DNA of 64,000 nt, from assembly GCA_947497175.1 (NCBI GenBank), contig CANMFM010000002.1:124001-188000 (forward strand). The letters are read 5' to 3'. The notes below the pieces were generated by a model. The model made no database searches and was not told the origin of the DNA. It was given only the letters and a program-made list of their open reading frames with translations. Made by a program: the position numbers and the translations under genes. This document shows, piece by piece, positions 1 to 64,000 of the stretch. Numbering within the stretch: position 1 is the stretch's first letter; each line of letters starts with the position of its first letter. Source of the DNA: an uncultured Aquimarina sp. (GTDB taxonomy: Bacteria; Bacteroidota; Bacteroidia; Flavobacteriales; Flavobacteriaceae).

Positions 1-1030
1 AGTTTCCTGGCCAGTCATCACTATGTCTGAATTTTAGAGGTCCGTCAAATAAATCAACGCCTTCTAAGTACCAAATATGAGGGTTAAATACAGATTGTGT
101 CATATCAGTGTCAGGAGTATTCCATCCACTATCATCACCAGTTCTTGCAGCACCAATAATACCGATAGTAGTATATTCAGGTTCTGTAGTAATAGAAAAA
201 GGAGTGAAAGAGTATGTTAACTCATCGATATTAACTGTCAAATCGTAATATCCAGTTGCAGCAACTTTAAATGCACCAGGATCACCACCAAGAATTGCGC
301 TACTAGTGAATCCACCACCGTCTAATCCCCATTGTGGCTGCCAGCTACCTTGATCTTCTAATAATTTAAATTCATCACCACCACCATCAGTACTGAAAAA
401 ACCTCTGAAATGGAAAACGTTTTCATTATCAGGATCTCTAAACATATATGTGTTTGTTGAAGTGTCTGCTCCTCCGTTTTCCCAATCATCGTTATTAGCG
501 ACACCATTCTTGTTTGTATCTACAGTATTACCAACTAAGAAAAGATTTTTTACAGGTATTACTGTCGCATAAGGTGTAACTACCACAGAGATAGCATTAG
601 ACGCTATACTAGATCCCCCTTCTGTCCCAATAGAAGAAACGACACGTAATTGTACTGCACTTTCAACATCGGGTAATAAGCCTACGGTTATCGCCAAATT
701 GTTCAGATCTTCTACAGTCCATGTGTAAAAAAGGTCATTAGTCGTCGCGGCTACCTCAGGAGTTTCAAAATTAGTACCACTTGCAGCAGCTTCTATAGTA
801 TATGTGATAGGAGTATTAATATTATATCCAGCATCGCTCCAAACAAATGTAAACGCTTGTTGCCCTGCAAGGTCTTTGTTAAGAGTAACTTCCGTAGAAG
901 CAGGAGTTACAATTAGCGGTCCTTCAGATTGTTCTTCCTGAATTACAAATGTAGGCTCTTCATCCTCTACACATGCATTGAAGCATAACGCTGCTACAAA
1001 TGCAAACATTAAAATTGATATTTTTTTCAT
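1..1030 (-). CDS. SusE/SusF-like outer-membrane lipoprotein (partial, C-terminus outside window)
   Basis: Reading leftward from an ATG at 1028-1030, this frame stays open to the window edge, giving about 343 residues without the C-terminus. It opens with a signal peptide ending in a lipobox (FNAC, Cys20), so it should be a lipoprotein. An N-terminal Ig-like stretch fits a SusE domain (residues ~30-130). It is followed by a beta-rich, Trp-rich segment like the SusE/SusF starch-binding modules. It lies 30 bp downstream of susD in the same direction, the usual place for a surface glycan-binding lipoprotein. Role inferred: binding of starch or maltodextrin at the cell surface. Family assignment rests on context and overall look, not a search. 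Confidence 0.8.
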   Translation of the reverse strand, partial: MKKISILMFAFVAALCFNACVEDEEPTFVIQEEQSEGPLIVTPASTEVTLNKDLAGQQAFTFVWSDAGYNINTPITYTIEAAASGTNFETPEVAATTNDLFYTWTVEDLNNLAITVGLLPDVESAVQLRVVSSIGTEGGSSIASNAISVVVTPYATVIPVKNLFLVGNTVDTNKNGVANNDDWENGGADTSTNTYMFRDPDNENVFHFRGFFSTDGGGDEFKLLEDQGSWQPQWGLDGGGFTSSAILGGDPGAFKVAATGYYDLTVNIDELTYSFTPFSITTEPEYTTIGIIGAARTGDDSGWNTPDTDMTQSVFNPHIWYLEGVDLFDGPLKFRHSDDWPGN

Positions 1031-1060
1031 GACTGTATTTATTAAATTTTTCATAGTTTA

Positions 1061-2731
1061 TTAGAATCCTGTGTTTTGCCCAAGGTTTGGATTTGCTGAC
1101 AAGTTTTGAGCAGGAACCGGGAATAGTTTAAATTGTTCTCCAATTGAAGATCCATTAGGTGTTCCTCCTTTATATCTCCAGTTATAGGCTCCACCGGTAT
1201 ATAGACCGAATCGAATTAAATCCTGTCTTCTATGTGCTTCCCAATATAATTCTCGTGATCTTTCGTCAATTAAAAACTCCAGAGTCAGTTCTGGGTCTGT
1301 AATATTTCCTGAAGTATCGCCAAAAGCTCTTTCCCTAAGTGCATTTACATATCCTAATGCAGTAGTTCGATCTCCTCCGCCATTTCGCAGGTTTGCTTCA
1401 GCATACATTAAGTAAACATCCGCTAATCTAAACATTGGGAAATCGGTATCGGCAAACGTAACGTTTGGTGCCGGTTCACCTGTTGACTTAATATTAGAAT
1501 ATTTAGTTACTAAATACCCTTTAGAGAAATCAGTAAAATCGTCTCCGATTTCTATTGGTCTGTCAATCGGTGGGTCAGTATTGGTTGGGTCAGAACTTAC
1601 ATCTTGAGTTACCAACGCATTTCTGCTATCATTTTGGAAAAGAGGATCTGTAACAAATTTTTCTGAAAACTGTCTTCTAGCTCTATATAGCGTCGTAAAA
1701 CCTTCTACTCCTAATGAAGCTGGAGTTGGTTCAAATCCCGGGGCATTGTGTTCTCCTTGTATAATTAGAGATGCACCTCCAAAGTTTCGTACAGAATTAC
1801 CATCACCCACAATTGGAAATATGATCTCATTTTGAGCTCCGTTAGCATCATTATCAGCATTGAAATTATTTGCATAAACAGGGTTTAAAGAATATCCGCT
1901 ATTAATAATTTCTTCGCACACACGTAAACAATCTGCATAACGACCATTACCACTACCTAGATAGACTTCTGCATTAAGATATAATTTTGCTAAAATCATT
2001 TTTGCAACTCCTTTGTCAGCACGCGCATAATTTTGGCCCGGGCTAACGGGAACAAGATTTGCATCTACAGCAAGAAGTTCTTCTTCGATATAGTTAAATA
2101 ACTCTTCACCTTCGATTTCTGGAAGTCTTGTAAATCCTACTTCATCATTCTCTGTAGCAAAAGGTGCTCTTCTAAATAGGTCTAATAAGTGATAGTAAGA
2201 TAACGCTCTTAGTACACGGGCTTCTGCTCTGAAAACTTGAATTTCATTTCTTAAATCTCCTGCTACACCTCGTTCATCTAACTTTGCGTCTGATGTCTGA
2301 CGTAAAAACTCATTGGCTAACGAGATTTGAAAAGATGCTCTTGAGAAAAAACTAAGTAAAAATACATTATTAGCATCCCAAGAATTTCGTTGAATATCTG
2401 CAATACCCGGGTCATTTTCATAGGACCAAATTACTTCATCAGTAGTTACGTTTTGCAGCGTAAATAAACCTCTTACGTATTGGCTTGTTCCATCATCAAT
2501 ACCTTCTAAGTTTGCTGTTTCTGGTCTACCATCCTCTGTCACATCAAGTCCGATTAAAGCAAGATTAGCATAGACACCACCTAGTGCATTTCTGTAATCG
2601 TCTCTAGTGTTAAAGACATCACTTGCTAATAAATCATCATCATCTTCTAGTTCGATATCCAGGTCACCCTCACAAGATGAAAAGATACCCGTGAATAGAA
2701 ATGCGTATAAAAAAATCTTATATAATTTCAT
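1061..2731 (-). CDS. susD: SusD/RagB family nutrient-binding outer-membrane lipoprotein
   Basis: A 556-residue protein with a lipoprotein signal (IFSSC, Cys20). The N-terminal SusD-like region contains the TPR-type helices around RVLRALSYYHLLDLF. The C-terminal RagB/SusD part has the typical FRLADVYLMYAEA and ERSRELYWEAHRRQDLIRF segments. SusD proteins sit as a lid on the SusC pore at the cell surface and hand oligosaccharides to it. The gene begins 12 bp after susC, and a SusE-like gene follows it, so the three form one leftward operon. Neighbouring maltose phosphorylase and amylases make alpha-glucans the likely ligand. The length is normal for the family. Confidence 0.95.
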   Translation of the reverse strand: MKLYKIFLYAFLFTGIFSSCEGDLDIELEDDDDLLASDVFNTRDDYRNALGGVYANLALIGLDVTEDGRPETANLEGIDDGTSQYVRGLFTLQNVTTDEVIWSYENDPGIADIQRNSWDANNVFLLSFFSRASFQISLANEFLRQTSDAKLDERGVAGDLRNEIQVFRAEARVLRALSYYHLLDLFRRAPFATENDEVGFTRLPEIEGEELFNYIEEELLAVDANLVPVSPGQNYARADKGVAKMILAKLYLNAEVYLGSGNGRYADCLRVCEEIINSGYSLNPVYANNFNADNDANGAQNEIIFPIVGDGNSVRNFGGASLIIQGEHNAPGFEPTPASLGVEGFTTLYRARRQFSEKFVTDPLFQNDSRNALVTQDVSSDPTNTDPPIDRPIEIGDDFTDFSKGYLVTKYSNIKSTGEPAPNVTFADTDFPMFRLADVYLMYAEANLRNGGGDRTTALGYVNALRERAFGDTSGNITDPELTLEFLIDERSRELYWEAHRRQDLIRFGLYTGGAYNWRYKGGTPNGSSIGEQFKLFPVPAQNLSANPNLGQNTGF

Positions 2732-2743
2732 TTCTTATTTTTT

Positions 2744-5674
2744 TTAAAATTTATAATTTATACCTAACAAGAGAGAGCGACCTCTTGGGAAAATCGTATC
2801 GTCTACACCGTCATTTTGAATTTCTGGATCCAAACCAGAATAATCAGTGATTATAAAAGCATTTTGTATACCCGTCCATATTCTTAGGCTAGAAACTCCT
2901 TTCATAATATCTCTTAATGTATATCCCATGGTTATATTATCCATTCTTAAGAAAGAAGCATCTTCTATAAAGTAATCAGAAAGTATCACTTCTGGTGTAC
3001 TCTGGAAATTAGTTTGTAGTACTGAAGTTGGCGTATTGTTAAATACTGCTCTTACTACATTACCTAATTGAGCATTTGAGGATGCTACATTATTATAAAT
3101 TTCTGCACCTATGTTTGCTCTCATGTTAAAACTAAAATCAAAGTTTTTATAATTAAAACTAGATTGTAATCCCATAATATAATCTGGTGTTGGTTTACCA
3201 GAAACATATCTATCGCTATTGTTTCTTAAACCATCTCCGTTTAGATCTGCATAAGCGCCTTCGATAGGTCTACCTGCACTGTCATATATTTGAGCAAAGG
3301 TATAAAAGGAATTAGGCGCTTCGCCTTGTCGTTGTACCTGAATGGTGTTACCGGTTCCTCCACCAATATCCTTAGTTAAGATATCTTGTCCAAATGCTAA
3401 TTCTTCTATTTCTCGATCAATAAAAGTAGCATTATAGCTTACATTCCAATTTACATCATTATTTCTAATAATATCAGCACTTATAGAGAATTCTATCCCT
3501 TGCGTAACGAATTTTCCAATATTTTGGAAACCCTGGTTAGAAAAGTTAGCCCCATCTGGTATTGGTGCTTCAGAAAGTAGATCTTTAGATTCTTTTTTGA
3601 AGACATCTATAGCACCACTAATTCTGTCGTTTAAAAAACCATAATCTAGACCAAGATTGTATTCTGTGATCTTTTCCCATTCGATACCTTCATTTCTAAA
3701 CTGAGGTTGTACAACATTTACAACTTGTCCATCCAAAATATATTGCGTAAATGGACTACCTCTTCTATATCTTTCCAAGTAATCGAACCCATTTTCACCA
3801 ATATCTTGTTGACCTGTAATACCATATCCAACACGTAGTTTTAAGTCACTTAAAACAGATGAGTTTTTTAAGAAGTTTTCTTCGCTGATTTGCCATCCAA
3901 ATGATGCCGCAGGAAAATATCCCCATCTATTATCCGGACCAAATCTAGAAGTACCATCCCTACGGATAGAAGCTGATAAGAAATATTTATCATTAAACTT
4001 TAGATTTGTTCTTAAGAAGTATGCTAATAACACTATATCTGGTCTAATTTCTCTTTCAGTAAGAGTATTTGGATCACGTTGATTTCCTGTTTCTATCTTG
4101 TCAAAGTCGAATTTCTGGTATGAATATCCTCCTGTAGCCTCAATGTCTAAACCACCTAGAGTTTTGTTATAGGTTAAATATGTATCTAAAAGTCGGTTTT
4201 TAAGCAATAAGTCAGTATCGGATTTAGAACCAAGTAATTCTCCTTGTGTAGCGTTAAAACCTAATGCACTTTGTGTAGAGACATCTTTAAAACGATCTGT
4301 TTCACTATCATCTACACCAATATTTACTACAGCGCGTAAATCGGGAAAGAAATGCAATTGATAATCAAATTTTACATTACCATAATACCGTCTAACATTT
4401 GCAATTTCTCTTGTCTGTTCTAACTCAGCAACAGGATTTCGTTGTACATTTCCAAGTGCAAATCCTGTAGTTGGATCTCTATATTCAAAAAAGCCTCCGT
4501 ATCGAGTATCTGTATCAAAAACGGGCTGCGTAGGATCAAATGTAATCGCTGCTCCTTCAACACCAGGCGCAAATCTATTCTTTTCAAAGTTTAGGTTTGC
4601 ATTTACGTCTATTTTAAGATGATTGTTAAATAGTCTGGGGTTTAGAGATAGAGATGTAGTTGTTCTTTCAAATTTAGAAGTTTTTCTAAGACCTTCTTGA
4701 TCTGATCTTCCGATTGCCACACGTGTGGGCAGAACATCAAAAAGAGATCCACTTGCTGATAAAGTATGAATTGATGAAAATGCAGTTCTGTAAATTTCAT
4801 CTTGCCAATTTGTATTAGCATTACCTAATTCGTCAACACGATCTGGAAAATTCTCTGCAATAAATTCTCGATACTGGCTAGGTGAAAAAACATCAACAGT
4901 TTTATTAGCTCTCTCTACAGTTGTTTGAGAATCTAAACTAATCTGAAGTTTCTTTTTCCCTTTTTTCGTTGTAATGATGATAACTCCGTTTGCACCACGG
5001 TTACCATATATTGCGGCAGATGAAGCATCTTTAAGAATAGAAAAAGATTCTATGTCATTTGGGTTTATGGTTGAAAGAAGAGATCTAGAACCATTAGCCA
5101 AATCGTCTGGATCATTTAAAGGTAAGCCATCGATTACAATTAATGGGTCATTTGATGCATTTAATGACGCACCCCCTCTGATTCTAATTTCAGAATTTCC
5201 TGCCGGGCCACCATTAGTGTTAATGTTTACCCCTGCAACTCGACCGTTAAATAAATTTTCGGCAGTTACATTGTTACCAGTATTGAAGTTCTCTGATGTG
5301 ACTAAAGCGACAGATCCCGTAAGATCTCTTTTTCTAGAGGCACCATAACCAATAAGTACTACTTGTTCAAGTTCTGCAGCATCTTCTTCTAATGCAACAC
5401 TAATTGCAGTTTGACCGTCGTAAGCTATTTCCTGTGCGATAAAACCAACATAAGAGAACACTACGATATCCCCTTGGTTAACGTTACCTAAAGAATAGTT
5501 ACCATCAAAATCTGATGATGTTCCGTTTGTAGTTCCCTTTACAATGATATTTACACCAGGAATGGGTTGACCACTTCCTGCATCAGTAACTACTCCATTG
5601 ATAGTTGACTGCGCAAAAAAGCTCATTGGTATCAACCACAATAAAAACAATGCGCTTTTTGTAAATGTTTTCAT
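2744..5674 (-). CDS. susC: SusC/RagA family TonB-linked outer-membrane transporter
   Basis: A 976-residue TonB-dependent receptor. A signal peptide ends near residue 21 (FFAQS), followed by a carboxypeptidase-regulatory-like domain (residues ~24-105), the plug with the conserved RKRDLTGSV start near residue 113, and a 22-strand barrel ending in an aromatic C-terminus (NYKF). SusC proteins import oligosaccharides across the outer membrane using TonB energy. It is the first gene of the leftward operon with susD and the susE-like gene. The 309-bp divergent region to lacI contains a strong LacI-family operator (5782-5797), so repression or activation by the neighbouring regulator is likely. Substrate inferred from neighbours: starch or maltodextrins. 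Confidence 0.95.
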   Translation of the reverse strand: MKTFTKSALFLLWLIPMSFFAQSTINGVVTDAGSGQPIPGVNIIVKGTTNGTSSDFDGNYSLGNVNQGDIVVFSYVGFIAQEIAYDGQTAISVALEEDAAELEQVVLIGYGASRKRDLTGSVALVTSENFNTGNNVTAENLFNGRVAGVNINTNGGPAGNSEIRIRGGASLNASNDPLIVIDGLPLNDPDDLANGSRSLLSTINPNDIESFSILKDASSAAIYGNRGANGVIIITTKKGKKKLQISLDSQTTVERANKTVDVFSPSQYREFIAENFPDRVDELGNANTNWQDEIYRTAFSSIHTLSASGSLFDVLPTRVAIGRSDQEGLRKTSKFERTTTSLSLNPRLFNNHLKIDVNANLNFEKNRFAPGVEGAAITFDPTQPVFDTDTRYGGFFEYRDPTTGFALGNVQRNPVAELEQTREIANVRRYYGNVKFDYQLHFFPDLRAVVNIGVDDSETDRFKDVSTQSALGFNATQGELLGSKSDTDLLLKNRLLDTYLTYNKTLGGLDIEATGGYSYQKFDFDKIETGNQRDPNTLTEREIRPDIVLLAYFLRTNLKFNDKYFLSASIRRDGTSRFGPDNRWGYFPAASFGWQISEENFLKNSSVLSDLKLRVGYGITGQQDIGENGFDYLERYRRGSPFTQYILDGQVVNVVQPQFRNEGIEWEKITEYNLGLDYGFLNDRISGAIDVFKKESKDLLSEAPIPDGANFSNQGFQNIGKFVTQGIEFSISADIIRNNDVNWNVSYNATFIDREIEELAFGQDILTKDIGGGTGNTIQVQRQGEAPNSFYTFAQIYDSAGRPIEGAYADLNGDGLRNNSDRYVSGKPTPDYIMGLQSSFNYKNFDFSFNMRANIGAEIYNNVASSNAQLGNVVRAVFNNTPTSVLQTNFQSTPEVILSDYFIEDASFLRMDNITMGYTLRDIMKGVSSLRIWTGIQNAFIITDYSGLDPEIQNDGVDDTIFPRGRSLLLGINYKF

Positions 5675-5983
5675 AAAATTAAATTAGTTTTTGATTGTTT
5701 TAAATCTTATATTTTCACTTTCCTGCAACCAAAGTATGTAAATTTTGTGTTAAATTTTAAGGAAGCTGTAGTCTGAACCTTACGAAAACGTTTGCGTGTG
5801 GAAAACTTTTAAAATTTCGTTAAAATTTTAAGTATAATTATAATCATATAGCATATTTTCGCCTCCAAAATTGACTTTTAATTAAAAAAGGCCGTGGTAA
5901 AGCAAATTGTACCACGTTACATTAGTATTGATTAAATTGCAGTTAGCAATCCTTTTGGGTTGTTCAAAAAATAAGTGAAATAA
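5675..5983. other. Divergent intergenic region between susC and lacI
   Basis: This 309-bp gap has no gene. It holds a leftward -7-like box for susC (CAAAGTA, 5730-5736, read as TACTTTG on the minus strand), the LacI-family operator at 5782-5797, and the 17-mer CTTATATTTTCACTTTC at 5705-5721, which recurs before the MFS gene. Confidence 0.6.
5782..5797. promoter_or_regulatory. LacI/PurR-type operator upstream of susC
   Basis: The 16-mer ACGAAAACGTTTGCGT is a near-perfect palindrome centred on CG and differs at one position from the classic PurR operator ACGCAAACGTTTGCGT. It lies about 45 bp upstream of the putative susC -7 box and next to a LacI-family gene. That the neighbouring regulator binds it is inference. 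Confidence 0.7.
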
Positions 5984-7015
5984 ATGAAACAAAAAGTTAC
6001 GTTAAAACAAATTGCAAAAGAGCTGGATGTTTCCATTTCTACAGTATCGAAAGCATTGAAAGATAGTGTAGAGATTAGTTTGGATACTCGTCAAAAGGTA
6101 AAAGCCTTCGCTAAACTGTATAATTATAAGCCTAATAACATTGCATTAAGTCTTAAGAATAGAAAAACAAAGACCATTGGTGTTATAATTCCTGAAATTG
6201 TTCATCATTTTTTTACTACAGTGATTGGAGGTGTTGAGAAAGTTGCTAACGAAAAGGGGTATAATGTTATTATTTGTTCTTCCAATAATTCATTCGACAA
6301 AGAGGTAATTAATATGGAAATGTTGGCGAGTGGCAGTGCAGACGGATTTATTTTGTCTGTTGCCAAAGAAACACAACAAAAGAAAGATTATCATCATATC
6401 GAAGAAACGATGAGTCAAGGAATGCCTGTCGTGCTCTTTGATAGGATTATTGATGAAGTAGTTTGTGATAAAGTGATTATTGATGATGCAAAAGGAGCGC
6501 AAACGGCTACAAATCACTTACTTTCAATAGGTTGTAGAAAAATTGCGATTCTTACTACCGTCGATTATATAAGTGTTGGTAAATTAAGAACAAACGGATA
6601 TCTCAGGGCTTTACGCGCATATGATATTCCTGAAAATGAAGAACTTATTCTTAAGATTGAAGATATTGATAATTGTGAATCAGAAATTAAAGATTTTCTT
6701 AAAAATAAAGAGATTGATGCCGTTTTTGCAGTTAATGAGTTATTCGCTGTTACCGCTGCTAAAGTTCTAAACGACCAAGGAAAGAAAATCCCTGATGATG
6801 TAGCAATTATTGGATTTACAGACGGAATACTCTCAAAGCATTTTATACCTAGTTTAACAACAATAAGTCAACACGGAGAAGATATGGGAGTGCGAGCTGC
6901 AAAACTCCTGATCGATAAGCTAGAAGGAGATGATGCTTTAACCGAAGAGTATAGAACTGTTATTATTGATACCAATTTAATTCACAGACAATCGACAAAA
7001 AAAACTAAGGGGTGA
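5984..7015 (+). CDS. LacI family transcriptional regulator
   Basis: A 343-residue LacI/GalR regulator. The N-terminal HTH (residues ~4-55, VTLKQIAKELDVSISTVSKAL) is followed by the hinge helix (YNYKPNNIALSLKN) and a periplasmic-binding-protein-like sensor domain (residues ~62-335). It is divergent from the susC operon and directly upstream of the MFS, pgmB and GH65 genes. A maltose-type effector and control of this locus are therefore likely. A palindromic operator of the family's type lies in the shared upstream region, and a related site lies before pfkA. Start: the ATG after an AT-rich leader gives the standard N-terminus of the HTH. Confidence 0.92.
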   Translation: MKQKVTLKQIAKELDVSISTVSKALKDSVEISLDTRQKVKAFAKLYNYKPNNIALSLKNRKTKTIGVIIPEIVHHFFTTVIGGVEKVANEKGYNVIICSSNNSFDKEVINMEMLASGSADGFILSVAKETQQKKDYHHIEETMSQGMPVVLFDRIIDEVVCDKVIIDDAKGAQTATNHLLSIGCRKIAILTTVDYISVGKLRTNGYLRALRAYDIPENEELILKIEDIDNCESEIKDFLKNKEIDAVFAVNELFAVTAAKVLNDQGKKIPDDVAIIGFTDGILSKHFIPSLTTISQHGEDMGVRAAKLLIDKLEGDDALTEEYRTVIIDTNLIHRQSTKKTKG

Positions 7016-7060
7016 TCCTTTTTTATTCAAAAATTATAATATCTTTGGCCTCAGTCAAAA

Positions 7061-7077
7061 CTTATATTTTCACTTTC
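7061..7077 (+). repeat. 17-bp repeat shared with the susC leader region
   Basis: CTTATATTTTCACTTTC occurs here and at 5705-5721, same strand. Here it follows a good -7 box (TATCTTTG, 7040-7047), so it would lie in the 5' leader of the MFS transcript. At susC it would lie in the leader in opposite orientation. Function unknown. Confidence 0.45.
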
Positions 7078-7138
7078 TACATTTAAATAAGTTTTGATAA
7101 GTCATGCGCTTATCAGTGTAATAATTAAATTTCACTTA

Positions 7139-8521
7139 ATGAACAAGCGTAAGTTAAGTTTCTGGGAAATTTGGAACATGAGTTTCGGTTTCTTAGGAAT
7201 TCAATTCGGTTTTGCATTGCAAGGCGGATTTATGTCCAGAATTTTTCAAACCCTAGGTGCAGAAAAAGATGCAATACCTTTATTATGGATTGCCGCTCCT
7301 TTAACAGGTTTGTTAGTACAGCCTATTATTGGATATCTTAGTGATAGAACATGGAGTCCAAAATGGGGGCGCCGCAGGCCTTACTTTTTAATTGGAGCAG
7401 TATTAAGTTCTTTGGCATTGTTTTTTGTGCCTCATTCTCCTGCGTTGTGGGTAGCTGCCGGTTTTTTATGGATTTTAGACGCTTCGATCAATATTTCTAT
7501 GGAGCCTTTCAGAGCCCTGGTGGCAGACAAATTGCCAGAATCACAACGGTCCTATGGATTTGTAACACAAACATTAATAATAGGAATAGGGACTTGGGTA
7601 GCAAGTAATTTGCCATGGATGGTATCCCAAATGGGAGTCAGTGATGCAGCTCCGACTGGAGTAGTACCAATGTCTGTAAAAGTAGCTTTTGCAATAGGCG
7701 CTTTTGTTTTTCTTGCTAGTATTCTGTACACAGTGTTTACGACAACCGAGTATCCTCCTGAAGATATGGAGGAATTTGAAAGAGAAAAGAAGAAAAAGAA
7801 TCAATTTATCCCTGATATTTTAAATAATATTGGAAGCATGCCGCTGACAATGAAAAAATTAGGACTAGTTCAGTTTTTTAGTTGGTTTGCTTTTTTTACC
7901 ATGTGGAGTTTAGCAAATCCAGCATTAACAGAGCATGTGTTTAAAACACCAGTTCCTGTTGAAGCCTCTTATGATATGAATAACGTAGTATCTGCCAATG
8001 CGTTTAATGTTGCAAATACGGCTTTTCAAAAGTCTTCTAATGATGTAGGTCGTTATATGGGAGTGTATGGCTTATCTTCTATGGCTTTTGCCTTGATATT
8101 AACATTTTATACCTCCAGAAAAAGAATTAATAGAAAGTTAGTGCACTTAGTATCCCTGATTTTGGGAGGTATAGGTTTCATATCGATGTATTTTGTTCCT
8201 TCACCAGAGTGGCTTATTCTTTCATTTACTTTGATAGGTTTTTCATGGGGTAGTATATTATCAATGCCATATGCGATGTTATCAAGCTCTGTTGATCCAA
8301 AAAAAATGGGAGTGATTATGGGGATATTCAATATGTTTATTGTTATTCCGCAGATTATTGCAGCCCTAGGAGGAGTTAATTTTGCCTACAAGCTTATTGG
8401 TGAAGAAACGATCAATGCAATGATTGTTGCAGGGATTAGCTTAATCATAGCTGGATTTTGTAACTTGCTGATTACCAATAAAGATGCTATAACGTATAAT
8501 CCAAAAGAAGCAATAGAATAA
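7139..8521 (+). CDS. MFS sugar transporter (SLC45/GPH-like)
   Basis: About 460 residues with 12 predicted membrane segments. The loop motif KWGRRRPYF after the second segment is typical of sucrose/maltose-type MFS carriers. An in-frame TTG lies 45 bp upstream (7094), but the ATG at 7139 gives the normal N-terminus (NKRKLSFWEIWNMSFG) and is preferred. The product should carry maltose or short maltodextrins across the inner membrane, judging from the next genes, pgmB and GH65 maltose phosphorylase. Its stop overlaps the pgmB start by one base, showing tight coupling. A -7 box TATCTTTG at 7040-7047 could give it its own promoter apart from lacI. Confidence 0.9.
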   Translation: MNKRKLSFWEIWNMSFGFLGIQFGFALQGGFMSRIFQTLGAEKDAIPLLWIAAPLTGLLVQPIIGYLSDRTWSPKWGRRRPYFLIGAVLSSLALFFVPHSPALWVAAGFLWILDASINISMEPFRALVADKLPESQRSYGFVTQTLIIGIGTWVASNLPWMVSQMGVSDAAPTGVVPMSVKVAFAIGAFVFLASILYTVFTTTEYPPEDMEEFEREKKKKNQFIPDILNNIGSMPLTMKKLGLVQFFSWFAFFTMWSLANPALTEHVFKTPVPVEASYDMNNVVSANAFNVANTAFQKSSNDVGRYMGVYGLSSMAFALILTFYTSRKRINRKLVHLVSLILGGIGFISMYFVPSPEWLILSFTLIGFSWGSILSMPYAMLSSSVDPKKMGVIMGIFNMFIVIPQIIAALGGVNFAYKLIGEETINAMIVAGISLIIAGFCNLLITNKDAITYNPKEAIE

Positions 8522-9183
8522 TGAAAAAAGGATTTATATTTGATTTAGATGGTGTCATTGTCGACACTGCAAAATATCATTTCTTGGCTTGGCAAAACCT
8601 TGCAAATAGCCTGGGTATTTCTTTTTCTGAAGAACAAAATGAACAACTAAAAGGAGTTAGCCGAATACGATCTTTAGAAAAAATATTAGAATGGGGTAAT
8701 AAAACCATTTCAGAAGAAGAGTTCACTAGGTTAATGTCAGAAAAAAATGAAGAATACCTTATATATATATCAAAAATGGATGTCAGTGAAATTCTTCCCG
8801 ATGTGCCAAGAGTTTTAGATTACTTGATTTCAAAAGATCAGGGAATAGCATTGGGATCTGCTAGTAAAAATGCAAGAGTGATTCTGGACAAAGTTGACTT
8901 GACCGTAAAGTTTCAGGCTATTGTAGACGGAACTAATGTATCTAAAGCAAAACCAGACCCTGAGGTATTCTTAATAGGGGCTGAAGAATTAGGGATATTA
9001 CCAGAAAACTGTGTGGTGTTCGAAGACTCTGTAGCAGGAGTACAGGCGGCCAATATCGCAAATATGGTTAGTATTGGTATAGGAGATGCCAACATACTGC
9101 ATGAAGCAGATTATGTTTTTAATGATTTTACAGAAATAAAAGAAGAGTTTATAAATAATTTGGTAACGGCCAAAAAAGTTTAG
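8521..9183 (+). CDS. pgmB: Beta-phosphoglucomutase (HAD superfamily)
   Basis: A 220-residue HAD hydrolase-fold protein. It has motif I DLDGVIVDTA, with the nucleophile Asp8 and acid/base Asp10, a helical cap, motif II GSASKNA, a KPDPEVF lysine motif and motif IV FEDSVAGVQAA. This is the normal layout and length for beta-phosphoglucomutase, which converts beta-glucose 1-phosphate to glucose 6-phosphate in the cytosol. The next gene encodes a GH65 phosphorylase, whose product is beta-glucose 1-phosphate, so the two form a phosphorolytic maltose pathway. It is translationally coupled to the upstream transporter gene. Confidence 0.95.
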   Translation: MKKGFIFDLDGVIVDTAKYHFLAWQNLANSLGISFSEEQNEQLKGVSRIRSLEKILEWGNKTISEEEFTRLMSEKNEEYLIYISKMDVSEILPDVPRVLDYLISKDQGIALGSASKNARVILDKVDLTVKFQAIVDGTNVSKAKPDPEVFLIGAEELGILPENCVVFEDSVAGVQAANIANMVSIGIGDANILHEADYVFNDFTEIKEEFINNLVTAKKV

Positions 9184-9189
9184 AAGAAG

Positions 9190-11496
9190 ATGAATCAGGA
9201 TTATATAAAACCAGATAACTGGTCGATTATAGAAGAGGGTTTTGATGTAGAACGAGTTAAGTCCTCAGAAAGCCTTTTTAGTATAGGTAACGGAGCAATG
9301 GGACAGAGAGCCAATTTTGAAGAGGCATACTCCGGACCTACTTTTCAAGGAAGTTACATAGCAGGAGTTTACTATCCCGACAAAACCAGAGTGGGATGGT
9401 GGAAAAATGGATACCCTGAATACTTCGCGAAAGTTCTTAATGCACCCAATTGGATCGGGATTAATGTTACAATTAATGATGAGAAATTAGATTTATTTCG
9501 ATGTAAATCTGTTACCGATTTTAGAAGAGAGCTTAATATGAAAGAGGGTTGGTATCAACGTTCTTTTACTGCAGTTTTACAAAATGATATAAAAATATCA
9601 GTAAAATCTACTCGTTTTTTGAGTCTAGATCTTGATGAAGTCGGAGCCATACAATATGAAGTTATGCCGATTAATCAGAATGCTACTATTGTTTTTACTC
9701 CATATTTGGATGCAGGAATTACAAATGAAGACACAAATTGGGATGATAAATTTTGGGATACTTATGATGTAACACATAGCGGTAATTCAGCATATATTTT
9801 ATCTAAAACAATGAAAACAGAATTTCATGTTTGTACAGGAATGCTCAATCAGATCTTTGTAGATAAAGAATTAAAAGAGGCTTATCCAAAAGTAGAGACT
9901 AACGGAACTTATGTTAAACTACATTATTCGATAGAAGTACCTAAAAGAGAAACGGCCTCTATAGTTAAGTTTGGTGGCTATTCGGTTTCACTTAATCATG
10001 ACAAAAAAGATTTGGCTTCAGCGAATGCTGCGGTGCTTAAACAAGCTTCAGAGTCAGGTTTTGATGCTTTATTAGATTTACAGAAGAAAGCCTGGTCTAA
10101 GATTTGGGAGATGGCCGATATCACGATAGAGGGGGATGTAAAAGCGCAACAAGGAATTCGTTTTAATATTTTTCAGTTAAATCAGACTTATCTTGGTAAA
10201 GATGCTCGACTAAATATTGGACCAAAAGGATTTACGGGTGAGAAATATGGAGGAAGCACATATTGGGATACTGAAGCGTATTGTATTCCATTCTACATGG
10301 CAACCAAAGATCAGCTTGTAGCTCGTAATTTGTTGACTTATAGATATCATCATTTAGAAAAAGCAATTGAAAATGCAGAAAAACTTGGTTTTAAAAACGG
10401 AGCTGCATTATACCCAATGGTGACCATGAATGGTGAAGAATGTCATAACGAATGGGAAATCACTTTTGAGGAGATACATCGTAATGGAGCTATGACATTT
10501 GCCATCTATAATTATGTTAGATATACGGGTGATTATAGTTATGTGCCAGAAAAAGGATTAGAAGTAATGATTGCAATTGCGCGTTTTTGGCATCAAAGAG
10601 CAACCTTTTCTACCGATAAAGAAAAATATGTTATTCTTGGAGTTACGGGACCTAACGAGTATGAGAATAATATCAACAATAATTGGTACACAAATTACCT
10701 TGCAAAATGGTGTATTGAGTATTGTGTAGAAAATATCAATAAGGTAAAAGCAGAATATAATACTGAGTATTCTAGGATAATCCAAAAGACTAATCTTGGT
10801 GAGGAAGAAATCAACGCAATGTTAGAAGTTGCCGAGAAAATGTATTTCCCTTATTCAGAAAAACATCAAGTATACTTACAGCAAGATGGATTTTTAGACA
10901 AAGAATTAATTACGGTAGCAGATCTAGATACATCACAACGACCAATTAATCAAAAATGGAGCTGGGATAGAATATTGCGCTCTCCATATATTAAACAGGC
11001 AGACACCCTTCAGGGATTCTATATGTTTGAAGATCAGTTTACCAAAGATGAACTCGAACGTCATTTTGATTTTTATGAGCCATTTACGGTACACGAATCT
11101 TCTCTGTCACCATGTGTGCATAGCATTCAGGCAGCAACTTTAGATAGAATGGATCAAGCCTATACCTTTTATTTAAGAACATCGAGATTAGACCTTGATG
11201 ATTATAATAGAGAAGTTGAAGAAGGTCTGCATATTACAAGTATGGCTGGTACCTGGATGAGCATTGTTGAAGGATTTGGCGGACTTAGAATTAAGAATGA
11301 CCGATTGTCATTTACGCCAAAAATTCCAAAAGAATGGAAAGGATATAGTTTTAATGTCAACTTTAGAAATCAAATCCTTAAAGTTAATGTTTCGCAACAT
11401 GGAACTTCATTCAACCTGGAAGGAGATCAGGAGCTAGTGATTTATGTAGATGGCAAGGAGTTTAAAATCTCTCCTGATAGTTTAATTACAGTTTAA
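9190..11496 (+). CDS. GH65 family maltose phosphorylase
   Basis: A 768-residue GH65 enzyme with an N-terminal beta-sandwich (residues ~1-270), a linker, an (alpha/alpha)6 barrel and a small C-terminal sheet domain. The general acid Glu490 is in the GPNEY motif. The phosphate-binding segment HESSLSPCVHS also fits a phosphorylase and argues against a trehalase-type hydrolase. Maltose phosphorylase splits maltose with phosphate into glucose and beta-glucose 1-phosphate. Six bases after pgmB, it clearly shares an operon with it. A kojibiose or trehalose phosphorylase cannot be fully excluded by eye, but the neighbouring amylases favour maltose. A perfect hairpin terminator follows. Confidence 0.92.
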   Translation: MNQDYIKPDNWSIIEEGFDVERVKSSESLFSIGNGAMGQRANFEEAYSGPTFQGSYIAGVYYPDKTRVGWWKNGYPEYFAKVLNAPNWIGINVTINDEKLDLFRCKSVTDFRRELNMKEGWYQRSFTAVLQNDIKISVKSTRFLSLDLDEVGAIQYEVMPINQNATIVFTPYLDAGITNEDTNWDDKFWDTYDVTHSGNSAYILSKTMKTEFHVCTGMLNQIFVDKELKEAYPKVETNGTYVKLHYSIEVPKRETASIVKFGGYSVSLNHDKKDLASANAAVLKQASESGFDALLDLQKKAWSKIWEMADITIEGDVKAQQGIRFNIFQLNQTYLGKDARLNIGPKGFTGEKYGGSTYWDTEAYCIPFYMATKDQLVARNLLTYRYHHLEKAIENAEKLGFKNGAALYPMVTMNGEECHNEWEITFEEIHRNGAMTFAIYNYVRYTGDYSYVPEKGLEVMIAIARFWHQRATFSTDKEKYVILGVTGPNEYENNINNNWYTNYLAKWCIEYCVENINKVKAEYNTEYSRIIQKTNLGEEEINAMLEVAEKMYFPYSEKHQVYLQQDGFLDKELITVADLDTSQRPINQKWSWDRILRSPYIKQADTLQGFYMFEDQFTKDELERHFDFYEPFTVHESSLSPCVHSIQAATLDRMDQAYTFYLRTSRLDLDDYNREVEEGLHITSMAGTWMSIVEGFGGLRIKNDRLSFTPKIPKEWKGYSFNVNFRNQILKVNVSQHGTSFNLEGDQELVIYVDGKEFKISPDSLITV

Positions 11497-11520
11497 TTAA
11501 CTATTGTTGATAATACATAA

Positions 11521-11555
11521 AATACCCCAAAGACCTTGTTTTTGGGGTATTTGTT
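11521..11555 (+). terminator. Rho-independent terminator after the GH65 gene
   Basis: A perfect 11-bp stem AATACCCCAAA / TTTGGGGTATT (11521-11531 and 11541-11551) with a short loop is followed by a T-rich stretch. It separates the MFS-pgmB-GH65 operon from the amylase genes. Confidence 0.85.
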
Positions 11556-11602
11556 TCTAAACGTAGATTTCACAAAACAGTTTATTTAAAAAAACAGACA
11601 AA

Positions 11603-13459
11603 ATGAAGACTAAATTACTAGTTCTTTTTGCATGGTGCTTAGTGGCTATGACCCAGGCTCAGGTAGAAAAAATAGAACCTCCATTCTGGTGGAGTGGCAT
11701 GTATAATAAAGAGTTACAATTGATGTGTTACGGAAAAGACATTTCCAGATATGACATAAAAATAGAAGGCATTACGATTGATGAGGTAAAAAAAACAGAA
11801 AACCCAAATTATGTATTTATTACCGTAAACACTAAAGAAGTAAATCCCGGATCTATTTCTATAGATTTTACAGAAAATGGCAATGTTGTTTTTTCTCAGC
11901 CTTATGAGTTTAAGAAGAGAAAAGAAAATTCTTCGCAACGCAAAGGGTTTGATAGTAGTGATGTGATGTATTTGATTATGCCAGATCGATTTGCTAATGG
12001 GGATCCTAATAATGATTCTCATCCTGATGTAGTTGAAAAAGCAGACAGATCAAACCCGGCAGGACGTCATGGAGGAGATATACAAGGCATAATAGATCAT
12101 TTGGATTACCTCAAAACTCTGGGAGCAACAGCTTTGTGGAGTACTCCTTTGTTAGAAGATAACGAACCGGTATATTCATATCATACCTATGCCCAAAGTG
12201 ATTTGTATAAAATTGACCCAAGATATGGAACCAACGAAGATTATAAACGTTTGGCTTCAGAAATGCATGCATTGGACATGAAACTAATTATGGATTATGT
12301 AACGAATCATTGGGGATCAAAACATTGGATGATTAAGGACTTACCAACCCAAGATTGGATTCATCAATGGCCAGAAGGATTTAAACGTAGTAATTATCGC
12401 ATGACCACACAATTTGACGCTAATGCTTCTTCTATAGATAGAAGGGGATGTATGGATGGATGGTTCGATACAACAATGCCCGATATGAATCAAAGCAATC
12501 CACTACTTCTTAAGTATATAACTCAAAATGCAATCTGGTGGATAGAATATGCAGATTTAGATGGGTTTAGAGTAGATACTTATTCTTATAATGACAAAAA
12601 AGGTATAGCCAAATGGACCAAAGCTATCATGGATGAATATCCTAAGTTTAATATCGTAGGAGAAGTTTGGATGCATGATCAGGCACAAATGGCATATTGG
12701 CAAAAAGATAGTAAAATAGGGGCGATCGATACTTTTAATTCGCATCTTCCTTCAGTGATGGATTTTACACTTCATGATGCGTTGACAGTAATTTTTAATG
12801 AAGATAAGGGGACTTGGGATAAAGGGATGATCAAAGCGTATGATAACTTCACTAACGATTTTTTATATCCAGATATCAATAACTTGTTACTATTTGCTGG
12901 TAATCATGATACGAATAGGATTAATGAAATATATCAAGGAGATATCAATAAGTATAAAATGACAATGACTCTAGTATTGACCACTCGAGGGATTCCTCAA
13001 ATGTATTATGGAGATGAAATAGGCATGTTAGGGAGTCGAGACAAAAATGGAGATGGAGATATCCGTAGAGATTTTCCGGGTGGATGGAAAGGCGATACTC
13101 AGAATGCGTTCTTAGCGACAGATAAAGAAAAAGGGAGAACCAATGATCAGGAAGCCTTTCATTCTTTTACTAAAAAAGTACTGAATTGGAGAAAAAAGGC
13201 AAACGTTATACACACAGGTAAACTTTTACACTATATCCCCTTTGATAATGTCTATGTCTATTTTAGATATAATAAAGAAAAAAGTGTAATGATAATCATT
13301 AATAATAACTCTAATGACCAAAAATTGGAGGTAGCTCGGTTTAAAGAAGGTTTAAAGGACTTTAAAATGGGTACAGATATTATTACAGATGCTAATATAG
13401 ATCTAACTGAAACCATAACAATTCAGGGTAAAACACCACTGATCCTCGAATTGAAATAA
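11603..13459 (+). CDS. GH13 alpha-amylase / cyclomaltodextrinase-type glucanase, exported
   Basis: A 618-residue enzyme with a cleavable signal peptide (ends near MTQAQV, residue ~19). An N-terminal cyclomaltodextrinase-type beta domain (residues ~22-105, WWSGMYNKELQLMCYG) precedes the GH13 barrel (residues ~120-530) and a C-terminal beta domain. Catalytic residues are Asp325 (GFRVDT), Glu354 (VGEVW) and Asp436 (NHDTN). The layout matches SusA-like neopullulanase or cyclomaltodextrinase, which would degrade imported maltodextrins in the periplasm. It stands between a terminator and a second GH13 gene 35 bp downstream, so these two amylases are probably cotranscribed. Confidence 0.92.
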   Translation: MKTKLLVLFAWCLVAMTQAQVEKIEPPFWWSGMYNKELQLMCYGKDISRYDIKIEGITIDEVKKTENPNYVFITVNTKEVNPGSISIDFTENGNVVFSQPYEFKKRKENSSQRKGFDSSDVMYLIMPDRFANGDPNNDSHPDVVEKADRSNPAGRHGGDIQGIIDHLDYLKTLGATALWSTPLLEDNEPVYSYHTYAQSDLYKIDPRYGTNEDYKRLASEMHALDMKLIMDYVTNHWGSKHWMIKDLPTQDWIHQWPEGFKRSNYRMTTQFDANASSIDRRGCMDGWFDTTMPDMNQSNPLLLKYITQNAIWWIEYADLDGFRVDTYSYNDKKGIAKWTKAIMDEYPKFNIVGEVWMHDQAQMAYWQKDSKIGAIDTFNSHLPSVMDFTLHDALTVIFNEDKGTWDKGMIKAYDNFTNDFLYPDINNLLLFAGNHDTNRINEIYQGDINKYKMTMTLVLTTRGIPQMYYGDEIGMLGSRDKNGDGDIRRDFPGGWKGDTQNAFLATDKEKGRTNDQEAFHSFTKKVLNWRKKANVIHTGKLLHYIPFDNVYVYFRYNKEKSVMIIINNNSNDQKLEVARFKEGLKDFKMGTDIITDANIDLTETITIQGKTPLILELK

Positions 13460-13494
13460 AACAATTAACCATTAGTAAACTAATAATGTATAAT

Positions 13495-14874
13495 ATGAAA
13501 AATTTAATCTTAAGTGTTATTTTAACAGGTCTATTATTTTCCTGTGGTAACGCTAAAAAAGAAGAAGCAGTAGCAGACGTAACGCAAGAAGAATTTAAAA
13601 CCACACTTGCACCAGTGAGTGATGCAATATTGGAAAATGCCGTTATTTATGAAGCCAATATACGTCAATACTCAGAAGAAGGCTCATTTGAGGCGTTTAC
13701 CAAAGATATTCCAGAGCTTAAAAAATTAGGAGTGAAGATACTTTGGCTCATGCCAATATACCCAATTTCTACAACCAAAAGTAAGGGGTCGCTAGGAAGC
13801 TATTATGCAATATCAGATTATACCAAGGTAAATCCGGAGTTTGGTACCATTGAAGATTTTAGAACATTGGTTAAAACCGCTCACGATCATGGAATATATG
13901 TAATCCTTGATTGGGTGGCTAATCATACAGGGTGGGATCATGTCTGGCTAAAAGAACATCCAGAATATTATACCAAAGACCAAGATGGTAATATAACCCA
14001 TACGGTAGATACCGATTGGACGGATGTTGCTGATCTTAATTATGATAATAAAGAGATGCGTGAGCAGATGCAAAAGGATATGATATATTGGTTAAAAGAG
14101 GAAGGGGTAGATGGATTTCGTTGTGATGTAGCAGGAATGGTTCCTGTAGATTTCTGGGAGGCAACCGTAGCAGAACTTAAAAAAATTAAACCTGTATTTA
14201 TGTTAGCAGAAGGTTGGGAGCCAGAGTTGTTAAAGAATGCTTTTGATATGGGGTATGGTTGGGATACGCACCACAAAATGAATGATATCGCACAAGGAAA
14301 AGCAAATGTCAACGAATGGGATAAAAGAATGGCCCAAATAGATACCATGTACGCCAAAGATGATATTTTAATGAACTTTACCTCAAATCACGATGAAAAT
14401 TCATGGAACGGAACTGTTCAAGAACGAATGGGTGATGCTGCAGAAATGTTTGCTGCATTATCATATGTAGCTCCGGGTATGCCTTTACTCTATTCTGGTC
14501 AGGAGTACGATATGAATAAACGTTTATTGTTTTTTGAAAAAGATACAATTATCAAAAAGAAGGGTAAATTTTTTCCATTATATGAAAAGCTAGGAAAACT
14601 GAAAAATAATAACCCTGCATTACACGGGGGTAAAAATGCGGCTTCGTACACTCGTATTAAAACTTCAGAAGATAATAAGGTTTTGATTTTCAAAAGAGAA
14701 AAAAATGACAGTACCATTGTATTTGTGTCAAATATGACCAAAGAACCTGTGAAATTTACGGCGGCATATGACGGTAAATTTAAAAATTACCTTTCTGGGG
14801 AAGAATTAGAAAATAAACCAAATCAGGAATATAAACTTGATCCATGGCAATATATGATTCTTATTCAGGAATAA
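13495..14874 (+). CDS. GH13 alpha-amylase, lipoprotein
   Basis: About 459 residues. An upstream in-frame ATG at 13486 exists, but the ATG at 13495 gives a clean lipoprotein signal (LLFSC, Cys17) followed by an acidic stretch (KKEEA) that may act as a surface-export signal. The GH13 barrel carries Asp211 (GFRCDV), Glu239 (LAEGW) and Asp300 (SNHDEN). It lacks the extra N-terminal domain of the upstream amylase. Likely role: cleavage of alpha-glucans at the outer membrane, surface or periplasmic side. It follows the first amylase by 35 bp and is followed by a hairpin terminator. Confidence 0.92.
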   Translation: MKNLILSVILTGLLFSCGNAKKEEAVADVTQEEFKTTLAPVSDAILENAVIYEANIRQYSEEGSFEAFTKDIPELKKLGVKILWLMPIYPISTTKSKGSLGSYYAISDYTKVNPEFGTIEDFRTLVKTAHDHGIYVILDWVANHTGWDHVWLKEHPEYYTKDQDGNITHTVDTDWTDVADLNYDNKEMREQMQKDMIYWLKEEGVDGFRCDVAGMVPVDFWEATVAELKKIKPVFMLAEGWEPELLKNAFDMGYGWDTHHKMNDIAQGKANVNEWDKRMAQIDTMYAKDDILMNFTSNHDENSWNGTVQERMGDAAEMFAALSYVAPGMPLLYSGQEYDMNKRLLFFEKDTIIKKKGKFFPLYEKLGKLKNNNPALHGGKNAASYTRIKTSEDNKVLIFKREKNDSTIVFVSNMTKEPVKFTAAYDGKFKNYLSGEELENKPNQEYKLDPWQYMILIQE

Positions 14875-14899
14875 TTAAAAATACATAGTGGTATTTATG

Positions 14900-14930
14900 A
14901 AAACGACGTGCAGAAGCAGGTCGTTTTTGT
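14900..14930 (+). terminator. Terminator after the second amylase gene
   Basis: The 8-bp stem AAAACGAC / GTCGTTTT (14900-14907, 14920-14927) is followed by T residues. It marks the end of the amylase operon. Confidence 0.75.
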
Positions 14931-15061
14931 TTTTATATCAGATTTTTAAAGTATTAAGTTTCAAAAGTGATTGATTTATGATAATAATCTAATCTTAACA
15001 AAAACAATGAAAATGTGTTAAAATTATCCCTTTTATGCCAGTAAATACTGAATTTATCAAC

Positions 15062-15075
15062 CGAAAACGTTTTAG
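15062..15075. promoter_or_regulatory. LacI-type operator candidate upstream of pfkA
   Basis: CGAAAACGTTTTAG contains the palindrome AAAACGTTTT and shares the 11-mer CGAAAACGTTT with the operator before susC. It lies about 50 bp before the pfkA start in an otherwise AT-rich 250-bp gap. Regulation by the LacI protein of this locus is inferred. Confidence 0.5.
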
Positions 15076-15125
15076 TTTTTTAGCAAATTAGGTTATTATA
15101 TTCATTAACAATAGATTTGACTTCA

Positions 15126-16112
15126 ATGATAAAGAAAGTGAAAAATATAGCCGTACTTACTTCTGGGGGAGATGCTCCGGGAATGAATGCTGCAATACGC
15201 TCCGTAGTGCGTGCCTGCAGTTATTATCAAGTACAATGTTTTGGTATTTACAAAGGATATGAAGGCCTTATCAACAATGAAATTGAAGCGCTTAATGCGC
15301 GTTCTGTTCGTAACATTATTAATAAAGGAGGGACATTCCTCAAATCTGCACGTTCTGAAGCATTTAGAACTCTAGAAGGTAGACAAAAGGCTCATGAGAA
15401 TTTAATTAAAAATAATATTGATGCGCTTGTTGTGATAGGAGGGGATGGAAGTTTTACCGGGGCCTTAAAACTATCAGAAGAATTTAATTTTCCTGTTGTT
15501 GGTATTCCGGGTACTATAGACAATGATATTAATGGTACCGATTATACCATTGGGTATGATACGGCTTTAAATACTGTAGTCGAGGCTATTGATAAAATTA
15601 GAGATACAGCAAGTTCTCATAACCGTTTATTTTTAATCGAAGTAATGGGGCGTGATGCAGGAGATATTGCCTTAAATGCAGGTATAGGAGCAGGTGCTGA
15701 AGAGATTTTGATTCCCGAAGAAAATATGGGGGTTGATAGACTTATAGATTCTCTTAAGAAAAGTAAAAAAACGGGTAAAACCTCTAGTATTATAGTAGTA
15801 GCAGAAGGTGATAAATCAGGGAAAAATATTTTTGAACTTGGTGAGTATGTTGAAGAAAATCTTGACGACTATGAAGTAAGAGTATCTGTCCTGGGGCATA
15901 TTCAACGCGGTGGAGCGCCAAGTTGTTATGACAGAGTTTTGGCAAGCAAGCTTGGAGTGGGGGCTGTAGAAACATTACTAGAAGGAAAAAGTGAAGTGAT
16001 GATTGGTATTGTGCATAAAAAAGTGACAATTGTCCCTTTAAAACAAGCATTAGAGAAAAGACTACATAGTCATGACGGATTAATTAAAGTAGCTGATATT
16101 ACATCAGTGTAA
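15126..16112 (+). CDS. pfkA: ATP-dependent 6-phosphofructokinase
   Basis: 328 residues from the ATG at 15126; an in-frame TTG nine bases upstream is less likely. Motifs seen: SGGDAPGMNAAIR (ATP-binding loop), GGDGS (Gly rather than Asp at the position that separates ATP from pyrophosphate enzymes), PGTIDNDI with the catalytic Asp, and MGRDAGDIAL. It phosphorylates fructose 6-phosphate in the cytosol, the committed step of glycolysis. Position next to gap and downstream of a maltose locus suggests coordinated control of sugar breakdown. An operator-like palindrome sits upstream. Confidence 0.96.
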   Translation: MIKKVKNIAVLTSGGDAPGMNAAIRSVVRACSYYQVQCFGIYKGYEGLINNEIEALNARSVRNIINKGGTFLKSARSEAFRTLEGRQKAHENLIKNNIDALVVIGGDGSFTGALKLSEEFNFPVVGIPGTIDNDINGTDYTIGYDTALNTVVEAIDKIRDTASSHNRLFLIEVMGRDAGDIALNAGIGAGAEEILIPEENMGVDRLIDSLKKSKKTGKTSSIIVVAEGDKSGKNIFELGEYVEENLDDYEVRVSVLGHIQRGGAPSCYDRVLASKLGVGAVETLLEGKSEVMIGIVHKKVTIVPLKQALEKRLHSHDGLIKVADITSV

Positions 16113-16131
16113 ATATATAACCACATTTTAA

Positions 16132-17157
<1,026 letters not shown>

Positions 17158-17172
17158 TATAACTATGTTTTT

Positions 17173-17200
17173 GCCCCGAAAGTAATTTTGGGGCTTATTC
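17173..17200 (+). terminator. Terminator after gap
   Basis: The stem GCCCCGAAA / TTTTGGGGC (17173-17181, 17186-17194; one G-T pair) with a 4-base loop is followed by a T-rich run. The kinase gene downstream may depend on read-through or its own promoter. Confidence 0.75.
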
Positions 17201-17228
17201 TCTTTCTTAACAATAAATAAATTTTTAA

Positions 17229-18101
17229 ATGATTTTATTAGCTGACGGCGGTTCTACTAAATGCGATTGGATTCTTCTTGATGAATCCGGAGAAATCGTT
17301 TTTAAAACTCGTACAGAAGGATTAAATCCGGCTGTATTCGAAAAATCTTTGCTTGAAGAAAGAATTAGGGCCAACAAAGAGCTTTCTTCATATCGTGAGA
17401 AAATTGATATTGTTAATTTTTATGGAGCAGGGTGTGGAACCAAAAAACCAGCAGCAATGTTAAAAAAAGTTTTTGAAGACTTTTTTGTTAATGCTTCAGA
17501 AATTGTTGTTAAAGAGGATATGGTAGCAGCAGTATACGCGGCTACAACAGAACCTGGCATTGTCTGTATTTTAGGTACAGGATCCAATAGTTGCTATTAT
17601 GATGGAGATAATATTCATATGGCTGTCGATTCTTTAGGATACATATTAATGGATGAAGCTAGTGGAAATTATTTTGGAAAGCGATTAATACGCGATTACT
17701 ATTATAAAAGAATGCCACAAGAGGTTGCATTAGAGTTTGAAAAACGTTTTGATCTTTCTTCAGATGCAATAAAAGAAAATCTATATAAAAAGGATAACCC
17801 TAATACCTATTTAGCGTCTTTTGCAGAGTTTATTTTTACAAGCGAGCGAAATGGATATTTTTACAAAATTGTAACCGAAGGAATTCAAGAATTTGTTGAA
17901 AATCGAGTATTGTGTTTCCCTGAAGCACAAAATGTACCCATCCATTTCATAGGATCAATTGCTCATTTTAGTGAGGATATTATTAGAGCGGCCGTATGGC
18001 CTTATCATCTTACTGTAGGCAATATTGTAAGAAGACCTATTGATGGTATTATCGATTATTACAGAAATGAGGTTATAAAAAAAAAAGTGAATAACGTTTA
18101 A
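17229..18101 (+). CDS. BadF/BadG/BcrA/BcrD-type ATPase, N-acetylglucosamine kinase-like
   Basis: A 290-residue ASKHA-fold ATPase. The phosphate-1 motif is LLADGGSTKCDW, with adenosine and phosphate-2 regions near VCILGTGSNSCYYDG and a late HFIGSIAHF segment. Members phosphorylate amino sugars such as N-acetylglucosamine; the true substrate here is unknown. It follows gap by about 70 bp, after a terminator-like hairpin, in the same direction, and ends four bases before the convergent kinase gene. Possible sugar-kinase work fits the glycolytic context, for example on the free glucose left by maltose phosphorolysis, but that is speculation. Confidence 0.85.
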   Translation: MILLADGGSTKCDWILLDESGEIVFKTRTEGLNPAVFEKSLLEERIRANKELSSYREKIDIVNFYGAGCGTKKPAAMLKKVFEDFFVNASEIVVKEDMVAAVYAATTEPGIVCILGTGSNSCYYDGDNIHMAVDSLGYILMDEASGNYFGKRLIRDYYYKRMPQEVALEFEKRFDLSSDAIKENLYKKDNPNTYLASFAEFIFTSERNGYFYKIVTEGIQEFVENRVLCFPEAQNVPIHFIGSIAHFSEDIIRAAVWPYHLTVGNIVRRPIDGIIDYYRNEVIKKKVNNV

Positions 18102-18104
18102 AAC

Positions 18105-19925
18105 CTAAGTTTTTGGGATGTTGTAATTGAGTGTTACTCTTGTTCCTTCACCTGGAATAGAGTTTATAAATATTCTTCCGTTAATATAATTCATCCTTTC
18201 TTTCATAAAAAATAATCCCATTCCTCCTTCGGCCTTATTGGTGGGTTTAGAAGGAATTTTTTTAATGTCAAACCCTATTCCATTATCATTAATAACTATA
18301 CTCAATAGGGCATCAGAATGATTAACTGAAATTACGATAAAGCTCGATTTGGCGTATTTGATTGCGTTGTTTACGGCCTCCTGAGTAACGCGATATAGAT
18401 TCGTTTCGATCAAGGTGTCAAAACGCTCATCAAAATTTGAACTATTCTCAAAAATAATATGCTTACCTGTTAGTTTAGAAAGCTCTTTGGCCATTTTTTG
18501 AAGCGCAATAGCAATCCCGTAATCTTTTAGTTCTGGAGGAGTAAGATTAAATGTTGCGATGCGAATACCTTGGATCAGATCTTCTGATATTTTTTTCAAA
18601 CCTTCTATCCTATGGTTGGCTTTTTCAATATTACCAAGGTTAATAGATTCAATATTTAATTTAAGCGCGGTTAGCATTTGTCCTATACTGTCATGGATCT
18701 CTTTTGCGATTCGCTTTCGTTCTTCTTCTTGAGCCTCTACAATCTGGCTGGCATTAGATTTTTGCAGCTCTTCTTTTTCTTTATATTGGGCAGCATTTAA
18801 TCGCTCAACTTCGTTTTGAGCTTCTTTTCGTTTTGAAATATCAGAGCATAGCACTAATCTTTCTGACACACCAGATTCTTTATATACAGTGAGTATTGTT
18901 ATGTCTAACCATATTTTTTGCCCCGACGAAGCAATGAATTCAAATTCTTCATTAAAAACACCACCTTTGTTTTGAGTGATGAGGTTATCTAATCTGTTTT
19001 TCTGAACTTCACCCAGATTCATAAAATCAGAAAGTCGATTTCTTTGATGATCGTTTTCTATACCTAATAAATTAGCAAAACGTTCTCCAAGACTAATTAT
19101 TTCACCGTATTCATCAACTCGTGCATATAATAGGGTTTGGTTTATAGCTTTAGTCAGCGAAACTAATTCTTGCATATTTTCTTCTTGGACCTTTTTCAAT
19201 TCCCTCGCACGATTTGCCATATTTTCAGCTTTTCGCTGTGAACTTAATAAATTGGAAATCGTCTTTTTAATACTTAAAGCTATCGGTCTAAATAATAATA
19301 GAAACTCAAAAACTAATATGAGAATAATCAAACCAAATAATAAATATTCAATGCTTTTTAAACTTGATACTTTTTGCTTGGCCTCTTTATCGTACTGAAA
19401 AACAATGGCATCCATTTGTTTTAAAAATAAGGGCTCATTTAAAATTATTGCATGAATATGAGGTTTAAGTTTTTGTGGATCTGTAGTTTCTGACCTTATC
19501 AGGTCTAAAACCTCTAAACTGTTTTGATATATGATTTGAAAATAAGGTGCTATGGCAGCAAACATCTTTTGAATTTCTATACTGCCCTGCTGCTCTTTTC
19601 TTTGAGATTCATTAAATTGAATCAAGATCTGATGAGACGTTCTCCACAATTCGATAGTAGCTTCAAGTTCTTGAATGGATTTCTTTTTAGATTGTCTGTT
19701 TTCTGAATGAGAGAGCAGAAGTATTTCTTTAGCTATTTTTTGGCTTAGCATACGTTGCCTACCGGAAATATTAATAATTCTGGAGTCATCGATCTGAGAA
19801 TCTAGATATTGTTGAATAAAAAATTGAGCGCCAATAGTAAATACGGCAATAGCCCCTAAAGCGATAATATAAATTTTGCTTAGGCGCCCAAAAGTTTGGT
19901 GATCTAAAGATTCTCTGTTATTCAA
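18105..19925 (-). CDS. NarX-like sensor histidine kinase with PilJ-type sensor and PAS domain
   Basis: 606 residues. A membrane segment near residues 14-33 is followed by a periplasmic helical sensor containing SGRQRMLSQKIAKE, the PilJ/NarX-type signature. A second membrane segment (~185-210), a coiled region, a PAS domain (~255-370), a HisKA_3 dimerisation part with His411 (AKEIHDSIGQ) and a C-terminal HATPase (NDNGIGFD) follow. It is the last gene of the leftward nirB-nirD-DUF4202 operon, eight bases after DUF4202. It probably senses nitrate or nitrite and signals to the LuxR-type regulator at 25248. The ligand assignment is inference from sensor family and context. Confidence 0.88.
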   Translation of the reverse strand: MNNRESLDHQTFGRLSKIYIIALGAIAVFTIGAQFFIQQYLDSQIDDSRIINISGRQRMLSQKIAKEILLLSHSENRQSKKKSIQELEATIELWRTSHQILIQFNESQRKEQQGSIEIQKMFAAIAPYFQIIYQNSLEVLDLIRSETTDPQKLKPHIHAIILNEPLFLKQMDAIVFQYDKEAKQKVSSLKSIEYLLFGLIILILVFEFLLLFRPIALSIKKTISNLLSSQRKAENMANRARELKKVQEENMQELVSLTKAINQTLLYARVDEYGEIISLGERFANLLGIENDHQRNRLSDFMNLGEVQKNRLDNLITQNKGGVFNEEFEFIASSGQKIWLDITILTVYKESGVSERLVLCSDISKRKEAQNEVERLNAAQYKEKEELQKSNASQIVEAQEEERKRIAKEIHDSIGQMLTALKLNIESINLGNIEKANHRIEGLKKISEDLIQGIRIATFNLTPPELKDYGIAIALQKMAKELSKLTGKHIIFENSSNFDERFDTLIETNLYRVTQEAVNNAIKYAKSSFIVISVNHSDALLSIVINDNGIGFDIKKIPSKPTNKAEGGMGLFFMKERMNYINGRIFINSIPGEGTRVTLNYNIPKT

Positions 19926-19932
19926 TGGTGTA

Positions 19933-20520
19933 TTATACTAGTGCTTGCTGAATCAAAGCTAAGGTTTTTTCAGAATATGATAATTTCAGAGCTGCTCTAT
20001 GGCCTTTTTCAGACATCTTACGCCAGGTTTTTTGTAAAATATCGATTACTTTTTTATCGTTATGTTTTGCTGAAAACTCCTCATAATAATATTCTAGAAA
20101 GACTAAGCAAATTACATCTTCCAGGGTTTGAGTCTCCTCGTCTTTTTTTAATTTCTTTTTTTGAAGCAAAAATGATACTCTTTGGATAATATCATCGTTG
20201 TATCCAATTTCCTGAAGAATTGCTGAAGCTTTTGATGCATGAAATTTCTTAAGTTCTTCTCTCCATTTTAGATAGCCAACACGGTCCATAGGATAGCTGT
20301 CTCTAGGGATTTCCCAACGACAAATATGCTGAGATCTGGCGGCAAGTTTTAAAGCCTCTGAGGCATTTGAATCAAAATTTTCAAGAGTTTTGGTCATTCG
20401 CAGCCCGTAAATCAGCTCTTTTGGTACTAAATTGCCATCAACTTCTTCAGTATTTGGGTCTTTAGCGTTTGCTTTATCAAATAACTTGTAAGCTTCAAGC
20501 AATAAATTTTCAGACGACAT
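19933..20520 (-). CDS. DUF4202 domain-containing protein
   Basis: About 195 residues from the ATG at 20518-20520. An upstream in-frame start at 20574 would add 18 residues that do not look conserved. The sequence has the features I associate with DUF4202: a helical protein with HICRWEIPRDSYPMDRVGYLKWR, then a Lys-rich stretch and a FLEYYYEEF segment. Biochemical function is unknown to me. It is placed between nirD and the NarX-like kinase, so a role in nitrite reductase function or nitrate signalling is suggested by context only. Conserved His, Cys and Asp residues near residues 65-80 could form a metal or active site. Confidence 0.8.
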   Translation of the reverse strand: MSSENLLLEAYKLFDKANAKDPNTEEVDGNLVPKELIYGLRMTKTLENFDSNASEALKLAARSQHICRWEIPRDSYPMDRVGYLKWREELKKFHASKASAILQEIGYNDDIIQRVSFLLQKKKLKKDEETQTLEDVICLVFLEYYYEEFSAKHNDKKVIDILQKTWRKMSEKGHRAALKLSYSEKTLALIQQALV

Positions 20521-20583
20521 ATAGTTTATAATTGGTAAGCTAACAAAGTTAGTGCTTTTTACTTCCCTAATCAAGAGATCCTT

Positions 20584-20973
20584 TTATTCCGAAAAGCCAA
20601 TATATACAATGTCATTCTTAATTTTTACGGGATAAGTTGCAATGGCATCCAGATTACCATTTAGATTTTCTCCATTCTCCAGAGAAAAGGTTTTTTTATG
20701 CATCGGGCAGGCTACTTTTGGTATTCCGTTTTGATCACCAATCATACCACGGCTTAATACCATTTCCATTTTATGTGGACAAACATTTTGACAGGCATAC
20801 CATTTGTTTTTTCTTTCGAAGTTGAAGACAGCTATTTGCTTTTCTTTGTATTTGATACATGCACCACCATTTTTCGGAAAATCACTAACCTTGGCGGCTT
20901 CAAACCATACCTTTACGTTTTCTGTAGTTGTAGTTCTATAAATGTCTAAGATTTCTTCCATTTCTTTACTCAT
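20584..20973 (-). CDS. nirD: Nitrite reductase small subunit, Rieske-type
   Basis: A 129-residue Rieske-fold protein. Both ligand pairs of a [2Fe-2S] Rieske centre are visible (CPHKMEM and CPMHKKT), so it probably binds a real cluster; some NirD proteins lack one. It works with NirB in NADH-dependent reduction of nitrite to ammonium in the cytosol. It lies 33 bp after nirB in the same direction and is followed by DUF4202 and the histidine kinase. Confidence 0.93.
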   Translation of the reverse strand: MSKEMEEILDIYRTTTTENVKVWFEAAKVSDFPKNGGACIKYKEKQIAVFNFERKNKWYACQNVCPHKMEMVLSRGMIGDQNGIPKVACPMHKKTFSLENGENLNGNLDAIATYPVKIKNDIVYIGFSE

Positions 20974-21006
20974 TTAATTTTTGCTTGATTCATAAATGAT
21001 TAATTC

Positions 21007-23520
21007 TTACTTCCAAAGTTTTGGCATTTTTTGGTCTCGTAACGCGACAAATACAAGCGTATCGTCGGGCTCTTCGCTATTTACAAAGTGATTAAAACGT
21101 TTCATCATTTCTTTATCTTGGATAGCTTGGGTCCATTCACATTGAAAATTATGTACTAACGTTGCCATTTCTGTCTCTAACTCTTCTGCCAACTCAAGCG
21201 TATCATTGATAACCACTTGTTTTAGGTATTCTATCCCTCCATCAAGCTTATCTAACCATTTTGCAGTTCTTTCTAGTGGTGCAGCTGTTCTGATGTAAAA
21301 CATTAAAAACCGATCGAGATATCTAATTACTGTTTCATTATCAATTTGTTCTGCCAATAGTTCTGCATGCCTAGGGTTGGCCCCACCATTGCCACAGACA
21401 TAGAGATTCCAGCCTCCTTCTACAGCAATAACTCCAAAGTCTTTACAGCGAGCCTCGGCACACTCTCTAATACATCCAGAAACTCCTCCTTTGATTTTAT
21501 GAGGAGATCGTAATCCTTTATAACGTTCTTCAAGTGCTATGGCAAAGCTTACACTTTCATCCATACCATATCGGCACCAGGTAGAGCCAACACAGCTTTT
21601 AACGGTGCGTAACGATTTTCCGTAGGCATGTCCGCTTTCAAAACCATGATCAATAAGGTCTTTCCATATTTTAGGTAATTGATCTAATCGTGCTCCAAAG
21701 AAATCCACACGTTGCCCTCCAGTAATTTTAGTATACAGGTCGTATTTTTTTCCTACTGCGCCAAGGGCAATTAATTTTTCAGGTGTTATTTCACCTCCTG
21801 GTATTCTTGGAACTACAGAATATGTACCATTGCGTTGAATATTGGCCAAGAATTTATCATTAGAATCTTGTATTACTTCTTCTTCATTGGCAGTATCAGC
21901 GTAGATACTTGCCATAATTGATGCAATTACGGGTTTGCATACTTCGCATCCGTCACCTTTTCCATAATGATCCAGTATGTTATCAAATTTTCTGTAACCT
22001 TTTAATTTTATGATATCAAAGAGCTCTTGTCTGTTATATTCAAAATGGTCACAAATTGTATCTTTTACTTCTTTTCCTAAAGATTTTAAAGTTGCATCAA
22101 CCAAATCCTTTACCATAGGTTTGCATCCACCGCAACCTGTTCCTGCTTTGGTGTAATTAATAACATCACCAGGATCATTACAGGTTCTGTCCTGAATGGC
22201 ATTACAAATAGCTGCTTTGCTAACGCTTTCGCAAGAGCATATTTGGGCGTCATCGGGGAGCTCCATTACATCTCCTAATAAAGAGGTGTCACCTCCGCGA
22301 CTCCCTAAAATCAAATCTTCAGGATCTCCTGGAAGCGACATGGCAGTATTATAGATTTGAAAAAGAGTGTTATAATCTGACGAATCTCCAACAAGTATTC
22401 CTCCCAGTAGTTTTGATCCATCTTCAGAAATATTGATCCGTTTATAAACGCCTTTTCTTTTATTTTTATAAATAATGGTGTCTATGGATTCATTTTCAGA
22501 TAGCGCATCTCCAAAACTTGCAACTTCAGTTCCTATCAATTTCAATTGTGTAGACATGTCAATATGGTCTACCATAGTTTCATCTGTATTACCTATGATT
22601 TGTGAAACAGCGATACCAGCCATATCGTATCCCGGGGCAACAAGACCATAAATCATGTTGTTGTACAAAGCAACTTCGCCTATGGCGTAGATATTTGGAT
22701 CTGATGTTTTCATCGTGTTATCTACAACAACACCACCGCGTAGTCCTGTTTCCAGTCCACATTCTCTAGCCACCTGATCTCTAGGACGAATTCCGGCAGA
22801 AATTACCAGCATATCAATCTTTAATTCTGATCCATCTACATATTGCAATCCTTCAATGATTTTATCTCCTTGGATGTACTCGGTTTGTTTATTAACATGA
22901 ACATGCAACCCCAGCTCTTCAATGGTTGCCTGAAGCATATCACTACCTCCTTGGTCGAGCTGTCTGGGTAGTATCCTGGGAGCAAACTCTACCACATGAG
23001 CATCTAGTCCTAATTCTTTTACTGCATTTGCTGCTTCAAGGCCCAATAATCCTCCACCGAGCACGGCTGCTTTAGTTTTTCCTTCAGATTTTAGTTTTTT
23101 GGCATAGGCTTCAATTGCATCAAGATCCTCAATGGTTCTATAAACAAATACACCTTCTTTTTCTACTCCGGGAATAGGAGGAACAAATGCTGATGACCCT
23201 GTAGCTAATACTAAATAATCGTAAGAATATTTATAGCCTCGATGGTTTGAAACAGTTTTTTCTTTCCTATTAATTGCGGTGATCATTTCTGAAGTATGGA
23301 GGTCTATGTTGTTTTCCTTATACCAATGTGCAGAAGATAAACTTAAATCTTCGGCAGTTTTTCCTGCATAGTACTCACTTAAGTGTACTCTGTCATATGC
23401 TCTTCGTGGTTCTTCACCAAATACCGCAAGCGTATACTCGTTACATCGCTTAGAGGCAACAAACTTTTCGCAAAACTTGTAACCCACCATGCCGTTACCA
23501 ATAACTACTATCTTCTTCAT
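21007..23520 (-). CDS. nirB: Nitrite reductase large subunit
   Basis: An 837-residue NirB. Domains in order are the FAD/NAD-binding reductase (VVIGNGMVGYKF start, second nucleotide fold near LGGGLLGLEAA), two BFD-like [2Fe-2S] regions (CSCES...CGGCKP and a later CEVCKP), the ferredoxin-like half-domain and the siroheme/[4Fe-4S] domain, with ligand cysteines in SCVGSTWC, GCIRECAEARC and NLYVCGNGG. It reduces nitrite to ammonium with NADH. It is the first gene of the operon nirB-nirD-DUF4202-kinase. The promoter shows a palindrome abutting a -7 box only 20 bp before the ATG, so the leader is very short. Confidence 0.97.
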   Translation of the reverse strand: MKKIVVIGNGMVGYKFCEKFVASKRCNEYTLAVFGEEPRRAYDRVHLSEYYAGKTAEDLSLSSAHWYKENNIDLHTSEMITAINRKEKTVSNHRGYKYSYDYLVLATGSSAFVPPIPGVEKEGVFVYRTIEDLDAIEAYAKKLKSEGKTKAAVLGGGLLGLEAANAVKELGLDAHVVEFAPRILPRQLDQGGSDMLQATIEELGLHVHVNKQTEYIQGDKIIEGLQYVDGSELKIDMLVISAGIRPRDQVARECGLETGLRGGVVVDNTMKTSDPNIYAIGEVALYNNMIYGLVAPGYDMAGIAVSQIIGNTDETMVDHIDMSTQLKLIGTEVASFGDALSENESIDTIIYKNKRKGVYKRINISEDGSKLLGGILVGDSSDYNTLFQIYNTAMSLPGDPEDLILGSRGGDTSLLGDVMELPDDAQICSCESVSKAAICNAIQDRTCNDPGDVINYTKAGTGCGGCKPMVKDLVDATLKSLGKEVKDTICDHFEYNRQELFDIIKLKGYRKFDNILDHYGKGDGCEVCKPVIASIMASIYADTANEEEVIQDSNDKFLANIQRNGTYSVVPRIPGGEITPEKLIALGAVGKKYDLYTKITGGQRVDFFGARLDQLPKIWKDLIDHGFESGHAYGKSLRTVKSCVGSTWCRYGMDESVSFAIALEERYKGLRSPHKIKGGVSGCIRECAEARCKDFGVIAVEGGWNLYVCGNGGANPRHAELLAEQIDNETVIRYLDRFLMFYIRTAAPLERTAKWLDKLDGGIEYLKQVVINDTLELAEELETEMATLVHNFQCEWTQAIQDKEMMKRFNHFVNSEEPDDTLVFVALRDQKMPKLWK

Positions 23521-23539
23521 AAATTACGTATTTATAAAT

Positions 23540-23561
23540 CAAAATTAAGTATTAATACGTA
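23540..23561 (-). promoter_or_regulatory. nirB promoter with nitrate-locus palindrome
   Basis: Read on the minus strand: TACGTATTAATACTTA (23546-23561), running straight into the -7 box TAATTTTG (23540-23547). The same palindrome and geometry recur before the porin, nrtA and the nitrate reductase. Confidence 0.75.
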
Positions 23562-23626
23562 TTTATGTAGTATAAATTACGTAATTATTGGTGGGTAAAA
23601 TTAAAAATCTCTAAAAAATAAATAGT

Positions 23627-23656
23627 AAACCCTGCAAAAATCATTTTTCAGGGTTT
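23627..23656 (-). terminator. Terminator of the porin gene
   Basis: The stem AAACCCTG / CAGGGTTT (23627-23634, 23649-23656) continues inward as AAAAA / TTTTT with one bulge. It lies just past the stop of the leftward porin gene and upstream of nirB. Confidence 0.75.
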
Positions 23657-23677
23657 AAGAATTGAGAGTTTAATGGT

Positions 23678-24997
23678 TTATTGATCTATAGCAGGAGTTG
23701 GTTTTGGACTCCATTTTAATAGATTTGGTTTTACAATAAGCATAGCCCATCCCCAATATTGAGTATCTGCTGGTTCTGAGACTCCTTTTAGTATTTCCAT
23801 AGAATCAGAAGCGAACATATGAGAATATCCGAGCTTTAAGGTTGCAAAGGGGAGTAATTTTTGAGTGAATACAATATCTAATTCGGTTCCTAAATACTTA
23901 TCAATATCATCGCCCAGACTTTCTGCACCTGCAAAATAGTGTGCTTTTAAGAGTAAACTTGACTTTTCTCCGGTTTTGATTATTGTTTTTGCATAGATAT
24001 CATTTAATCCTATTGTATTTGCATGATTTCCTACGTAAAAATAATCCATATATCCGTTGAATTTGTGATTCGTACCAAAAATTGGAAAGAAGGATTCGAT
24101 TGTACCATCACTTCCTCCATTATCATCTCCACTAAGTGTTTCGAATCCAAGTCCAAATAGAGTTTTCCCTGGTTTATAGCTGATCTCTAGCAGAGCATTG
24201 TATGCTGATAAATCAACATCTTCGGTAAACTCTCCTGTTTGTCCATAGAGGTTGGCAGCAATAGCGAATCCTTTAAATGGTTTTGCGATGAGATGAGTTC
24301 CAAAAGTTTGACGATTTACATTACCATCAATTGGGGTTTGACCATCTGTAGCATCTAAGTTTTGATAAGAATTATTAGTGAGTAGTACACTTGCAGAAAA
24401 TTTTTCCCAATCTTTATGCAGCCATGCATATATCATTCCTTTGTAATCGAATACGGCCCTTGCATTTCCTCCGTTATTAGGGTTAAATAGTGTTGTTTGA
24501 GTGCTTATACCATTTTGATTAAAAGCAACCCCAAGATCAAATTTAAACCCATCTTTTGTATATTTAAGTAAAGCTGCATCATGAAATCTTCCTTGCATAG
24601 CCCAATCTAATCCTCCAAAGATTCTCTGATCATCATAGGATAGTGCTTGTCTTCCGAGCTTAGTAGACCAACCGTTTCCAAATTTGAAGTCAATCCATGC
24701 CTGAGCTAAAGAAAAACTGTTATTGTTATCTGCTGCTGCGATTTGTGGTGTGTCTCCCCAAACACTTACATCCTGTACACTTATGTAAGCAGAAAATTTT
24801 TCTTGAGTATAACCAAATTTTAATCGAGAGCGCTGTTGTACAAATATTCCTGCATCAATACCGTCTGGGATTAGGCTTCCAAATCCGTTTAAATACTCGA
24901 ATCGTGGTCTTATATCTGCATCAATACTTATCTCTTGTGCTTTCCCTTTTATTGCCAATACGAATAGAAGTAAGGCAAAATATGATTTGTTTTTCAT
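23678..24997 (-). CDS. Alginate-export-family outer-membrane porin, probable nitrate/nitrite porin
   Basis: 439 residues with a signal peptide (cleavage near KGKAQE, residue ~21) and a beta-barrel. The features match the alginate_exp family: RPRFEYLNGF at the start, RSRLKFGYT, WIDFKFGNGWSTKLGRQAL and YDDQRIFGG. No alginate genes are near. It lies between nirB and the nrt genes, and its promoter carries the same palindrome as nirB, nrtA and the nitrate reductase. The likely role here is outer-membrane passage of nitrate or nitrite, which is inference. It has its own terminator downstream and is divergent from the response regulator. Confidence 0.82.
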   Translation of the reverse strand: MKNKSYFALLLFVLAIKGKAQEISIDADIRPRFEYLNGFGSLIPDGIDAGIFVQQRSRLKFGYTQEKFSAYISVQDVSVWGDTPQIAAADNNNSFSLAQAWIDFKFGNGWSTKLGRQALSYDDQRIFGGLDWAMQGRFHDAALLKYTKDGFKFDLGVAFNQNGISTQTTLFNPNNGGNARAVFDYKGMIYAWLHKDWEKFSASVLLTNNSYQNLDATDGQTPIDGNVNRQTFGTHLIAKPFKGFAIAANLYGQTGEFTEDVDLSAYNALLEISYKPGKTLFGLGFETLSGDDNGGSDGTIESFFPIFGTNHKFNGYMDYFYVGNHANTIGLNDIYAKTIIKTGEKSSLLLKAHYFAGAESLGDDIDKYLGTELDIVFTQKLLPFATLKLGYSHMFASDSMEILKGVSEPADTQYWGWAMLIVKPNLLKWSPKPTPAIDQ

Positions 24998-25085
24998 TTA
25001 AAATAATTTTTGTTATCTGTAATTTGATTACAGAATACGTTTAGATTCCACTTTTTGATGATTCTATTAGCCTAATATTGAAAAT

Positions 25086-25107
25086 CAAATCTAAGTATTT
25101 ATACTTA
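25086..25107 (-). promoter_or_regulatory. Porin promoter with nitrate-locus palindrome
   Basis: Minus-strand TAAGTATAAATACTTA (25092-25107), a nearly perfect palindrome, runs into the -7 box TAGATTTG (25086-25093), with the same layout as at nirB. Confidence 0.75.
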
Positions 25108-25123
25108 TTTTATTGTTCTTTTT

Positions 25124-25139
25124 TACGTAAAAATACGTA
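25124..25139 (+). promoter_or_regulatory. Palindrome upstream of the response regulator gene
   Basis: TACGTAAAAATACGTA lies in the divergent porin/regulator region. It is followed by TGATTTG, one base off the usual spacing to a -7 box. It may control the response regulator gene or act as a second site for the porin. Confidence 0.55.
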
Positions 25140-25247
25140 TGATTTGTTTGCATTTATTTAAATTTACATAGCCGCTTTTGAATAATTCATATATTTCGTT
25201 TATTTGAAAGTAAAAGAGGGTTGTAAATAACGAGTTAGAGAAAGCAT

Positions 25248-25928
25248 ATGATTAAAATTATATTAGTTGATGATCATTTTATGGTAAGAGATGGTATTAG
25301 AGCAATCTTAGAGGAAGAGGATGAATATAAGGTAATAGGTGAGGCATCGAATGGAAAAGATGCCATAGCACTGGTGGCTTCGATTAAACCGGATATTGCA
25401 ATATGTGATATACGTATGCCCGAAATGTCAGGTATTGAAATGGTTCAAAACATGCAGGAGTTGAAGTTGCCAACCAAATTTGTAATGCTATCAATGCACG
25501 ATTCTGACGAGTATATTCTACAGTCGATCAATGCGGGTGCAGATGGATATCTTCTGAAGGGAGCAAGTAAAGAGGAGTTTATGAAAGCGCTATCTGCAGT
25601 TGGGAGAGGCGAAAAATATTTTAGTGGTGATGTTTCTTCAATTTTAATAAAGAGGATAAAGTCTGGAATTAGTAGTGATGTTTTGGATTCAGAGTCTAAA
25701 ATCGTAGAAACGAAAGAAAGCTCGAATAATCCTTTTGATTTAACCAAAAGAGAAAATCAAATTTTGCGCCTTGCTATTTCAGGAAAAACGAATAAAGATA
25801 TCGCTGCCGAACTTAACATAAGTAAGCGTACTACTGAAGTTCATCGATTTAATCTGATGAAAAAAATGGGCGTTAAAAATGTGTCAGAACTTGGTAATAA
25901 AGCCAGGGAATATGGAATGATTTCCTAG
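25248..25928 (+). CDS. LuxR/NarL-type response regulator
   Basis: 226 residues. The receiver domain (1-125) has acidic residues Asp8-Asp9, phospho-acceptor Asp54 (ICDIRMPE) and the conserved Lys in LLKGA. A C-terminal LuxR-type HTH (~160-225; LTKRENQILRLAISGKTNKDIA) follows. The gene sits between the porin and the nrt operon, divergent from the porin. The most likely partner is the NarX-like kinase at 18105-19925, in the same gene cluster. It is a candidate for the protein that binds the palindromes at the nitrate promoters, though a CRP/FNR-type factor encoded elsewhere is equally possible. Confidence 0.92.
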   Translation: MIKIILVDDHFMVRDGIRAILEEEDEYKVIGEASNGKDAIALVASIKPDIAICDIRMPEMSGIEMVQNMQELKLPTKFVMLSMHDSDEYILQSINAGADGYLLKGASKEEFMKALSAVGRGEKYFSGDVSSILIKRIKSGISSDVLDSESKIVETKESSNNPFDLTKRENQILRLAISGKTNKDIAAELNISKRTTEVHRFNLMKKMGVKNVSELGNKAREYGMIS

Positions 25929-26191
25929 TCTTTGTTTTTAAGTTCTTTGGGTAATCAATTCATAGATTCTTCTCGATTTTATCAATACTTTTAACTAAAA
26001 GTGTCATAAATTTAAAAGTCTTTTAATGAGTAGATTTGTCATATAAAAACTTTTCTTCCGATAACTTACGCTTCTCTGATTCTGAGATTTTGAGCGCAGA
26101 TCCGTTTCATAAAATAGAGTAAATATAAAAAGAATAAAAGAGATTTAAGTACTAATACAATACGCATACATTTCATCGTAAATGATTTTTT

Positions 26192-26213
26192 TAAGTAAAA
26201 ATACGTATTTTTG
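26192..26213 (+). promoter_or_regulatory. Distal nrt promoter candidate with palindrome
   Basis: TAAGTAAAAATACGTA (26192-26207) runs into a -7 box TATTTTTG (26206-26213), the same geometry as the other nitrate promoters but about 320 bp before nrtA. It may give a long-leader transcript. Confidence 0.6.
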
Positions 26214-26476
26214 ATTTACCTCCGAAAATTAAGCGATCTGTTCGCCTTCTGTACTTATAACGATGTGAAATTTTTTGCTTGATATCGTGAAAACCATTTT
26301 TTTGGCGTATATCCATTATGTTTGCTCGATTTTTAAATGGTTTGTATTTGTTTGTTATGTTATTTTTAATTTTTGTCAGGGTAAATTATCAAATAGATAA
26401 TTAGTAGAACTACTTATTTTAGAATACATAATAATAACAGTAATACGTATTTTTTATCTTATAAATAGATTTTTTA

Positions 26477-26498
26477 TAAGTAATAATACTTAGTTTTG
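26477..26498 (+). promoter_or_regulatory. Proximal nrtA promoter with palindrome
   Basis: TAAGTAATAATACTTA (26477-26492) abuts the -7 box TAGTTTTG (26491-26498). The stretch ATACTTAGTTTTGG is identical to that before the nitrate reductase gene. Confidence 0.75.
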
Positions 26499-26536
26499 GA
26501 TTGATTCTATTAGTGAAATTTTCAAAACAAAGAATT

Positions 26537-27940
26537 ATGAAAAAAGTATATTTTAAAATTATAATGATAATTGCAGCCACGGTTTTAGGATCGTGTGGTG
26601 GTGAAAAGAAAAAAGGAATAGCGGTCAAGGATTCATCTTCTTTAGAGAAAACATCAAAATTACTTATAGAAAAGCCTCAGCTAACTTTTGGGTTTATCAA
26701 GTTGACCGATATGGCACCTTTGGCAATAGCGAAAGAGAAAGGTTTTTTTGAGGATGAAGGGCTTTTTGTTTCGGTGGAGGCACAGTCTAATTGGAAAAAC
26801 GTTTTAGATAGAGTAATCGATGGTCAATTAGATGGTTCACACATGTTAGCTGGACAACCGATAGCTGCAGGTGCCGGTTTTGGAAGGCAAGCAGAGTTGG
26901 TGACTCCCTTTTCAATGGATTTAAATGGAAATGGGATTACGGTATCTAATGACGTATGGTCTAAAATGAAACCTAACATTCCTGTTGATAAAGACGGTAA
27001 ATCTATTCATCCAATTTCTGCAAAGGCACTCAAGCCTGTTATAGATTCTTATAAAAATGAAGGAAAGCCTTTTAAAATGGGGATGGTATTTCCTGTGTCT
27101 ACTCATAATTATGAAATCAGATATTGGTTAGCCGCTGCAGGTATTCATCCGGGAATGTATTCTAAAGATAATATACAAGGGCAAATCGACGCAGATGTAT
27201 TACTTTCTGTAACACCACCCCCACAAATGCCCGCAACTTTAGAAGCGGGAACTATCTATGGATATTGTGTGGGAGAACCATGGAATCAGCAAGCTGTTTT
27301 TAAAGGCATAGGTGTACCGGTCACTACAAATTATGATATATGGAAAAATAACCCTGAAAAAGTATTTGTAATGACTAAAAAATTCATCGAGAAATATCCA
27401 AATACTGCTGTGGCTGTTACCAAAGCATTAATTCGAGCTGGAAAATGGTTAGACACTCCAGGAAATCGTAAGGAAGCAGTGAAGATCTTATCCATGCCAG
27501 CATATGTGGGTGCAGATGAAGTAGTATTATCAAACTCTATGACAGGTACTTTTGAATTTGAAAAAGGTGACAAACGCGAAATGCCAGATTTTAATGTGTT
27601 CTATCGTTATGATGCGACATATCCCTTTTATTCTGATGGAATTTGGTTTTTAACTCAAATGAGACGTTGGGGACAAATACCAGAAAGTAAACCAGCAGCA
27701 TGGTATGAAAAGACAATTAAAGAGATTTATCGTCCTGATATTTGGACTAAAGCAGCCAATTTATTAGTCGAAGAAGGTTATTTGGAGTCGTCTGAATTAC
27801 CATCGACAGATGGATATAAGCCTGTAACAACCGATTTTATTGATGGTAAAAAATATGACCCAAAAGATCCTCTTGGGTATATCAACAGCTTTAGTATCGG
27901 AAACAAAGAAAATGTCGCCCCTGCATCGAATATTAAATAA
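26537..27940 (+). CDS. nrtA: Nitrate ABC transporter substrate-binding lipoprotein (NrtA/CmpA family)
   Basis: About 467 residues from the ATG at 26537; an upstream in-frame start would spoil the signal peptide. The lipobox is LGSC near residue 20, so the protein should be membrane-anchored in the periplasm. NrtA/CmpA features include [37 protein letters not shown] and [13 protein letters not shown]. It binds nitrate (or nitrite or bicarbonate in relatives) for the permease. It is the first gene of nrtA-nrtB-nrtC-nrtD, with a palindrome promoter just upstream. Substrate nitrate is supported by the adjacent reductases. Confidence 0.92.
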
Positions 27941-27996
27941 TAGTACTAAAGAAAGCGCATAACGCAATTTCTTATATCATCCTTAAAAAATAAAAA

Positions 27997-29094
27997 ATGA
28001 AAGATAGATCTATACATATTTTAAACTTTGTGGGATTAGGCTTTTTTGAGCCCGCAATTCGACTGGTTACAGGAGAAGAAGTAAAGAAAAACATGATTGT
28101 TTTGTTAAAAAAGATGTTTTTACCAATTTTTTCTATCGGAATGTTTTTGATAGTATGGCACTCTGGAGCAACATATTTATATACTGTTGAAAAAAATGCG
28201 CGTATAGAAAAGGCGTTAGAAGATAGAGGAGAGGTTGCTGCTCAAGAAATGAAAGCATGTATAGAATCAGGTGATATAAGCTGCCAGCCAAATACACTGC
28301 CCTCACCAGCACAAGTTTGGACTGCATACCAGTCGCTATTAGCTGATCATAGGGTCATTAATCAAAAGAAAGCTGCTTTTGCAGAAAAAGTAGCCACAAC
28401 CAACGCTCAAAGAGAAGCTCAAGGTTTGGTAGCAATTAAGTATACAGGTAGACCATCATTTGTAGATCAGATTTTTACTAGTTTGAAAACCGTTTTTGCA
28501 GGTTTTCTACTGGCGCTTTTTATTGCAGTTCCTATCGGAATTATGCTAGGGTTAAGTGAAACATTACGGTCTTCTGTAAATTGGTTAATTCAAATTTTTA
28601 AGCCTGTTTCTCCTGTAGTTTGGTTGCTTCTCGTCTTTATGATCGTAAAAACATTAACCAAAAACTCTGATTCAGATAGTTCTTTTATTATTTCTTTTAT
28701 AAGTGTTGGATTATGTTCTATGTGGGCTACTTTAGTCAATACCAGCATGGGAGTGTCATCAGTTGATAAAGATTATATCAATGTCGCTAAGGTCTTACAA
28801 CTTAGTGTGGGACAAAAGGTATTTAAAATCATTTTACCATCCTCATTTCCATTAATTTTTACAGGACTGCGAATCACGCTATCTGTAGCGTGGATGGTCT
28901 TAATTGCGATCGAATTGCTGGCCCAAAGTCCGGGTCTTGGTTCTTTTGTCTGGGAAGAGTTTCAAAACGGAGCTAATGATTCTAATTCAAAAATCATAGT
29001 TGCCATGTTCGTAATCGGGATCATTGGATTTTTGCTCGATCGCATCATGCTAACGATACAGAAGTTTGTAACATTTACTGAAGAAACAGCATAA
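27997..29094 (+). CDS. nrtB: Nitrate ABC transporter permease (NrtB)
   Basis: 365 residues. An N-terminal membrane segment (~44-62) is followed by a long, mostly hydrophilic insert (~65-160), then the binding-protein-dependent permease domain with five or six segments (~165-355). The EAA-like loop is near [24 protein letters not shown]. It forms the inner-membrane channel for nitrate. The N-terminal extension makes it longer than typical 270-residue permeases, but such extensions are seen in NrtB-type proteins of this phylum as far as I recall. It lies 56 bp after nrtA and 10 bp before nrtC. Confidence 0.9.
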
Positions 29095-29104
29095 CAAAAA
29101 GGAT

Positions 29105-29968
29105 ATGGCTTATATAGAATTAAAAAATGTATCGAAGTCTTTTGGTACCGGCCAGGCGCGTACACAAGTATTGTCTAACATTAATTTAGAAATTGAAGAA
29201 GGGGAGTTTGTGGCTATTGTAGGTTTTACCGGAAGTGGAAAAACGACCCTGATTAATTTAATTTCCGGATTAATAATGCCAGACGAAGGGCAAGTTTTAT
29301 TTAAAGGAGAACCTGTAACAGGGCCAAGCCATGAAAGAGGGGTCATCTTTCAGAATTACTCCTTATTGCCATGGTTGAATGTTAGAAATAATGTAGGGAT
29401 GGCAGTAAAAGAAGCGTTTAAAAAGATGACCAAAAAAGAACGGAATAAGCGCGTTGAGGATTATGTTGAAATGGTAAACCTTTCTCCTGCGATCAATAAA
29501 CTACCCAAAGAACTTTCCGGTGGGATGCGTCAACGAGTATCGGTAACCAGGGCATTGTCTATGAGTCCAGAGGTAATCCTTATGGATGAACCTCTTAGTG
29601 CTCTAGATGCGTTAACAAGAGGGAACCTTCAACAAGAAATACTAAAGATCTGGAATAAGGATAAAAAAACAGCTTTACTGATCACCAATGATGTTGATGA
29701 AGGTATCCTGATGGCAGATCGTATTATTCCTCTAAAACCGGGACCAAAAGCTACACTGGGACCAGAATATAAGATCAATCTTGAAAGACCTAGAGATAAA
29801 ACAGCTCTCAATCATAATGAGGAGTACAGAAAATTAAGAAATAGTATTATAGAATACCTCATTCAGATAGGAGAGCAACGTGCCTCTAAGAAAGAGAGTC
29901 ACTATGTATTACCTGAAATCAAGCCTGTCATAAAACCAGCACCTTTTAAAAAGATGAGTTTTAGCTAA
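29105..29968 (+). CDS. nrtC: Nitrate ABC transporter ATP-binding protein 1
   Basis: A 287-residue ABC ATPase. Walker A is GFTGSGKTT, the Q-loop is in FQNYSLLPW, the signature is LSGGMRQR and Walker B is [12 protein letters not shown]. The H-loop reads TNDVDEG, with Asn-Asp where His-Asp is usual, so the H-loop histidine seems replaced. It lacks the NrtA-like C-terminal domain of cyanobacterial NrtC. It pairs with the next ATPase (15 bp downstream) to form the heterodimeric motor of the Nrt system. The missing H-loop His suggests one of the two ATP sites may be weak. Confidence 0.9.
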
Positions 29969-29983
29969 CTAAAATTAATTTAT

Positions 29984-30808
29984 ATGGAAACACTTGAAAA
30001 ATCAACCGTACGTAGAACCGATAATGGATTGTTTGAAGACAAGTATATGCTTGATATTAATCAGTTGACTAAAATCTATCCAACTCCTAAAGGTGATTAT
30101 GTAGTTTTAGATGATTTAGATTTAAAAATAAAACATGAAGAGTTTATTTCTATAATAGGGCATTCAGGTTGTGGAAAATCTACATTGCTCACAATGATTG
30201 CAGGACTTAATCCAATTTCGAGAGGTACAATTGTAGTTAATAATAAAACAATTAAAGGTCCTGGACCCGATCGTGGAGTAATTTTTCAATCCCCAAGTCT
30301 TTTACCGTGGATGACTGCATATGAGAATGTAATGTTGGGTGTAAAACAAGTTTTTGCTCATGGTACCAAAAAGGATCGTAACGATATCGTGAATTATTAT
30401 TTGGCAAAAGTTGGTTTGGAAGATGCAAAGCATAAAAAAGCTAAAGAATTATCCCAAGGAATGCAACAGCGTGTAGGGATAGCCAGAGCATTTGCTCTTA
30501 AGCCTAAAGTTTTACTGCTGGATGAACCTTTTGGAATGCTGGATTCTTTAACTCGTGGAGAGCTTCAGGATGTGTTGATCGAGGTATGGAATCAAGAAAA
30601 AATCACAGCCGTTATGATTACTCATGATGTTGATGAATCTATATTTTTGGCTGATCGAGTAATTATGATGACCAGTGGTCCAAGAGCAAAAGTAGGTGAT
30701 ATATTAGAAATAGATTTTGAAAGACCCAGATTGAGAAAAGATGTTTTAGAACATCCTGAATATTATAAATATAGAGAACACTTAATTAACTTTTTAGAGC
30801 ATAAATAA
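29984..30808 (+). CDS. nrtD: Nitrate ABC transporter ATP-binding protein 2
   Basis: A 274-residue ABC ATPase. Walker A is GHSGCGKST, the Q-loop FQSPSLLPW, the signature LSQGMQQR (Gln instead of the second Gly), Walker [13 protein letters not shown] and the H-loop THDVDES with a normal His. It complements the upstream NrtC, which has a canonical signature but an altered H-loop, so the pair looks like an asymmetric heterodimer with one consensus ATP site. It is the last gene of the nrt operon. A strong terminator lies about 300 bp downstream. Confidence 0.9.
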
Positions 30809-31100
30809 TAGTAGAATCGCTTGGTTGCGGATGTTTAAAAATGAATTTGGAGGTAATTTTTGTTCCTGATTCATGAAATATTGGTATATTTATTCTAACA
30901 AAGTAAGAGGCTTAATTTAGGGTGATACAAGAATCATCCTTTCTATTTTTTTCCAAGGAATAAATTTAGATTCAAATAGCACGAAACGTAAAAATCAGAT
31001 AATTAGACTTATGCAAGCAGTCATAAAAATATAAAGTGTTACACGACTTAGTGTTGAAACACTCTAAAGAACTATGTAGCTTTAAGTGTTTCTTGTGTTG

Positions 31101-31132
31101 CCGGTTACAATCAGTTTGTAACCGGTTTTTTT
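31101..31132 (+). terminator. Strong terminator of the nrt operon
   Basis: A perfect 10-bp stem CCGGTTACAA / TTGTAACCGG (31101-31110, 31116-31125) with loop TCAGT and a T tract. It lies upstream of the nitrate reductase promoter, so it ends the nrt transcript and is not an attenuator of that promoter. Confidence 0.9.
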
Positions 31133-31255
31133 ATAAGGAATATGATAAAATAGACTTCCTGATAATCTCAATATTGTTTTTTACATAGGTATATTTTGCT
31201 GAAATGATAATTCTTTCCTTACTGGAACAGAAATCAACTTTGAAACTATGAGACA

Positions 31256-31277
31256 TACGTATAAATACTTAGTTTTG
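31256..31277 (+). promoter_or_regulatory. Nitrate reductase promoter with palindrome
   Basis: TACGTATAAATACTTA (31256-31271) overlaps the -7 box TAGTTTTG (31270-31277), 30 bp before the ATG. It has the same arrangement as nirB, porin and nrtA. Confidence 0.75.
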
Positions 31278-31306
31278 GGTATCTAATATGGGAATAGAAC
31301 AAAAAT

Positions 31307-34300
31307 ATGTCGGCATATAAATCATACAAAACAACATGTTCTTATTGTGGAGTGGGTTGCGGGATCATCGCCAAAAAAGATACAAATGGAGTGATCACTG
31401 TTGAAGGAGATCCAGATCATCCTGTAAATAGGGGTATGCTATGCTCTAAGGGGATGAATCTTCATCATGTTGTTCAAGATAGAAGCGATCGTATCTTGTA
31501 TCCGGAGATGAGATGGAGTAAAGGGCACGATCGTCATCGTGTTTCTTGGGAGCAAGCAATGGACAAAGCGGTCACGGTTTTTAGCACTATGATAAAGAAG
31601 TATGGACCCGACAGTGTTGGTTTTTATGTTTCTGGACAATGCTTAACCGAAGAGTATTATTTGGTAAATAAACTGGCTAAAGGATTTATTGGAACCAATA
31701 ATGTGGATACAAATTCTCGCTTATGTATGAGCTCTGCTGTAGTGGGATATAAGCAGGCGCTTGGAGAAGATAGTGTGCCTATTGCCTACGAAGATATAGA
31801 GCTTGCAGATTGTTTTATGATTGCAGGGGCTAACCCTGCTTGGTGTCATCCTATTTTATTTAGAAGAATAGAAGCGCATAAAGAAAAGAATCCGAGCGTA
31901 AAAATAATTGTAGTGGATCCAAGAAGAACTCAGTCCTGCGACATAGCTGATCTGCACTTGCAAATTCTTCCGGGAACCGATGTTGTTCTATACAATGCAA
32001 TAGCTAAGCGACTTATCGATAGAAAAAAGATTGACAAAAATTTTATTGCTAACCATACCGATCATTTTGAAGTGCTTAGAGAATCCGTACAATCGATGTC
32101 TCTTACAGAAGCAGCAAAAATTTGTGGTATTACAGTCGCCGAAATTAAGAAAGCTGCATCATATATTGCAGATGCTAAAGGATTTATAACGCTTTGGGCG
32201 ATGGGATTAAACCAAAGTTCTATAGGAGTATATAAAAATAATGCATTACTCAATTTGTCTTTATTGACCGGGCATATTGGCAAACCTGGATCGGGTCCTT
32301 TCTCTTTAACGGGTCAGCCCAACGCTATGGGAGGTAGAGAAGTAGGTGGTATGGCTAACTTATTAGCGGCGCATAAAGATCTAGCAAGTGCTGATCATAG
32401 AAGAGAAGTTGCCAATTTTTGGGGAGGAAAGGAAATATCCCCAAAACCAGGATTAACCGCTACTGAGATGTTTGATGCTTTAGAAAGTGGAAAACTAAGG
32501 GCAGTTTGGATTATATGTACAAATCCCTTGGTGAGTTTACCTAATGCAAATAAGGTTGAAAATGCACTAAAAAAAGCAAAGTATGTAATTGTACAAGATA
32601 TTTCGCATCGATCAGAAACGATAGAATATGCAGATTTACTATTACCAGCTGCCGGATGGGCAGAAAAAGAAGGGACAATGACCAATAGCGAACGCCGAAT
32701 TACCTATCTTAATAAAGTAACTGATCCTCCTGGCGAAGCAATTTCTGATTCTGAAATATTATGGAGTTTTGCCAGAAGAATGGGATATAATGGATTCAAT
32801 TACAATTCAACTGAAGAAGTGTATAAAGAGCATTGTTTGTTAACTAAAGGAACAAATATAGACATCTCAGGATTAAGTTATAACCGATTAAAAGAAGAAG
32901 GAAGTTTTCAATGGCCTGTTCTCCAAAATAATCATGAAGGTACTCCGAGGCTTTTTGAAGATAAAAAGTTTTATACCGATACCGGAAATGCAAAATTTGT
33001 AGTACCAAGGTTTACTAAGCCCACTTCAGAACTACTCACAGAGCATTATCCACTAATTCTTACTACAGGGAGAGTCCGTGATCAATGGCATACCAGAACT
33101 AAAACAGGAAAGGTTAATAGACTTCTAACACATATCCCTGATCCATTTTTAGAAATGAACCAAGTTGATGCTTTTTTGCTAAAGTTGATAGAGGGGGATA
33201 TTGTGGTAGTCGAAAGCAAACGAGGAAAGGTTCAGGTAAAAATAAAAGTGAGTGATGCCATAAAAAAAGGAGTGGTATTTCTTCCGATGCATTGGGGTAA
33301 AATTTTGGGAAATGATTATGGTAGGGCTAATAATCTAACTACTAGTATCGTGGATCCAATTTCTAAAGAACCAGATTTTAAATTTACCGCAGTTCGAGTC
33401 TCTAAATTTAAAAAACCTAAACAAAAGATCTGTATTATAGGCGCAGGAACAGCTGCATATCGTTTTATTCAAACCTATAGAGAATATAATAATCACGATG
33501 AAATAGTCGTATTTTCTAAAGAACCATACCCTTTTTATAACCGAGTATTACTTCCAGAATATGTAAGTGAAGAATTACAATGGGAGCAATTACAAAAAAT
33601 GCGAGAAGGAAATATGGAATCCCTTAACGTAACACTATCTACGGGTAACCCCGTTAAAGAAATTAATAAAGAGGAAAAATATATTATTGATAGTCAAAAC
33701 AAAAAGCATCACTATGATATTGTTTTGATGGCGACAGGTAGTCGTGCTTTTGTGCCCAAAGAGGTTCCTATTCATATGCCGGGGAGGTTTACTATGCGCG
33801 ATCGTAGTGATGCCGATACTTTAAAAGAATACCTTGATAAAACGGGATTACCAGAAAACGAACGGCACGTTACTATTGTTGGAGGTGGATTATTAGGACT
33901 GGAGCTGGCGGCAGCATTAAGAAAGAAAAACGTGAAAATTTCTATTGTACAACGAGGCAATCGATTAATGGAACGCCAATTAGATATAATCGCGAGTAGG
34001 CTATTAGCAGAGGATGTTCAGGAAAAAGGGATTCAGATTCATTTTGATAATGAGGTTGATACTGTCTTTACTCAAGAATCAGGAGATTTATTAGTGAATC
34101 TAAAGTCTGGTAAGTCATTTGCTTGTAATGCTGTGGTCTATTCTATAGGAACGATACCCAATATTGATCTGGCTAAAAAAGCAGGATTGAATTGTCGTAG
34201 AGGAATTTTGGTAAATCAATATTTACAATCAAGCGATACTTCCATTTTTGCCGTAGGTGAAATTGCCGAATTTGAAGGTGATTTATATGGTATAACAGCT

Positions 34301-34828
34301 GCAGCCGAACAACAAGCAGATATTGTGGCAAAATATCTATTAGGTGATTTTAGTGCAATATATCAAGGTTCTGTATTTATGAACATCCTGAAATTTGAAA
34401 ACCTTGATCTTTGTAGTATTGGGAATATCAATGTACCAAATAATGATTCATCCTTTGAAGAGATTATTTTTATGGATGTAAGAAAACGTTTTTATAAAAA
34501 ATGTATCGTTAAAAATGATAGGCTCATTGGTGCAATTTTGATGGGGGATAAGAAAGAGTTTGCTGATTTTAAAAGTCTGATAGAAAAAAAAATCGAATTG
34601 TCTGAAAAACGAGAAGAATTATTGCGTTCGTCTCAACCGGGTGAGCCTGTTATTGGTAAACTCATTTGTTCTTGTAGTCAGGTGGGGCAAGGTAATCTTG
34701 AAAAAGTAATACGATTAGGATGTGACGACTTCTCAGAATTATGTGCAAAAACTGGAGCAGGATTAGGTTGTGGTAGTTGTAAGCCCGAAGTAAAAGAAGT
34801 ATTACATACTATGATGCAATTAGCTTAA
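31307..34828 (+). CDS. Assimilatory nitrate reductase fused to FAD/NAD reductase and BFD [2Fe-2S] domain
   Basis: 1173 residues. The N-terminal [4Fe-4S] site (Cys11, Cys14, Cys18, Cys46) is followed by the molybdopterin domain with Mo-ligand Cys140 (NSRLCMSS) and the dinucleotide-binding domain (~590-700). From about residue 705 a complete NirB-like FAD/NAD(P) reductase begins (KICIIGAGTAAYRF; second fold VGGGLLGLELA near 860). It ends with a BFD-like [2Fe-2S] domain (~1118-1173; CSCSQ...CGSCKP). In many bacteria the catalytic and electron-transfer parts are separate (NasA/NasC-type). Here one chain could take electrons from NAD(P)H to nitrate. It starts from its own palindrome promoter and is followed two bases later by the rubredoxin-tailed gene. 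Confidence 0.92.
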   Translation: MSAYKSYKTTCSYCGVGCGIIAKKDTNGVITVEGDPDHPVNRGMLCSKGMNLHHVVQDRSDRILYPEMRWSKGHDRHRVSWEQAMDKAVTVFSTMIKKYGPDSVGFYVSGQCLTEEYYLVNKLAKGFIGTNNVDTNSRLCMSSAVVGYKQALGEDSVPIAYEDIELADCFMIAGANPAWCHPILFRRIEAHKEKNPSVKIIVVDPRRTQSCDIADLHLQILPGTDVVLYNAIAKRLIDRKKIDKNFIANHTDHFEVLRESVQSMSLTEAAKICGITVAEIKKAASYIADAKGFITLWAMGLNQSSIGVYKNNALLNLSLLTGHIGKPGSGPFSLTGQPNAMGGREVGGMANLLAAHKDLASADHRREVANFWGGKEISPKPGLTATEMFDALESGKLRAVWIICTNPLVSLPNANKVENALKKAKYVIVQDISHRSETIEYADLLLPAAGWAEKEGTMTNSERRITYLNKVTDPPGEAISDSEILWSFARRMGYNGFNYNSTEEVYKEHCLLTKGTNIDISGLSYNRLKEEGSFQWPVLQNNHEGTPRLFEDKKFYTDTGNAKFVVPRFTKPTSELLTEHYPLILTTGRVRDQWHTRTKTGKVNRLLTHIPDPFLEMNQVDAFLLKLIEGDIVVVESKRGKVQVKIKVSDAIKKGVVFLPMHWGKILGNDYGRANNLTTSIVDPISKEPDFKFTAVRVSKFKKPKQKICIIGAGTAAYRFIQTYREYNNHDEIVVFSKEPYPFYNRVLLPEYVSEELQWEQLQKMREGNMESLNVTLSTGNPVKEINKEEKYIIDSQNKKHHYDIVLMATGSRAFVPKEVPIHMPGRFTMRDRSDADTLKEYLDKTGLPENERHVTIVGGGLLGLELAAALRKKNVKISIVQRGNRLMERQLDIIASRLLAEDVQEKGIQIHFDNEVDTVFTQESGDLLVNLKSGKSFACNAVVYSIGTIPNIDLAKKAGLNCRRGILVNQYLQSSDTSIFAVGEIAEFEGDLYGITAAAEQQADIVAKYLLGDFSAIYQGSVFMNILKFENLDLCSIGNINVPNNDSSFEEIIFMDVRKRFYKKCIVKNDRLIGAILMGDKKEFADFKSLIEKKIELSEKREELLRSSQPGEPVIGKLICSCSQVGQGNLEKVIRLGCDDFSELCAKTGAGLGCGSCKPEVKEVLHTMMQLA

Positions 34829-34830
34829 TT

Positions 34831-36273
34831 ATGGAGAAAGAGTTATCCTTACATAGAGTAGATATAAAAGGAGGGATCTTATCGCCAATAGAGTTACAGC
34901 GTATTATTGAATATGGCCAAACTCTGGGATTAGAAACTTTCCACTTTGGATCCAGACAGGATATTATATTTCCTTTAAAAAATAAAAATGGTGAGACACT
35001 AGCGGAGCATGATTCTTATGACCCCGGATTTTTTGCTTCAGAAATACAAGAAAATATAAGCTGTTCTTATGTTTCTATTGATATTTTTGAGGCTACCGTA
35101 TGGCTTAGAGATACGACTTATTTGTACATTTTAGAAGATTTTGGATACATTCCTACCTTAAAAATCAATATCACAGATCCAAAACAACAGCTAGTACCTT
35201 TATTTACTGGCGATTTAAATTTTATTGCTTCCTCTCATGAAGATTATTGGTATTTATTTCTAAAACTTCCAGGTTGGGATGAGGTGTATTATCCCGTATT
35301 AATTTATACTTGGGACATTGCCAAAGTAGCAGAAGCAATTGAGAAAAAATATAGAACCGTAAATGGTATTGATGACCTTTTTCAATTTCTTAATGAAAAT
35401 TTGGATACTAATAATCGTATAATAGAAAAGCCACTAGAGGTAGGATTTAATCCGTTTCCTTATTATGAAGGAATGAATAAAATGGGGATTCATCACTATT
35501 GGTTAGGGTTATACTGGAGAGACAATCAATATGACTTAAAATTTCTTAAAACACTTTGTGAATTTTGTTTAGAGCACAGAATTGGAAAGATTTGCTTAAC
35601 TCCATGGAAATCCTTTGTTATCAAAGGGATACCCAAAGAAAGTAAATTAGCCTTAGAGAAATTACTTGGACAGTCAGGAATAAATGTTCGGCATTCTGCC
35701 TTAGAATTAAACTGGCATTTACCTGTGCATAATACAAAAGCTTTAGATCTCAAGAGATTTTTGGTTATGAACTTTGATCAAAATGACATTAGTACATATG
35801 GGTTAACGTTTGGTATTACGGTTAATCGAAACCAAAAACGCTATTTTACTTCTGTAATGATAGAAGAGAATAAAATTCCATCGGCTGTAAAGGATTTTGT
35901 GATTAGACCTACCTATAACATTTTATATGCTAGAAATTTTAATTCTAATACCCAAAAATATATCGTTTATGCTCAGGATATTGATAAAATGGATCTTCCA
36001 GGTTTATTACTCGAGTTGACTAAAACGTATTTCCAAAATCTAGGAACAACAAAAGAAGAGCAAAATAGTAATCAAGCTACAAAAAAAGAAACTCTTGAGA
36101 TAGAGGTATATCGATGCAAAGATTGTCATTCTATTTATGATCCTTCAATAGGAGATGTTATTTCCAATGTTCCTTCAGGGGTTGATTTTATTGATCTTCC
36201 AAATGATTATTCCTGTTATTTGTGTGAAGCATCAAAAGATAATTTTGAGAAGATCAGTCTAGAAATTACTTAG
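34831..36273 (+). CDS. Rubredoxin-tailed protein with nitrite/sulfite-reductase-like half domains
   Basis: 480 residues. The C-terminus (~425-480) is a rubredoxin with Fe ligands Cys429, Cys432 (CKDC) and Cys462, Cys465 (CYLC). The body resembles the repeat structure of siroheme nitrite/sulfite reductases: GILSPIELQRIIEYG...SRQDIIFPL near the start recalls the ferredoxin-like half domain, and a second copy appears near residue 235-270 (LCEFCLEHRIGKICLTPWKSFVIKG). The CX5C/CX3C cysteines that hold siroheme-[4Fe-4S] are absent, so it is probably not a nitrite reductase. Two bases after the fused nitrate reductase, it likely serves electron transfer or assembly for it. Function is inferred. Confidence 0.75.
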   Translation: MEKELSLHRVDIKGGILSPIELQRIIEYGQTLGLETFHFGSRQDIIFPLKNKNGETLAEHDSYDPGFFASEIQENISCSYVSIDIFEATVWLRDTTYLYILEDFGYIPTLKINITDPKQQLVPLFTGDLNFIASSHEDYWYLFLKLPGWDEVYYPVLIYTWDIAKVAEAIEKKYRTVNGIDDLFQFLNENLDTNNRIIEKPLEVGFNPFPYYEGMNKMGIHHYWLGLYWRDNQYDLKFLKTLCEFCLEHRIGKICLTPWKSFVIKGIPKESKLALEKLLGQSGINVRHSALELNWHLPVHNTKALDLKRFLVMNFDQNDISTYGLTFGITVNRNQKRYFTSVMIEENKIPSAVKDFVIRPTYNILYARNFNSNTQKYIVYAQDIDKMDLPGLLLELTKTYFQNLGTTKEEQNSNQATKKETLEIEVYRCKDCHSIYDPSIGDVISNVPSGVDFIDLPNDYSCYLCEASKDNFEKISLEIT

Positions 36274-36645
36274 CTTGAAGGCTTCATTTGTTTACTTATA
36301 ACTAGTTGCGCATTGGGATGTTTTTTTACCCTATTCTTCTTAGCTTTTTATTAACAAAATATTAAGTATTAAAACGGTTAACAAAGATGTTACCTTGATT
36401 CTTTGGTTTAGAAAAAACAAATTTTTCTATGAACAGATTATCAAATAATCAATTTATATAAATCAATTTTTATTAAAACATAAATTTATAATAGATACCC
36501 CTTTTTTTATAGGGTATATTTTTATTTTTATACTGTTTATGTATAGATTTGTCTTGTTTTAATAGGGTTAAATTTGTTTTTTGTTATTTAAATTTGATTT
36601 TTACCCTATTTTAAATACGGTATATTATTAGTAAACCCAAAAATC
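36274..36645. other. Intergenic region after the nitrate locus
   Basis: 372 bp, very AT-rich, no gene. A modest hairpin ATACCC / GGGTAT (36495-36500, 36512-36517) followed by T runs may end transcription. TACCCTATT-like words occur at both ends of the gap (about 36327 and 36602). Nothing else could be supported. Confidence 0.4.
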
Positions 36646-36981
36646 ATGCTTATGAAATTAGAAGAGATAATTATGGCGTCAATTGCAGAGTTTTTAGACG
36701 TAGAAGTGCATAGAGATACTGAAACTTTGGATTTGGCATCCAAAATAGAAATTGTACAAAAAAGAATTGCGGATAAAACTAAAAATAATCCAATGACTTC
36801 CTTTGCAAAAAAAGGACTGAACGGATATGAATATGAAATGTTTTTTAGTAGTAATCCAAATGATATGATTAAAATTGACGGTTGGATACCTATTGAAACT
36901 GAAAAGATAGGTAAAGAGGATAAAATTTCAGAGTACATTGAAATAGGACTTCTGAGAAAAATTAAACCGAGTTATAGCTAA
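36646..36981 (+). CDS. Hypothetical protein, 111 residues
   Basis: Not recognised. A small, soluble, charged protein. A predicted helical N-terminus (EEIIMASIAEFLDVEV) and a Lys-rich stretch (KIEIVQKRIADKTKNN) precede a mixed alpha/beta C-terminal half. There is no signal peptide and no Cys. Two start codons six bases apart (36646 and 36652) are possible; the second (MKLEE) may be the true one. It stands alone between the nitrate locus and the ABM-domain gene, with a strong terminator downstream at 37061-37090, which supports it as a transcribed gene. Confidence 0.6.
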   Translation: MLMKLEEIIMASIAEFLDVEVHRDTETLDLASKIEIVQKRIADKTKNNPMTSFAKKGLNGYEYEMFFSSNPNDMIKIDGWIPIETEKIGKEDKISEYIEIGLLRKIKPSYS

Positions 36982-37060
36982 CAAACATTAGTATGTAGAT
37001 AGGAAATCTAGCCTTTCTTGAAAGGTTGCTGTGATTCGGTATGATGTAATCAATTAAAAG

Positions 37061-37090
37061 AAAGACCAAAATACATTTTGGTCTTTTTTT
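37061..37090 (+). terminator. Terminator after the 111-residue gene
   Basis: An 11-bp perfect stem AAAGACCAAAA / TTTTGGTCTTT (37061-37071, 37076-37086) and eight T residues. Confidence 0.88.
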
Positions 37091-37128
37091 TATAAATAGT
37101 GTAAAATTAAAGTATTGTTAATTATTTG

Positions 37129-37140
37129 GAACGATCGTTC
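37129..37140. promoter_or_regulatory. TetR-type operator upstream of the ABM gene
   Basis: GAACGATCGTTC is a perfect 12-bp palindrome directly after a TTTG (-7-like) sequence, 51 bp before the ABM gene. A related site lies before tetR. Confidence 0.7.
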
Positions 37141-37191
37141 TGTTAAAGTATTTTTGATTTCAAATAAGTATAATCTTTAAATCTTATAAAA

Positions 37192-37665
37192 ATGAAAAAT
37201 TTGATTAAAAGTTATGATAGCAAAACTCTAATACTTCCTCTTTTTGGTATTATTTTTTTATTTATAACATTGAGTTTTGTTTCGAGGTCCAATAAAGAAA
37301 ATAAAGATGTGATCAAGCAAAAAAAGGAAGCAGTAATACGTGAAAATTCTGATATTCTTACAGTCATTAATGTGATAACGCCTAAAGAAGGGCAGCAAAA
37401 TGAGATTGTAGAATTGCTTCAGAAAGGAATGACACAGACTATGAGGTATCAATCTGGTTTTATATCTGCCACCATACACAAGAGTATGGATAGTGATCAT
37501 ATTATTGTTTATGCGCAATGGAAAAATGAGGCGTCATTACAAGAAGCTGTTAAATTGATTGAAGCTGGAGAAGCACCAAATATGTTAAAAGTTTTTAGTA
37601 GTGCTACTCCTGATTATCACCCTTACGAGGTTATTTCTGTTAATCTGCCTTTTAAAAGAAAATAA
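37192..37665 (+). CDS. Antibiotic biosynthesis monooxygenase (ABM) domain protein, membrane-anchored
   Basis: 157 residues. An N-terminal hydrophobic segment (~12-32) acts as a membrane anchor or uncleaved signal. After a charged linker comes an ABM-type ferredoxin-like domain (~60-150; VINVITPKEGQQNEIVELLQKGM, then HKSMDSDHIIVYAQWKNEASLQEAV). ABM domains occur in small monooxygenases and haem-degrading or quinol-oxidising proteins; the substrate here is unknown. A TetR gene follows 112 bp downstream, and matching palindromes sit before both genes. This gene is therefore probably repressed by that TetR, perhaps as a response to a toxic small molecule. Confidence 0.8.
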   Translation: MKNLIKSYDSKTLILPLFGIIFLFITLSFVSRSNKENKDVIKQKKEAVIRENSDILTVINVITPKEGQQNEIVELLQKGMTQTMRYQSGFISATIHKSMDSDHIIVYAQWKNEASLQEAVKLIEAGEAPNMLKVFSSATPDYHPYEVISVNLPFKRK

Positions 37666-37702
37666 GTATTAAATACACTATTAGGAGTATAATTTTTTTA
37701 AT

Positions 37703-37722
37703 TAATTTTGGAACGAATGTTC
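37703..37722 (+). promoter_or_regulatory. tetR promoter and operator
   Basis: A -7 box TAATTTTG (37703-37710) is followed at once by GAACGAATGTTC (37711-37722), with outer arms GAAC/GTTC identical to the operator at 37129-37140. Autoregulation is inferred. Confidence 0.65.
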
Positions 37723-37730
37723 TAATATAG

Positions 37731-37759
37731 CAAGATTGAGAGTCTAGCTCTCAATCTTG
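37731..37759 (+). terminator. Hairpin in the tetR leader
   Basis: A 12-bp perfect stem CAAGATTGAGAG / CTCTCAATCTTG (37731-37742, 37748-37759) with loop TCTAG lies between the operator and the tetR start. It may end the ABM transcript or fold in the tetR leader; the T tract is weak. Confidence 0.55.
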
Positions 37760-37777
37760 TCTTAATATCATAATATT

Positions 37778-38359
37778 ATGCCTAGAGTTAAATTATTCGA
37801 CGAAGAGGAAGTGCTTAAAAAAGCGATGAAGTTATTCTGGAAACAAGGTTTCTATGCTACTTCGATGCAAGATTTAGTTAATGAGTTGAAAATCAACAGA
37901 GCCAGTATTTATGATACTTATGGCGACAAGAGGAAGTTATTTTTAAAAGCTTTTGATTTATATAGAAGAATTTCCAGGACTGAACTTAAAACTTTTTTGT
38001 ATTCTCATGCTTCGGTAAAAGAGGGCTTTCTCAAATTATTTCTTTTAGTCATTGAAGAAGGAATTAAAGATAAGGAAAGAAAAGGATGTTTTGTGGTCAA
38101 TTCGACAACAGAGTTGGCTTCAGAAGATGAAGTGATTTTTGAAATTGTAAATGAGAATAAGCAAATTTTTGAAGAATTGTTTTATGATCATTTAAAATTA
38201 GGTGTCGATAGAGGAGAAATTGCGCCCGATAAAGATTTAAAAGGGATAGCTTCCTATTTGTTTACTTTTAATAATGGATTAAAGGTCATGCTAAAAGCAG
38301 GTTCGTCAATTGAAGAATTAAGAAGAGTAGTACAACTGGCCTTAACAGTTCTTGATTAG
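37778..38359 (+). CDS. TetR/AcrR family transcriptional regulator
   Basis: 193 residues with an N-terminal TetR HTH (residues ~8-50; EEVLKKAMKLFWKQGFYATSMQDLVNELKINRASIYDTYGDKRKLF) and a helical ligand-binding domain with KGCFVVNSTTELAS, a pattern typical of the TetR_C_6/AcrR-like group. It probably represses itself and the ABM-domain gene through the paired GAAC/GTTC palindromes. It ends six bases before a convergent lipoprotein gene. Confidence 0.92.
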   Translation: MPRVKLFDEEEVLKKAMKLFWKQGFYATSMQDLVNELKINRASIYDTYGDKRKLFLKAFDLYRRISRTELKTFLYSHASVKEGFLKLFLLVIEEGIKDKERKGCFVVNSTTELASEDEVIFEIVNENKQIFEELFYDHLKLGVDRGEIAPDKDLKGIASYLFTFNNGLKVMLKAGSSIEELRRVVQLALTVLD

Positions 38360-38365
38360 ATTGTA

Positions 38366-38872
38366 TTATCGATGAAAGTTTCTGTCTTTTATTTTTATAT
38401 GTTCTGTTACATAAGTATCTATAAAAGTACTTTCTGTCGAGAATTGTTTGTGCCTGTGTTGTAATTCTAGTGTATCTTCAGTAATCTTTAAAATTTTAAA
38501 ATACTTATAATTTTTGGGGGTATTTAATAGTTCAGAAAGTTGATCGCCAATCCATTTTACATAAGATTTTCCATCTTTGTTGGTAACAATTTCCCAATTT
38601 GCAGATAACGATTCTCCGCAATTTTTATAATCACCATTATTATCCATCAAGGTTTTATTTGGTAGATATGTAATTCTATACGAAAGAAAACAACCACTCA
38701 TATTCATACGAGTTCCATTATTATGCCTCCAGGCAATTTTCCAATTTTTTCCTGTCTTCCCTGTTAGGAGTTCTTTTGCATTTTTCGGAAGTTGATAAGG
38801 TTCTTTGCTTGTACAAGAAAATAAACTAGCACAAATTAAAATAAAGATAAAAGTCTTTAAAGATGTTTTCAT
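38366..38872 (-). CDS. Hypothetical lipoprotein, possibly lipocalin-like
   Basis: 168 residues with a lipoprotein signal (SLFSC, Cys20). The mature part is beta-rich with a GKNWKIAWRHNNGTRMN start and several W/Y-containing strands, which resembles small lipocalin-like Bacteroidota lipoproteins. That is only an impression. Two cysteines in the mature part (SGCFLSY, KNCGES) could form a disulfide. It is convergent with tetR and not obviously part of an operon. Function unknown. Confidence 0.7.
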   Translation of the reverse strand: MKTSLKTFIFILICASLFSCTSKEPYQLPKNAKELLTGKTGKNWKIAWRHNNGTRMNMSGCFLSYRITYLPNKTLMDNNGDYKNCGESLSANWEIVTNKDGKSYVKWIGDQLSELLNTPKNYKYFKILKITEDTLELQHRHKQFSTESTFIDTYVTEHIKIKDRNFHR

Positions 38873-39025
38873 AATAGTTGATTAGCACCTCAATACATAT
38901 CAAAAATCATACCTGTTTCTTTGCATAGCATCACAATTGTTAATACTTCTGTGTAAAAGTATTTGGGAAGATATCTGTAAGAAGCTATTTAAACTTTTAT
39001 TTTAGCCTTGATAATAATTTATAGT

Positions 39026-39214
39026 ATGACAGAATACGTGCTTTTAACCGAAGATCAGAATTATTTTGTAGAATACCTTATTGGAGAACTTGTCTTATCT
39101 AATAGTATAAGTGAAGCAATGAAATTTAATGACGAAAATATTGCTTTGAGATTTAAGCAAATGCTACACAGCTCTTGTAAATTAACTACAAGTGTTAATA
39201 CTTATATCCAGTAA
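39026..39214 (+). CDS. Hypothetical small protein, 62 residues
   Basis: Not recognised. The ATG at 39026 is preferred over an in-frame TTG at 39008. The acidic N-terminus (TEYVLLTEDQNYFVEYL) and the helix-forming centre show no membrane segment. It is a single-gene unit, convergent with the S41 peptidase gene 15 bp downstream. Length and composition are compatible with a real gene, but coding evidence is weak. Confidence 0.45.
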   Translation: MTEYVLLTEDQNYFVEYLIGELVLSNSISEAMKFNDENIALRFKQMLHSSCKLTTSVNTYIQ

Positions 39215-39228
39215 AGAAGTTCCTTGTA

Positions 39229-40686
39229 TTATCCCTTAATTAATCTGAATAAATAATCTAACAAAGGGTCTTTACCATCTATTAAATTTTCAACAGAAAG
39301 ATCAATGTACTTATCGGGGGGGACTCCTGATCCGATAGGTACGGTTTTGTCTTTTACGTAATTTTCTACTTTTACCATTGACATTACCATGATAATTTTT
39401 GAATTCGGGAATTCATAATATACGGGAAACTGTCCATTTAATAAATAATATCCTCCACCGGTTTCTTCTCCTATTAATGTGATATCTTTGTTGTTTTTTG
39501 CATTGAGCGCAAAGGTAGAAGCCGCAGAAAAAGTAGTTCCACTGGTAAGTACATATACTTTTCCTTTAAATCTATTATAATGATCAGGAACCATTATAGA
39601 TTCAAGATCGTCAAAAGTTAATTTCCATCCATCGTAAACAGGATGATTTTTAAATCTATCTGTTAAAAAATCCTTTTCATTTAAAAATGTTCTGGTTGCA
39701 TATTCTCTTTCTTGCACAGATAAAGAAATGACATATTCACTTATCATTTGTTTAAAGGGTTTTTTTGTAACGAATGAATATAAATGTATTGCGTTAGGTC
39801 TAAAACCCCCATCATTATTACGAATATCTATGATTAAATGTTTAATCTTCTTCTCTTTTAACTCTTTAAAAATTTTAACAAGATTAGACTTAAATACTCT
39901 TACGTCAATTCCAAAAGAGTTAACAACTAATACAGCGGTACTTAATTCTTCTTTATAATAGACAAAGGGGTCTTTGTTGTTCAGGTGTTTATCAAAAAAA
40001 TCAAATCTATTTTTCTGGCGATGATAGGGAGCAAAGTAGGAATTGCGTTTTGTATTTCTTTGTTTAACTTTTACAAATGATTCTGCATCTAGGTCAATAG
40101 ATTTTTCTGTGCCATCAGGTTCGGTATAGTGTACAGAGAAGTGTTTTGTGATCCCATATTCGTAGGCATAAAACAACCCAAATTTCAGTTCAATATCTCT
40201 ATACTTTCTTGTTAAATTATATCCATCTGTCGCTGCATATTTTTTAAAACTTTCGATAATTTTAGATGTTGTTTTTTTGTTGATTGAATTGATTTTTGAT
40301 CCAACCGGAATTCCGAAATCATCAGTATCAGTATACAGTTCGGTATTAATAATCTTCAGAATTAATGGAAAATAGTACTGCTCACTTTTTATACTGTTAG
40401 GAGCAAATAGTAAAAGATGGCCATCTTTTACTCTATCAGTAATAGTAAGCATCTTTTTATATAAATCTATATCTGTAGAAATCTTTGACAGCGATTCTTT
40501 TGTCGTATTGAAAAGGTGGTCTAGAGAATCTTGCTCAACATATTGATAAAGGCTGGGGTGGCCATTTTTCAGGATGTTTTCAAAAATTTTGAAGTCTTCT
40601 TTGACCCCAAGAGAATCTATCGATTTTTGTGGAAATAGTGTGTGGATGTTTATCCAAAAAAGTATAATTGTAAGTGTTCTCAGCAT
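39229..40686 (-). CDS. S41 family peptidase (tail-specific protease-like)
   Basis: 485 residues with a signal peptide (ends near LFPQKS, residue ~20), so exported. The S41 core has LIIDIRNNDGG and the nucleophile region VLTSGTTFSAAS, with a matching late GEETGGGYY stretch. The PDZ part is unclear, and the N-terminal half is helical, as in other Flavobacteriaceae S41 proteins. It probably cleaves periplasmic or surface proteins; the target is unknown. It stands alone, with an intergenic region upstream that contains a transposon-like element. Confidence 0.88.
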   Translation of the reverse strand: MLRTLTIILFWINIHTLFPQKSIDSLGVKEDFKIFENILKNGHPSLYQYVEQDSLDHLFNTTKESLSKISTDIDLYKKMLTITDRVKDGHLLLFAPNSIKSEQYYFPLILKIINTELYTDTDDFGIPVGSKINSINKKTTSKIIESFKKYAATDGYNLTRKYRDIELKFGLFYAYEYGITKHFSVHYTEPDGTEKSIDLDAESFVKVKQRNTKRNSYFAPYHRQKNRFDFFDKHLNNKDPFVYYKEELSTAVLVVNSFGIDVRVFKSNLVKIFKELKEKKIKHLIIDIRNNDGGFRPNAIHLYSFVTKKPFKQMISEYVISLSVQEREYATRTFLNEKDFLTDRFKNHPVYDGWKLTFDDLESIMVPDHYNRFKGKVYVLTSGTTFSAASTFALNAKNNKDITLIGEETGGGYYLLNGQFPVYYEFPNSKIIMVMSMVKVENYVKDKTVPIGSGVPPDKYIDLSVENLIDGKDPLLDYLFRLIKG

Positions 40687-41133
40687 TCTGTAATTCTCAA
40701 AAAGTATGATGTATTAGCCCTGATTAGGCATTATAAAAACCTAAAACCATTTCCAAACCTAACGCTTTGCCGTATTTTCAAATTTGACCGGAGCGAGGCT
40801 ACGCAAAATTTGGTAAAATTCCATTTTAACGCGCTTTCAGGCTTCATGACAAAGTTTTAAGGCATATCCGAACTAAATGACTCATTACTATTGGTTGATG
40901 TTGCAATCTTTTGTTTACCAAATGTAAAAATAAGAAAATTAAAAAGTGATCAGGGTAGTATTATAAGAATAAAAAGAGGCTGTCTAAAAAGAACATAATA
41001 ATATCATTACGAAAAATTTTAATCTTGAAGTAATCTGTTTATCAGTAGCCTCAATTTAACAGATTTTCCTTCATTTCTCTGGCAATGATTACTTTTTAGA
41101 CAGCCTCTTATGATTTTTATTTTCAGACCAAAT
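40687..41133. other. Intergenic region with a GC-richer patch and a MITE
   Basis: 447 bp without a gene. A patch at about 40740-40865, richer in G/C than its surroundings, has arms CAAATTT/AAATTTG that could fold; its origin is unknown. The MITE at 40974-41109 follows. Confidence 0.5.
40974..41109. mobile_element. MITE-like non-autonomous element with 18-bp inverted ends
   Basis: Perfect terminal inverted repeats AAGAGGCTGTCTAAAAAG (40974-40991) and its complement (41092-41109) bound a 136-bp stretch with no ORF. The GAGGCTGTCTAAAAAG end resembles termini of IS elements found in Bacteroidota, possibly the IS1182/IS5 group; this is recollection. No clear target-site duplication could be seen. 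Confidence 0.8.
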
Positions 41134-42441
41134 TTAATTCAGTTTCCGTAGTTGTTTTTGTATTTTTTTGATAGCCGATTCAATAGATTTTTCTGGTTCT
41201 ATAACATTATACTCTCCCCAGAACTTAGGATCAGAAAAACCAGATGCTTCATCACTAATCACAACCGTTGATTTTAAACGGTCTTTTGGTTTTAGAGTTT
41301 CGTTATCAATATTCTTTTTCCAATCTGTGATAGCCATTTCGACATTTAATTTATATACCGAGTTAAACAATCTCTTTTTCCAGTTGATCTTAATTGCAAG
41401 ATCGATTCTTCCATAGCTATAGTACCACTTACCATTACTTTGTCTATAGTCTATATTGTAAGTGGCTTGAGTGGGTTGTACTCTTGCATTTCTCGGCTTT
41501 TTTCTTACAAACATTCTACTCACTTCTTCTTTGTTTTCCATATTTAAGCTGTAGACCGCTTTGGTCATGGCTAGCGTTTCTGAATCTATATAGAGCTTCC
41601 CGAAATACATGGGTTCGGTTATCTGCGGACGTTGTTTAAATTTGATTACGTAAATATATCGATCATTAACTTTGGTTGATTTATCAAAACTAAATTCATA
41701 CGTTTTTAGCATATTATCAGTAAAAAGAATCTCAGGATTTTTCATGACATCAATATACAATGTGCTTGATGGCCCCCCTTGTAATTTTACAGTTAAGGTA
41801 TCTAATTTTTTATAATCAGCACTTTTTCTTGCTCTATATAGCTTAATAATATCTGTTTTAGAAGACTCATAAGGGTTTTTATATACATCGACTACAGCTT
41901 CAGAGAGAGAAACATAGCTTCTGCGCTTTTTAATAGTTTCTCTATAAAAAGCGGTCATGATAGTATTATGATTAATATAATTACTACCTTTTCTTTTCAT
42001 TACGGCCCGTATTAATGATTCTGGATCTCTAGGGTCAATATTAATCTCTGAAAGCTCAGTTATTGATGATTCGAGTTTTATTTTTAGTTCATTTCCTTTA
42101 AATTCTGAAAGGCTCAAAATTTTATCATTATATCCTAAATGGGAAATTGTGATTTCGCCATTAGAAATATCCTTTGGAACCTTCAACAAGAATTCTCCTT
42201 CGTCGTTAGTAACGGTAGAAATATTGGTGTTGTTAACAGAGATAGATACAGATACAAGCAATTGATTAGTTTCTTTACTAACCACAACCCCTTTATACTC
42301 ATTGTAATTAGCATCATCTTGGGTGCTTATATCTTGCAGATACGTAAAGGCGTGAGCGTTTATTGAGTGTCCAATAAATAAAAAGACAAACAATAGATAG
42401 GTCAACTGTTTTTTGCAGAATAGAATACTTTTTTTGTTCAT
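41134..42441 (-). CDS. Carboxypeptidase-regulatory-like domain protein, exported
   Basis: About 435 residues from the ATG at 42439-42441; an upstream in-frame start at 42507 would hide the signal peptide. The signal peptide (LLFVFLFIGHSINAHA) is followed by a CarboxypepD_reg-like beta-sandwich (residues ~45-125; YKGVVVSKETNQLLVSVSISVNN). A long C-terminal beta-rich part (GGPSSTLYIDVMKNPEILF, LYIDSETLAMTKAVYSL) looks like the outer-membrane or periplasmic proteins of this class. Function unknown. It is separated from the S41 gene by the MITE, and from the upstream kinase by about 110 bp. Confidence 0.82.
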   Translation of the reverse strand: MNKKSILFCKKQLTYLLFVFLFIGHSINAHAFTYLQDISTQDDANYNEYKGVVVSKETNQLLVSVSISVNNTNISTVTNDEGEFLLKVPKDISNGEITISHLGYNDKILSLSEFKGNELKIKLESSITELSEINIDPRDPESLIRAVMKRKGSNYINHNTIMTAFYRETIKKRRSYVSLSEAVVDVYKNPYESSKTDIIKLYRARKSADYKKLDTLTVKLQGGPSSTLYIDVMKNPEILFTDNMLKTYEFSFDKSTKVNDRYIYVIKFKQRPQITEPMYFGKLYIDSETLAMTKAVYSLNMENKEEVSRMFVRKKPRNARVQPTQATYNIDYRQSNGKWYYSYGRIDLAIKINWKKRLFNSVYKLNVEMAITDWKKNIDNETLKPKDRLKSTVVISDEASGFSDPKFWGEYNVIEPEKSIESAIKKIQKQLRKLN

Positions 42442-42555
42442 AGCCCGAGTTTTTAGTTTTAAATTCTCATAAAAGAGCTTATGTACAAGATAATGATTTT
42501 TATTCAAATAATTTTATAAGGATACTAAAAACGATACGTTTTGAATATCTTGTAT

Positions 42556-43959
42556 TTAGTGATATTCGTGATGATCCCCAAACCAGTTTTTTAATTTAAT
42601 GTTTAAAACCTCTGTAGTAAAGGGCTTTGTAATATAGTCATCAAGTCCTTTGGCTATAAATTTTTCTGCATCACCTGGTAATGCATTTGATGTTAATGCT
42701 ATAATTGGCGGAATTTTATTAAAGTTTGTTCGTAATAAATTGCTTGTTTCTACACCATCTAAATCTGGTAAATTTATATCCATTAAGATAAGATCGTATC
42801 TATCTTCTTTGAATTTTTTTAAAGCACTTTTACCATCTTTTGCAATATCTGCTGTGCATCCCAGGTATTTTAAAATTTGTTGAGACACCAAAATATTGGT
42901 GTCTGAATCTTCTACCAATAAGACGTGTAGGTTATAATTTTGGTTTTGACTGGCAATTTTACTTTTATTCTCCTGGATTGAAGAAATAGTCGAGGCTTTA
43001 GTTTTGAAAGTAAACCAAAAATTACTGCCACTACCAAGCTCACTATGCACACCGAGTTTGCCTCCCATTAAATGTACAAGATTTTTGCAAATGGTTAAAC
43101 CTAGTCCGCTTCCTTCTCCAGATATTATGGATGCTTTATGAAATTGACTAAAACGATTAAATAGATTTTCTAAGTCCGCTTTACTTATACCAACACCTGT
43201 ATCTTTTATTTCAATTTTAATGATTAATTCATTCCCTTTTTTTTGTACTAACGAGGTATTGATATCAATGTTTCCGTTTTCGGTGAATTTAATAGCGTTA
43301 CCAATCAAGTTTGAAATTACCTGCGTAAGTCGATGACTATCTGCTACAATAAATTCTGGAAGTTCATCTGAGTATTCTGAAGTTAGATCTATTTCTTTGG
43401 CCTTAGCTGTGGCAATGAAAAGATCAATGTTTTGAAGGATTAATTCTTTCAGATTTGTATGTTGAGGAGAGAGTTTAAATTTTCCGGCTTCTATTTTTGA
43501 AAGGTCCAATATTTGATTTAAAATATCTAGTAAATTAAGAGATGATTTGTGTATGATATTAACATATTCTTTTTGTAAATCATCTAAAGCGGTAGTTTTA
43601 TAAAGCAGATCAATCATTCCTATAACTCCTACCATAGGTGTTCTTATTTCATGACTCATATTGGCAAGAAAATCCTGTTTAAATTTTGAAGCTCTTAATA
43701 TTTGTTGATTTATTTCTTTTAGTTTATCTAAATTTTTTCCGCCGTACATTGCAAATAATCCCAAAAATAAAGGAGCCGTATCAATAATATAATGGATAGG
43801 AGAGTTTTTTTGAACAAACATTGCAGATTGCCAAGTAAACTCAAGCCCCAACCTGGAAATATCGATACATGTGGCTAAAACCGGGAAAGTTAAGCCAAAC
43901 AACATTCCATAAAAAGTATATTTAGTCGCCTCAGATTTGAACCACGATCTTTGTGTCAT
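42556..43959 (-). CDS. Hybrid sensor histidine kinase
   Basis: 467 residues. Two membrane segments (~15-33 and ~57-73) form a minimal membrane sensor without a large periplasmic domain. HisKA with His103 (NMSHEIRTPM), HATPase (residues ~205-325; DTGVGISKADL) and a C-terminal receiver (residues ~345-460) with phospho-acceptor Asp394 (ILMDINLP) follow. Phosphorelay through an external Hpt protein is expected, and none is encoded nearby. The input signal is unknown. It is a single gene with its own upstream region. Confidence 0.92.
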   Translation of the reverse strand: MTQRSWFKSEATKYTFYGMLFGLTFPVLATCIDISRLGLEFTWQSAMFVQKNSPIHYIIDTAPLFLGLFAMYGGKNLDKLKEINQQILRASKFKQDFLANMSHEIRTPMVGVIGMIDLLYKTTALDDLQKEYVNIIHKSSLNLLDILNQILDLSKIEAGKFKLSPQHTNLKELILQNIDLFIATAKAKEIDLTSEYSDELPEFIVADSHRLTQVISNLIGNAIKFTENGNIDINTSLVQKKGNELIIKIEIKDTGVGISKADLENLFNRFSQFHKASIISGEGSGLGLTICKNLVHLMGGKLGVHSELGSGSNFWFTFKTKASTISSIQENKSKIASQNQNYNLHVLLVEDSDTNILVSQQILKYLGCTADIAKDGKSALKKFKEDRYDLILMDINLPDLDGVETSNLLRTNFNKIPPIIALTSNALPGDAEKFIAKGLDDYITKPFTTEVLNIKLKNWFGDHHEYH

Positions 43960-44108
43960 AATAGTTGATTTGGTTACTTATATCGTTAGTAATTCAAAAA
44001 TTGGGGATAGGGGTAATTATTAGAGGGTATTAGATTTTAAATATAAGTTTTTTAGAGTTTCATGCCAAATATCTATGTAAAATTAAAAGCAATTGTATTT
44101 GTATTAAA

Positions 44109-44145
44109 ATAAAAAAATCCACGATATACATAATGATCGTGGATT
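44109..44145 (-). terminator. Terminator of the T9SS-cargo candidate gene
   Basis: A perfect 10-bp stem AATCCACGAT / ATCGTGGATT (44116-44125, 44136-44145), with an A run on the plus strand (T run in the transcript) just outside it. Confidence 0.8.
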
Positions 44146-44171
44146 CTAAACCTTACTTTTAATGGTTATAG

Positions 44172-44705
44172 TTAGCCTTTGAATACGTATTTTTTTAGTT
44201 TATAACCTTCAACTTTGATTAAATATGTTTTTGGATCTACAAGATAATGTATATAATCATCTACTCGTCCTTTGTCTAATAACCTTCCTGATGTTGTATA
44301 AAGACTATACCTTAGCCCCTGAGGAACTTCTATGATATGCCTGAACGTCTTTTGATCAGTATTTTGTTGGCAAGTGTCATCTGCAAGGAATTTATTTATA
44401 AAAGTAATTCTTCCTTGTTCTTCTCCTTCAAGGGTCACGGTTGCTGAACTATCAATATCAATAATACCAGTACCGGTAAGGTTTCCAAGAATTATCAAGC
44501 ATGCATTTCTTACTTTAATACGTGCGCCAGCTTCAAGGTGTAGGCTCTCGGTAATGAAAATAACACCTTCTTCAGTGTTTTCATCTAAACCATCAACTAC
44601 AGTGTTTTCTGTAACCGACATTAACTTGTATGAAATGTCGATTTTTGTGTTTGCAAAAGTAATGCCTGTTAAAAACAAAGCTAATAGGGGTAAAAGTGTT
44701 TTCAT
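44172..44705 (-). CDS. Exported protein with probable T9SS type A sorting tail
   Basis: 177 residues with a signal peptide (ends near ITFANT, residue ~20). The middle is a short beta-solenoid-like segment (HLEAGARIKVRNACLIILGNLTGTGIIDIDS), as seen in parallel-helix or adhesin proteins. The C-terminal ~60 residues (LRYSLYTTSGRLLDKGRV...YLIKVEGYKLKKYVFKG) match the pattern of type IX secretion sorting domains. It should pass the outer membrane by T9SS. It is small for a cargo protein, and its role is unknown. Confidence 0.7.
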   Translation of the reverse strand: MKTLLPLLALFLTGITFANTKIDISYKLMSVTENTVVDGLDENTEEGVIFITESLHLEAGARIKVRNACLIILGNLTGTGIIDIDSSATVTLEGEEQGRITFINKFLADDTCQQNTDQKTFRHIIEVPQGLRYSLYTTSGRLLDKGRVDDYIHYLVDPKTYLIKVEGYKLKKYVFKG

Positions 44706-45079
44706 ATAGTTTGGTTTTAGGGTTAAACCTCAGTTTTGATATCTGTAGGTTTTAAGCTACATATATTGTGATTTTATCGATATAAAACTAAAAATCAACG
44801 ACAATATACAATTTTTTGTCTTAAAAGTGTAATTTTTTGATGTGCAATATTGAACTTTTGCTACTCATAAAGAGTAAAAACCTTCAAATCCCCTGTAATT
44901 TCAATAGATCCGATAGCGTAATTTTTTTTGATTTTTTTAACATTTTCTCAAATTTATTTGTATTAGTTTGATTTTTAAAGCTCTAATGCTTTAGAAAAAA
45001 GGTCAAAAAGGATTATTTATTAATAGGTATGTTTATTCTTAAAAGATTCTCTAAAGGCTTTTTAGAATAATATAACAAT

Positions 45080-45208
45080 ATGACTTTTTATTACGTTATT
45101 GGCTCTGTGGTGATAATTGTTTTTTTGTTTCTATCTGATTTTAAGTATCTAAGGTATCGTGTGATGAACTATCGATTATACAAAACAGTATACTTTATAC
45201 TAATTTGA
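45080..45208 (+). CDS. Possible small single-pass membrane protein, 42 residues
   Basis: The ATG-initiated frame has a hydrophobic segment (YVIGSVVIIVFLFLS, residues ~5-19) and a basic, Tyr-rich tail. It is too short for confidence, and no ribosome-binding site or homolog is known to me. It may be spurious. Confidence 0.3.
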   Translation: MTFYYVIGSVVIIVFLFLSDFKYLRYRVMNYRLYKTVYFILI

Positions 45209-45229
45209 GTTAAAATTTTTCAAAAAAAA

Positions 45230-45258
45230 GACAATTGTCATTATTTTTTGTATTTTTG
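45230..45258 (+). promoter_or_regulatory. Antitoxin promoter with palindrome
   Basis: The palindrome GACAATTGTC (45230-45239) is followed by the -7 box TATTTTTG (45251-45258), with a further TTGTC half-site at 45256-45260. It is a likely operator for autoregulation by the Xre antitoxin. Confidence 0.5.
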
Positions 45259-45275
45259 TCGTAAAATAAAAAGTT

Positions 45276-45728
45276 ATGGGAGCAGTATCTCCGTTAGATT
45301 TTGATAGTTTCGAAAATAAAGGATTGCTAAGATATCTTAATATAGATATTCCTTTGCGCAATATGTATGATTTTATAGAACTGTCTAGAAATGGTATCGA
45401 CAAAAAAGCATTATTGCATCTTGCAAAAACCATTGGTTTTGATCTCAAAGAACTCGCTCACGTGCTTCATATCTCAGAACGTACATTGCAACGTTACGAT
45501 TTAAATAAAAAGATGAGTACTGAAGCTAGTGCTAAATCGTTGCAACTAGCCAAGCTTTATGCCAAAGGGGAAAACATTTTTGGAGATCTTGACCGCTTTA
45601 AAAATTGGATGGAACACCCTAGTGTAGCGTTAGCTATGAAAAAACCAAAAGAACTCTTAGATACTACTTTTGGATTTCAATTACTTAATGAAGAACTAGT
45701 TCGTATTGAGCATGGAATTTTTGCATAA
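45276..45728 (+). CDS. Xre/MbcA/ParS-type antitoxin of RES system (DUF2384)
   Basis: 150 residues. The central HTH-like region (IDKKALLHLAKTIGFDLKELAHVLHISERTLQRYD, residues ~50-80) and the C-terminal toxin-binding DUF2384 segment (LYAKGENIFGDLDRFKNWMEHPSVALAMKKPKELLDTTFG) are the hallmark of RES antitoxins. The stop codon overlaps the toxin start (TAATG), as expected for a coupled type II toxin-antitoxin pair. It probably represses its own promoter together with the toxin. Confidence 0.93.
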   Translation: MGAVSPLDFDSFENKGLLRYLNIDIPLRNMYDFIELSRNGIDKKALLHLAKTIGFDLKELAHVLHISERTLQRYDLNKKMSTEASAKSLQLAKLYAKGENIFGDLDRFKNWMEHPSVALAMKKPKELLDTTFGFQLLNEELVRIEHGIFA

Positions 45729-46183
45729 TGCAAGTATATAGAATAGCAAAGCAAAAATATATTAATGACCTTACAGGAATTGGAGCCAAAACAGTAGGTG
45801 GAAGATGGAATCCTAAAGGAGTGGCAGTATTATATACCAGTACTACTGCTGCACTTTCTGCTTTAGAGGTTTTAGCACATTTGCCGGCAGCCTATTTTCC
45901 AGATGATATGGCAATAGCAACCATAGAAGTACCAGATAGTCTAATAACTCAGATTAGTAGAGAACAACTTCCCAAAAATTGGAAACAAATTCCGGCACCT
46001 ATAGAAATTCAAAGTTTTGCTATGGAGTGGATTAATGAAGAAAAATACTTAGGAATCAAAGTACCCAGTATTATCATTCCTAATGAAAAAAATATCTTGA
46101 TTAACCCTTTGCATCCTAAGTTTAATAAAATAAAGCTAATTTCAATAGAACCTTTTAGTTTTGACACCAGACTTTTAAAATAA
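45728..46183 (+). CDS. RES domain toxin (NAD+ phosphorylase/degrading)
   Basis: A 151-residue RES-family protein. It has the conserved Arg near the start (YRIAKQKY), GGRWNPKGVAVLYTST and the Ser/Glu region (AALSALEVLAHL). RES toxins destroy cellular NAD+ and stop growth when freed from the Xre antitoxin. It starts within the antitoxin stop codon. The length is typical, and the three named motifs are intact, so it should be active. Confidence 0.93.
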   Translation: MQVYRIAKQKYINDLTGIGAKTVGGRWNPKGVAVLYTSTTAALSALEVLAHLPAAYFPDDMAIATIEVPDSLITQISREQLPKNWKQIPAPIEIQSFAMEWINEEKYLGIKVPSIIIPNEKNILINPLHPKFNKIKLISIEPFSFDTRLLK

Positions 46184-46386
46184 TCATTTCCTTACCTAAT
46201 AAAATGCATATATCTTAATTGTTTTAGTTTGAGAGATTTATTTTTTTGAATCTTAATTTTTTAGTTAAAAATGGAATTCGATTTATTAATAGTATTCATT
46301 TTCTATATATTTCGGGCTTAAAAAACGTAACAAAAACATAATTTGTGCGTCATATTTTCTATAATTAATCTTAATTAGATATCAAA

Positions 46387-48462
46387 ATGAATATAAAATT
46401 AACGAAAGTATATTTTTTAGCTACTTTCATACTGGCTTTTGTAAGCTGTAAAAATGAAAAAAAAAAGGGAGATACTGCGGCAGTAGCCGAAACAGAAAAA
46501 ATTCCTGGAATTGTTCTGGAGAACATGGATACTAGTGTAAGTCCAAAAGAAGATTTCTACAATTATGTAAATGGAAGTTGGATGAAAAACACAAAAATTC
46601 CTGACGATCGAACTACTTGGGGAGGATTTGGAGTATTGCGCAAGTCTACTGATAAAGATGTTTTAGAGATTTTGGCTAAAGCAAAAGAAAGTGGTAACTA
46701 TAGTGCTGATACTGACCAAGCCAAAGCATTGGCTATCTTTGAAACCAAATTAGATACTGCTGCTAGAAATACTGTAGGTCTAAAACCTTTACAACCTGCT
46801 CTTGATGATATCGCATCGATTAAGAATTTAAATGATTTACAAACGGTGTTGGCAAAAAATCCTTCTGTTTCTTCTCCATTTGTAAATGTTAGTGTATTTG
46901 CAGATTTAAATAATAGTGCTATGAATGCAGTATATTTAGGAGCAAGCGATTTGGGATTACCTGATCGTGATTATTATTTGGATCAGGACGAAAAATCTAA
47001 AGAGATTCGTGAAGAATATAAAAACCATATTACTAGAATGTTGCAGATTCTTGGCGATTCTGAAGAAGAAGCTACCGCAGCAGCAGAAAAAATTCTAGAA
47101 TTAGAGACAAAACTTGCCGAACCCAGATTGGATAAAGTAGAGAGTAGAGATGCTCGTAATTATAATAACCCAAGAACTATCGCAGAAGCTGATGCCATGC
47201 TTTCTTCAATTGATTTTAAGAAATTAATTGCTGATGTTGGAATAACAAAAAAGTTTGATACGATCATAGTTACTCAATTGAGATTTACAAAAGCATTGGA
47301 TAGTTTTTTAAAAAATACTCCTATTGAAGATCTGAAAACCTTAGTTAGATGGGATACTTTTAATAGCGCTGCAAACAGATTAACTACAGATATAGAGACT
47401 GCAAATTGGGAGTTTTATAGTAAGTACCTTAGTGGGCAAAAAGAACAGCGCCCTGCAGATGAGCGTGCTTTGGCAACAGTAAATAATACAGTAGGTGAAG
47501 CTCTTGGTCAATTGTATGTTGACGAAAAATTTCCACCAGAGGCAAAGGAAAAGGCAGAAAAAATGATTGCAAATGTGATCGAAGCCTATAAGGCACGTAT
47601 CCAAAAATTGGATTGGATGAGTGATGAGACAAAAACAAAGGCAATCGAAAAGCTGAATAAGTTCACTGTTAAAATAGGATATCCTGATACCTGGGAAGAT
47701 TATTCGAAAATGGAAGTATCAACTGATAAATCTTATTTTGAAAATATGGTCGCAGTTGATAAGTGGACAACTGATAAAAATTTTGCTGACATAGGAGAAC
47801 CTGTAGATAAAACAAAATGGGGAATGTCTCCTCAAACGGTAAATGCATATTTTAACCCTCTCAATAACGAGATTGTATTCCCTGCGGCTATTCTGCAGCC
47901 TCCATTTTATAATTACACAGCAGATGAAGCTGTTAACTATGGTGGTATAGGTGCAGTTATCGGGCATGAGATATCACACGCATTTGATGATTCTGGTGCA
48001 CGTTTTGACTCAGAAGGAAATCTTAAAAATTGGTGGACAGATAAAGATCTTGAAGCATTTACAGAAAGAGGAAATGCGCTTGCAGAACAATATAGTGCAA
48101 TAGAGGTTTTAGATAGTGTATTTATTAATGGAAAATTTACTCTTGGAGAGAATATAGGTGATTTAGGTGGAGTGTTAGGTGCTTATGATGGATTACAGAA
48201 GTTTTTTGAAGAAAACGGAAGACCAGACGATATTGATGGGTTTACAGCAGAGCAGCGATTCTTTATGTCCTGGGCTACGGTATGGCGTACACTTATGCGT
48301 GATGATGCATTAAGAACGCGTATCAAAACCGATCCGCATTCGCCAGGTGCAGTAAGAGCAATCCAGCCGTTACTAAATATTGATGCTTTTTATGAAGCAT
48401 TTGATATCAAAGAAGGGGACAAAATGTATTTAGAACCAGAAAAGAGAGTTAGAATCTGGTAA
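46387..48462 (+). CDS. M13 family metallopeptidase, lipoprotein
   Basis: 691 residues with a lipoprotein signal (AFVSC, Cys21). The neprilysin-type catalytic site has HEISH zinc ligands (GAVIGHEISHAFDDSG) with the downstream glutamate in GENIGDLGG. The C-terminal SPGAVRAIQP and late basic end are also typical of PepO-like M13 peptidases. It probably degrades peptides in the periplasm or at the outer membrane. It is a single gene ending at a strong bidirectional terminator shared with the convergent ACT-domain gene. Confidence 0.95.
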   Translation: MNIKLTKVYFLATFILAFVSCKNEKKKGDTAAVAETEKIPGIVLENMDTSVSPKEDFYNYVNGSWMKNTKIPDDRTTWGGFGVLRKSTDKDVLEILAKAKESGNYSADTDQAKALAIFETKLDTAARNTVGLKPLQPALDDIASIKNLNDLQTVLAKNPSVSSPFVNVSVFADLNNSAMNAVYLGASDLGLPDRDYYLDQDEKSKEIREEYKNHITRMLQILGDSEEEATAAAEKILELETKLAEPRLDKVESRDARNYNNPRTIAEADAMLSSIDFKKLIADVGITKKFDTIIVTQLRFTKALDSFLKNTPIEDLKTLVRWDTFNSAANRLTTDIETANWEFYSKYLSGQKEQRPADERALATVNNTVGEALGQLYVDEKFPPEAKEKAEKMIANVIEAYKARIQKLDWMSDETKTKAIEKLNKFTVKIGYPDTWEDYSKMEVSTDKSYFENMVAVDKWTTDKNFADIGEPVDKTKWGMSPQTVNAYFNPLNNEIVFPAAILQPPFYNYTADEAVNYGGIGAVIGHEISHAFDDSGARFDSEGNLKNWWTDKDLEAFTERGNALAEQYSAIEVLDSVFINGKFTLGENIGDLGGVLGAYDGLQKFFEENGRPDDIDGFTAEQRFFMSWATVWRTLMRDDALRTRIKTDPHSPGAVRAIQPLLNIDAFYEAFDIKEGDKMYLEPEKRVRIW

Positions 48463-48480
48463 TTTATTTTTAGAATAAAC

Positions 48481-48510
48481 AAAAAACCCGCTCAATCGAG
48501 CGGGTTTTTT
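48481..48510. terminator. Bidirectional terminator
   Basis: A perfect 13-bp stem AAAAAACCCGCTC / GAGCGGGTTTTTT (48481-48493, 48498-48510) with a 4-base loop. It has A and T runs on both sides and serves the M13 gene and the convergent ACT-domain gene, whose stop codon it overlaps. Confidence 0.93.
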
Positions 48511-49153
48511 AATTTTCTTTTATTTCGTTCATAAGTAGAAAAGCTTTATTTACATACTCTTTTTCCAGAAATAAAGTAAAGTAATTTGAAGTTGAAATCA
48601 CTTCAAAAACAGGAATACCTTCGTAGGCCAATAACTTAAAAATATAAAAATATAAACCGATTGCCTTAGAATTATCCTCAGGTAATGCAATAGATATTGA
48701 GGATAAATTATCTGCAACAGAAATGCATGTTTCATCCATGAAATATTTCTCTACAGTATCTTTTAAAGATGACGTGACGAGTATGTTACTTTCTTGAAAA
48801 TTACTGGAGTACGTAAGATAGGCCTTTGCTTCGTTTTTTACACTATTTAAGAGGTTGGTCTGACTAGAGAGAATCGTGTTGGAATTTAAAAATGTATATT
48901 CCGTTATTCCTGATCGAACTACAATATCGCCTAGAGTTCTCAAATTATAATCATGTTTAATTTTTCTGGGGTTGTAGCGTCTTAAAGCCATGACTACAGA
49001 ACCCTGTTTGACAGGCTTTCTCATGATTTTTTCTACTTGTGGCATAAGATCGATAGCCAAAGAACTAAAATTTATGATATCTCTGGATAATGCATCTTCT
49101 AGAAAAGGCTGGTGCCTCAAAATATTATGTACACAATCTGTAATCGTTTTCAT
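48509..49153 (-). CDS. ACT-domain protein related to the aspartate kinase regulatory region
   Basis: 214 residues. An N-terminal helical part (~1-65) is followed by an ACT-like C-terminus (ISIALPEDNSKAIGLYFYIFKLLAYEGIPVFEVISTSNYFTLFLEKEYVNKAFLLM), which has the aspartokinase-type pattern. There is no kinase domain. It is divergent from the aspartate kinase at 49264, 110 bp apart, so a regulatory or partner role in aspartate-family amino-acid synthesis is possible. That is inference. Proteins of this type are common in Flavobacteriaceae as far as I recall, without a known function. Confidence 0.65.
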   Translation of the reverse strand: MKTITDCVHNILRHQPFLEDALSRDIINFSSLAIDLMPQVEKIMRKPVKQGSVVMALRRYNPRKIKHDYNLRTLGDIVVRSGITEYTFLNSNTILSSQTNLLNSVKNEAKAYLTYSSNFQESNILVTSSLKDTVEKYFMDETCISVADNLSSISIALPEDNSKAIGLYFYIFKLLAYEGIPVFEVISTSNYFTLFLEKEYVNKAFLLMNEIKEN

Positions 49154-49263
49154 TGTTATATATTTAACATTTTGTACAAATTTATACTTTTTATTTTAAA
49201 ATCTTTATTCTTCAGCAGTTATTAATTAACTATGCAACGTTAAAAAATAATAAGCTCGAATCG

Positions 49264-50598
49264 ATGAAAATTTTAAAATTTGGTGGCACTTCAGTGGGAT
49301 CAGTAGAAAACCTCTACAAAGTAAAAGAAATCTTAACATCTGACCCGGAAGAAAAAATTGTTGTTTGTTCGGCAATGTCTGGTGTAACTGATCAATTGGT
49401 AAGACTACTGGAGAATATTAAATTTGGGGATACTGATGCTATTACCAGAAATTTGCATCGATTAGAAAATAAGCATAGTGATGTTATAGATGTGTTGATC
49501 GAAGATATTGAGACCAGAAATACACTAAAAGATGGTTTGTCCAGTATGATTACGGATATGTTTGACATATCAAGTCAACCCTATTCTGAAGAGGTTAATT
49601 CTAAAATAATAACATACGGTGAAACACTGCTAACCTATGTTTTTTCAGGTTTTCTGAATGCAACGGGTGTATCCAATGTATTGCTCGATGCAAAAGAATT
49701 TATGTATGTTGATTCTATTGAAAATCCTAACATAGAAAAGGTAAGGCAAAGAATACATAAAGTCCTTGATCGTACGATTAATACTACGCTCTATATTACA
49801 CAAGGTTTTGTGTGTCGAGACAAGTTTGAAAAAATAAGTCATTTAAAGCGAGGCGGTAGCGATTATACTGCAACTATTATCGGAGCTGCTCTGAACGCTT
49901 CAGAAGTACAAATATGGACTGACATTGATGGGTTGCATAATAATGATCCTAGGTATGTTGAACATACTCAGCCAATATCACATCTTACCTATAATGAAGC
50001 TGCAGAACTCGCTTATTTTGGTGCAAAAATTCTTCACCCCCAAACAGTTTCACCTGTTGTGGGTAAAGATATTCCTGTACTTTTAAAAAATACTTTTGAT
50101 CCAAAAGCACAAGGAACTATTATTTCTGATAAGATTCATAGAAAAGGACTCAAAGCAATTTCTGCTAAAGATGGGATAACTGCCATAAAAATTAAATCCA
50201 ATAGAATGTTAATGGCACATGGATATTTGAGAAGAATTTTTGAAGTTTTTGATAATTTCCAAACATCTATCGATATGATCACTACCTCTGAAATTGCAAT
50301 ATCTTTAACAATTGATGATACCAACAACCTTGATCAAATAATAAAAGAACTAGAAGGCTATGCAGAGATCACGATAGAACATGATCATAGTATTATTTGT
50401 ATCGTAGGAGAATCTGTGATAAATGATAAGAATTCTTATAAGATGTTTGAGATTCTAAATTATATTCCTGTTAGAATGGTTTCTTATGGAGGGAGTAATA
50501 ACAATATTTCATTATTAGTAGATACTAAAGATAAAATACCAACTTTAAAATTTTTAAATGATAAGTTGTTTCATATGGAAACGGCGGTAGCTATATAA
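49264..50598 (+). CDS. lysC: Aspartate kinase, monofunctional
   Basis: 444 residues with the kinase start (KILKFGGTSVGS), the GGSDYTATIIGAALNASEVQIWTDIDG region, and C-terminal ACT domains (~295-440). It phosphorylates L-aspartate, the first step towards lysine, threonine and methionine. There is no homoserine dehydrogenase part, so it is monofunctional. It is divergent from the ACT-domain protein gene. The terminator at 50680-50708 follows. The name lysC is given by general class; which isozyme it is cannot be told. Confidence 0.93.
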   Translation: MKILKFGGTSVGSVENLYKVKEILTSDPEEKIVVCSAMSGVTDQLVRLLENIKFGDTDAITRNLHRLENKHSDVIDVLIEDIETRNTLKDGLSSMITDMFDISSQPYSEEVNSKIITYGETLLTYVFSGFLNATGVSNVLLDAKEFMYVDSIENPNIEKVRQRIHKVLDRTINTTLYITQGFVCRDKFEKISHLKRGGSDYTATIIGAALNASEVQIWTDIDGLHNNDPRYVEHTQPISHLTYNEAAELAYFGAKILHPQTVSPVVGKDIPVLLKNTFDPKAQGTIISDKIHRKGLKAISAKDGITAIKIKSNRMLMAHGYLRRIFEVFDNFQTSIDMITTSEIAISLTIDDTNNLDQIIKELEGYAEITIEHDHSIICIVGESVINDKNSYKMFEILNYIPVRMVSYGGSNNNISLLVDTKDKIPTLKFLNDKLFHMETAVAI

Positions 50599-50679
50599 TT
50601 TTTGTTATGTAATTAAGTTGGGCTGCTTCTTTTGATATTATACGTAATATATTCTTTACAAGTATGCCTTACTTTGATT

Positions 50680-50716
50680 AAGCCTGAAAGGATCATCTTT
50701 TCAGGCTTTAATTTTT
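50680..50716 (+). terminator. Terminator after the aspartate kinase gene
   Basis: A perfect 10-bp stem AAGCCTGAAA / TTTCAGGCTT (50680-50689, 50699-50708) followed by T-rich sequence. Confidence 0.85.
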
Positions 50717-50791
50717 CTGTTATATAAAATTACAGTTTCATTTTTTAAAACAGCTAGAGCTTATTTTTGCATGTAAGCAAAAAATGCAGTT

Positions 50792-52330
50792 ATGTTATTT
50801 AAGGTTTTTGGTAGCGCTGTTTTTGGTGTAGAAGCTACTACCATTACAGTTGAAGTAAATATAGATAAAGGAATAGGGTATCACCTTGTTGGTTTGCCAG
50901 ATAATGCAATACGAGAAAGTAGTTATCGTATTGCTGCAGCACTTCAAAACAATGGATATAAGCTTCCTGGAAAAAAGATAACGATCAATATGGCCCCTGC
51001 AGATTTAAGAAAAGAAGGATCTGCCTACGATCTTACATTAGCATTGGGTATTCTATCAGCCAGTTCACAAATTAGAGGAGATAATGTCTCAGAATATTTG
51101 ATCATGGGAGAACTTTCTCTTGATGGAAATCTTCAGCCGATTAAAGGAGCATTACCAATTGCTATTAAAGCACGGGAAGAAGGATTTAAAGGATTTATTC
51201 TCCCAAAACAAAATGCAAAAGAGGCCGCTATTGTCGATCATTTAGAAGTGTATGGGGTTGAAAATATAAAAGAAGTAATCGATTATTTCGATGGTAAAGG
51301 CCAATTAGAACGAACTATAGTAGATACACGTGAAGAATTTTATGCTGCTCTTGATAATCCAGAGTTTGATTTTGCTGATGTGAAGGGGCAAGAAAGTATA
51401 AAGCGGTGTATGGAAATTGCTGCTTCTGGTGGTCATAATATTATATTAGTAGGACCTCCGGGAAGCGGTAAAACAATGCTTAGTAAAAGATTACCAAGTA
51501 TTTTGCCTCCAATGTCTTTGCAAGAGGCTTTAGAAACCACCAAAATTCATAGTGTGGTCGGAAGAATTAAAGATAATGTGGGATTAATGGCGCAACGGCC
51601 TTTTAGAAGTCCGCATCATACCATATCTAATGTAGCATTGGTTGGAGGTGGTAGTTATCCGCAGCCTGGAGAGATCTCGTTATCTCATAATGGGGTTTTG
51701 TTTTTGGATGAATTACCAGAGTTTAAAAGAGAAGTATTAGAAGTTATGCGGCAACCCTTAGAAGATAGAGAGGTGACCATATCCCGCGCCAAGTTTACGG
51801 TTACTTATCCATCTAGTTTTATGTTAGTGGCGAGCATGAATCCTAGTCCGGGAGGGTATTTTAATGATCCCGAAGCACCAGTTACATCTTCTCCGGCAGA
51901 GATGCAGCGATATCTGAGTAAGATTTCTGGCCCCTTATTAGATCGAATAGATATTCATATTGAAGTGACTCCTGTACCTTTTGATAAATTAAGCGATGAT
52001 AGAAATGGAGAATCCAGCGTAGCTATACGAAAACGTGTGATTGCAGCAAGAGATGTTCAAACCAAAAGATATTCAGATTTACCAAACATTCATTACAATG
52101 CTCAAATGGGAGTAAAACAAATAAGAGAGTTTTGCGAATTAGATCGATCTTCAAAAGAGTTGCTCAAAAAGGCTATGGAGCGACTAAATCTTTCTGCGAG
52201 AGCATATGATCGTATCCTAAAAGTCTCTCGCACAATTGCAGATCTTGAAGGAGCGAATACTATTAACGGAGATCATATTTCTGAAGCAATACAATATAGA
52301 AGTCTTGATCGGGATGGCTGGTTGGGGTAG
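50792..52330 (+). CDS. comM: YifB/ComM family Mg-chelatase-like AAA+ ATPase
   Basis: 512 residues. The N-terminal Lon-like domain (~1-170; GIGYHLVGLPDNAIRES) is followed by the Mg-chelatase AAA+ core with Walker A GPPGSGKTM near residue 225, Walker B FLDELPEF, the sensor/arginine-finger region, and a C-terminal ComM domain ending RSLDRDGWLG. ComM acts as a hexameric helicase in branch migration during natural transformation. It is intact here. A degraded copy of its 3' end lies 5.2 kb downstream at 57520-57694, beyond the lanthipeptide cluster. Confidence 0.95.
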   Translation: MLFKVFGSAVFGVEATTITVEVNIDKGIGYHLVGLPDNAIRESSYRIAAALQNNGYKLPGKKITINMAPADLRKEGSAYDLTLALGILSASSQIRGDNVSEYLIMGELSLDGNLQPIKGALPIAIKAREEGFKGFILPKQNAKEAAIVDHLEVYGVENIKEVIDYFDGKGQLERTIVDTREEFYAALDNPEFDFADVKGQESIKRCMEIAASGGHNIILVGPPGSGKTMLSKRLPSILPPMSLQEALETTKIHSVVGRIKDNVGLMAQRPFRSPHHTISNVALVGGGSYPQPGEISLSHNGVLFLDELPEFKREVLEVMRQPLEDREVTISRAKFTVTYPSSFMLVASMNPSPGGYFNDPEAPVTSSPAEMQRYLSKISGPLLDRIDIHIEVTPVPFDKLSDDRNGESSVAIRKRVIAARDVQTKRYSDLPNIHYNAQMGVKQIREFCELDRSSKELLKKAMERLNLSARAYDRILKVSRTIADLEGANTINGDHISEAIQYRSLDRDGWLG

Positions 52331-52554
52331 AGGTGTTAATTCACGTTTTATTAGTTCTTTAAGCTGATAAGAGAAACGTTTAATTAAACCTAAATCTTTA
52401 GTAATTATTTCAGGAAGAATACCTCACATTTCCTGTTTACAATCTATAATCTTTATTATAGGAAGTAATGACCTTTTTGTGATACTTTTCAGTTCTTTTT
52501 AAGTATGTTACCCCACAAACTGTAGAATCTAATTGGTTGTAAAAAAGGAAAAGT

Positions 52555-55431
52555 TTAATCATTTTTGTTGATAGTCTTTTCTGTAAATTTCAATTGTTTT
52601 AAATAATTAAGTGTTATATAATACGTTTGAAACTCTTTGAATCTTGGTTTATCATTAAATAAACGATTCATACTCATATGGATAATATCAGAAACGTACT
52701 GCTTTTTTTTATAAGTGCTTTTTTGAAGATGTAAGGTAATTTCAGATGTAAGAGCGGGGATTTCTAGAAATCGATGATACTGTTTCTCATTTATTTTCAG
52801 CAAAATGTTTTTACTATATTTATTAAAAGATTTTCGTAATGATTTATCTAAAGGAAATTCTTGGGACAAAGTAGCAATAGCTAACTCGCACTGCGATATC
52901 ATTTCATCTAATGTAAGACTAAAAAATTCAAAATAATATTTTATTTTAAAAATTGCTTGCAAAAATATTGACTCATGATCTAAAGTATCATATTTAATAA
53001 TTTGATTAAAAGTATCTAGACTATCCAAATGGAATATTTTTTCTGATAGCCTCATTAATTTTTCTCCGCCATATCGATCTAATTCTTGATTGTATGGTTT
53101 TATGAGGTATTCTAAAACGATATTATTCTGTTTTAGCTCCCCAATTTTTTCCATTATTTGAGCTTTAAATTCAGGCGATACTGTTTTAAAACGTATTCTA
53201 AGATGATTTTTAGGGTTGTTATATCGAACGTAAAAAAATAGTTCTAGTACAGGAGTTTGTTTACGTACTAATGTTTTAAAAATTATATTCAGTATTTCAT
53301 TTTCGGCATAAGAATTACAATACAATTCTAAGTATAACCAATCAGAAAGCCATGGAATATTTTGATTTTTCTCTTTATCATTAATATTAATTTTTGATAA
53401 AGGTTTAGGTGCTTTAAAATTAGTATTCTTTATAGAAGTGTATAATTCGTGCACATAGTGGGCTCCGTTTTCTTTTATTTGCGGTGTAAATGAGCTATAA
53501 ATCGACTCGGAAATATAAAAAAAGGATACTTCTAATAGTTTTTTATGAAGCTTTATAATAGTTTCTTCTTCTTTAAGGTCTAAAATTAAAGCCCCTTTTT
53601 TATCAGGAAAACAAATGGTGTTGGGAAAAGAATATAAATCAATTAAGTCAAACAAATAAACTTTAAAATCTATTAAATTTAAGTTGTTATTAACTAATAG
53701 AAGTTGTGCTGGGTGCAATAGAATATCATCTTCCAGATAGATTCTGGGTACATATAAAACACCTAAGTTTTCATAAAAGTTGAAGTTGAATTGTATTGGT
53801 GATAGTTCTTTCTGCTGAAACTGTAAATCACAAAGAAATTGATATATTTCCGAATTATCTAATGTGTAATTGATAGCCGAAGTCAATCTGGGAATTATTT
53901 CCTTTTGCTTTTCCTTCGAAATTAATATAAATCGATTTCCATTATATTTTACATATAAATCTTCAAGAAATATGGGATTAGCGCCTTTATCGAAAGCCGT
54001 ATTTAAAGGGATTACATGTTTATAGTACCTTTTTTCTGCAAGAACGTTTAGAGTCCTTGCTTGCGAAACCATATTGATTTCTGCAACAATTTGGTTATTA
54101 TATATTTCTTCTTCGTACAATGCGATTTCACTGCAAAGCTCTTCAGTTGCATTGGTAAATCTACCCAATATATTAATTGCAGACACTCCTCCAATTGTTT
54201 TAAAATAAATTATTTCTTTTCCAGTCTTGTTACATTTTAATAATTCATACAAGATTCCAAAAGTGGGCGATAAAGATTCAGAAAGCTGGTCTGTATCTAT
54301 TTTGGGAATAGTCAAATTAACAGGATAGTTATTTGAAGCTATTATTTTATGTAAAAGAGTTTTAGGAAACTTTGGAGAAGATATGGTTTTTCTAGAACCA
54401 TATTCTAAGCCACATTTAGGGTTAAAAACAGTACTAAGGGGTACAAAGTCATCATTAAAATGACGATGAAAAATTTTTCCAAATTCTGATAATTTATTAG
54501 GGAGTGTTTTTTTATTTGTAGTTTGGGATAGTGTAAAACAAATGTATTTTTTTATTTTTTCTTGTACATCAAAATGTACATTCCCTGTCATTTTATCATA
54601 TCCAGTAACTGTATATACCCTTTTATAAGTATCAGTAGTGGGTAGTTTAATTTGTTCTTTGTGTATACGATTGATGAATAGGTCACGATTTTTTTTGGAG
54701 TTAATTTTGTGCGTTTTTTCTTTTATGATTTGAGATTTAAAATGAGTTTTTCCTATTGGTTTTGTTATGTTTCTTGGGGGTAATACATTTTTGTTAATGA
54801 TAAGTCCTGCTTCAATAACTTCAAGAAGATATTTATGTATATCGTTAATTTCAAAACCATCTTTTATGAGTAGTTTAGAAATTTCATGAATTTTAGCACC
54901 TTTTTTAAATTGATTAATAATCCATTCTGTATTCTCATCAAAATCTAATTCGGCATATTTCGTTTTGAAATCACCTTTATCAGTAATTTTAGTTTTATAA
55001 TAACTTAATCTATTTCGAGATAAAAAATGTATGGTAGGGTTTGTGTAATATGGATGTGCTACCCAATCGGTTTTAAGCGTTTTTAGTAATTCTTTTATAA
55101 AAAAATAATTATCTACGGTTGTTGTTATATAGGTATCGCTAGATTTTTGTATACCTTTAATAGCTCCCCACTGTAAAGTGCCAACTTTACTAAAAGTCCC
55201 AAAAGGAACAGGACTAAAATGAGCACGTTTAAAGTAATTTTCTAAAGCTATTTTTACTTTGTCGGTTTTGTTTTTTTTTAAATCGTTATATAAATCTCTA
55301 GAAGCAATTAATATGGATAGTTGAAAAAGTGTGTTTTTTTCAAAAAAAGAAATAATATCATCTTTATGAGTCTCAAAAGATTCAATTGAAAAAGAGGTCG
55401 TTCTAGAGACAGTTGTGTTAAAAAATTTCAT
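52555..55431 (-). CDS. Class I lanthipeptide dehydratase LanB (full length)
   Basis: 958 residues. The N-terminal glutamylation part (Lant_dehydr_N, ~1-650) and a C-terminal elimination/SpaB_C-type part (~690-930; WLSDWLYLELYCNSYAENEIL, FYVRYNNPKNHLRIRFK) are in one chain, so it should be able to add and remove glutamate from tRNA-Glu at Ser/Thr of the precursor. It starts one codon after lanC and is the last gene of the leftward operon precursor-lanC-lanB. There is no transporter or protease gene next to it. Ser/Thr dehydration followed by LanC cyclisation gives lanthionine rings. Confidence 0.93.
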   Translation of the reverse strand: MKFFNTTVSRTTSFSIESFETHKDDIISFFEKNTLFQLSILIASRDLYNDLKKNKTDKVKIALENYFKRAHFSPVPFGTFSKVGTLQWGAIKGIQKSSDTYITTTVDNYFFIKELLKTLKTDWVAHPYYTNPTIHFLSRNRLSYYKTKITDKGDFKTKYAELDFDENTEWIINQFKKGAKIHEISKLLIKDGFEINDIHKYLLEVIEAGLIINKNVLPPRNITKPIGKTHFKSQIIKEKTHKINSKKNRDLFINRIHKEQIKLPTTDTYKRVYTVTGYDKMTGNVHFDVQEKIKKYICFTLSQTTNKKTLPNKLSEFGKIFHRHFNDDFVPLSTVFNPKCGLEYGSRKTISSPKFPKTLLHKIIASNNYPVNLTIPKIDTDQLSESLSPTFGILYELLKCNKTGKEIIYFKTIGGVSAINILGRFTNATEELCSEIALYEEEIYNNQIVAEINMVSQARTLNVLAEKRYYKHVIPLNTAFDKGANPIFLEDLYVKYNGNRFILISKEKQKEIIPRLTSAINYTLDNSEIYQFLCDLQFQQKELSPIQFNFNFYENLGVLYVPRIYLEDDILLHPAQLLLVNNNLNLIDFKVYLFDLIDLYSFPNTICFPDKKGALILDLKEEETIIKLHKKLLEVSFFYISESIYSSFTPQIKENGAHYVHELYTSIKNTNFKAPKPLSKININDKEKNQNIPWLSDWLYLELYCNSYAENEILNIIFKTLVRKQTPVLELFFYVRYNNPKNHLRIRFKTVSPEFKAQIMEKIGELKQNNIVLEYLIKPYNQELDRYGGEKLMRLSEKIFHLDSLDTFNQIIKYDTLDHESIFLQAIFKIKYYFEFFSLTLDEMISQCELAIATLSQEFPLDKSLRKSFNKYSKNILLKINEKQYHRFLEIPALTSEITLHLQKSTYKKKQYVSDIIHMSMNRLFNDKPRFKEFQTYYITLNYLKQLKFTEKTINKND

Positions 55432-55434
55432 TAT

Positions 55435-56592
55435 TTAATATAAATTTAAACATCTCAACCAATCATTTTTTATTTTCCCATCTAAAGTCAATAGTGTAAG
55501 TCCTAGTCCTGAAGCTCCCACAATTATATTAGAATGATCAATTAAATTAGAGGCTCTAAAGGCTTTAAAAGTAGTGAAATTGCATGTTTGCTTTTGTAAT
55601 TCCTGATACCATCCTTTTTGAGTTTTTTCCGTATTTAAAGTGTATTTATTTTGAGCTATATTGTATTGTATTACTAAACCCACACTTCCATGGCATAAAC
55701 TAAAATCTAAGACACCTGAAACTTTCAAAGAGATGTTTTCTGTAGAGGTGATCAATTTTATAGCCTCTTGTTTTATAGTGTTGTCATTTAGTAGTGTACT
55801 GGCATTAAGTAAAGCCAGACCAATCCCTAAATCTCCCTGGCACCAACCCAATCTGGATATACCAACATCGTCTTTATTATCAATATAACTTGGGAAATAT
55901 TGTTGAGAAATCGTATTGTACGATTTTTTAGATCTTAAAAACGTAATTAATTTAATAAGTGCTTGTTCTATGTCTTGTTTTAAAGATGGAATATAATAGT
56001 TTAAGTAGCACAAAAAATTTATTAAACTACTAATACCATGCGCCAAACCAAAATAAATGATTTCTTTTTTTGGGTCTTCAGCTTTCGATATGATAACATT
56101 GTTAAAGTCGTCAATAAGTTTATGCAATAGGTCTTTGGAAAAAAGAGTTAAAACTTTTATTGCATTTTCATTATTGGGATTAACTTTTAATTGTTCAATA
56201 AAATACATAGCTATGCCAGTGGCACCATGAAGAAAATCGTAATCATTTTTATTAGAAAAGGAAGATAAGGCGTCTTCTAATACGATATCGAGAGTTTCAA
56301 AATAGGAGTCGTCAATAGCAATTGTATTCTTTTTTAGATTAAGGAGCATCCACCCATAACCTGCTAAACCAGAACAAAAAGTTGTTAAAGGTATCTTTTC
56401 CGAAATTAACCAATCAATGCGCTCTACAACTTTAAGTAAACGCGTAGCGTACTTTTCATCTTTATAAACCTCAAATAGATTTGAATAAAATAGAGCAATA
56501 CCAGAAAGTCCACTTAATAGCCCTATGTCGTTTTCATTTTTAATAGAATTCCAAACGTGGTTTTCTATATTTAAAATTTCGGAGGTTTCCAA
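55435..56592 (-). CDS. Lanthionine synthetase C (cyclase)
   Basis: 385 residues of the LanC (alpha,alpha)-barrel type. The repeated GxxG motifs (LSGLSGIAL, FCSGLAGYG, FLHGATGIA) and the zinc ligands Cys251 (GWCQGD), Cys300 and His301 (LCHGSVG) are all present, so it should be an active cyclase that joins Cys thiols to dehydrated residues. The only start I see is a TTG at 56590-56592, as an in-frame stop lies shortly upstream and no early internal ATG exists. It sits between the precursor and lanB genes. Three bases separate it from lanB. Confidence 0.93.
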   Translation of the reverse strand: METSEILNIENHVWNSIKNENDIGLLSGLSGIALFYSNLFEVYKDEKYATRLLKVVERIDWLISEKIPLTTFCSGLAGYGWMLLNLKKNTIAIDDSYFETLDIVLEDALSSFSNKNDYDFLHGATGIAMYFIEQLKVNPNNENAIKVLTLFSKDLLHKLIDDFNNVIISKAEDPKKEIIYFGLAHGISSLINFLCYLNYYIPSLKQDIEQALIKLITFLRSKKSYNTISQQYFPSYIDNKDDVGISRLGWCQGDLGIGLALLNASTLLNDNTIKQEAIKLITSTENISLKVSGVLDFSLCHGSVGLVIQYNIAQNKYTLNTEKTQKGWYQELQKQTCNFTTFKAFRASNLIDHSNIIVGASGLGLTLLTLDGKIKNDWLRCLNLY

Positions 56593-56874
56593 TACTATGA
56601 TGTGGTTAAGTAGTTATTTTAATTTAATTTTTGTTGGTAAAGATTTTCTGGAGTATTTGGAATGGCATTAAATAAATAATAGTCTACAATAATGCCACTA
56701 ATTTGTGGATAAGGCTATGCGTTTCTAATAATGCTTTCTATGGTTAAATTTCTATGCATTTGTAGTTAAAAAAAACAAGAGGAACACCTTTGTAAAAAGT
56801 ATTCTTAGTAAATAATTTAGGTATAAATCTTATAATTAAGATTTATACCTAAAGGAAATTAGCCTACAACTCAC
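56593..56874 (-). other. Gap between the lanthipeptide precursor and lanC
   Basis: 282 bp without a convincing ORF on either strand. It contains the large hairpin described separately and otherwise AT-rich sequence. If the three genes are cotranscribed, it is a long leader for lanC. Confidence 0.5.
56818..56851 (-). terminator. Attenuating hairpin after the lanthipeptide precursor gene
   Basis: A perfect 14-bp stem TAGGTATAAATCTT / AAGATTTATACCTA (56818-56831, 56838-56851) with a 6-base loop lies 23 bp after the precursor stop. There is no strong T tract, so partial read-through is likely. This would make more precursor than enzyme mRNA, as in other lantibiotic operons. Confidence 0.65.
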
Positions 56875-57057
56875 TTATTGCTTGTTACTTGAGCAGGGGC
56901 CTCCTGGATTTTGAGGAATGTGTGTTAATCCAAGGGGGCATGCTTCATTTGCAAATACGGTAAATAGATTTACAGTAAGATAACCACCTTCAATACTAGC
57001 TTTATCTTCAGGAGATAAGGCTTTGATTTTCAAATTTTTTAATTCCAATTTTTTCAT
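56875..57057 (-). CDS. Class I lanthipeptide precursor peptide
   Basis: 60 residues. The leader (1-25) is Lys- and Leu-rich (MKKLELKNLKIKALSPEDK) and ends in a double glycine, GG at 24-25. The core (26-60) contains Thr28, Thr33, Thr45, Ser56 and Ser57 as possible dehydration sites and only two cysteines, Cys40 and Cys55, so at most two thioether rings. Leader type and position upstream of lanC and lanB fit a Bacteroidota class I precursor. The core matches no lantibiotic I know. The GG site suggests removal by a C39-type peptidase, but no such gene is visible in the window. Confidence 0.88.
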   Translation of the reverse strand: MKKLELKNLKIKALSPEDKASIEGGYLTVNLFTVFANEACPLGLTHIPQNPGGPCSSNKQ

Positions 57058-57378
57058 TTTTTACTTATTTTAATTTTTCTTACTCTATTTGATAGGATTT
57101 TCAGATGCCTCCTTAACATTAATCTAAAATATTATATACTGTTTTTTACACGTGTTTAAACTAAAAATATTCTGCTGTTACTGAGAAAATTGATATCAAA
57201 TTTTTAAAATTTAACCATGCTAGAACCTGTTACACAATCTCCCGCTTTGATGAAATTTAAATTATCTAATTTTTTACCCTGTAAATTTATTTGAGATATA
57301 ATTTTAAAAATATTGCATTTCACAGCTTTTAATAGCTGTTTTCTTAATCCCACAATATTATATAATATAATTTTTAGG

Positions 57379-57416
57379 AAGTTCTGAATCTTCAACTTGT
57401 TAAAGATCCAGAACTT
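57379..57416. terminator. Hairpin upstream of the lanthipeptide precursor
   Basis: The stem AAGTTCTGAATCTT / AAGATCCAGAACTT (57379-57392, 57403-57416) has one mismatch and a 10-base loop. It may be a terminator left from an older gene or one for transcription from either side. Confidence 0.5.
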
Positions 57417-57519
57417 ATTTAGATGCTTTTTTTGAATGAATTAGAAGTTTGAGAAGTATGTTTTTTTCAATATTGTATAAAAATTAGATGTAGATGTAAA
57501 GCCACGTTCTAAAGCAAGA

Positions 57520-57694
57520 GTATCCAGCGTAGCTATACTAACGTGTGATCGCAGCAAGAGCATATGATCATATCCTAAACGTCTCTCGCATGATAGCAGA
57601 TCTTGAAGGAGTAAATACGCTTAACGGAGATCATATTTCTGAAGCAATACACTATAGAAGTCTTGATCGAAATGGCTGGTTGGGCCAAGAATAG
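57520..57694 (+). pseudogene. Degraded duplicate of the comM 3' end
   Basis: 57522-57560 matches comM 52012-52052 with a 2-base deletion. Then 57561-57684 matches comM 52203-52326 with about 13 mismatches in 124 bases. A 150-bp internal deletion joins the two at a shared AGAG. The second part still reads in the comM frame ([18 protein letters not shown]...GWLGQE, stop at 57694), but the 2-base deletion breaks the frame before it. Most changes alter amino acids, so it is drifting as a pseudogene. It lies in the same orientation as intact comM. Confidence 0.93.
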
Positions 57695-57795
57695 CGTCTA
57701 GTGTGTTTAGAATTTATAAACTATTTTAAATTCTTATTAACAATCGTGATTTAGTACCTTGAAAAATCAATATTTTTAAGAATACACAAAAAATC

Positions 57796-59016
57796 ATGAA
57801 AAAATGGATTACTAATATTGGTCCAGGTGCATTGGTTACTGCGGCATTTATTGGTCCAGGTACGGTAACCGTATGTACCCTGGCTGGCGTTAAATTTGGA
57901 TACACATTATTATGGGTCTTGTTATTGTCAATTGTAGCTTGCGTAGTATTACAAGAAATGGCCGCCAGGCTAGGGGTGATTACTCAAAATGAGCTCAGCG
58001 AAGTATTAAAATCTCAATTTCGAAATAAAATTCTGAAATGGTCGCTTATCGGGATTGTGATTTCTGCAATATTTATTGGTAATGCAGCCTACGAAGCTGG
58101 TAATATTAGTGGAGGAGTATTAGGGTTGTCTACAATTTTAGGAACACCTACTCTAAATTTAGGAGGGTTTACACTAAATTATCAAAGCCTGATCATTGGT
58201 ATTTTTGCTTTTGTGCTTTTGTATATTGGCAATTACAAAGTATTAGAACGTAGTTTGATTATTATGGTGTTGAGCATGAGTTTGGCTTTTATTATTGCGG
58301 CCCTAGTAACCAAACCTGATCTTTCTTTAATTTTTAAAGGGTTTGTTCCTGCATTTGAATCAGAAAAAATTTTCATGATTATTGGTTTAATTGGTACTAC
58401 TGTGGTTCCCTATAATTTGTTTTTACATGCCTCTTTGGTAAAAGAAAAATGGAACACCCCAGAACAGCTTCCTTTAGCTCGAAAAGATACAATTATTGCA
58501 ATTATAGGTGGCGGAATAATGTCTATGGCAATCATTATCGCTGGTGCAGCGATACAAGATACAGAAGTGCACAATGCTGCCGACCTTGCAAAAGGATTAG
58601 AGCCGGTTTTTGGCGTAGCGGCAAAATATGTGCTCTCTCTGGGGCTTTTTGCAGCTGGAATAACCTCTGCAATTACGGCTCCACTGGCTGCGGCTTATGT
58701 TGTCAAAGGATGTATGGGCTGGAAAGGAGGGATGAAAACCAAAGAATTTAGATCTGTTTGGATGTTTATTTTATTGATAGGGGTTGTATTTTCTTCGCTA
58801 GGTATAAAGTCAATAGAAATAATTCAATTTGCTCAAATCGCTAACGGACTTTTATTACCAATTATCGCAGGTTTCCTTTTATGGGTTATGAATAGAAAAA
58901 CACTTTTAGGAAAATATACAAACTCATGGAGACAAAACTTTTTAGGAGGTATGATTCTTTTGGTGACCATTTTTTTAGGAATGAGAAGCATTTGGAAAGT
59001 AATTTCTGGTTTGTAA
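57796..59016 (+). CDS. Nramp-fold transporter lacking the metal-binding residues
   Basis: 406 residues with about 11 membrane segments of the Nramp/LeuT fold. The first segment reads GPGALVTAAFIGPGTVT, where metal transporters have DPGN: Asp is Gly20 and Asn is Thr23. The sixth reads GTTVVPYNLFLHASLV, where they have MPHN: Met is Val204 and His is Tyr206. All the main metal ligands are therefore replaced, so it probably does not carry Mn or Fe. It lies 27 bp before pxpA in the same direction. A role in taking up 5-oxoproline or a related organic substrate is suggested by context; it is inference. Confidence 0.85.
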   Translation: MKKWITNIGPGALVTAAFIGPGTVTVCTLAGVKFGYTLLWVLLLSIVACVVLQEMAARLGVITQNELSEVLKSQFRNKILKWSLIGIVISAIFIGNAAYEAGNISGGVLGLSTILGTPTLNLGGFTLNYQSLIIGIFAFVLLYIGNYKVLERSLIIMVLSMSLAFIIAALVTKPDLSLIFKGFVPAFESEKIFMIIGLIGTTVVPYNLFLHASLVKEKWNTPEQLPLARKDTIIAIIGGGIMSMAIIIAGAAIQDTEVHNAADLAKGLEPVFGVAAKYVLSLGLFAAGITSAITAPLAAAYVVKGCMGWKGGMKTKEFRSVWMFILLIGVVFSSLGIKSIEIIQFAQIANGLLLPIIAGFLLWVMNRKTLLGKYTNSWRQNFLGGMILLVTIFLGMRSIWKVISGL

Positions 59017-59043
59017 GTAAAATCTGATATATCTTGTAAGAAT

Positions 59044-59772
59044 ATGAAAAAAATAATTTTCAATGCAGATGTAGGAGAAGAGGCTGGTTTTGATCATGAA
59101 ATTATGCCCAATGTGGCCTGGTGTAATATTTCTTGTGGGGCCCATGCCGGTAATGATGAAGTGATACAGAAAACGATAACATTAGCGGCAAAAAATGATG
59201 TTAAAATTGGTGCTCATCCTTCGTATCCTGACCGTGAAAATTTTGGGAGAGTTCGTATGGAGATGACCTACTACGATTTGGTACAATCCATAATGGATCA
59301 GATTTTAAAAGTGAAATATTTTACTGAAAAAGAAGGTCTGCAACTTCATCATGTAAAGCCACACGGAGCTCTTTATAATGAAGCAGTTGTAAATAAGACT
59401 GTTGCTAAAGCAGTCCTAGAAGCTGTTAAAAATGTCGATAAAAGGTTAAAAGTAATTACTTTAAAAAACTCCATACTCTCTGATCTTTGTGCTGGGGTTT
59501 TAGATGTTAAATACGAAGCTTTTGCAGATCGTAATTATACTAGTGATTTAACATTGGTTTCTAGGTTGAAACATGATGCCGTTATCACAAGTCCGAAAAA
59601 AGTATTTGATCACGTTTTTAAGATGGTAACCGAGGCTAAAATTCTAACTATTAATAAGGAAGAAAAATCAGTATCTTTTGATACAATTTGTATACATGGA
59701 GATCATCCAAAATCAATTGAGATTCTGGAATATATTCACCAGAAATTTTCTGATTTGGGTTTTGTTTTTTAA
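59044..59772 (+). CDS. pxpA: 5-oxoprolinase subunit PxpA (LamB/YcsF family)
   Basis: 242 residues. LamB/YcsF motifs: FNADVGEEAGFDHEIMPNVAWCNISCGAHAGND near the start, then KIGAHPSYPDRENFGR, HHVKPHGALYN and ICIHGDHP. PxpA with PxpB and PxpC forms the prokaryotic ATP-dependent 5-oxoprolinase that opens pyroglutamate to glutamate. The usual second Asp/Asn of other PxpA starts (DLNxDxGE) is here FNADVGEE, a slightly short N-terminus. It is the first of three consecutive genes. Confidence 0.94.
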   Translation: MKKIIFNADVGEEAGFDHEIMPNVAWCNISCGAHAGNDEVIQKTITLAAKNDVKIGAHPSYPDRENFGRVRMEMTYYDLVQSIMDQILKVKYFTEKEGLQLHHVKPHGALYNEAVVNKTVAKAVLEAVKNVDKRLKVITLKNSILSDLCAGVLDVKYEAFADRNYTSDLTLVSRLKHDAVITSPKKVFDHVFKMVTEAKILTINKEEKSVSFDTICIHGDHPKSIEILEYIHQKFSDLGFVF

Positions 59773-59781
59773 ATAATTTTC

Positions 59782-60507
59782 ATGAAGTTTACGTTGCAAT
59801 ATAAACAATATTCTGAAAAGGCGATTTTAATTGAGTGGCCCTCAGAAATCAATCAAAATATCCTTGGTGATCTTCTTTTGTATAAAATACAAATCGAGGA
59901 TAATTTTGTTAAAGATATTGTTGAGGTAATATCCGGATATAATTCATTGTTAATATATTATGATGGTTCTATAGATAACTTCTATAGTAAGGTAGATATA
60001 TTGAAATCATTGTATTCTTCTGATGTTAAAATGCAAGAAATAAAAAGGAAGCGCTGGGAAATTCCGGTTTGTTATTCCTCTGTGCTGGCCACTGATCTAA
60101 ATGCTTTTTCTACATATAAGTCACTGACTGTTGATCAGGTGATTAAGTTGCATACGGCTCCAGAGTATACCATCTATTGTATAGGGTTTTTACCTGGTTT
60201 TTTATATTTAGGCGGCCTGGATGAAAAGTTATTTTTACCTAGAAAAAAAACACCATCACTAAAAGTAAAAAAAGGTTCAGTAGCTATAGGAGGTAACCAA
60301 ACTGGAATATATCCTACAGACAGTCCGGGAGGGTGGTATGTGATAGGGCAATGTCCTTTGGATTTTTTTGACGTGCATATACAACCTCCTTGTGTTTTTG
60401 AACCCGGAGATTTAGTAAGTTTTGTATCTATTGATGTTGATGAATATAACGATATAAGGTCAGAAATTAGTAAAGGACGTTACATGTTAAAATCTACTTT
60501 CGTATGA
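59782..60507 (+). CDS. pxpB: 5-oxoprolinase subunit PxpB (KipI-like)
   Basis: 241 residues of the KipI/AHS1 family. Motifs seen: the central IYCIGFLPGFLYLGGLDEKL, PRKKTPSLKVKKGSVAIGGNQTGIYPTDSPGGW and the C-terminal FEPGDLVSF. It is the ATP- or substrate-binding partner of PxpC. It lies 9 bp after pxpA, and its stop overlaps the pxpC start by four bases (ATGA), showing tight translational coupling. Confidence 0.94.
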   Translation: MKFTLQYKQYSEKAILIEWPSEINQNILGDLLLYKIQIEDNFVKDIVEVISGYNSLLIYYDGSIDNFYSKVDILKSLYSSDVKMQEIKRKRWEIPVCYSSVLATDLNAFSTYKSLTVDQVIKLHTAPEYTIYCIGFLPGFLYLGGLDEKLFLPRKKTPSLKVKKGSVAIGGNQTGIYPTDSPGGWYVIGQCPLDFFDVHIQPPCVFEPGDLVSFVSIDVDEYNDIRSEISKGRYMLKSTFV

Positions 60508-61367
60508 TCGGAAACATAAAAGTCCTTCAAACTAATTTTTTTGCAACGATACAAGATCAGGGACGTTTTGGGTTTTCAAAATATGGGGTTCCAAAAAGTG
60601 GAGCTATGGATCAGATTTCATTGGCTATAGCAAATCTGTTGTTGAACAATGATGAAAACGCGGCATGTATTGAGTTTGCCTTTCAGGATCTTGTTCTAAA
60701 GTTTTCTGAAGCCACAATAATTGTATTAACAGGCGCTTATGTCGATGCATTTTTAAATAAAAAAAAGGTTAAAATGTATCGAAGAATTTCGGTACAAAAA
60801 AATGATGTATTAGCGGTGTATAACTATAGAAAAGGGGTCTATGGTTATGTAGGAATCGTTGGTGGATTTTTGTCGCCTCTTGTGTTAAACAGTAGATCAT
60901 ATTACAAGACGATAACCGCAAGTTTTTACTTAAAAAAGAATAATAAGCTAATATATAATGGGCGTGGTGAGTATAAAGAGCAACTCTTTTCAACTATTTC
61001 AGAGTCTTTATTTTTTAGGGACTATGAAACTTTAAAAGTGTATCCCGGACCAGAATTTTTCCTACTATCTGAGGAGCAACAAGTAATTCTATCGGATTCA
61101 TATTTTACAATTTCTAAGAATTATAATAGAATGGCTATTGTTCTGGAAGAACACCTAACTAATACTTTTGCATCGATGCTTACAGGGCCAGTCTTACCGG
61201 GTACTGTACAACTTACACCATCAGGATCGTTAATCGTATTAATGCGTGATTGTCAAACTACAGGTGGGTATCCCAGAATATTACAATTAAGTGAGCCTGC
61301 GATTAATCACATAGCACAAAAGCAGGTAGGTGATAGATTTAGGTTTAAATTATCTAATCAGTTTTAA
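60504..61367 (+). CDS. pxpC: 5-oxoprolinase subunit PxpC (KipA-like)
   Basis: 287 residues of the KipA/AHS2 (biotin-dependent carboxylase-like) family. Motifs seen: TIQDQGRFGFSKYGVPKSGAMDQ, GAYVDAFLN, VYPGPE and TGPVLPGTVQLTPSGSLIVLMRDCQTTGGYPRI. It completes the PxpABC complex. It overlaps pxpB by four bases. A pair of G/C hairpins follows about 45 bp after the stop. Confidence 0.94.
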   Translation: MIGNIKVLQTNFFATIQDQGRFGFSKYGVPKSGAMDQISLAIANLLLNNDENAACIEFAFQDLVLKFSEATIIVLTGAYVDAFLNKKKVKMYRRISVQKNDVLAVYNYRKGVYGYVGIVGGFLSPLVLNSRSYYKTITASFYLKKNNKLIYNGRGEYKEQLFSTISESLFFRDYETLKVYPGPEFFLLSEEQQVILSDSYFTISKNYNRMAIVLEEHLTNTFASMLTGPVLPGTVQLTPSGSLIVLMRDCQTTGGYPRILQLSEPAINHIAQKQVGDRFRFKLSNQF

Positions 61368-61410
61368 ATACCTGTAGTATAAAGTTAATTTTGAGCTAAG
61401 ATAAAAAAAG

Positions 61411-61452
61411 AGGGGGTAAAACCCCCTATTGCACTCAGGGGGAAAATCCCCT
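61411..61452. promoter_or_regulatory. Twin G/C-rich hairpins upstream of the four-gene signalling unit
   Basis: Hairpin 1 is AGGGGGT / ACCCCCT (61411-61417, 61421-61427); hairpin 2 is AGGGGG / CCCCT (61437-61442, 61448-61452). The two are an imperfect tandem repeat with a period of 26 bases. Arm 2 could also pair with arm 3, so they could switch as RNA, act as terminators after pxpC, or be paired operators on DNA. In such an AT-rich region this is striking. Confidence 0.6.
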
Positions 61453-61617
61453 ATCTATATTTTTTTATGTATAGTTAAATTTTTGTTAATGAATTGATAT
61501 ATATATGTTTAGTGGGCTCTGGGATGCTTCTAAACTTTGTAAAAAGGATGTGGTGTTTGTGTAAAAGATTGTTTTTTAAATATATTAGCGATTATTAACC
61601 CTAAAAAAAGTAAAGTA

Positions 61618-62013
61618 ATGGCAAAAAAAGTACCAGCTAAGTGTATTAGTGTAGAGGAAGCAAGAGAACTGCAAAAAGCATGGTGTGATACCCGAACACC
61701 AGAAATAGATAAATGTATTGGATTTCAGGATACCAGAGAATTTTGGTGGAGTGTAGAAGAATTACAGGAATATCTTAAATACGTAAAAAAACAATCCAAA
61801 AAGCAAGGGATTGATAATCCAGGAATCAGAATGTATTTTGGAGCCTATCCAAAAGAAAAATGTAAAATGAATAGGGGTTATTCTACTGTTTTTCTTTCAC
61901 CCACAGGTGCACCGGCAGGTGCTCTAGGAAAAGGGGGGGATACTGCTCCTAATAATTATGAAGTAGCACCTTATAATAGAGGGGGAAGTGGATTTCCACC
62001 GAATGAATATTAA
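61618..62013 (+). CDS. Hypothetical protein with Gly/Pro-rich tail, first gene of signalling unit
   Basis: Not recognised as a named family. 131 residues. The N-terminal half is helical with three Cys (KCISVEE, KAWCDT, DKCIGF), then TREFWWSVEELQEYLKYVKKQ. A fourth Cys is in KEKCKMNRGYSTVFLSPTG. The C-terminus is Gly/Pro/Asn-rich (APAGALGKGGD, NRGGSGFPPNEY). It is soluble and without a signal peptide. Its stop overlaps the start of the next gene by one base (TAATG), so it belongs to the membrane protein/kinase/regulator unit that follows. A role as sensor partner or regulated output of the kinase is only a guess. Confidence 0.75.
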   Translation: MAKKVPAKCISVEEARELQKAWCDTRTPEIDKCIGFQDTREFWWSVEELQEYLKYVKKQSKKQGIDNPGIRMYFGAYPKEKCKMNRGYSTVFLSPTGAPAGALGKGGDTAPNNYEVAPYNRGGSGFPPNEY

Positions 62014-62711
62014 TGTATACATTAGTTATTATCAACTTAGTAGAAATTGTGGCAGCAATTGCTGGAACAATATATATAACAAGATATCGAGAAGAAAAAC
62101 AGTCTCGATATCTTATTATTTTTTTATGGTTGACTATTTTGATGGAGTTGACGCTTGGATGGTTGCCAGCGGGTGTTTACTTTTTAGAGTTATTCAGTTC
62201 TCTAAAAGATACTATGTTTGAGGATAATATATGGGTTTACAATTCATACGATATTATAAGCTTCGTATTTTATTTTTTATTTTTTTCTTCTCTTAAAGAA
62301 TTACAAAAGGTACGTGTAATATCTGTTTTATTAAGTGTCTCCTTTGTTATTTTTGCTGTTTTAAATTTATATTTTTCTGGAAACTTTTTTACAGAACCTT
62401 CATCCCTGAACTTTTTAATAGGCTCTATTTTTATACTCTTGCATATTATATATTTCTTTTTTCAAATTTTACAGAGTGAGCAAATATTGGACTTCTATAA
62501 AATAATCTTTTTTTATGTTGCAATTGGAACCTTGGTTTTTCATCTCAGTGTCTCACCAATTCTTATTTATTCTAAATACTTTAGTAATGCCAAGAGTCCA
62601 GAATTTGTTCAGATTTATAAAATAATACTTAGTGCAGCAAATATTTTTCTGTATACTTGCTATACAATTGGTTTTATGGTATGCTTGAAAAAGAACAAAT
62701 CCTACTCATAA
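62013..62711 (+). CDS. Multi-pass membrane protein, likely sensor partner
   Basis: 232 residues with about seven hydrophobic segments and short loops, and no recognisable catalytic domain. The first segment is near residues 4-22; the last near 205-225 (ANIFLYTCYTIGFMV). It starts within the stop of the 131-residue gene, and its end overlaps the kinase gene by 31 bases. The downstream kinase has only one membrane segment of its own, so this protein may supply the membrane sensor. Function inferred from arrangement. Confidence 0.8.
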   Translation: MYTLVIINLVEIVAAIAGTIYITRYREEKQSRYLIIFLWLTILMELTLGWLPAGVYFLELFSSLKDTMFEDNIWVYNSYDIISFVFYFLFFSSLKELQKVRVISVLLSVSFVIFAVLNLYFSGNFFTEPSSLNFLIGSIFILLHIIYFFFQILQSEQILDFYKIIFFYVAIGTLVFHLSVSPILIYSKYFSNAKSPEFVQIYKIILSAANIFLYTCYTIGFMVCLKKNKSYS

Positions 62712-63463
62712 TATATTTTACCGTAATTATTTTATTTTTTATAGTTTTCGGTATTATATTCTTTATTGCCTTTCAACGTAGAAAAAACAAATTACTTCTC
62801 GATAAATTTAGAGCAGAGCAACGCTACGAAGACGAAATCTTTAAGTCTCGTATAGAAATACAAGAACAGGCGCTTAAAAATGTAAGTTGGGAGCTTCATG
62901 ATAATATTGGTCAGTTACTATCTACAGCCGTAATGCAAATCAATATTATGAGCACCACCATTGATCAAAACAATACCGATTCTTTAAAAGATGTGCGTAA
63001 ATTGGTTGGCGATAGCCTGCAGGAAATACGTAACTTATCTAAAACATTAAACAACGAAGTGATTCATAATATTGGCTTAGAAAAGTCAATACGGGTAGAA
63101 CTGGATCGGTTCGAAAAACTTCGATTTTTAAAAACAAAGCTTTTGGTGACCGGAGAAGAGTTTCACATTGATCCTAAAGACGAAATTATTTTGTATCGTA
63201 TTATTCAGGAGTTTTTTTCAAACACGATAAAATATGCCGAAGCTTCACATCTAGAGGTAACGCTAAACTATTTCTCAGATCGTTTGGATATTAATGTGCA
63301 AGAAGATGGTGTAGGTTTTGATATGAAATCTGTTCAGGTTAATTCTGGACTATTAAATATGAAAAGCCGAGCGGCAATGGTTAAGGCAGATTATGAATAT
63401 AAATCTTCGCTGGGCAAAGGGGTTATGCTGTCGTTATCTTATCCTGCTAAGCATAAAGATTGA
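62681..63463 (+). CDS. Sensor histidine kinase, HisKA_3/NarL-partner type
   Basis: About 260 residues from the ATG at 62681; an in-frame TTG at 62657 is less likely. One membrane segment (~8-30) is followed by a short coiled stretch, a HisKA_3-like dimerisation part with His73 (SWELHDNIGQLL) and an HATPase (IIQEFFSNTIKYAEAS N-box; QEDGVGFDM). It lacks a periplasmic sensor, so the neighbouring membrane protein may provide the input. The response regulator 112 bp downstream is its likely partner. It overlaps the upstream gene by 31 bases. Confidence 0.9.
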   Translation: MLEKEQILLIIYFTVIILFFIVFGIIFFIAFQRRKNKLLLDKFRAEQRYEDEIFKSRIEIQEQALKNVSWELHDNIGQLLSTAVMQINIMSTTIDQNNTDSLKDVRKLVGDSLQEIRNLSKTLNNEVIHNIGLEKSIRVELDRFEKLRFLKTKLLVTGEEFHIDPKDEIILYRIIQEFFSNTIKYAEASHLEVTLNYFSDRLDINVQEDGVGFDMKSVQVNSGLLNMKSRAAMVKADYEYKSSLGKGVMLSLSYPAKHKD

Positions 63464-63575
63464 TTTGAGTATATTTACACTCTAAAAAAACCAGAGACTC
63501 TAGTAATTGCGAGAGTATTAAAACCAATACGTCGTAATTCTATCTCTTAGTTTTTGAAAAAATACTCAAATAGAA

Positions 63576-64000
63576 ATGATGAAAAAGAAAACTATAGTAA
63601 TTGTTGATGATCATCTTTTGTTTGCACAATCTCTAGAGAGTTTGATTACAAAACTTGAAGAATATGAAGTTTTGGCAATTCTAAAAAACGGAAAAGAACT
63701 TACTCAATATTATCTGCATAAGAGAAAAAAACCTGATTTAATTCTTTTAGACGTAAAAATGCCTGTTATGGATGGGGTGCAAACGATGCAGTGGCTCAAA
63801 AAAAATAGACCAGAACAAAAAGTTTTAGCGCTTACCATGGAGGATGACGAAGAGACAATTATCAAAATGCTTAGAGCAGGAGCAAAGGGGTATTTGTTAA
63901 AAGATATTCATCCGGAAAATTTTGAGTTCGCGATGAGGATGGTTATCGAGCAGGGATTTTATTATTCGGGTAAAATCGAAAGTGCATTAAAACAGTCTGA
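63576..64000 (+). CDS. LuxR/NarL-type response regulator (partial, cut by window end)
   Basis: 141 codons are visible. The receiver domain has acidic Asp11-Asp12 (IVIVDDH), phospho-acceptor Asp59 (LILLDVKMP) and the conserved Lys in LLKDIHP. The expected LuxR-type HTH lies beyond the window, so the output domain is inferred from the kinase type and receiver pattern. A second ATG at 63579 is possible. It is probably phosphorylated by the kinase just upstream and may act on the paired hairpin/palindrome region at 61411-61452. Confidence 0.85.
   Translation, partial: MMKKKTIVIVDDHLLFAQSLESLITKLEEYEVLAILKNGKELTQYYLHKRKKPDLILLDVKMPVMDGVQTMQWLKKNRPEQKVLALTMEDDEETIIKMLRAGAKGYLLKDIHPENFEFAMRMVIEQGFYYSGKIESALKQS

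Follow-up and report, generated by a model that had tools for sequence, protein, structure and literature searches.

A class I lanthipeptide gene cluster, as predicted from its genes, lies in an uncultured Aquimarina sp. between an intact comM gene and a decayed second copy of the comM 3' end, and in these marine bacteria and others of their family comM appears to be a preferred site for the docking of new genes. The corresponding site is empty in a relative, and two species resemble each other more closely in the cassette than in the genes that flank it. In these two hosts the left junction is the same and the right junction differs, and the comM remnants resemble the hosts rather than the cassettes.

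ComM has been reported to help the recombination of DNA acquired by transformation (available part of PMC10293859), and disruption of its gene by mobile elements is known. Here, comM stays whole while RiPP genes, a polysaccharide-type locus, a perforin-like protein and other cargo have repeatedly been added behind it. In this large environmental family, gained gene sets can be recognised by a simple search for the comM 3' scar, which also makes testable how cargo lacking its own recombinase finds one spot.

The lanthipeptide locus and its comM remnant

The window is a stretch of 64,000 nucleotides (assembly GCA_947497175.1, contig CANMFM010000002.1, positions 124,001 to 188,000). Its relevant features are given below, where L153 denotes the matching locus of uncultured Aquimarina isolate 2-156 and G017 the closest sampled genome by comM (86%).

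50792..52330, plus strand: comM, intact, encoding a YifB-type Mg chelatase-like ATPase (TIGR00368, E 1.9e-194; Mg_chelatase domains)
52331..52554, no strand: left non-coding edge of the cassette, from the comM stop (0.877 identity to L153)
52555..55431, minus strand: lanB, a class I lanthipeptide dehydratase of full length (Lant_dehydr_N and Lant_dehydr_C both exceed their cut-offs)
55435..56592, minus strand: lanC, lanthionine cyclase (LANC_like, E 1.6e-43)
56875..57057, minus strand: lanthipeptide precursor-like gene of 60 aa with a GG motif and two Cys (from reading the sequence; 0.94 identity to L153)
57441..57521, minus strand: stub of a regulator gene (AraC-type, on weak evidence), severed by the right junction (from the L153 alignment)
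57522..57694, plus strand: comM 3' remnant from about codon 407, with an internal gap of about 143 nt and the original stop lost (alignment and profile)
57695..57795, no strand: native flank from the comM end to Nramp, continuous with the empty site of G017
57796..59016, plus strand: Nramp-family transporter, right neighbour of the empty site (PF01566, E 6.9e-89)

Behind comM on the plus strand, lanB, lanC, the precursor-like gene and the regulator stub thus follow on the minus strand before the remnant and Nramp return to the plus strand. The lan genes are enclosed by an intact comM and a degraded comM 3' end in the same orientation, at the positions described in the first-pass annotation, and the left junction of the cassette coincides with the comM stop codon. 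PF04738, PF14028 and PF05147 all score over their cut-offs, and the precursor-like gene, which has no match in Pfam or NCBIfam, carries Ser/Thr and Cys residues as judged by eye. By these features, the genes are a class I lanthipeptide cluster with a predicted ring-bearing product. The open reading frame of L153 that continues the regulator stub matches HTH_18 at 22.6 bits, below the Pfam cut-off of 33.6. By reading of the open reading frames and by Pfam, none between comM and the remnant resembles an integrase, as had been noticed earlier. No second lan cluster occurs in 480 kb of contig C7 of the same genome, and a ComEC gene is present in this genome. A hairpin-like sequence near the right edge of the cassette (57379-57417) is also found on contig C7 (L007, L008).

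The remnant aligns to comM nucleotides 1217-1261 at 89% and 1405-1535 at 90% identity (E 1.8e-44 for the latter). Remnant and window comM are 90% identical and each other's nearest sequence. The internal deletion that had been proposed is present, with a size of about 143 nt rather than 150 nt. Over 129 aligned nucleotides the two copies differ at 13 positions, 6 synonymous and 7 amino-acid-changing, so that the earlier description of the substitutions as mostly amino-acid-changing was a slight overstatement; seven of the changes fall on the remnant branch, one on comM, and five are ambiguous. The remnant is compatible, on this comparison, with a copy of the window's own comM. At the right join, microhomology amounts to only about 2 nt by eye.

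The same cassette in a second Aquimarina species

Isolate 2-156 (L153) carries comM, lanB, lanC, the precursor, a comM remnant and Nramp in the order of the window. Between the two, lanC, the precursor and the non-coding edges are 0.88-0.94 identical, compared with 0.82 for comM and 0.77 for Nramp, and the high identity starts at the comM stop. Since the cassette is 88-94% identical (the centre of lanB apart) and its flanks are 77-82% identical, the cassette has moved. Within lanB, the centre (window 53100-55200) is about 0.5-0.8 identical and the ends are about 0.9 identical, like lanC; from this pattern, the centre reads as an exchanged segment.

The right joins differ between the two hosts. 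In the window the join lies at comM codon ~407 and cuts the regulator gene, while in L153 it lies at codon ~480 and about 470 bp more of the cassette is retained. The remnants agree at 73 of 93 nt, which is the level of the hosts, and the window remnant resembles a displaced end of the comM of its own host rather than a traveller with the cassette, a refinement of the first description. An integron-like remnant travelling with the cassette was considered and rejected, the remnants of the window and L153 being only host-level alike. The last 93 nt of the L153 comM are nearest to the window (82/93), and the body of that gene is slightly nearer to G017. Over so short a stretch, the window-like end is no more than suggestive of an exchange.

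Both named relatives with lanB (L152 and L153) bear the name Aquimarina. L152, taken to be G036 because the two match in coordinates, identity and residues covered, carries an L153-type lanB (90% identical to that of L153) that adjoins a tyrosine recombinase and an HTH_17 gene. The comM site of G036 is empty although the L152 contig has lanB elsewhere, and the lan cluster is therefore mobile.

comM sites across the genus

In G017, comM stands directly before Nramp, and the alignment runs unbroken through the window remnant, the flank and Nramp. The adjacency of comM and Nramp predicted for strains that lack the cluster is found in five genomes, with Nramp less than 250 nt from comM (G017, G022, G036, G040 and G048). 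The other expectation, different cargo at the same site, is borne out by six genomes of the genus, each with its own comM 3' scar, and 18 genomes of other genera bear scars of this kind. The cargo of the six comprises genes reading like a candidate two-component system plus others (G029), a Sortilin/Vps10-type protein (G014), a MACPF protein and others (G018), a DUF4214 protein (G015), two small genes (G012) and a 641-aa protein without a Pfam match (G005). The same cluster and remnant in all relatives, with no empty site, had been named as the pattern that would speak against a gain. It is not the pattern seen: G017 is empty, and L153 has the cluster and remnant but a different right junction.

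Together with the window, these make seven scarred loci among the 44 genus loci with an intact comM. The other 37 show no scar (three of them with less than 4 kb of sequence covered), and they include five with the same first cargo gene as G014. A profile search revealed no older scars at the inner borders of the genus loci at E <= 0.001. The G029 locus is a mosaic, since comM and the adjoining block match G004 and the part from the remnant onward matches G001 and G026. The first ~80 nt behind comM differ by eye between G029 and G004, which share this block, and a simple comM-anchored transfer therefore does not fit there.

comM is split in three further genomes of the genus, G028, G007 and G026, while comM matches in G010, G021, G023 and G039 were left out of the locus classes. 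In G026 (L110, L111), comM is interrupted with its middle lost, and the insert carries a small serine resolvase.

comM scars across the Flavobacteriaceae

The family was scanned with a motif of the last comM codons (at most one mismatch) in 299 genomes. It occurs in 245 of these and twice or more in 21, including the genome of the window. In 18 of the other 20, an extra same-strand copy lies within 10 kb of another copy, and the longest comM piece is upstream in all 18 stretches; these 18 genomes of other genera thus repeat the comM 3' end farther downstream in the same orientation, behind varied cargo. The motif is repeated without such a pair in G213 and G277. More than one remnant was found in G083, G245 and G288. 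The stretch of G245 has two, with the full comM about 39 kb upstream. That interval (L146, L147) holds a polysaccharide-type locus with TonB-receptor-like, SusD and sulfatase matches, and directly next to the remnant lies a 159-aa HTH-like open reading frame that by eye resembles one at the remnant of G298. In G229 the cargo includes radical-SAM and C39-peptidase transporter genes, and a second RiPP-like set therefore occupies the same spot.

Across 26 loci, the distance from the start of the remnant to the comM end ranges from 36 to 713 nt. In all 25 compared pairs, the similarity between the two copies tails off by eye at the stop codon or close to it, extending somewhat further in G012 and G298. 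These pairs (that of G245 consisting of its two remnants) show 383 synonymous and 139 amino-acid-changing differences, or 115 and 65 without the four ~700-nt remnants of G180, G239, G288 and G298. By our own estimate, a self-duplicate decaying freely beside a constrained comM would give about 36% synonymous differences. The excess over this value indicates that in many loci two separate, functional alleles were probably brought together; the window pair (6/13 synonymous) lacks this two-allele signature. In G317 (L136), the remnant shares 54 identical nt with the end of comM in G096 (L144), a member of the same genus, while the comM end of G317 itself agrees at 51 of 58 nt. G245 was disregarded as a comM neighbour, its assignment being based on a truncated comM. 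Gradual shortening of the long remnants that begin at codon ~278 was considered and discarded, as identity and length do not go together.

An order-wide scan of 196 genomes gave 42 with a match, predominantly from this family, for which the pattern is tuned. comM ends occur in 18 phage records (40 to 73% amino-acid identity among the matches listed) and 45 plasmid records (51 to 72% among the matches listed), some of which are of chromosome size or faecal contigs; none of the names listed is a member of the Flavobacteriaceae.

Specificity of the comM 3' end

When 873 kb of genus loci were searched with a profile built from this end, seven matches besides comM came up at E <= 0.001, all of them downstream of comM and on its strand. 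The strongest is the window remnant (2.8e-30), and the best match below the threshold has an E of 0.13. Two gene-wide controls were made. In 838 kb of the window genome, comM alone among 689 genes has a 3'-end copy, counting same-strand copies within 20 kb and outside another open reading frame. In the genus loci, 200 nt at both ends of 672 genes were searched, which yielded 15 copies, all on the same strand. Seven are the comM scars, and the remaining eight belong to G006 (four, in two similar adjacent genes), G031 (two), G034 (one, inside a similar open reading frame) and G041 (one).

About 1,300 control genes in total thus gave one comparable case, that of G041 (L093 9133-9196), where a 64-nt, 80% identical copy of the 3' end of a 176-aa gene lies ~390 nt downstream, on the same strand and outside any open reading frame of at least 60 aa, and translates alike. 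Such scars are therefore not confined to comM, which stands out strongly, though not absolutely.

Apparently site-specific insertions at comM in relatives

In two genomes of the genus, comM is split at codon ~278 by inserts of 13-14.5 kb that carry large serine recombinases (G028, L108 2336-15326; G007, L109 1068-15531), and roughly this codon is where the remnants of G239, G180, G288 and G298 start. In G028, the two ends bear ACCTCCAC / GTGGAGGT as an inverted pair that surrounds the core, an arrangement that attP half-sites would be expected to show.

A second position recurs at comM codon ~496, where five scars, two in G083 and one each in G154, G281 and G088, have the same start behind TACAYATTCRGGTG (with two mismatches in the G088 scar, L209). 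From its sequence, this site looks like an attachment core. The neighbouring genes in three of these genomes are of one type, which we take to be DUF6090. An inverted TTCGG...CCGAA surrounds the join in several of these scars (L122, L124 and L133, turned so that comM is on the plus strand, and L209 as the reverse complement). A scan of the 299 family genomes for an autonomous element with the codon-496 end returned only the three known scar genomes, G088 and G120, the last with three mismatches and away from any comM match. This end was absent from the viral contigs, and no integrase was found at the codon-496 scars of other genomes.

The window has neither the codon-278 junction mark nor the codon-496 end. 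A unifying scheme can be imagined in which the last comM codons are a docking site of the Flavobacteriaceae, small gene sets are added newest first with comM 3' scars marking the older ones, an unrecognised site-specific recombination system at codon ~496 (TACAYATTCRGGTG) is the active form and window-type scars are its irregular or decayed products, but we judge it unlikely as a whole.

Possible origins of the insertion

For the window, the best reading, which we hold at close to even chances, is exchange by homology at comM combined with an illegitimate join on the right. The incoming DNA with the lan cassette would have had a comM 3' end on its left. On the left, homologous exchange with the resident comM would have taken place near the stop codon, by transformation or another route, and on the right the cassette would have been fused to the resident comM some 320 nt before its stop, with no long stretch of homology and presumably by an illegitimate event. 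comM would thereby remain whole with the cassette behind it, and the resident 3' end would be stranded as a decaying duplicate. The constant left join, the variable right joins, the host-like remnants and the lack of a recombinase fit homologous plus illegitimate joining. Against it, this route leaves the preference for comM unexplained, the window comM and remnant lack the two-allele signature, the right join offers little microhomology, the G029/G004 pair departs from a simple version of it, and most cargo-bearing loci are free of scars, as are 37 of the 44 genus loci. Family-wide, cargo seems to have reached comM by different routes, with site-specific ones among them.

That preference would be better explained if a site-specific recombinase, since lost or acting from elsewhere, had placed the cassette at an attachment site within the 3' end of comM, with the element supplying a new comM end and the old end becoming the remnant. 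Such an origin also agrees with the five scars in four genomes that start at one comM position behind the 14-base TACAYATTCRGGTG, and with the four remnants that start where serine recombinases split comM in G028 and G007. We nevertheless find it unlikely here: the window cargo has no recombinase and its junction no 14-base end, the remnants of the 26 loci start at widely differing points (36 to 713 nt from the comM end), and the right joins of the window and L153 differ, with remnants that do not follow the cassette. One old insertion in the common ancestor of the window and L153, its right sides trimmed differently and its cassette later homogenised by recombination, would account for a cassette and remnant at the same place in both, for remnants as diverged as their hosts and for the clear exchange of part of lanB. 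It is improbable given that the rise in identity begins right at the comM stop and that G017, with a comM as similar to each of the two as these are to one another, is empty and would need to have lost the insertion. The first-pass annotation had left open whether a segment was gained or a tandem duplication of the comM end was later filled by the cassette. The 90% identity of remnant and comM, each closest to the other, suits the latter, but an unfilled duplication is seen in no genome, the same scar stands behind unrelated cargo in many, and many pairs resemble two separate working alleles. Because the cassette is more alike in the two species than the flanking genes, gain is favoured and a filled duplication is very improbable.

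Comparison with known systems

Some genomic islands enter the 3' end of a gene and restore it, such as e14 in icd. The window likewise has an intact gene at one edge and a 3' remnant at the other, and several loci have remnants in a row; unlike these islands, its cargo has no integrase and the remnants vary in length, in place of a fixed attachment core. In the cassette arrays of integrons, new cargo is placed beside a fixed point and its borders are marked by repeated sequence, which is also the arrangement at comM. However, the remnant in the window and L153 is host-like and does not travel with the cassette, and neither IntI nor attC was seen. A limited literature search turned up no docking site at the 3' end that leaves comM whole.

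Targeting of comM in mid-gene is established in the available parts of the sources. The Mg-chelatase gene is the target of 12.4% of predicted site-specific serine integrases (PMC10083194, in part), and the large serine recombinases described there share their target gene with G028 and G007, where comM is split at codon ~278, the point at which the remnants of four relatives begin. In contrast to those elements, the window has an intact comM, joins at the stop and at codon ~407, and no recombinase. Tn6022 with TnsF, and Tsy, likewise single out comM, inserting mid-gene at the Walker B region and carrying Tn7-like or tyrosine-recombinase genes, as far as the available text of PMC10293859 describes them; the window insertion is at the 3' end, and its cargo consists of lan genes with no Tn7-like or tyrosine-recombinase genes.

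In homology-facilitated illegitimate recombination, one end is joined by homology and the other illegitimately, and no recombinase is needed (PMC3240628, available portion). As described there, the process belongs to laboratory settings and can use any homologous anchor, whereas here it would be recurrent at one gene family-wide, which that mechanism alone does not predict. The window shares with it the non-homologous, variable join at one end by which the process is recognised.
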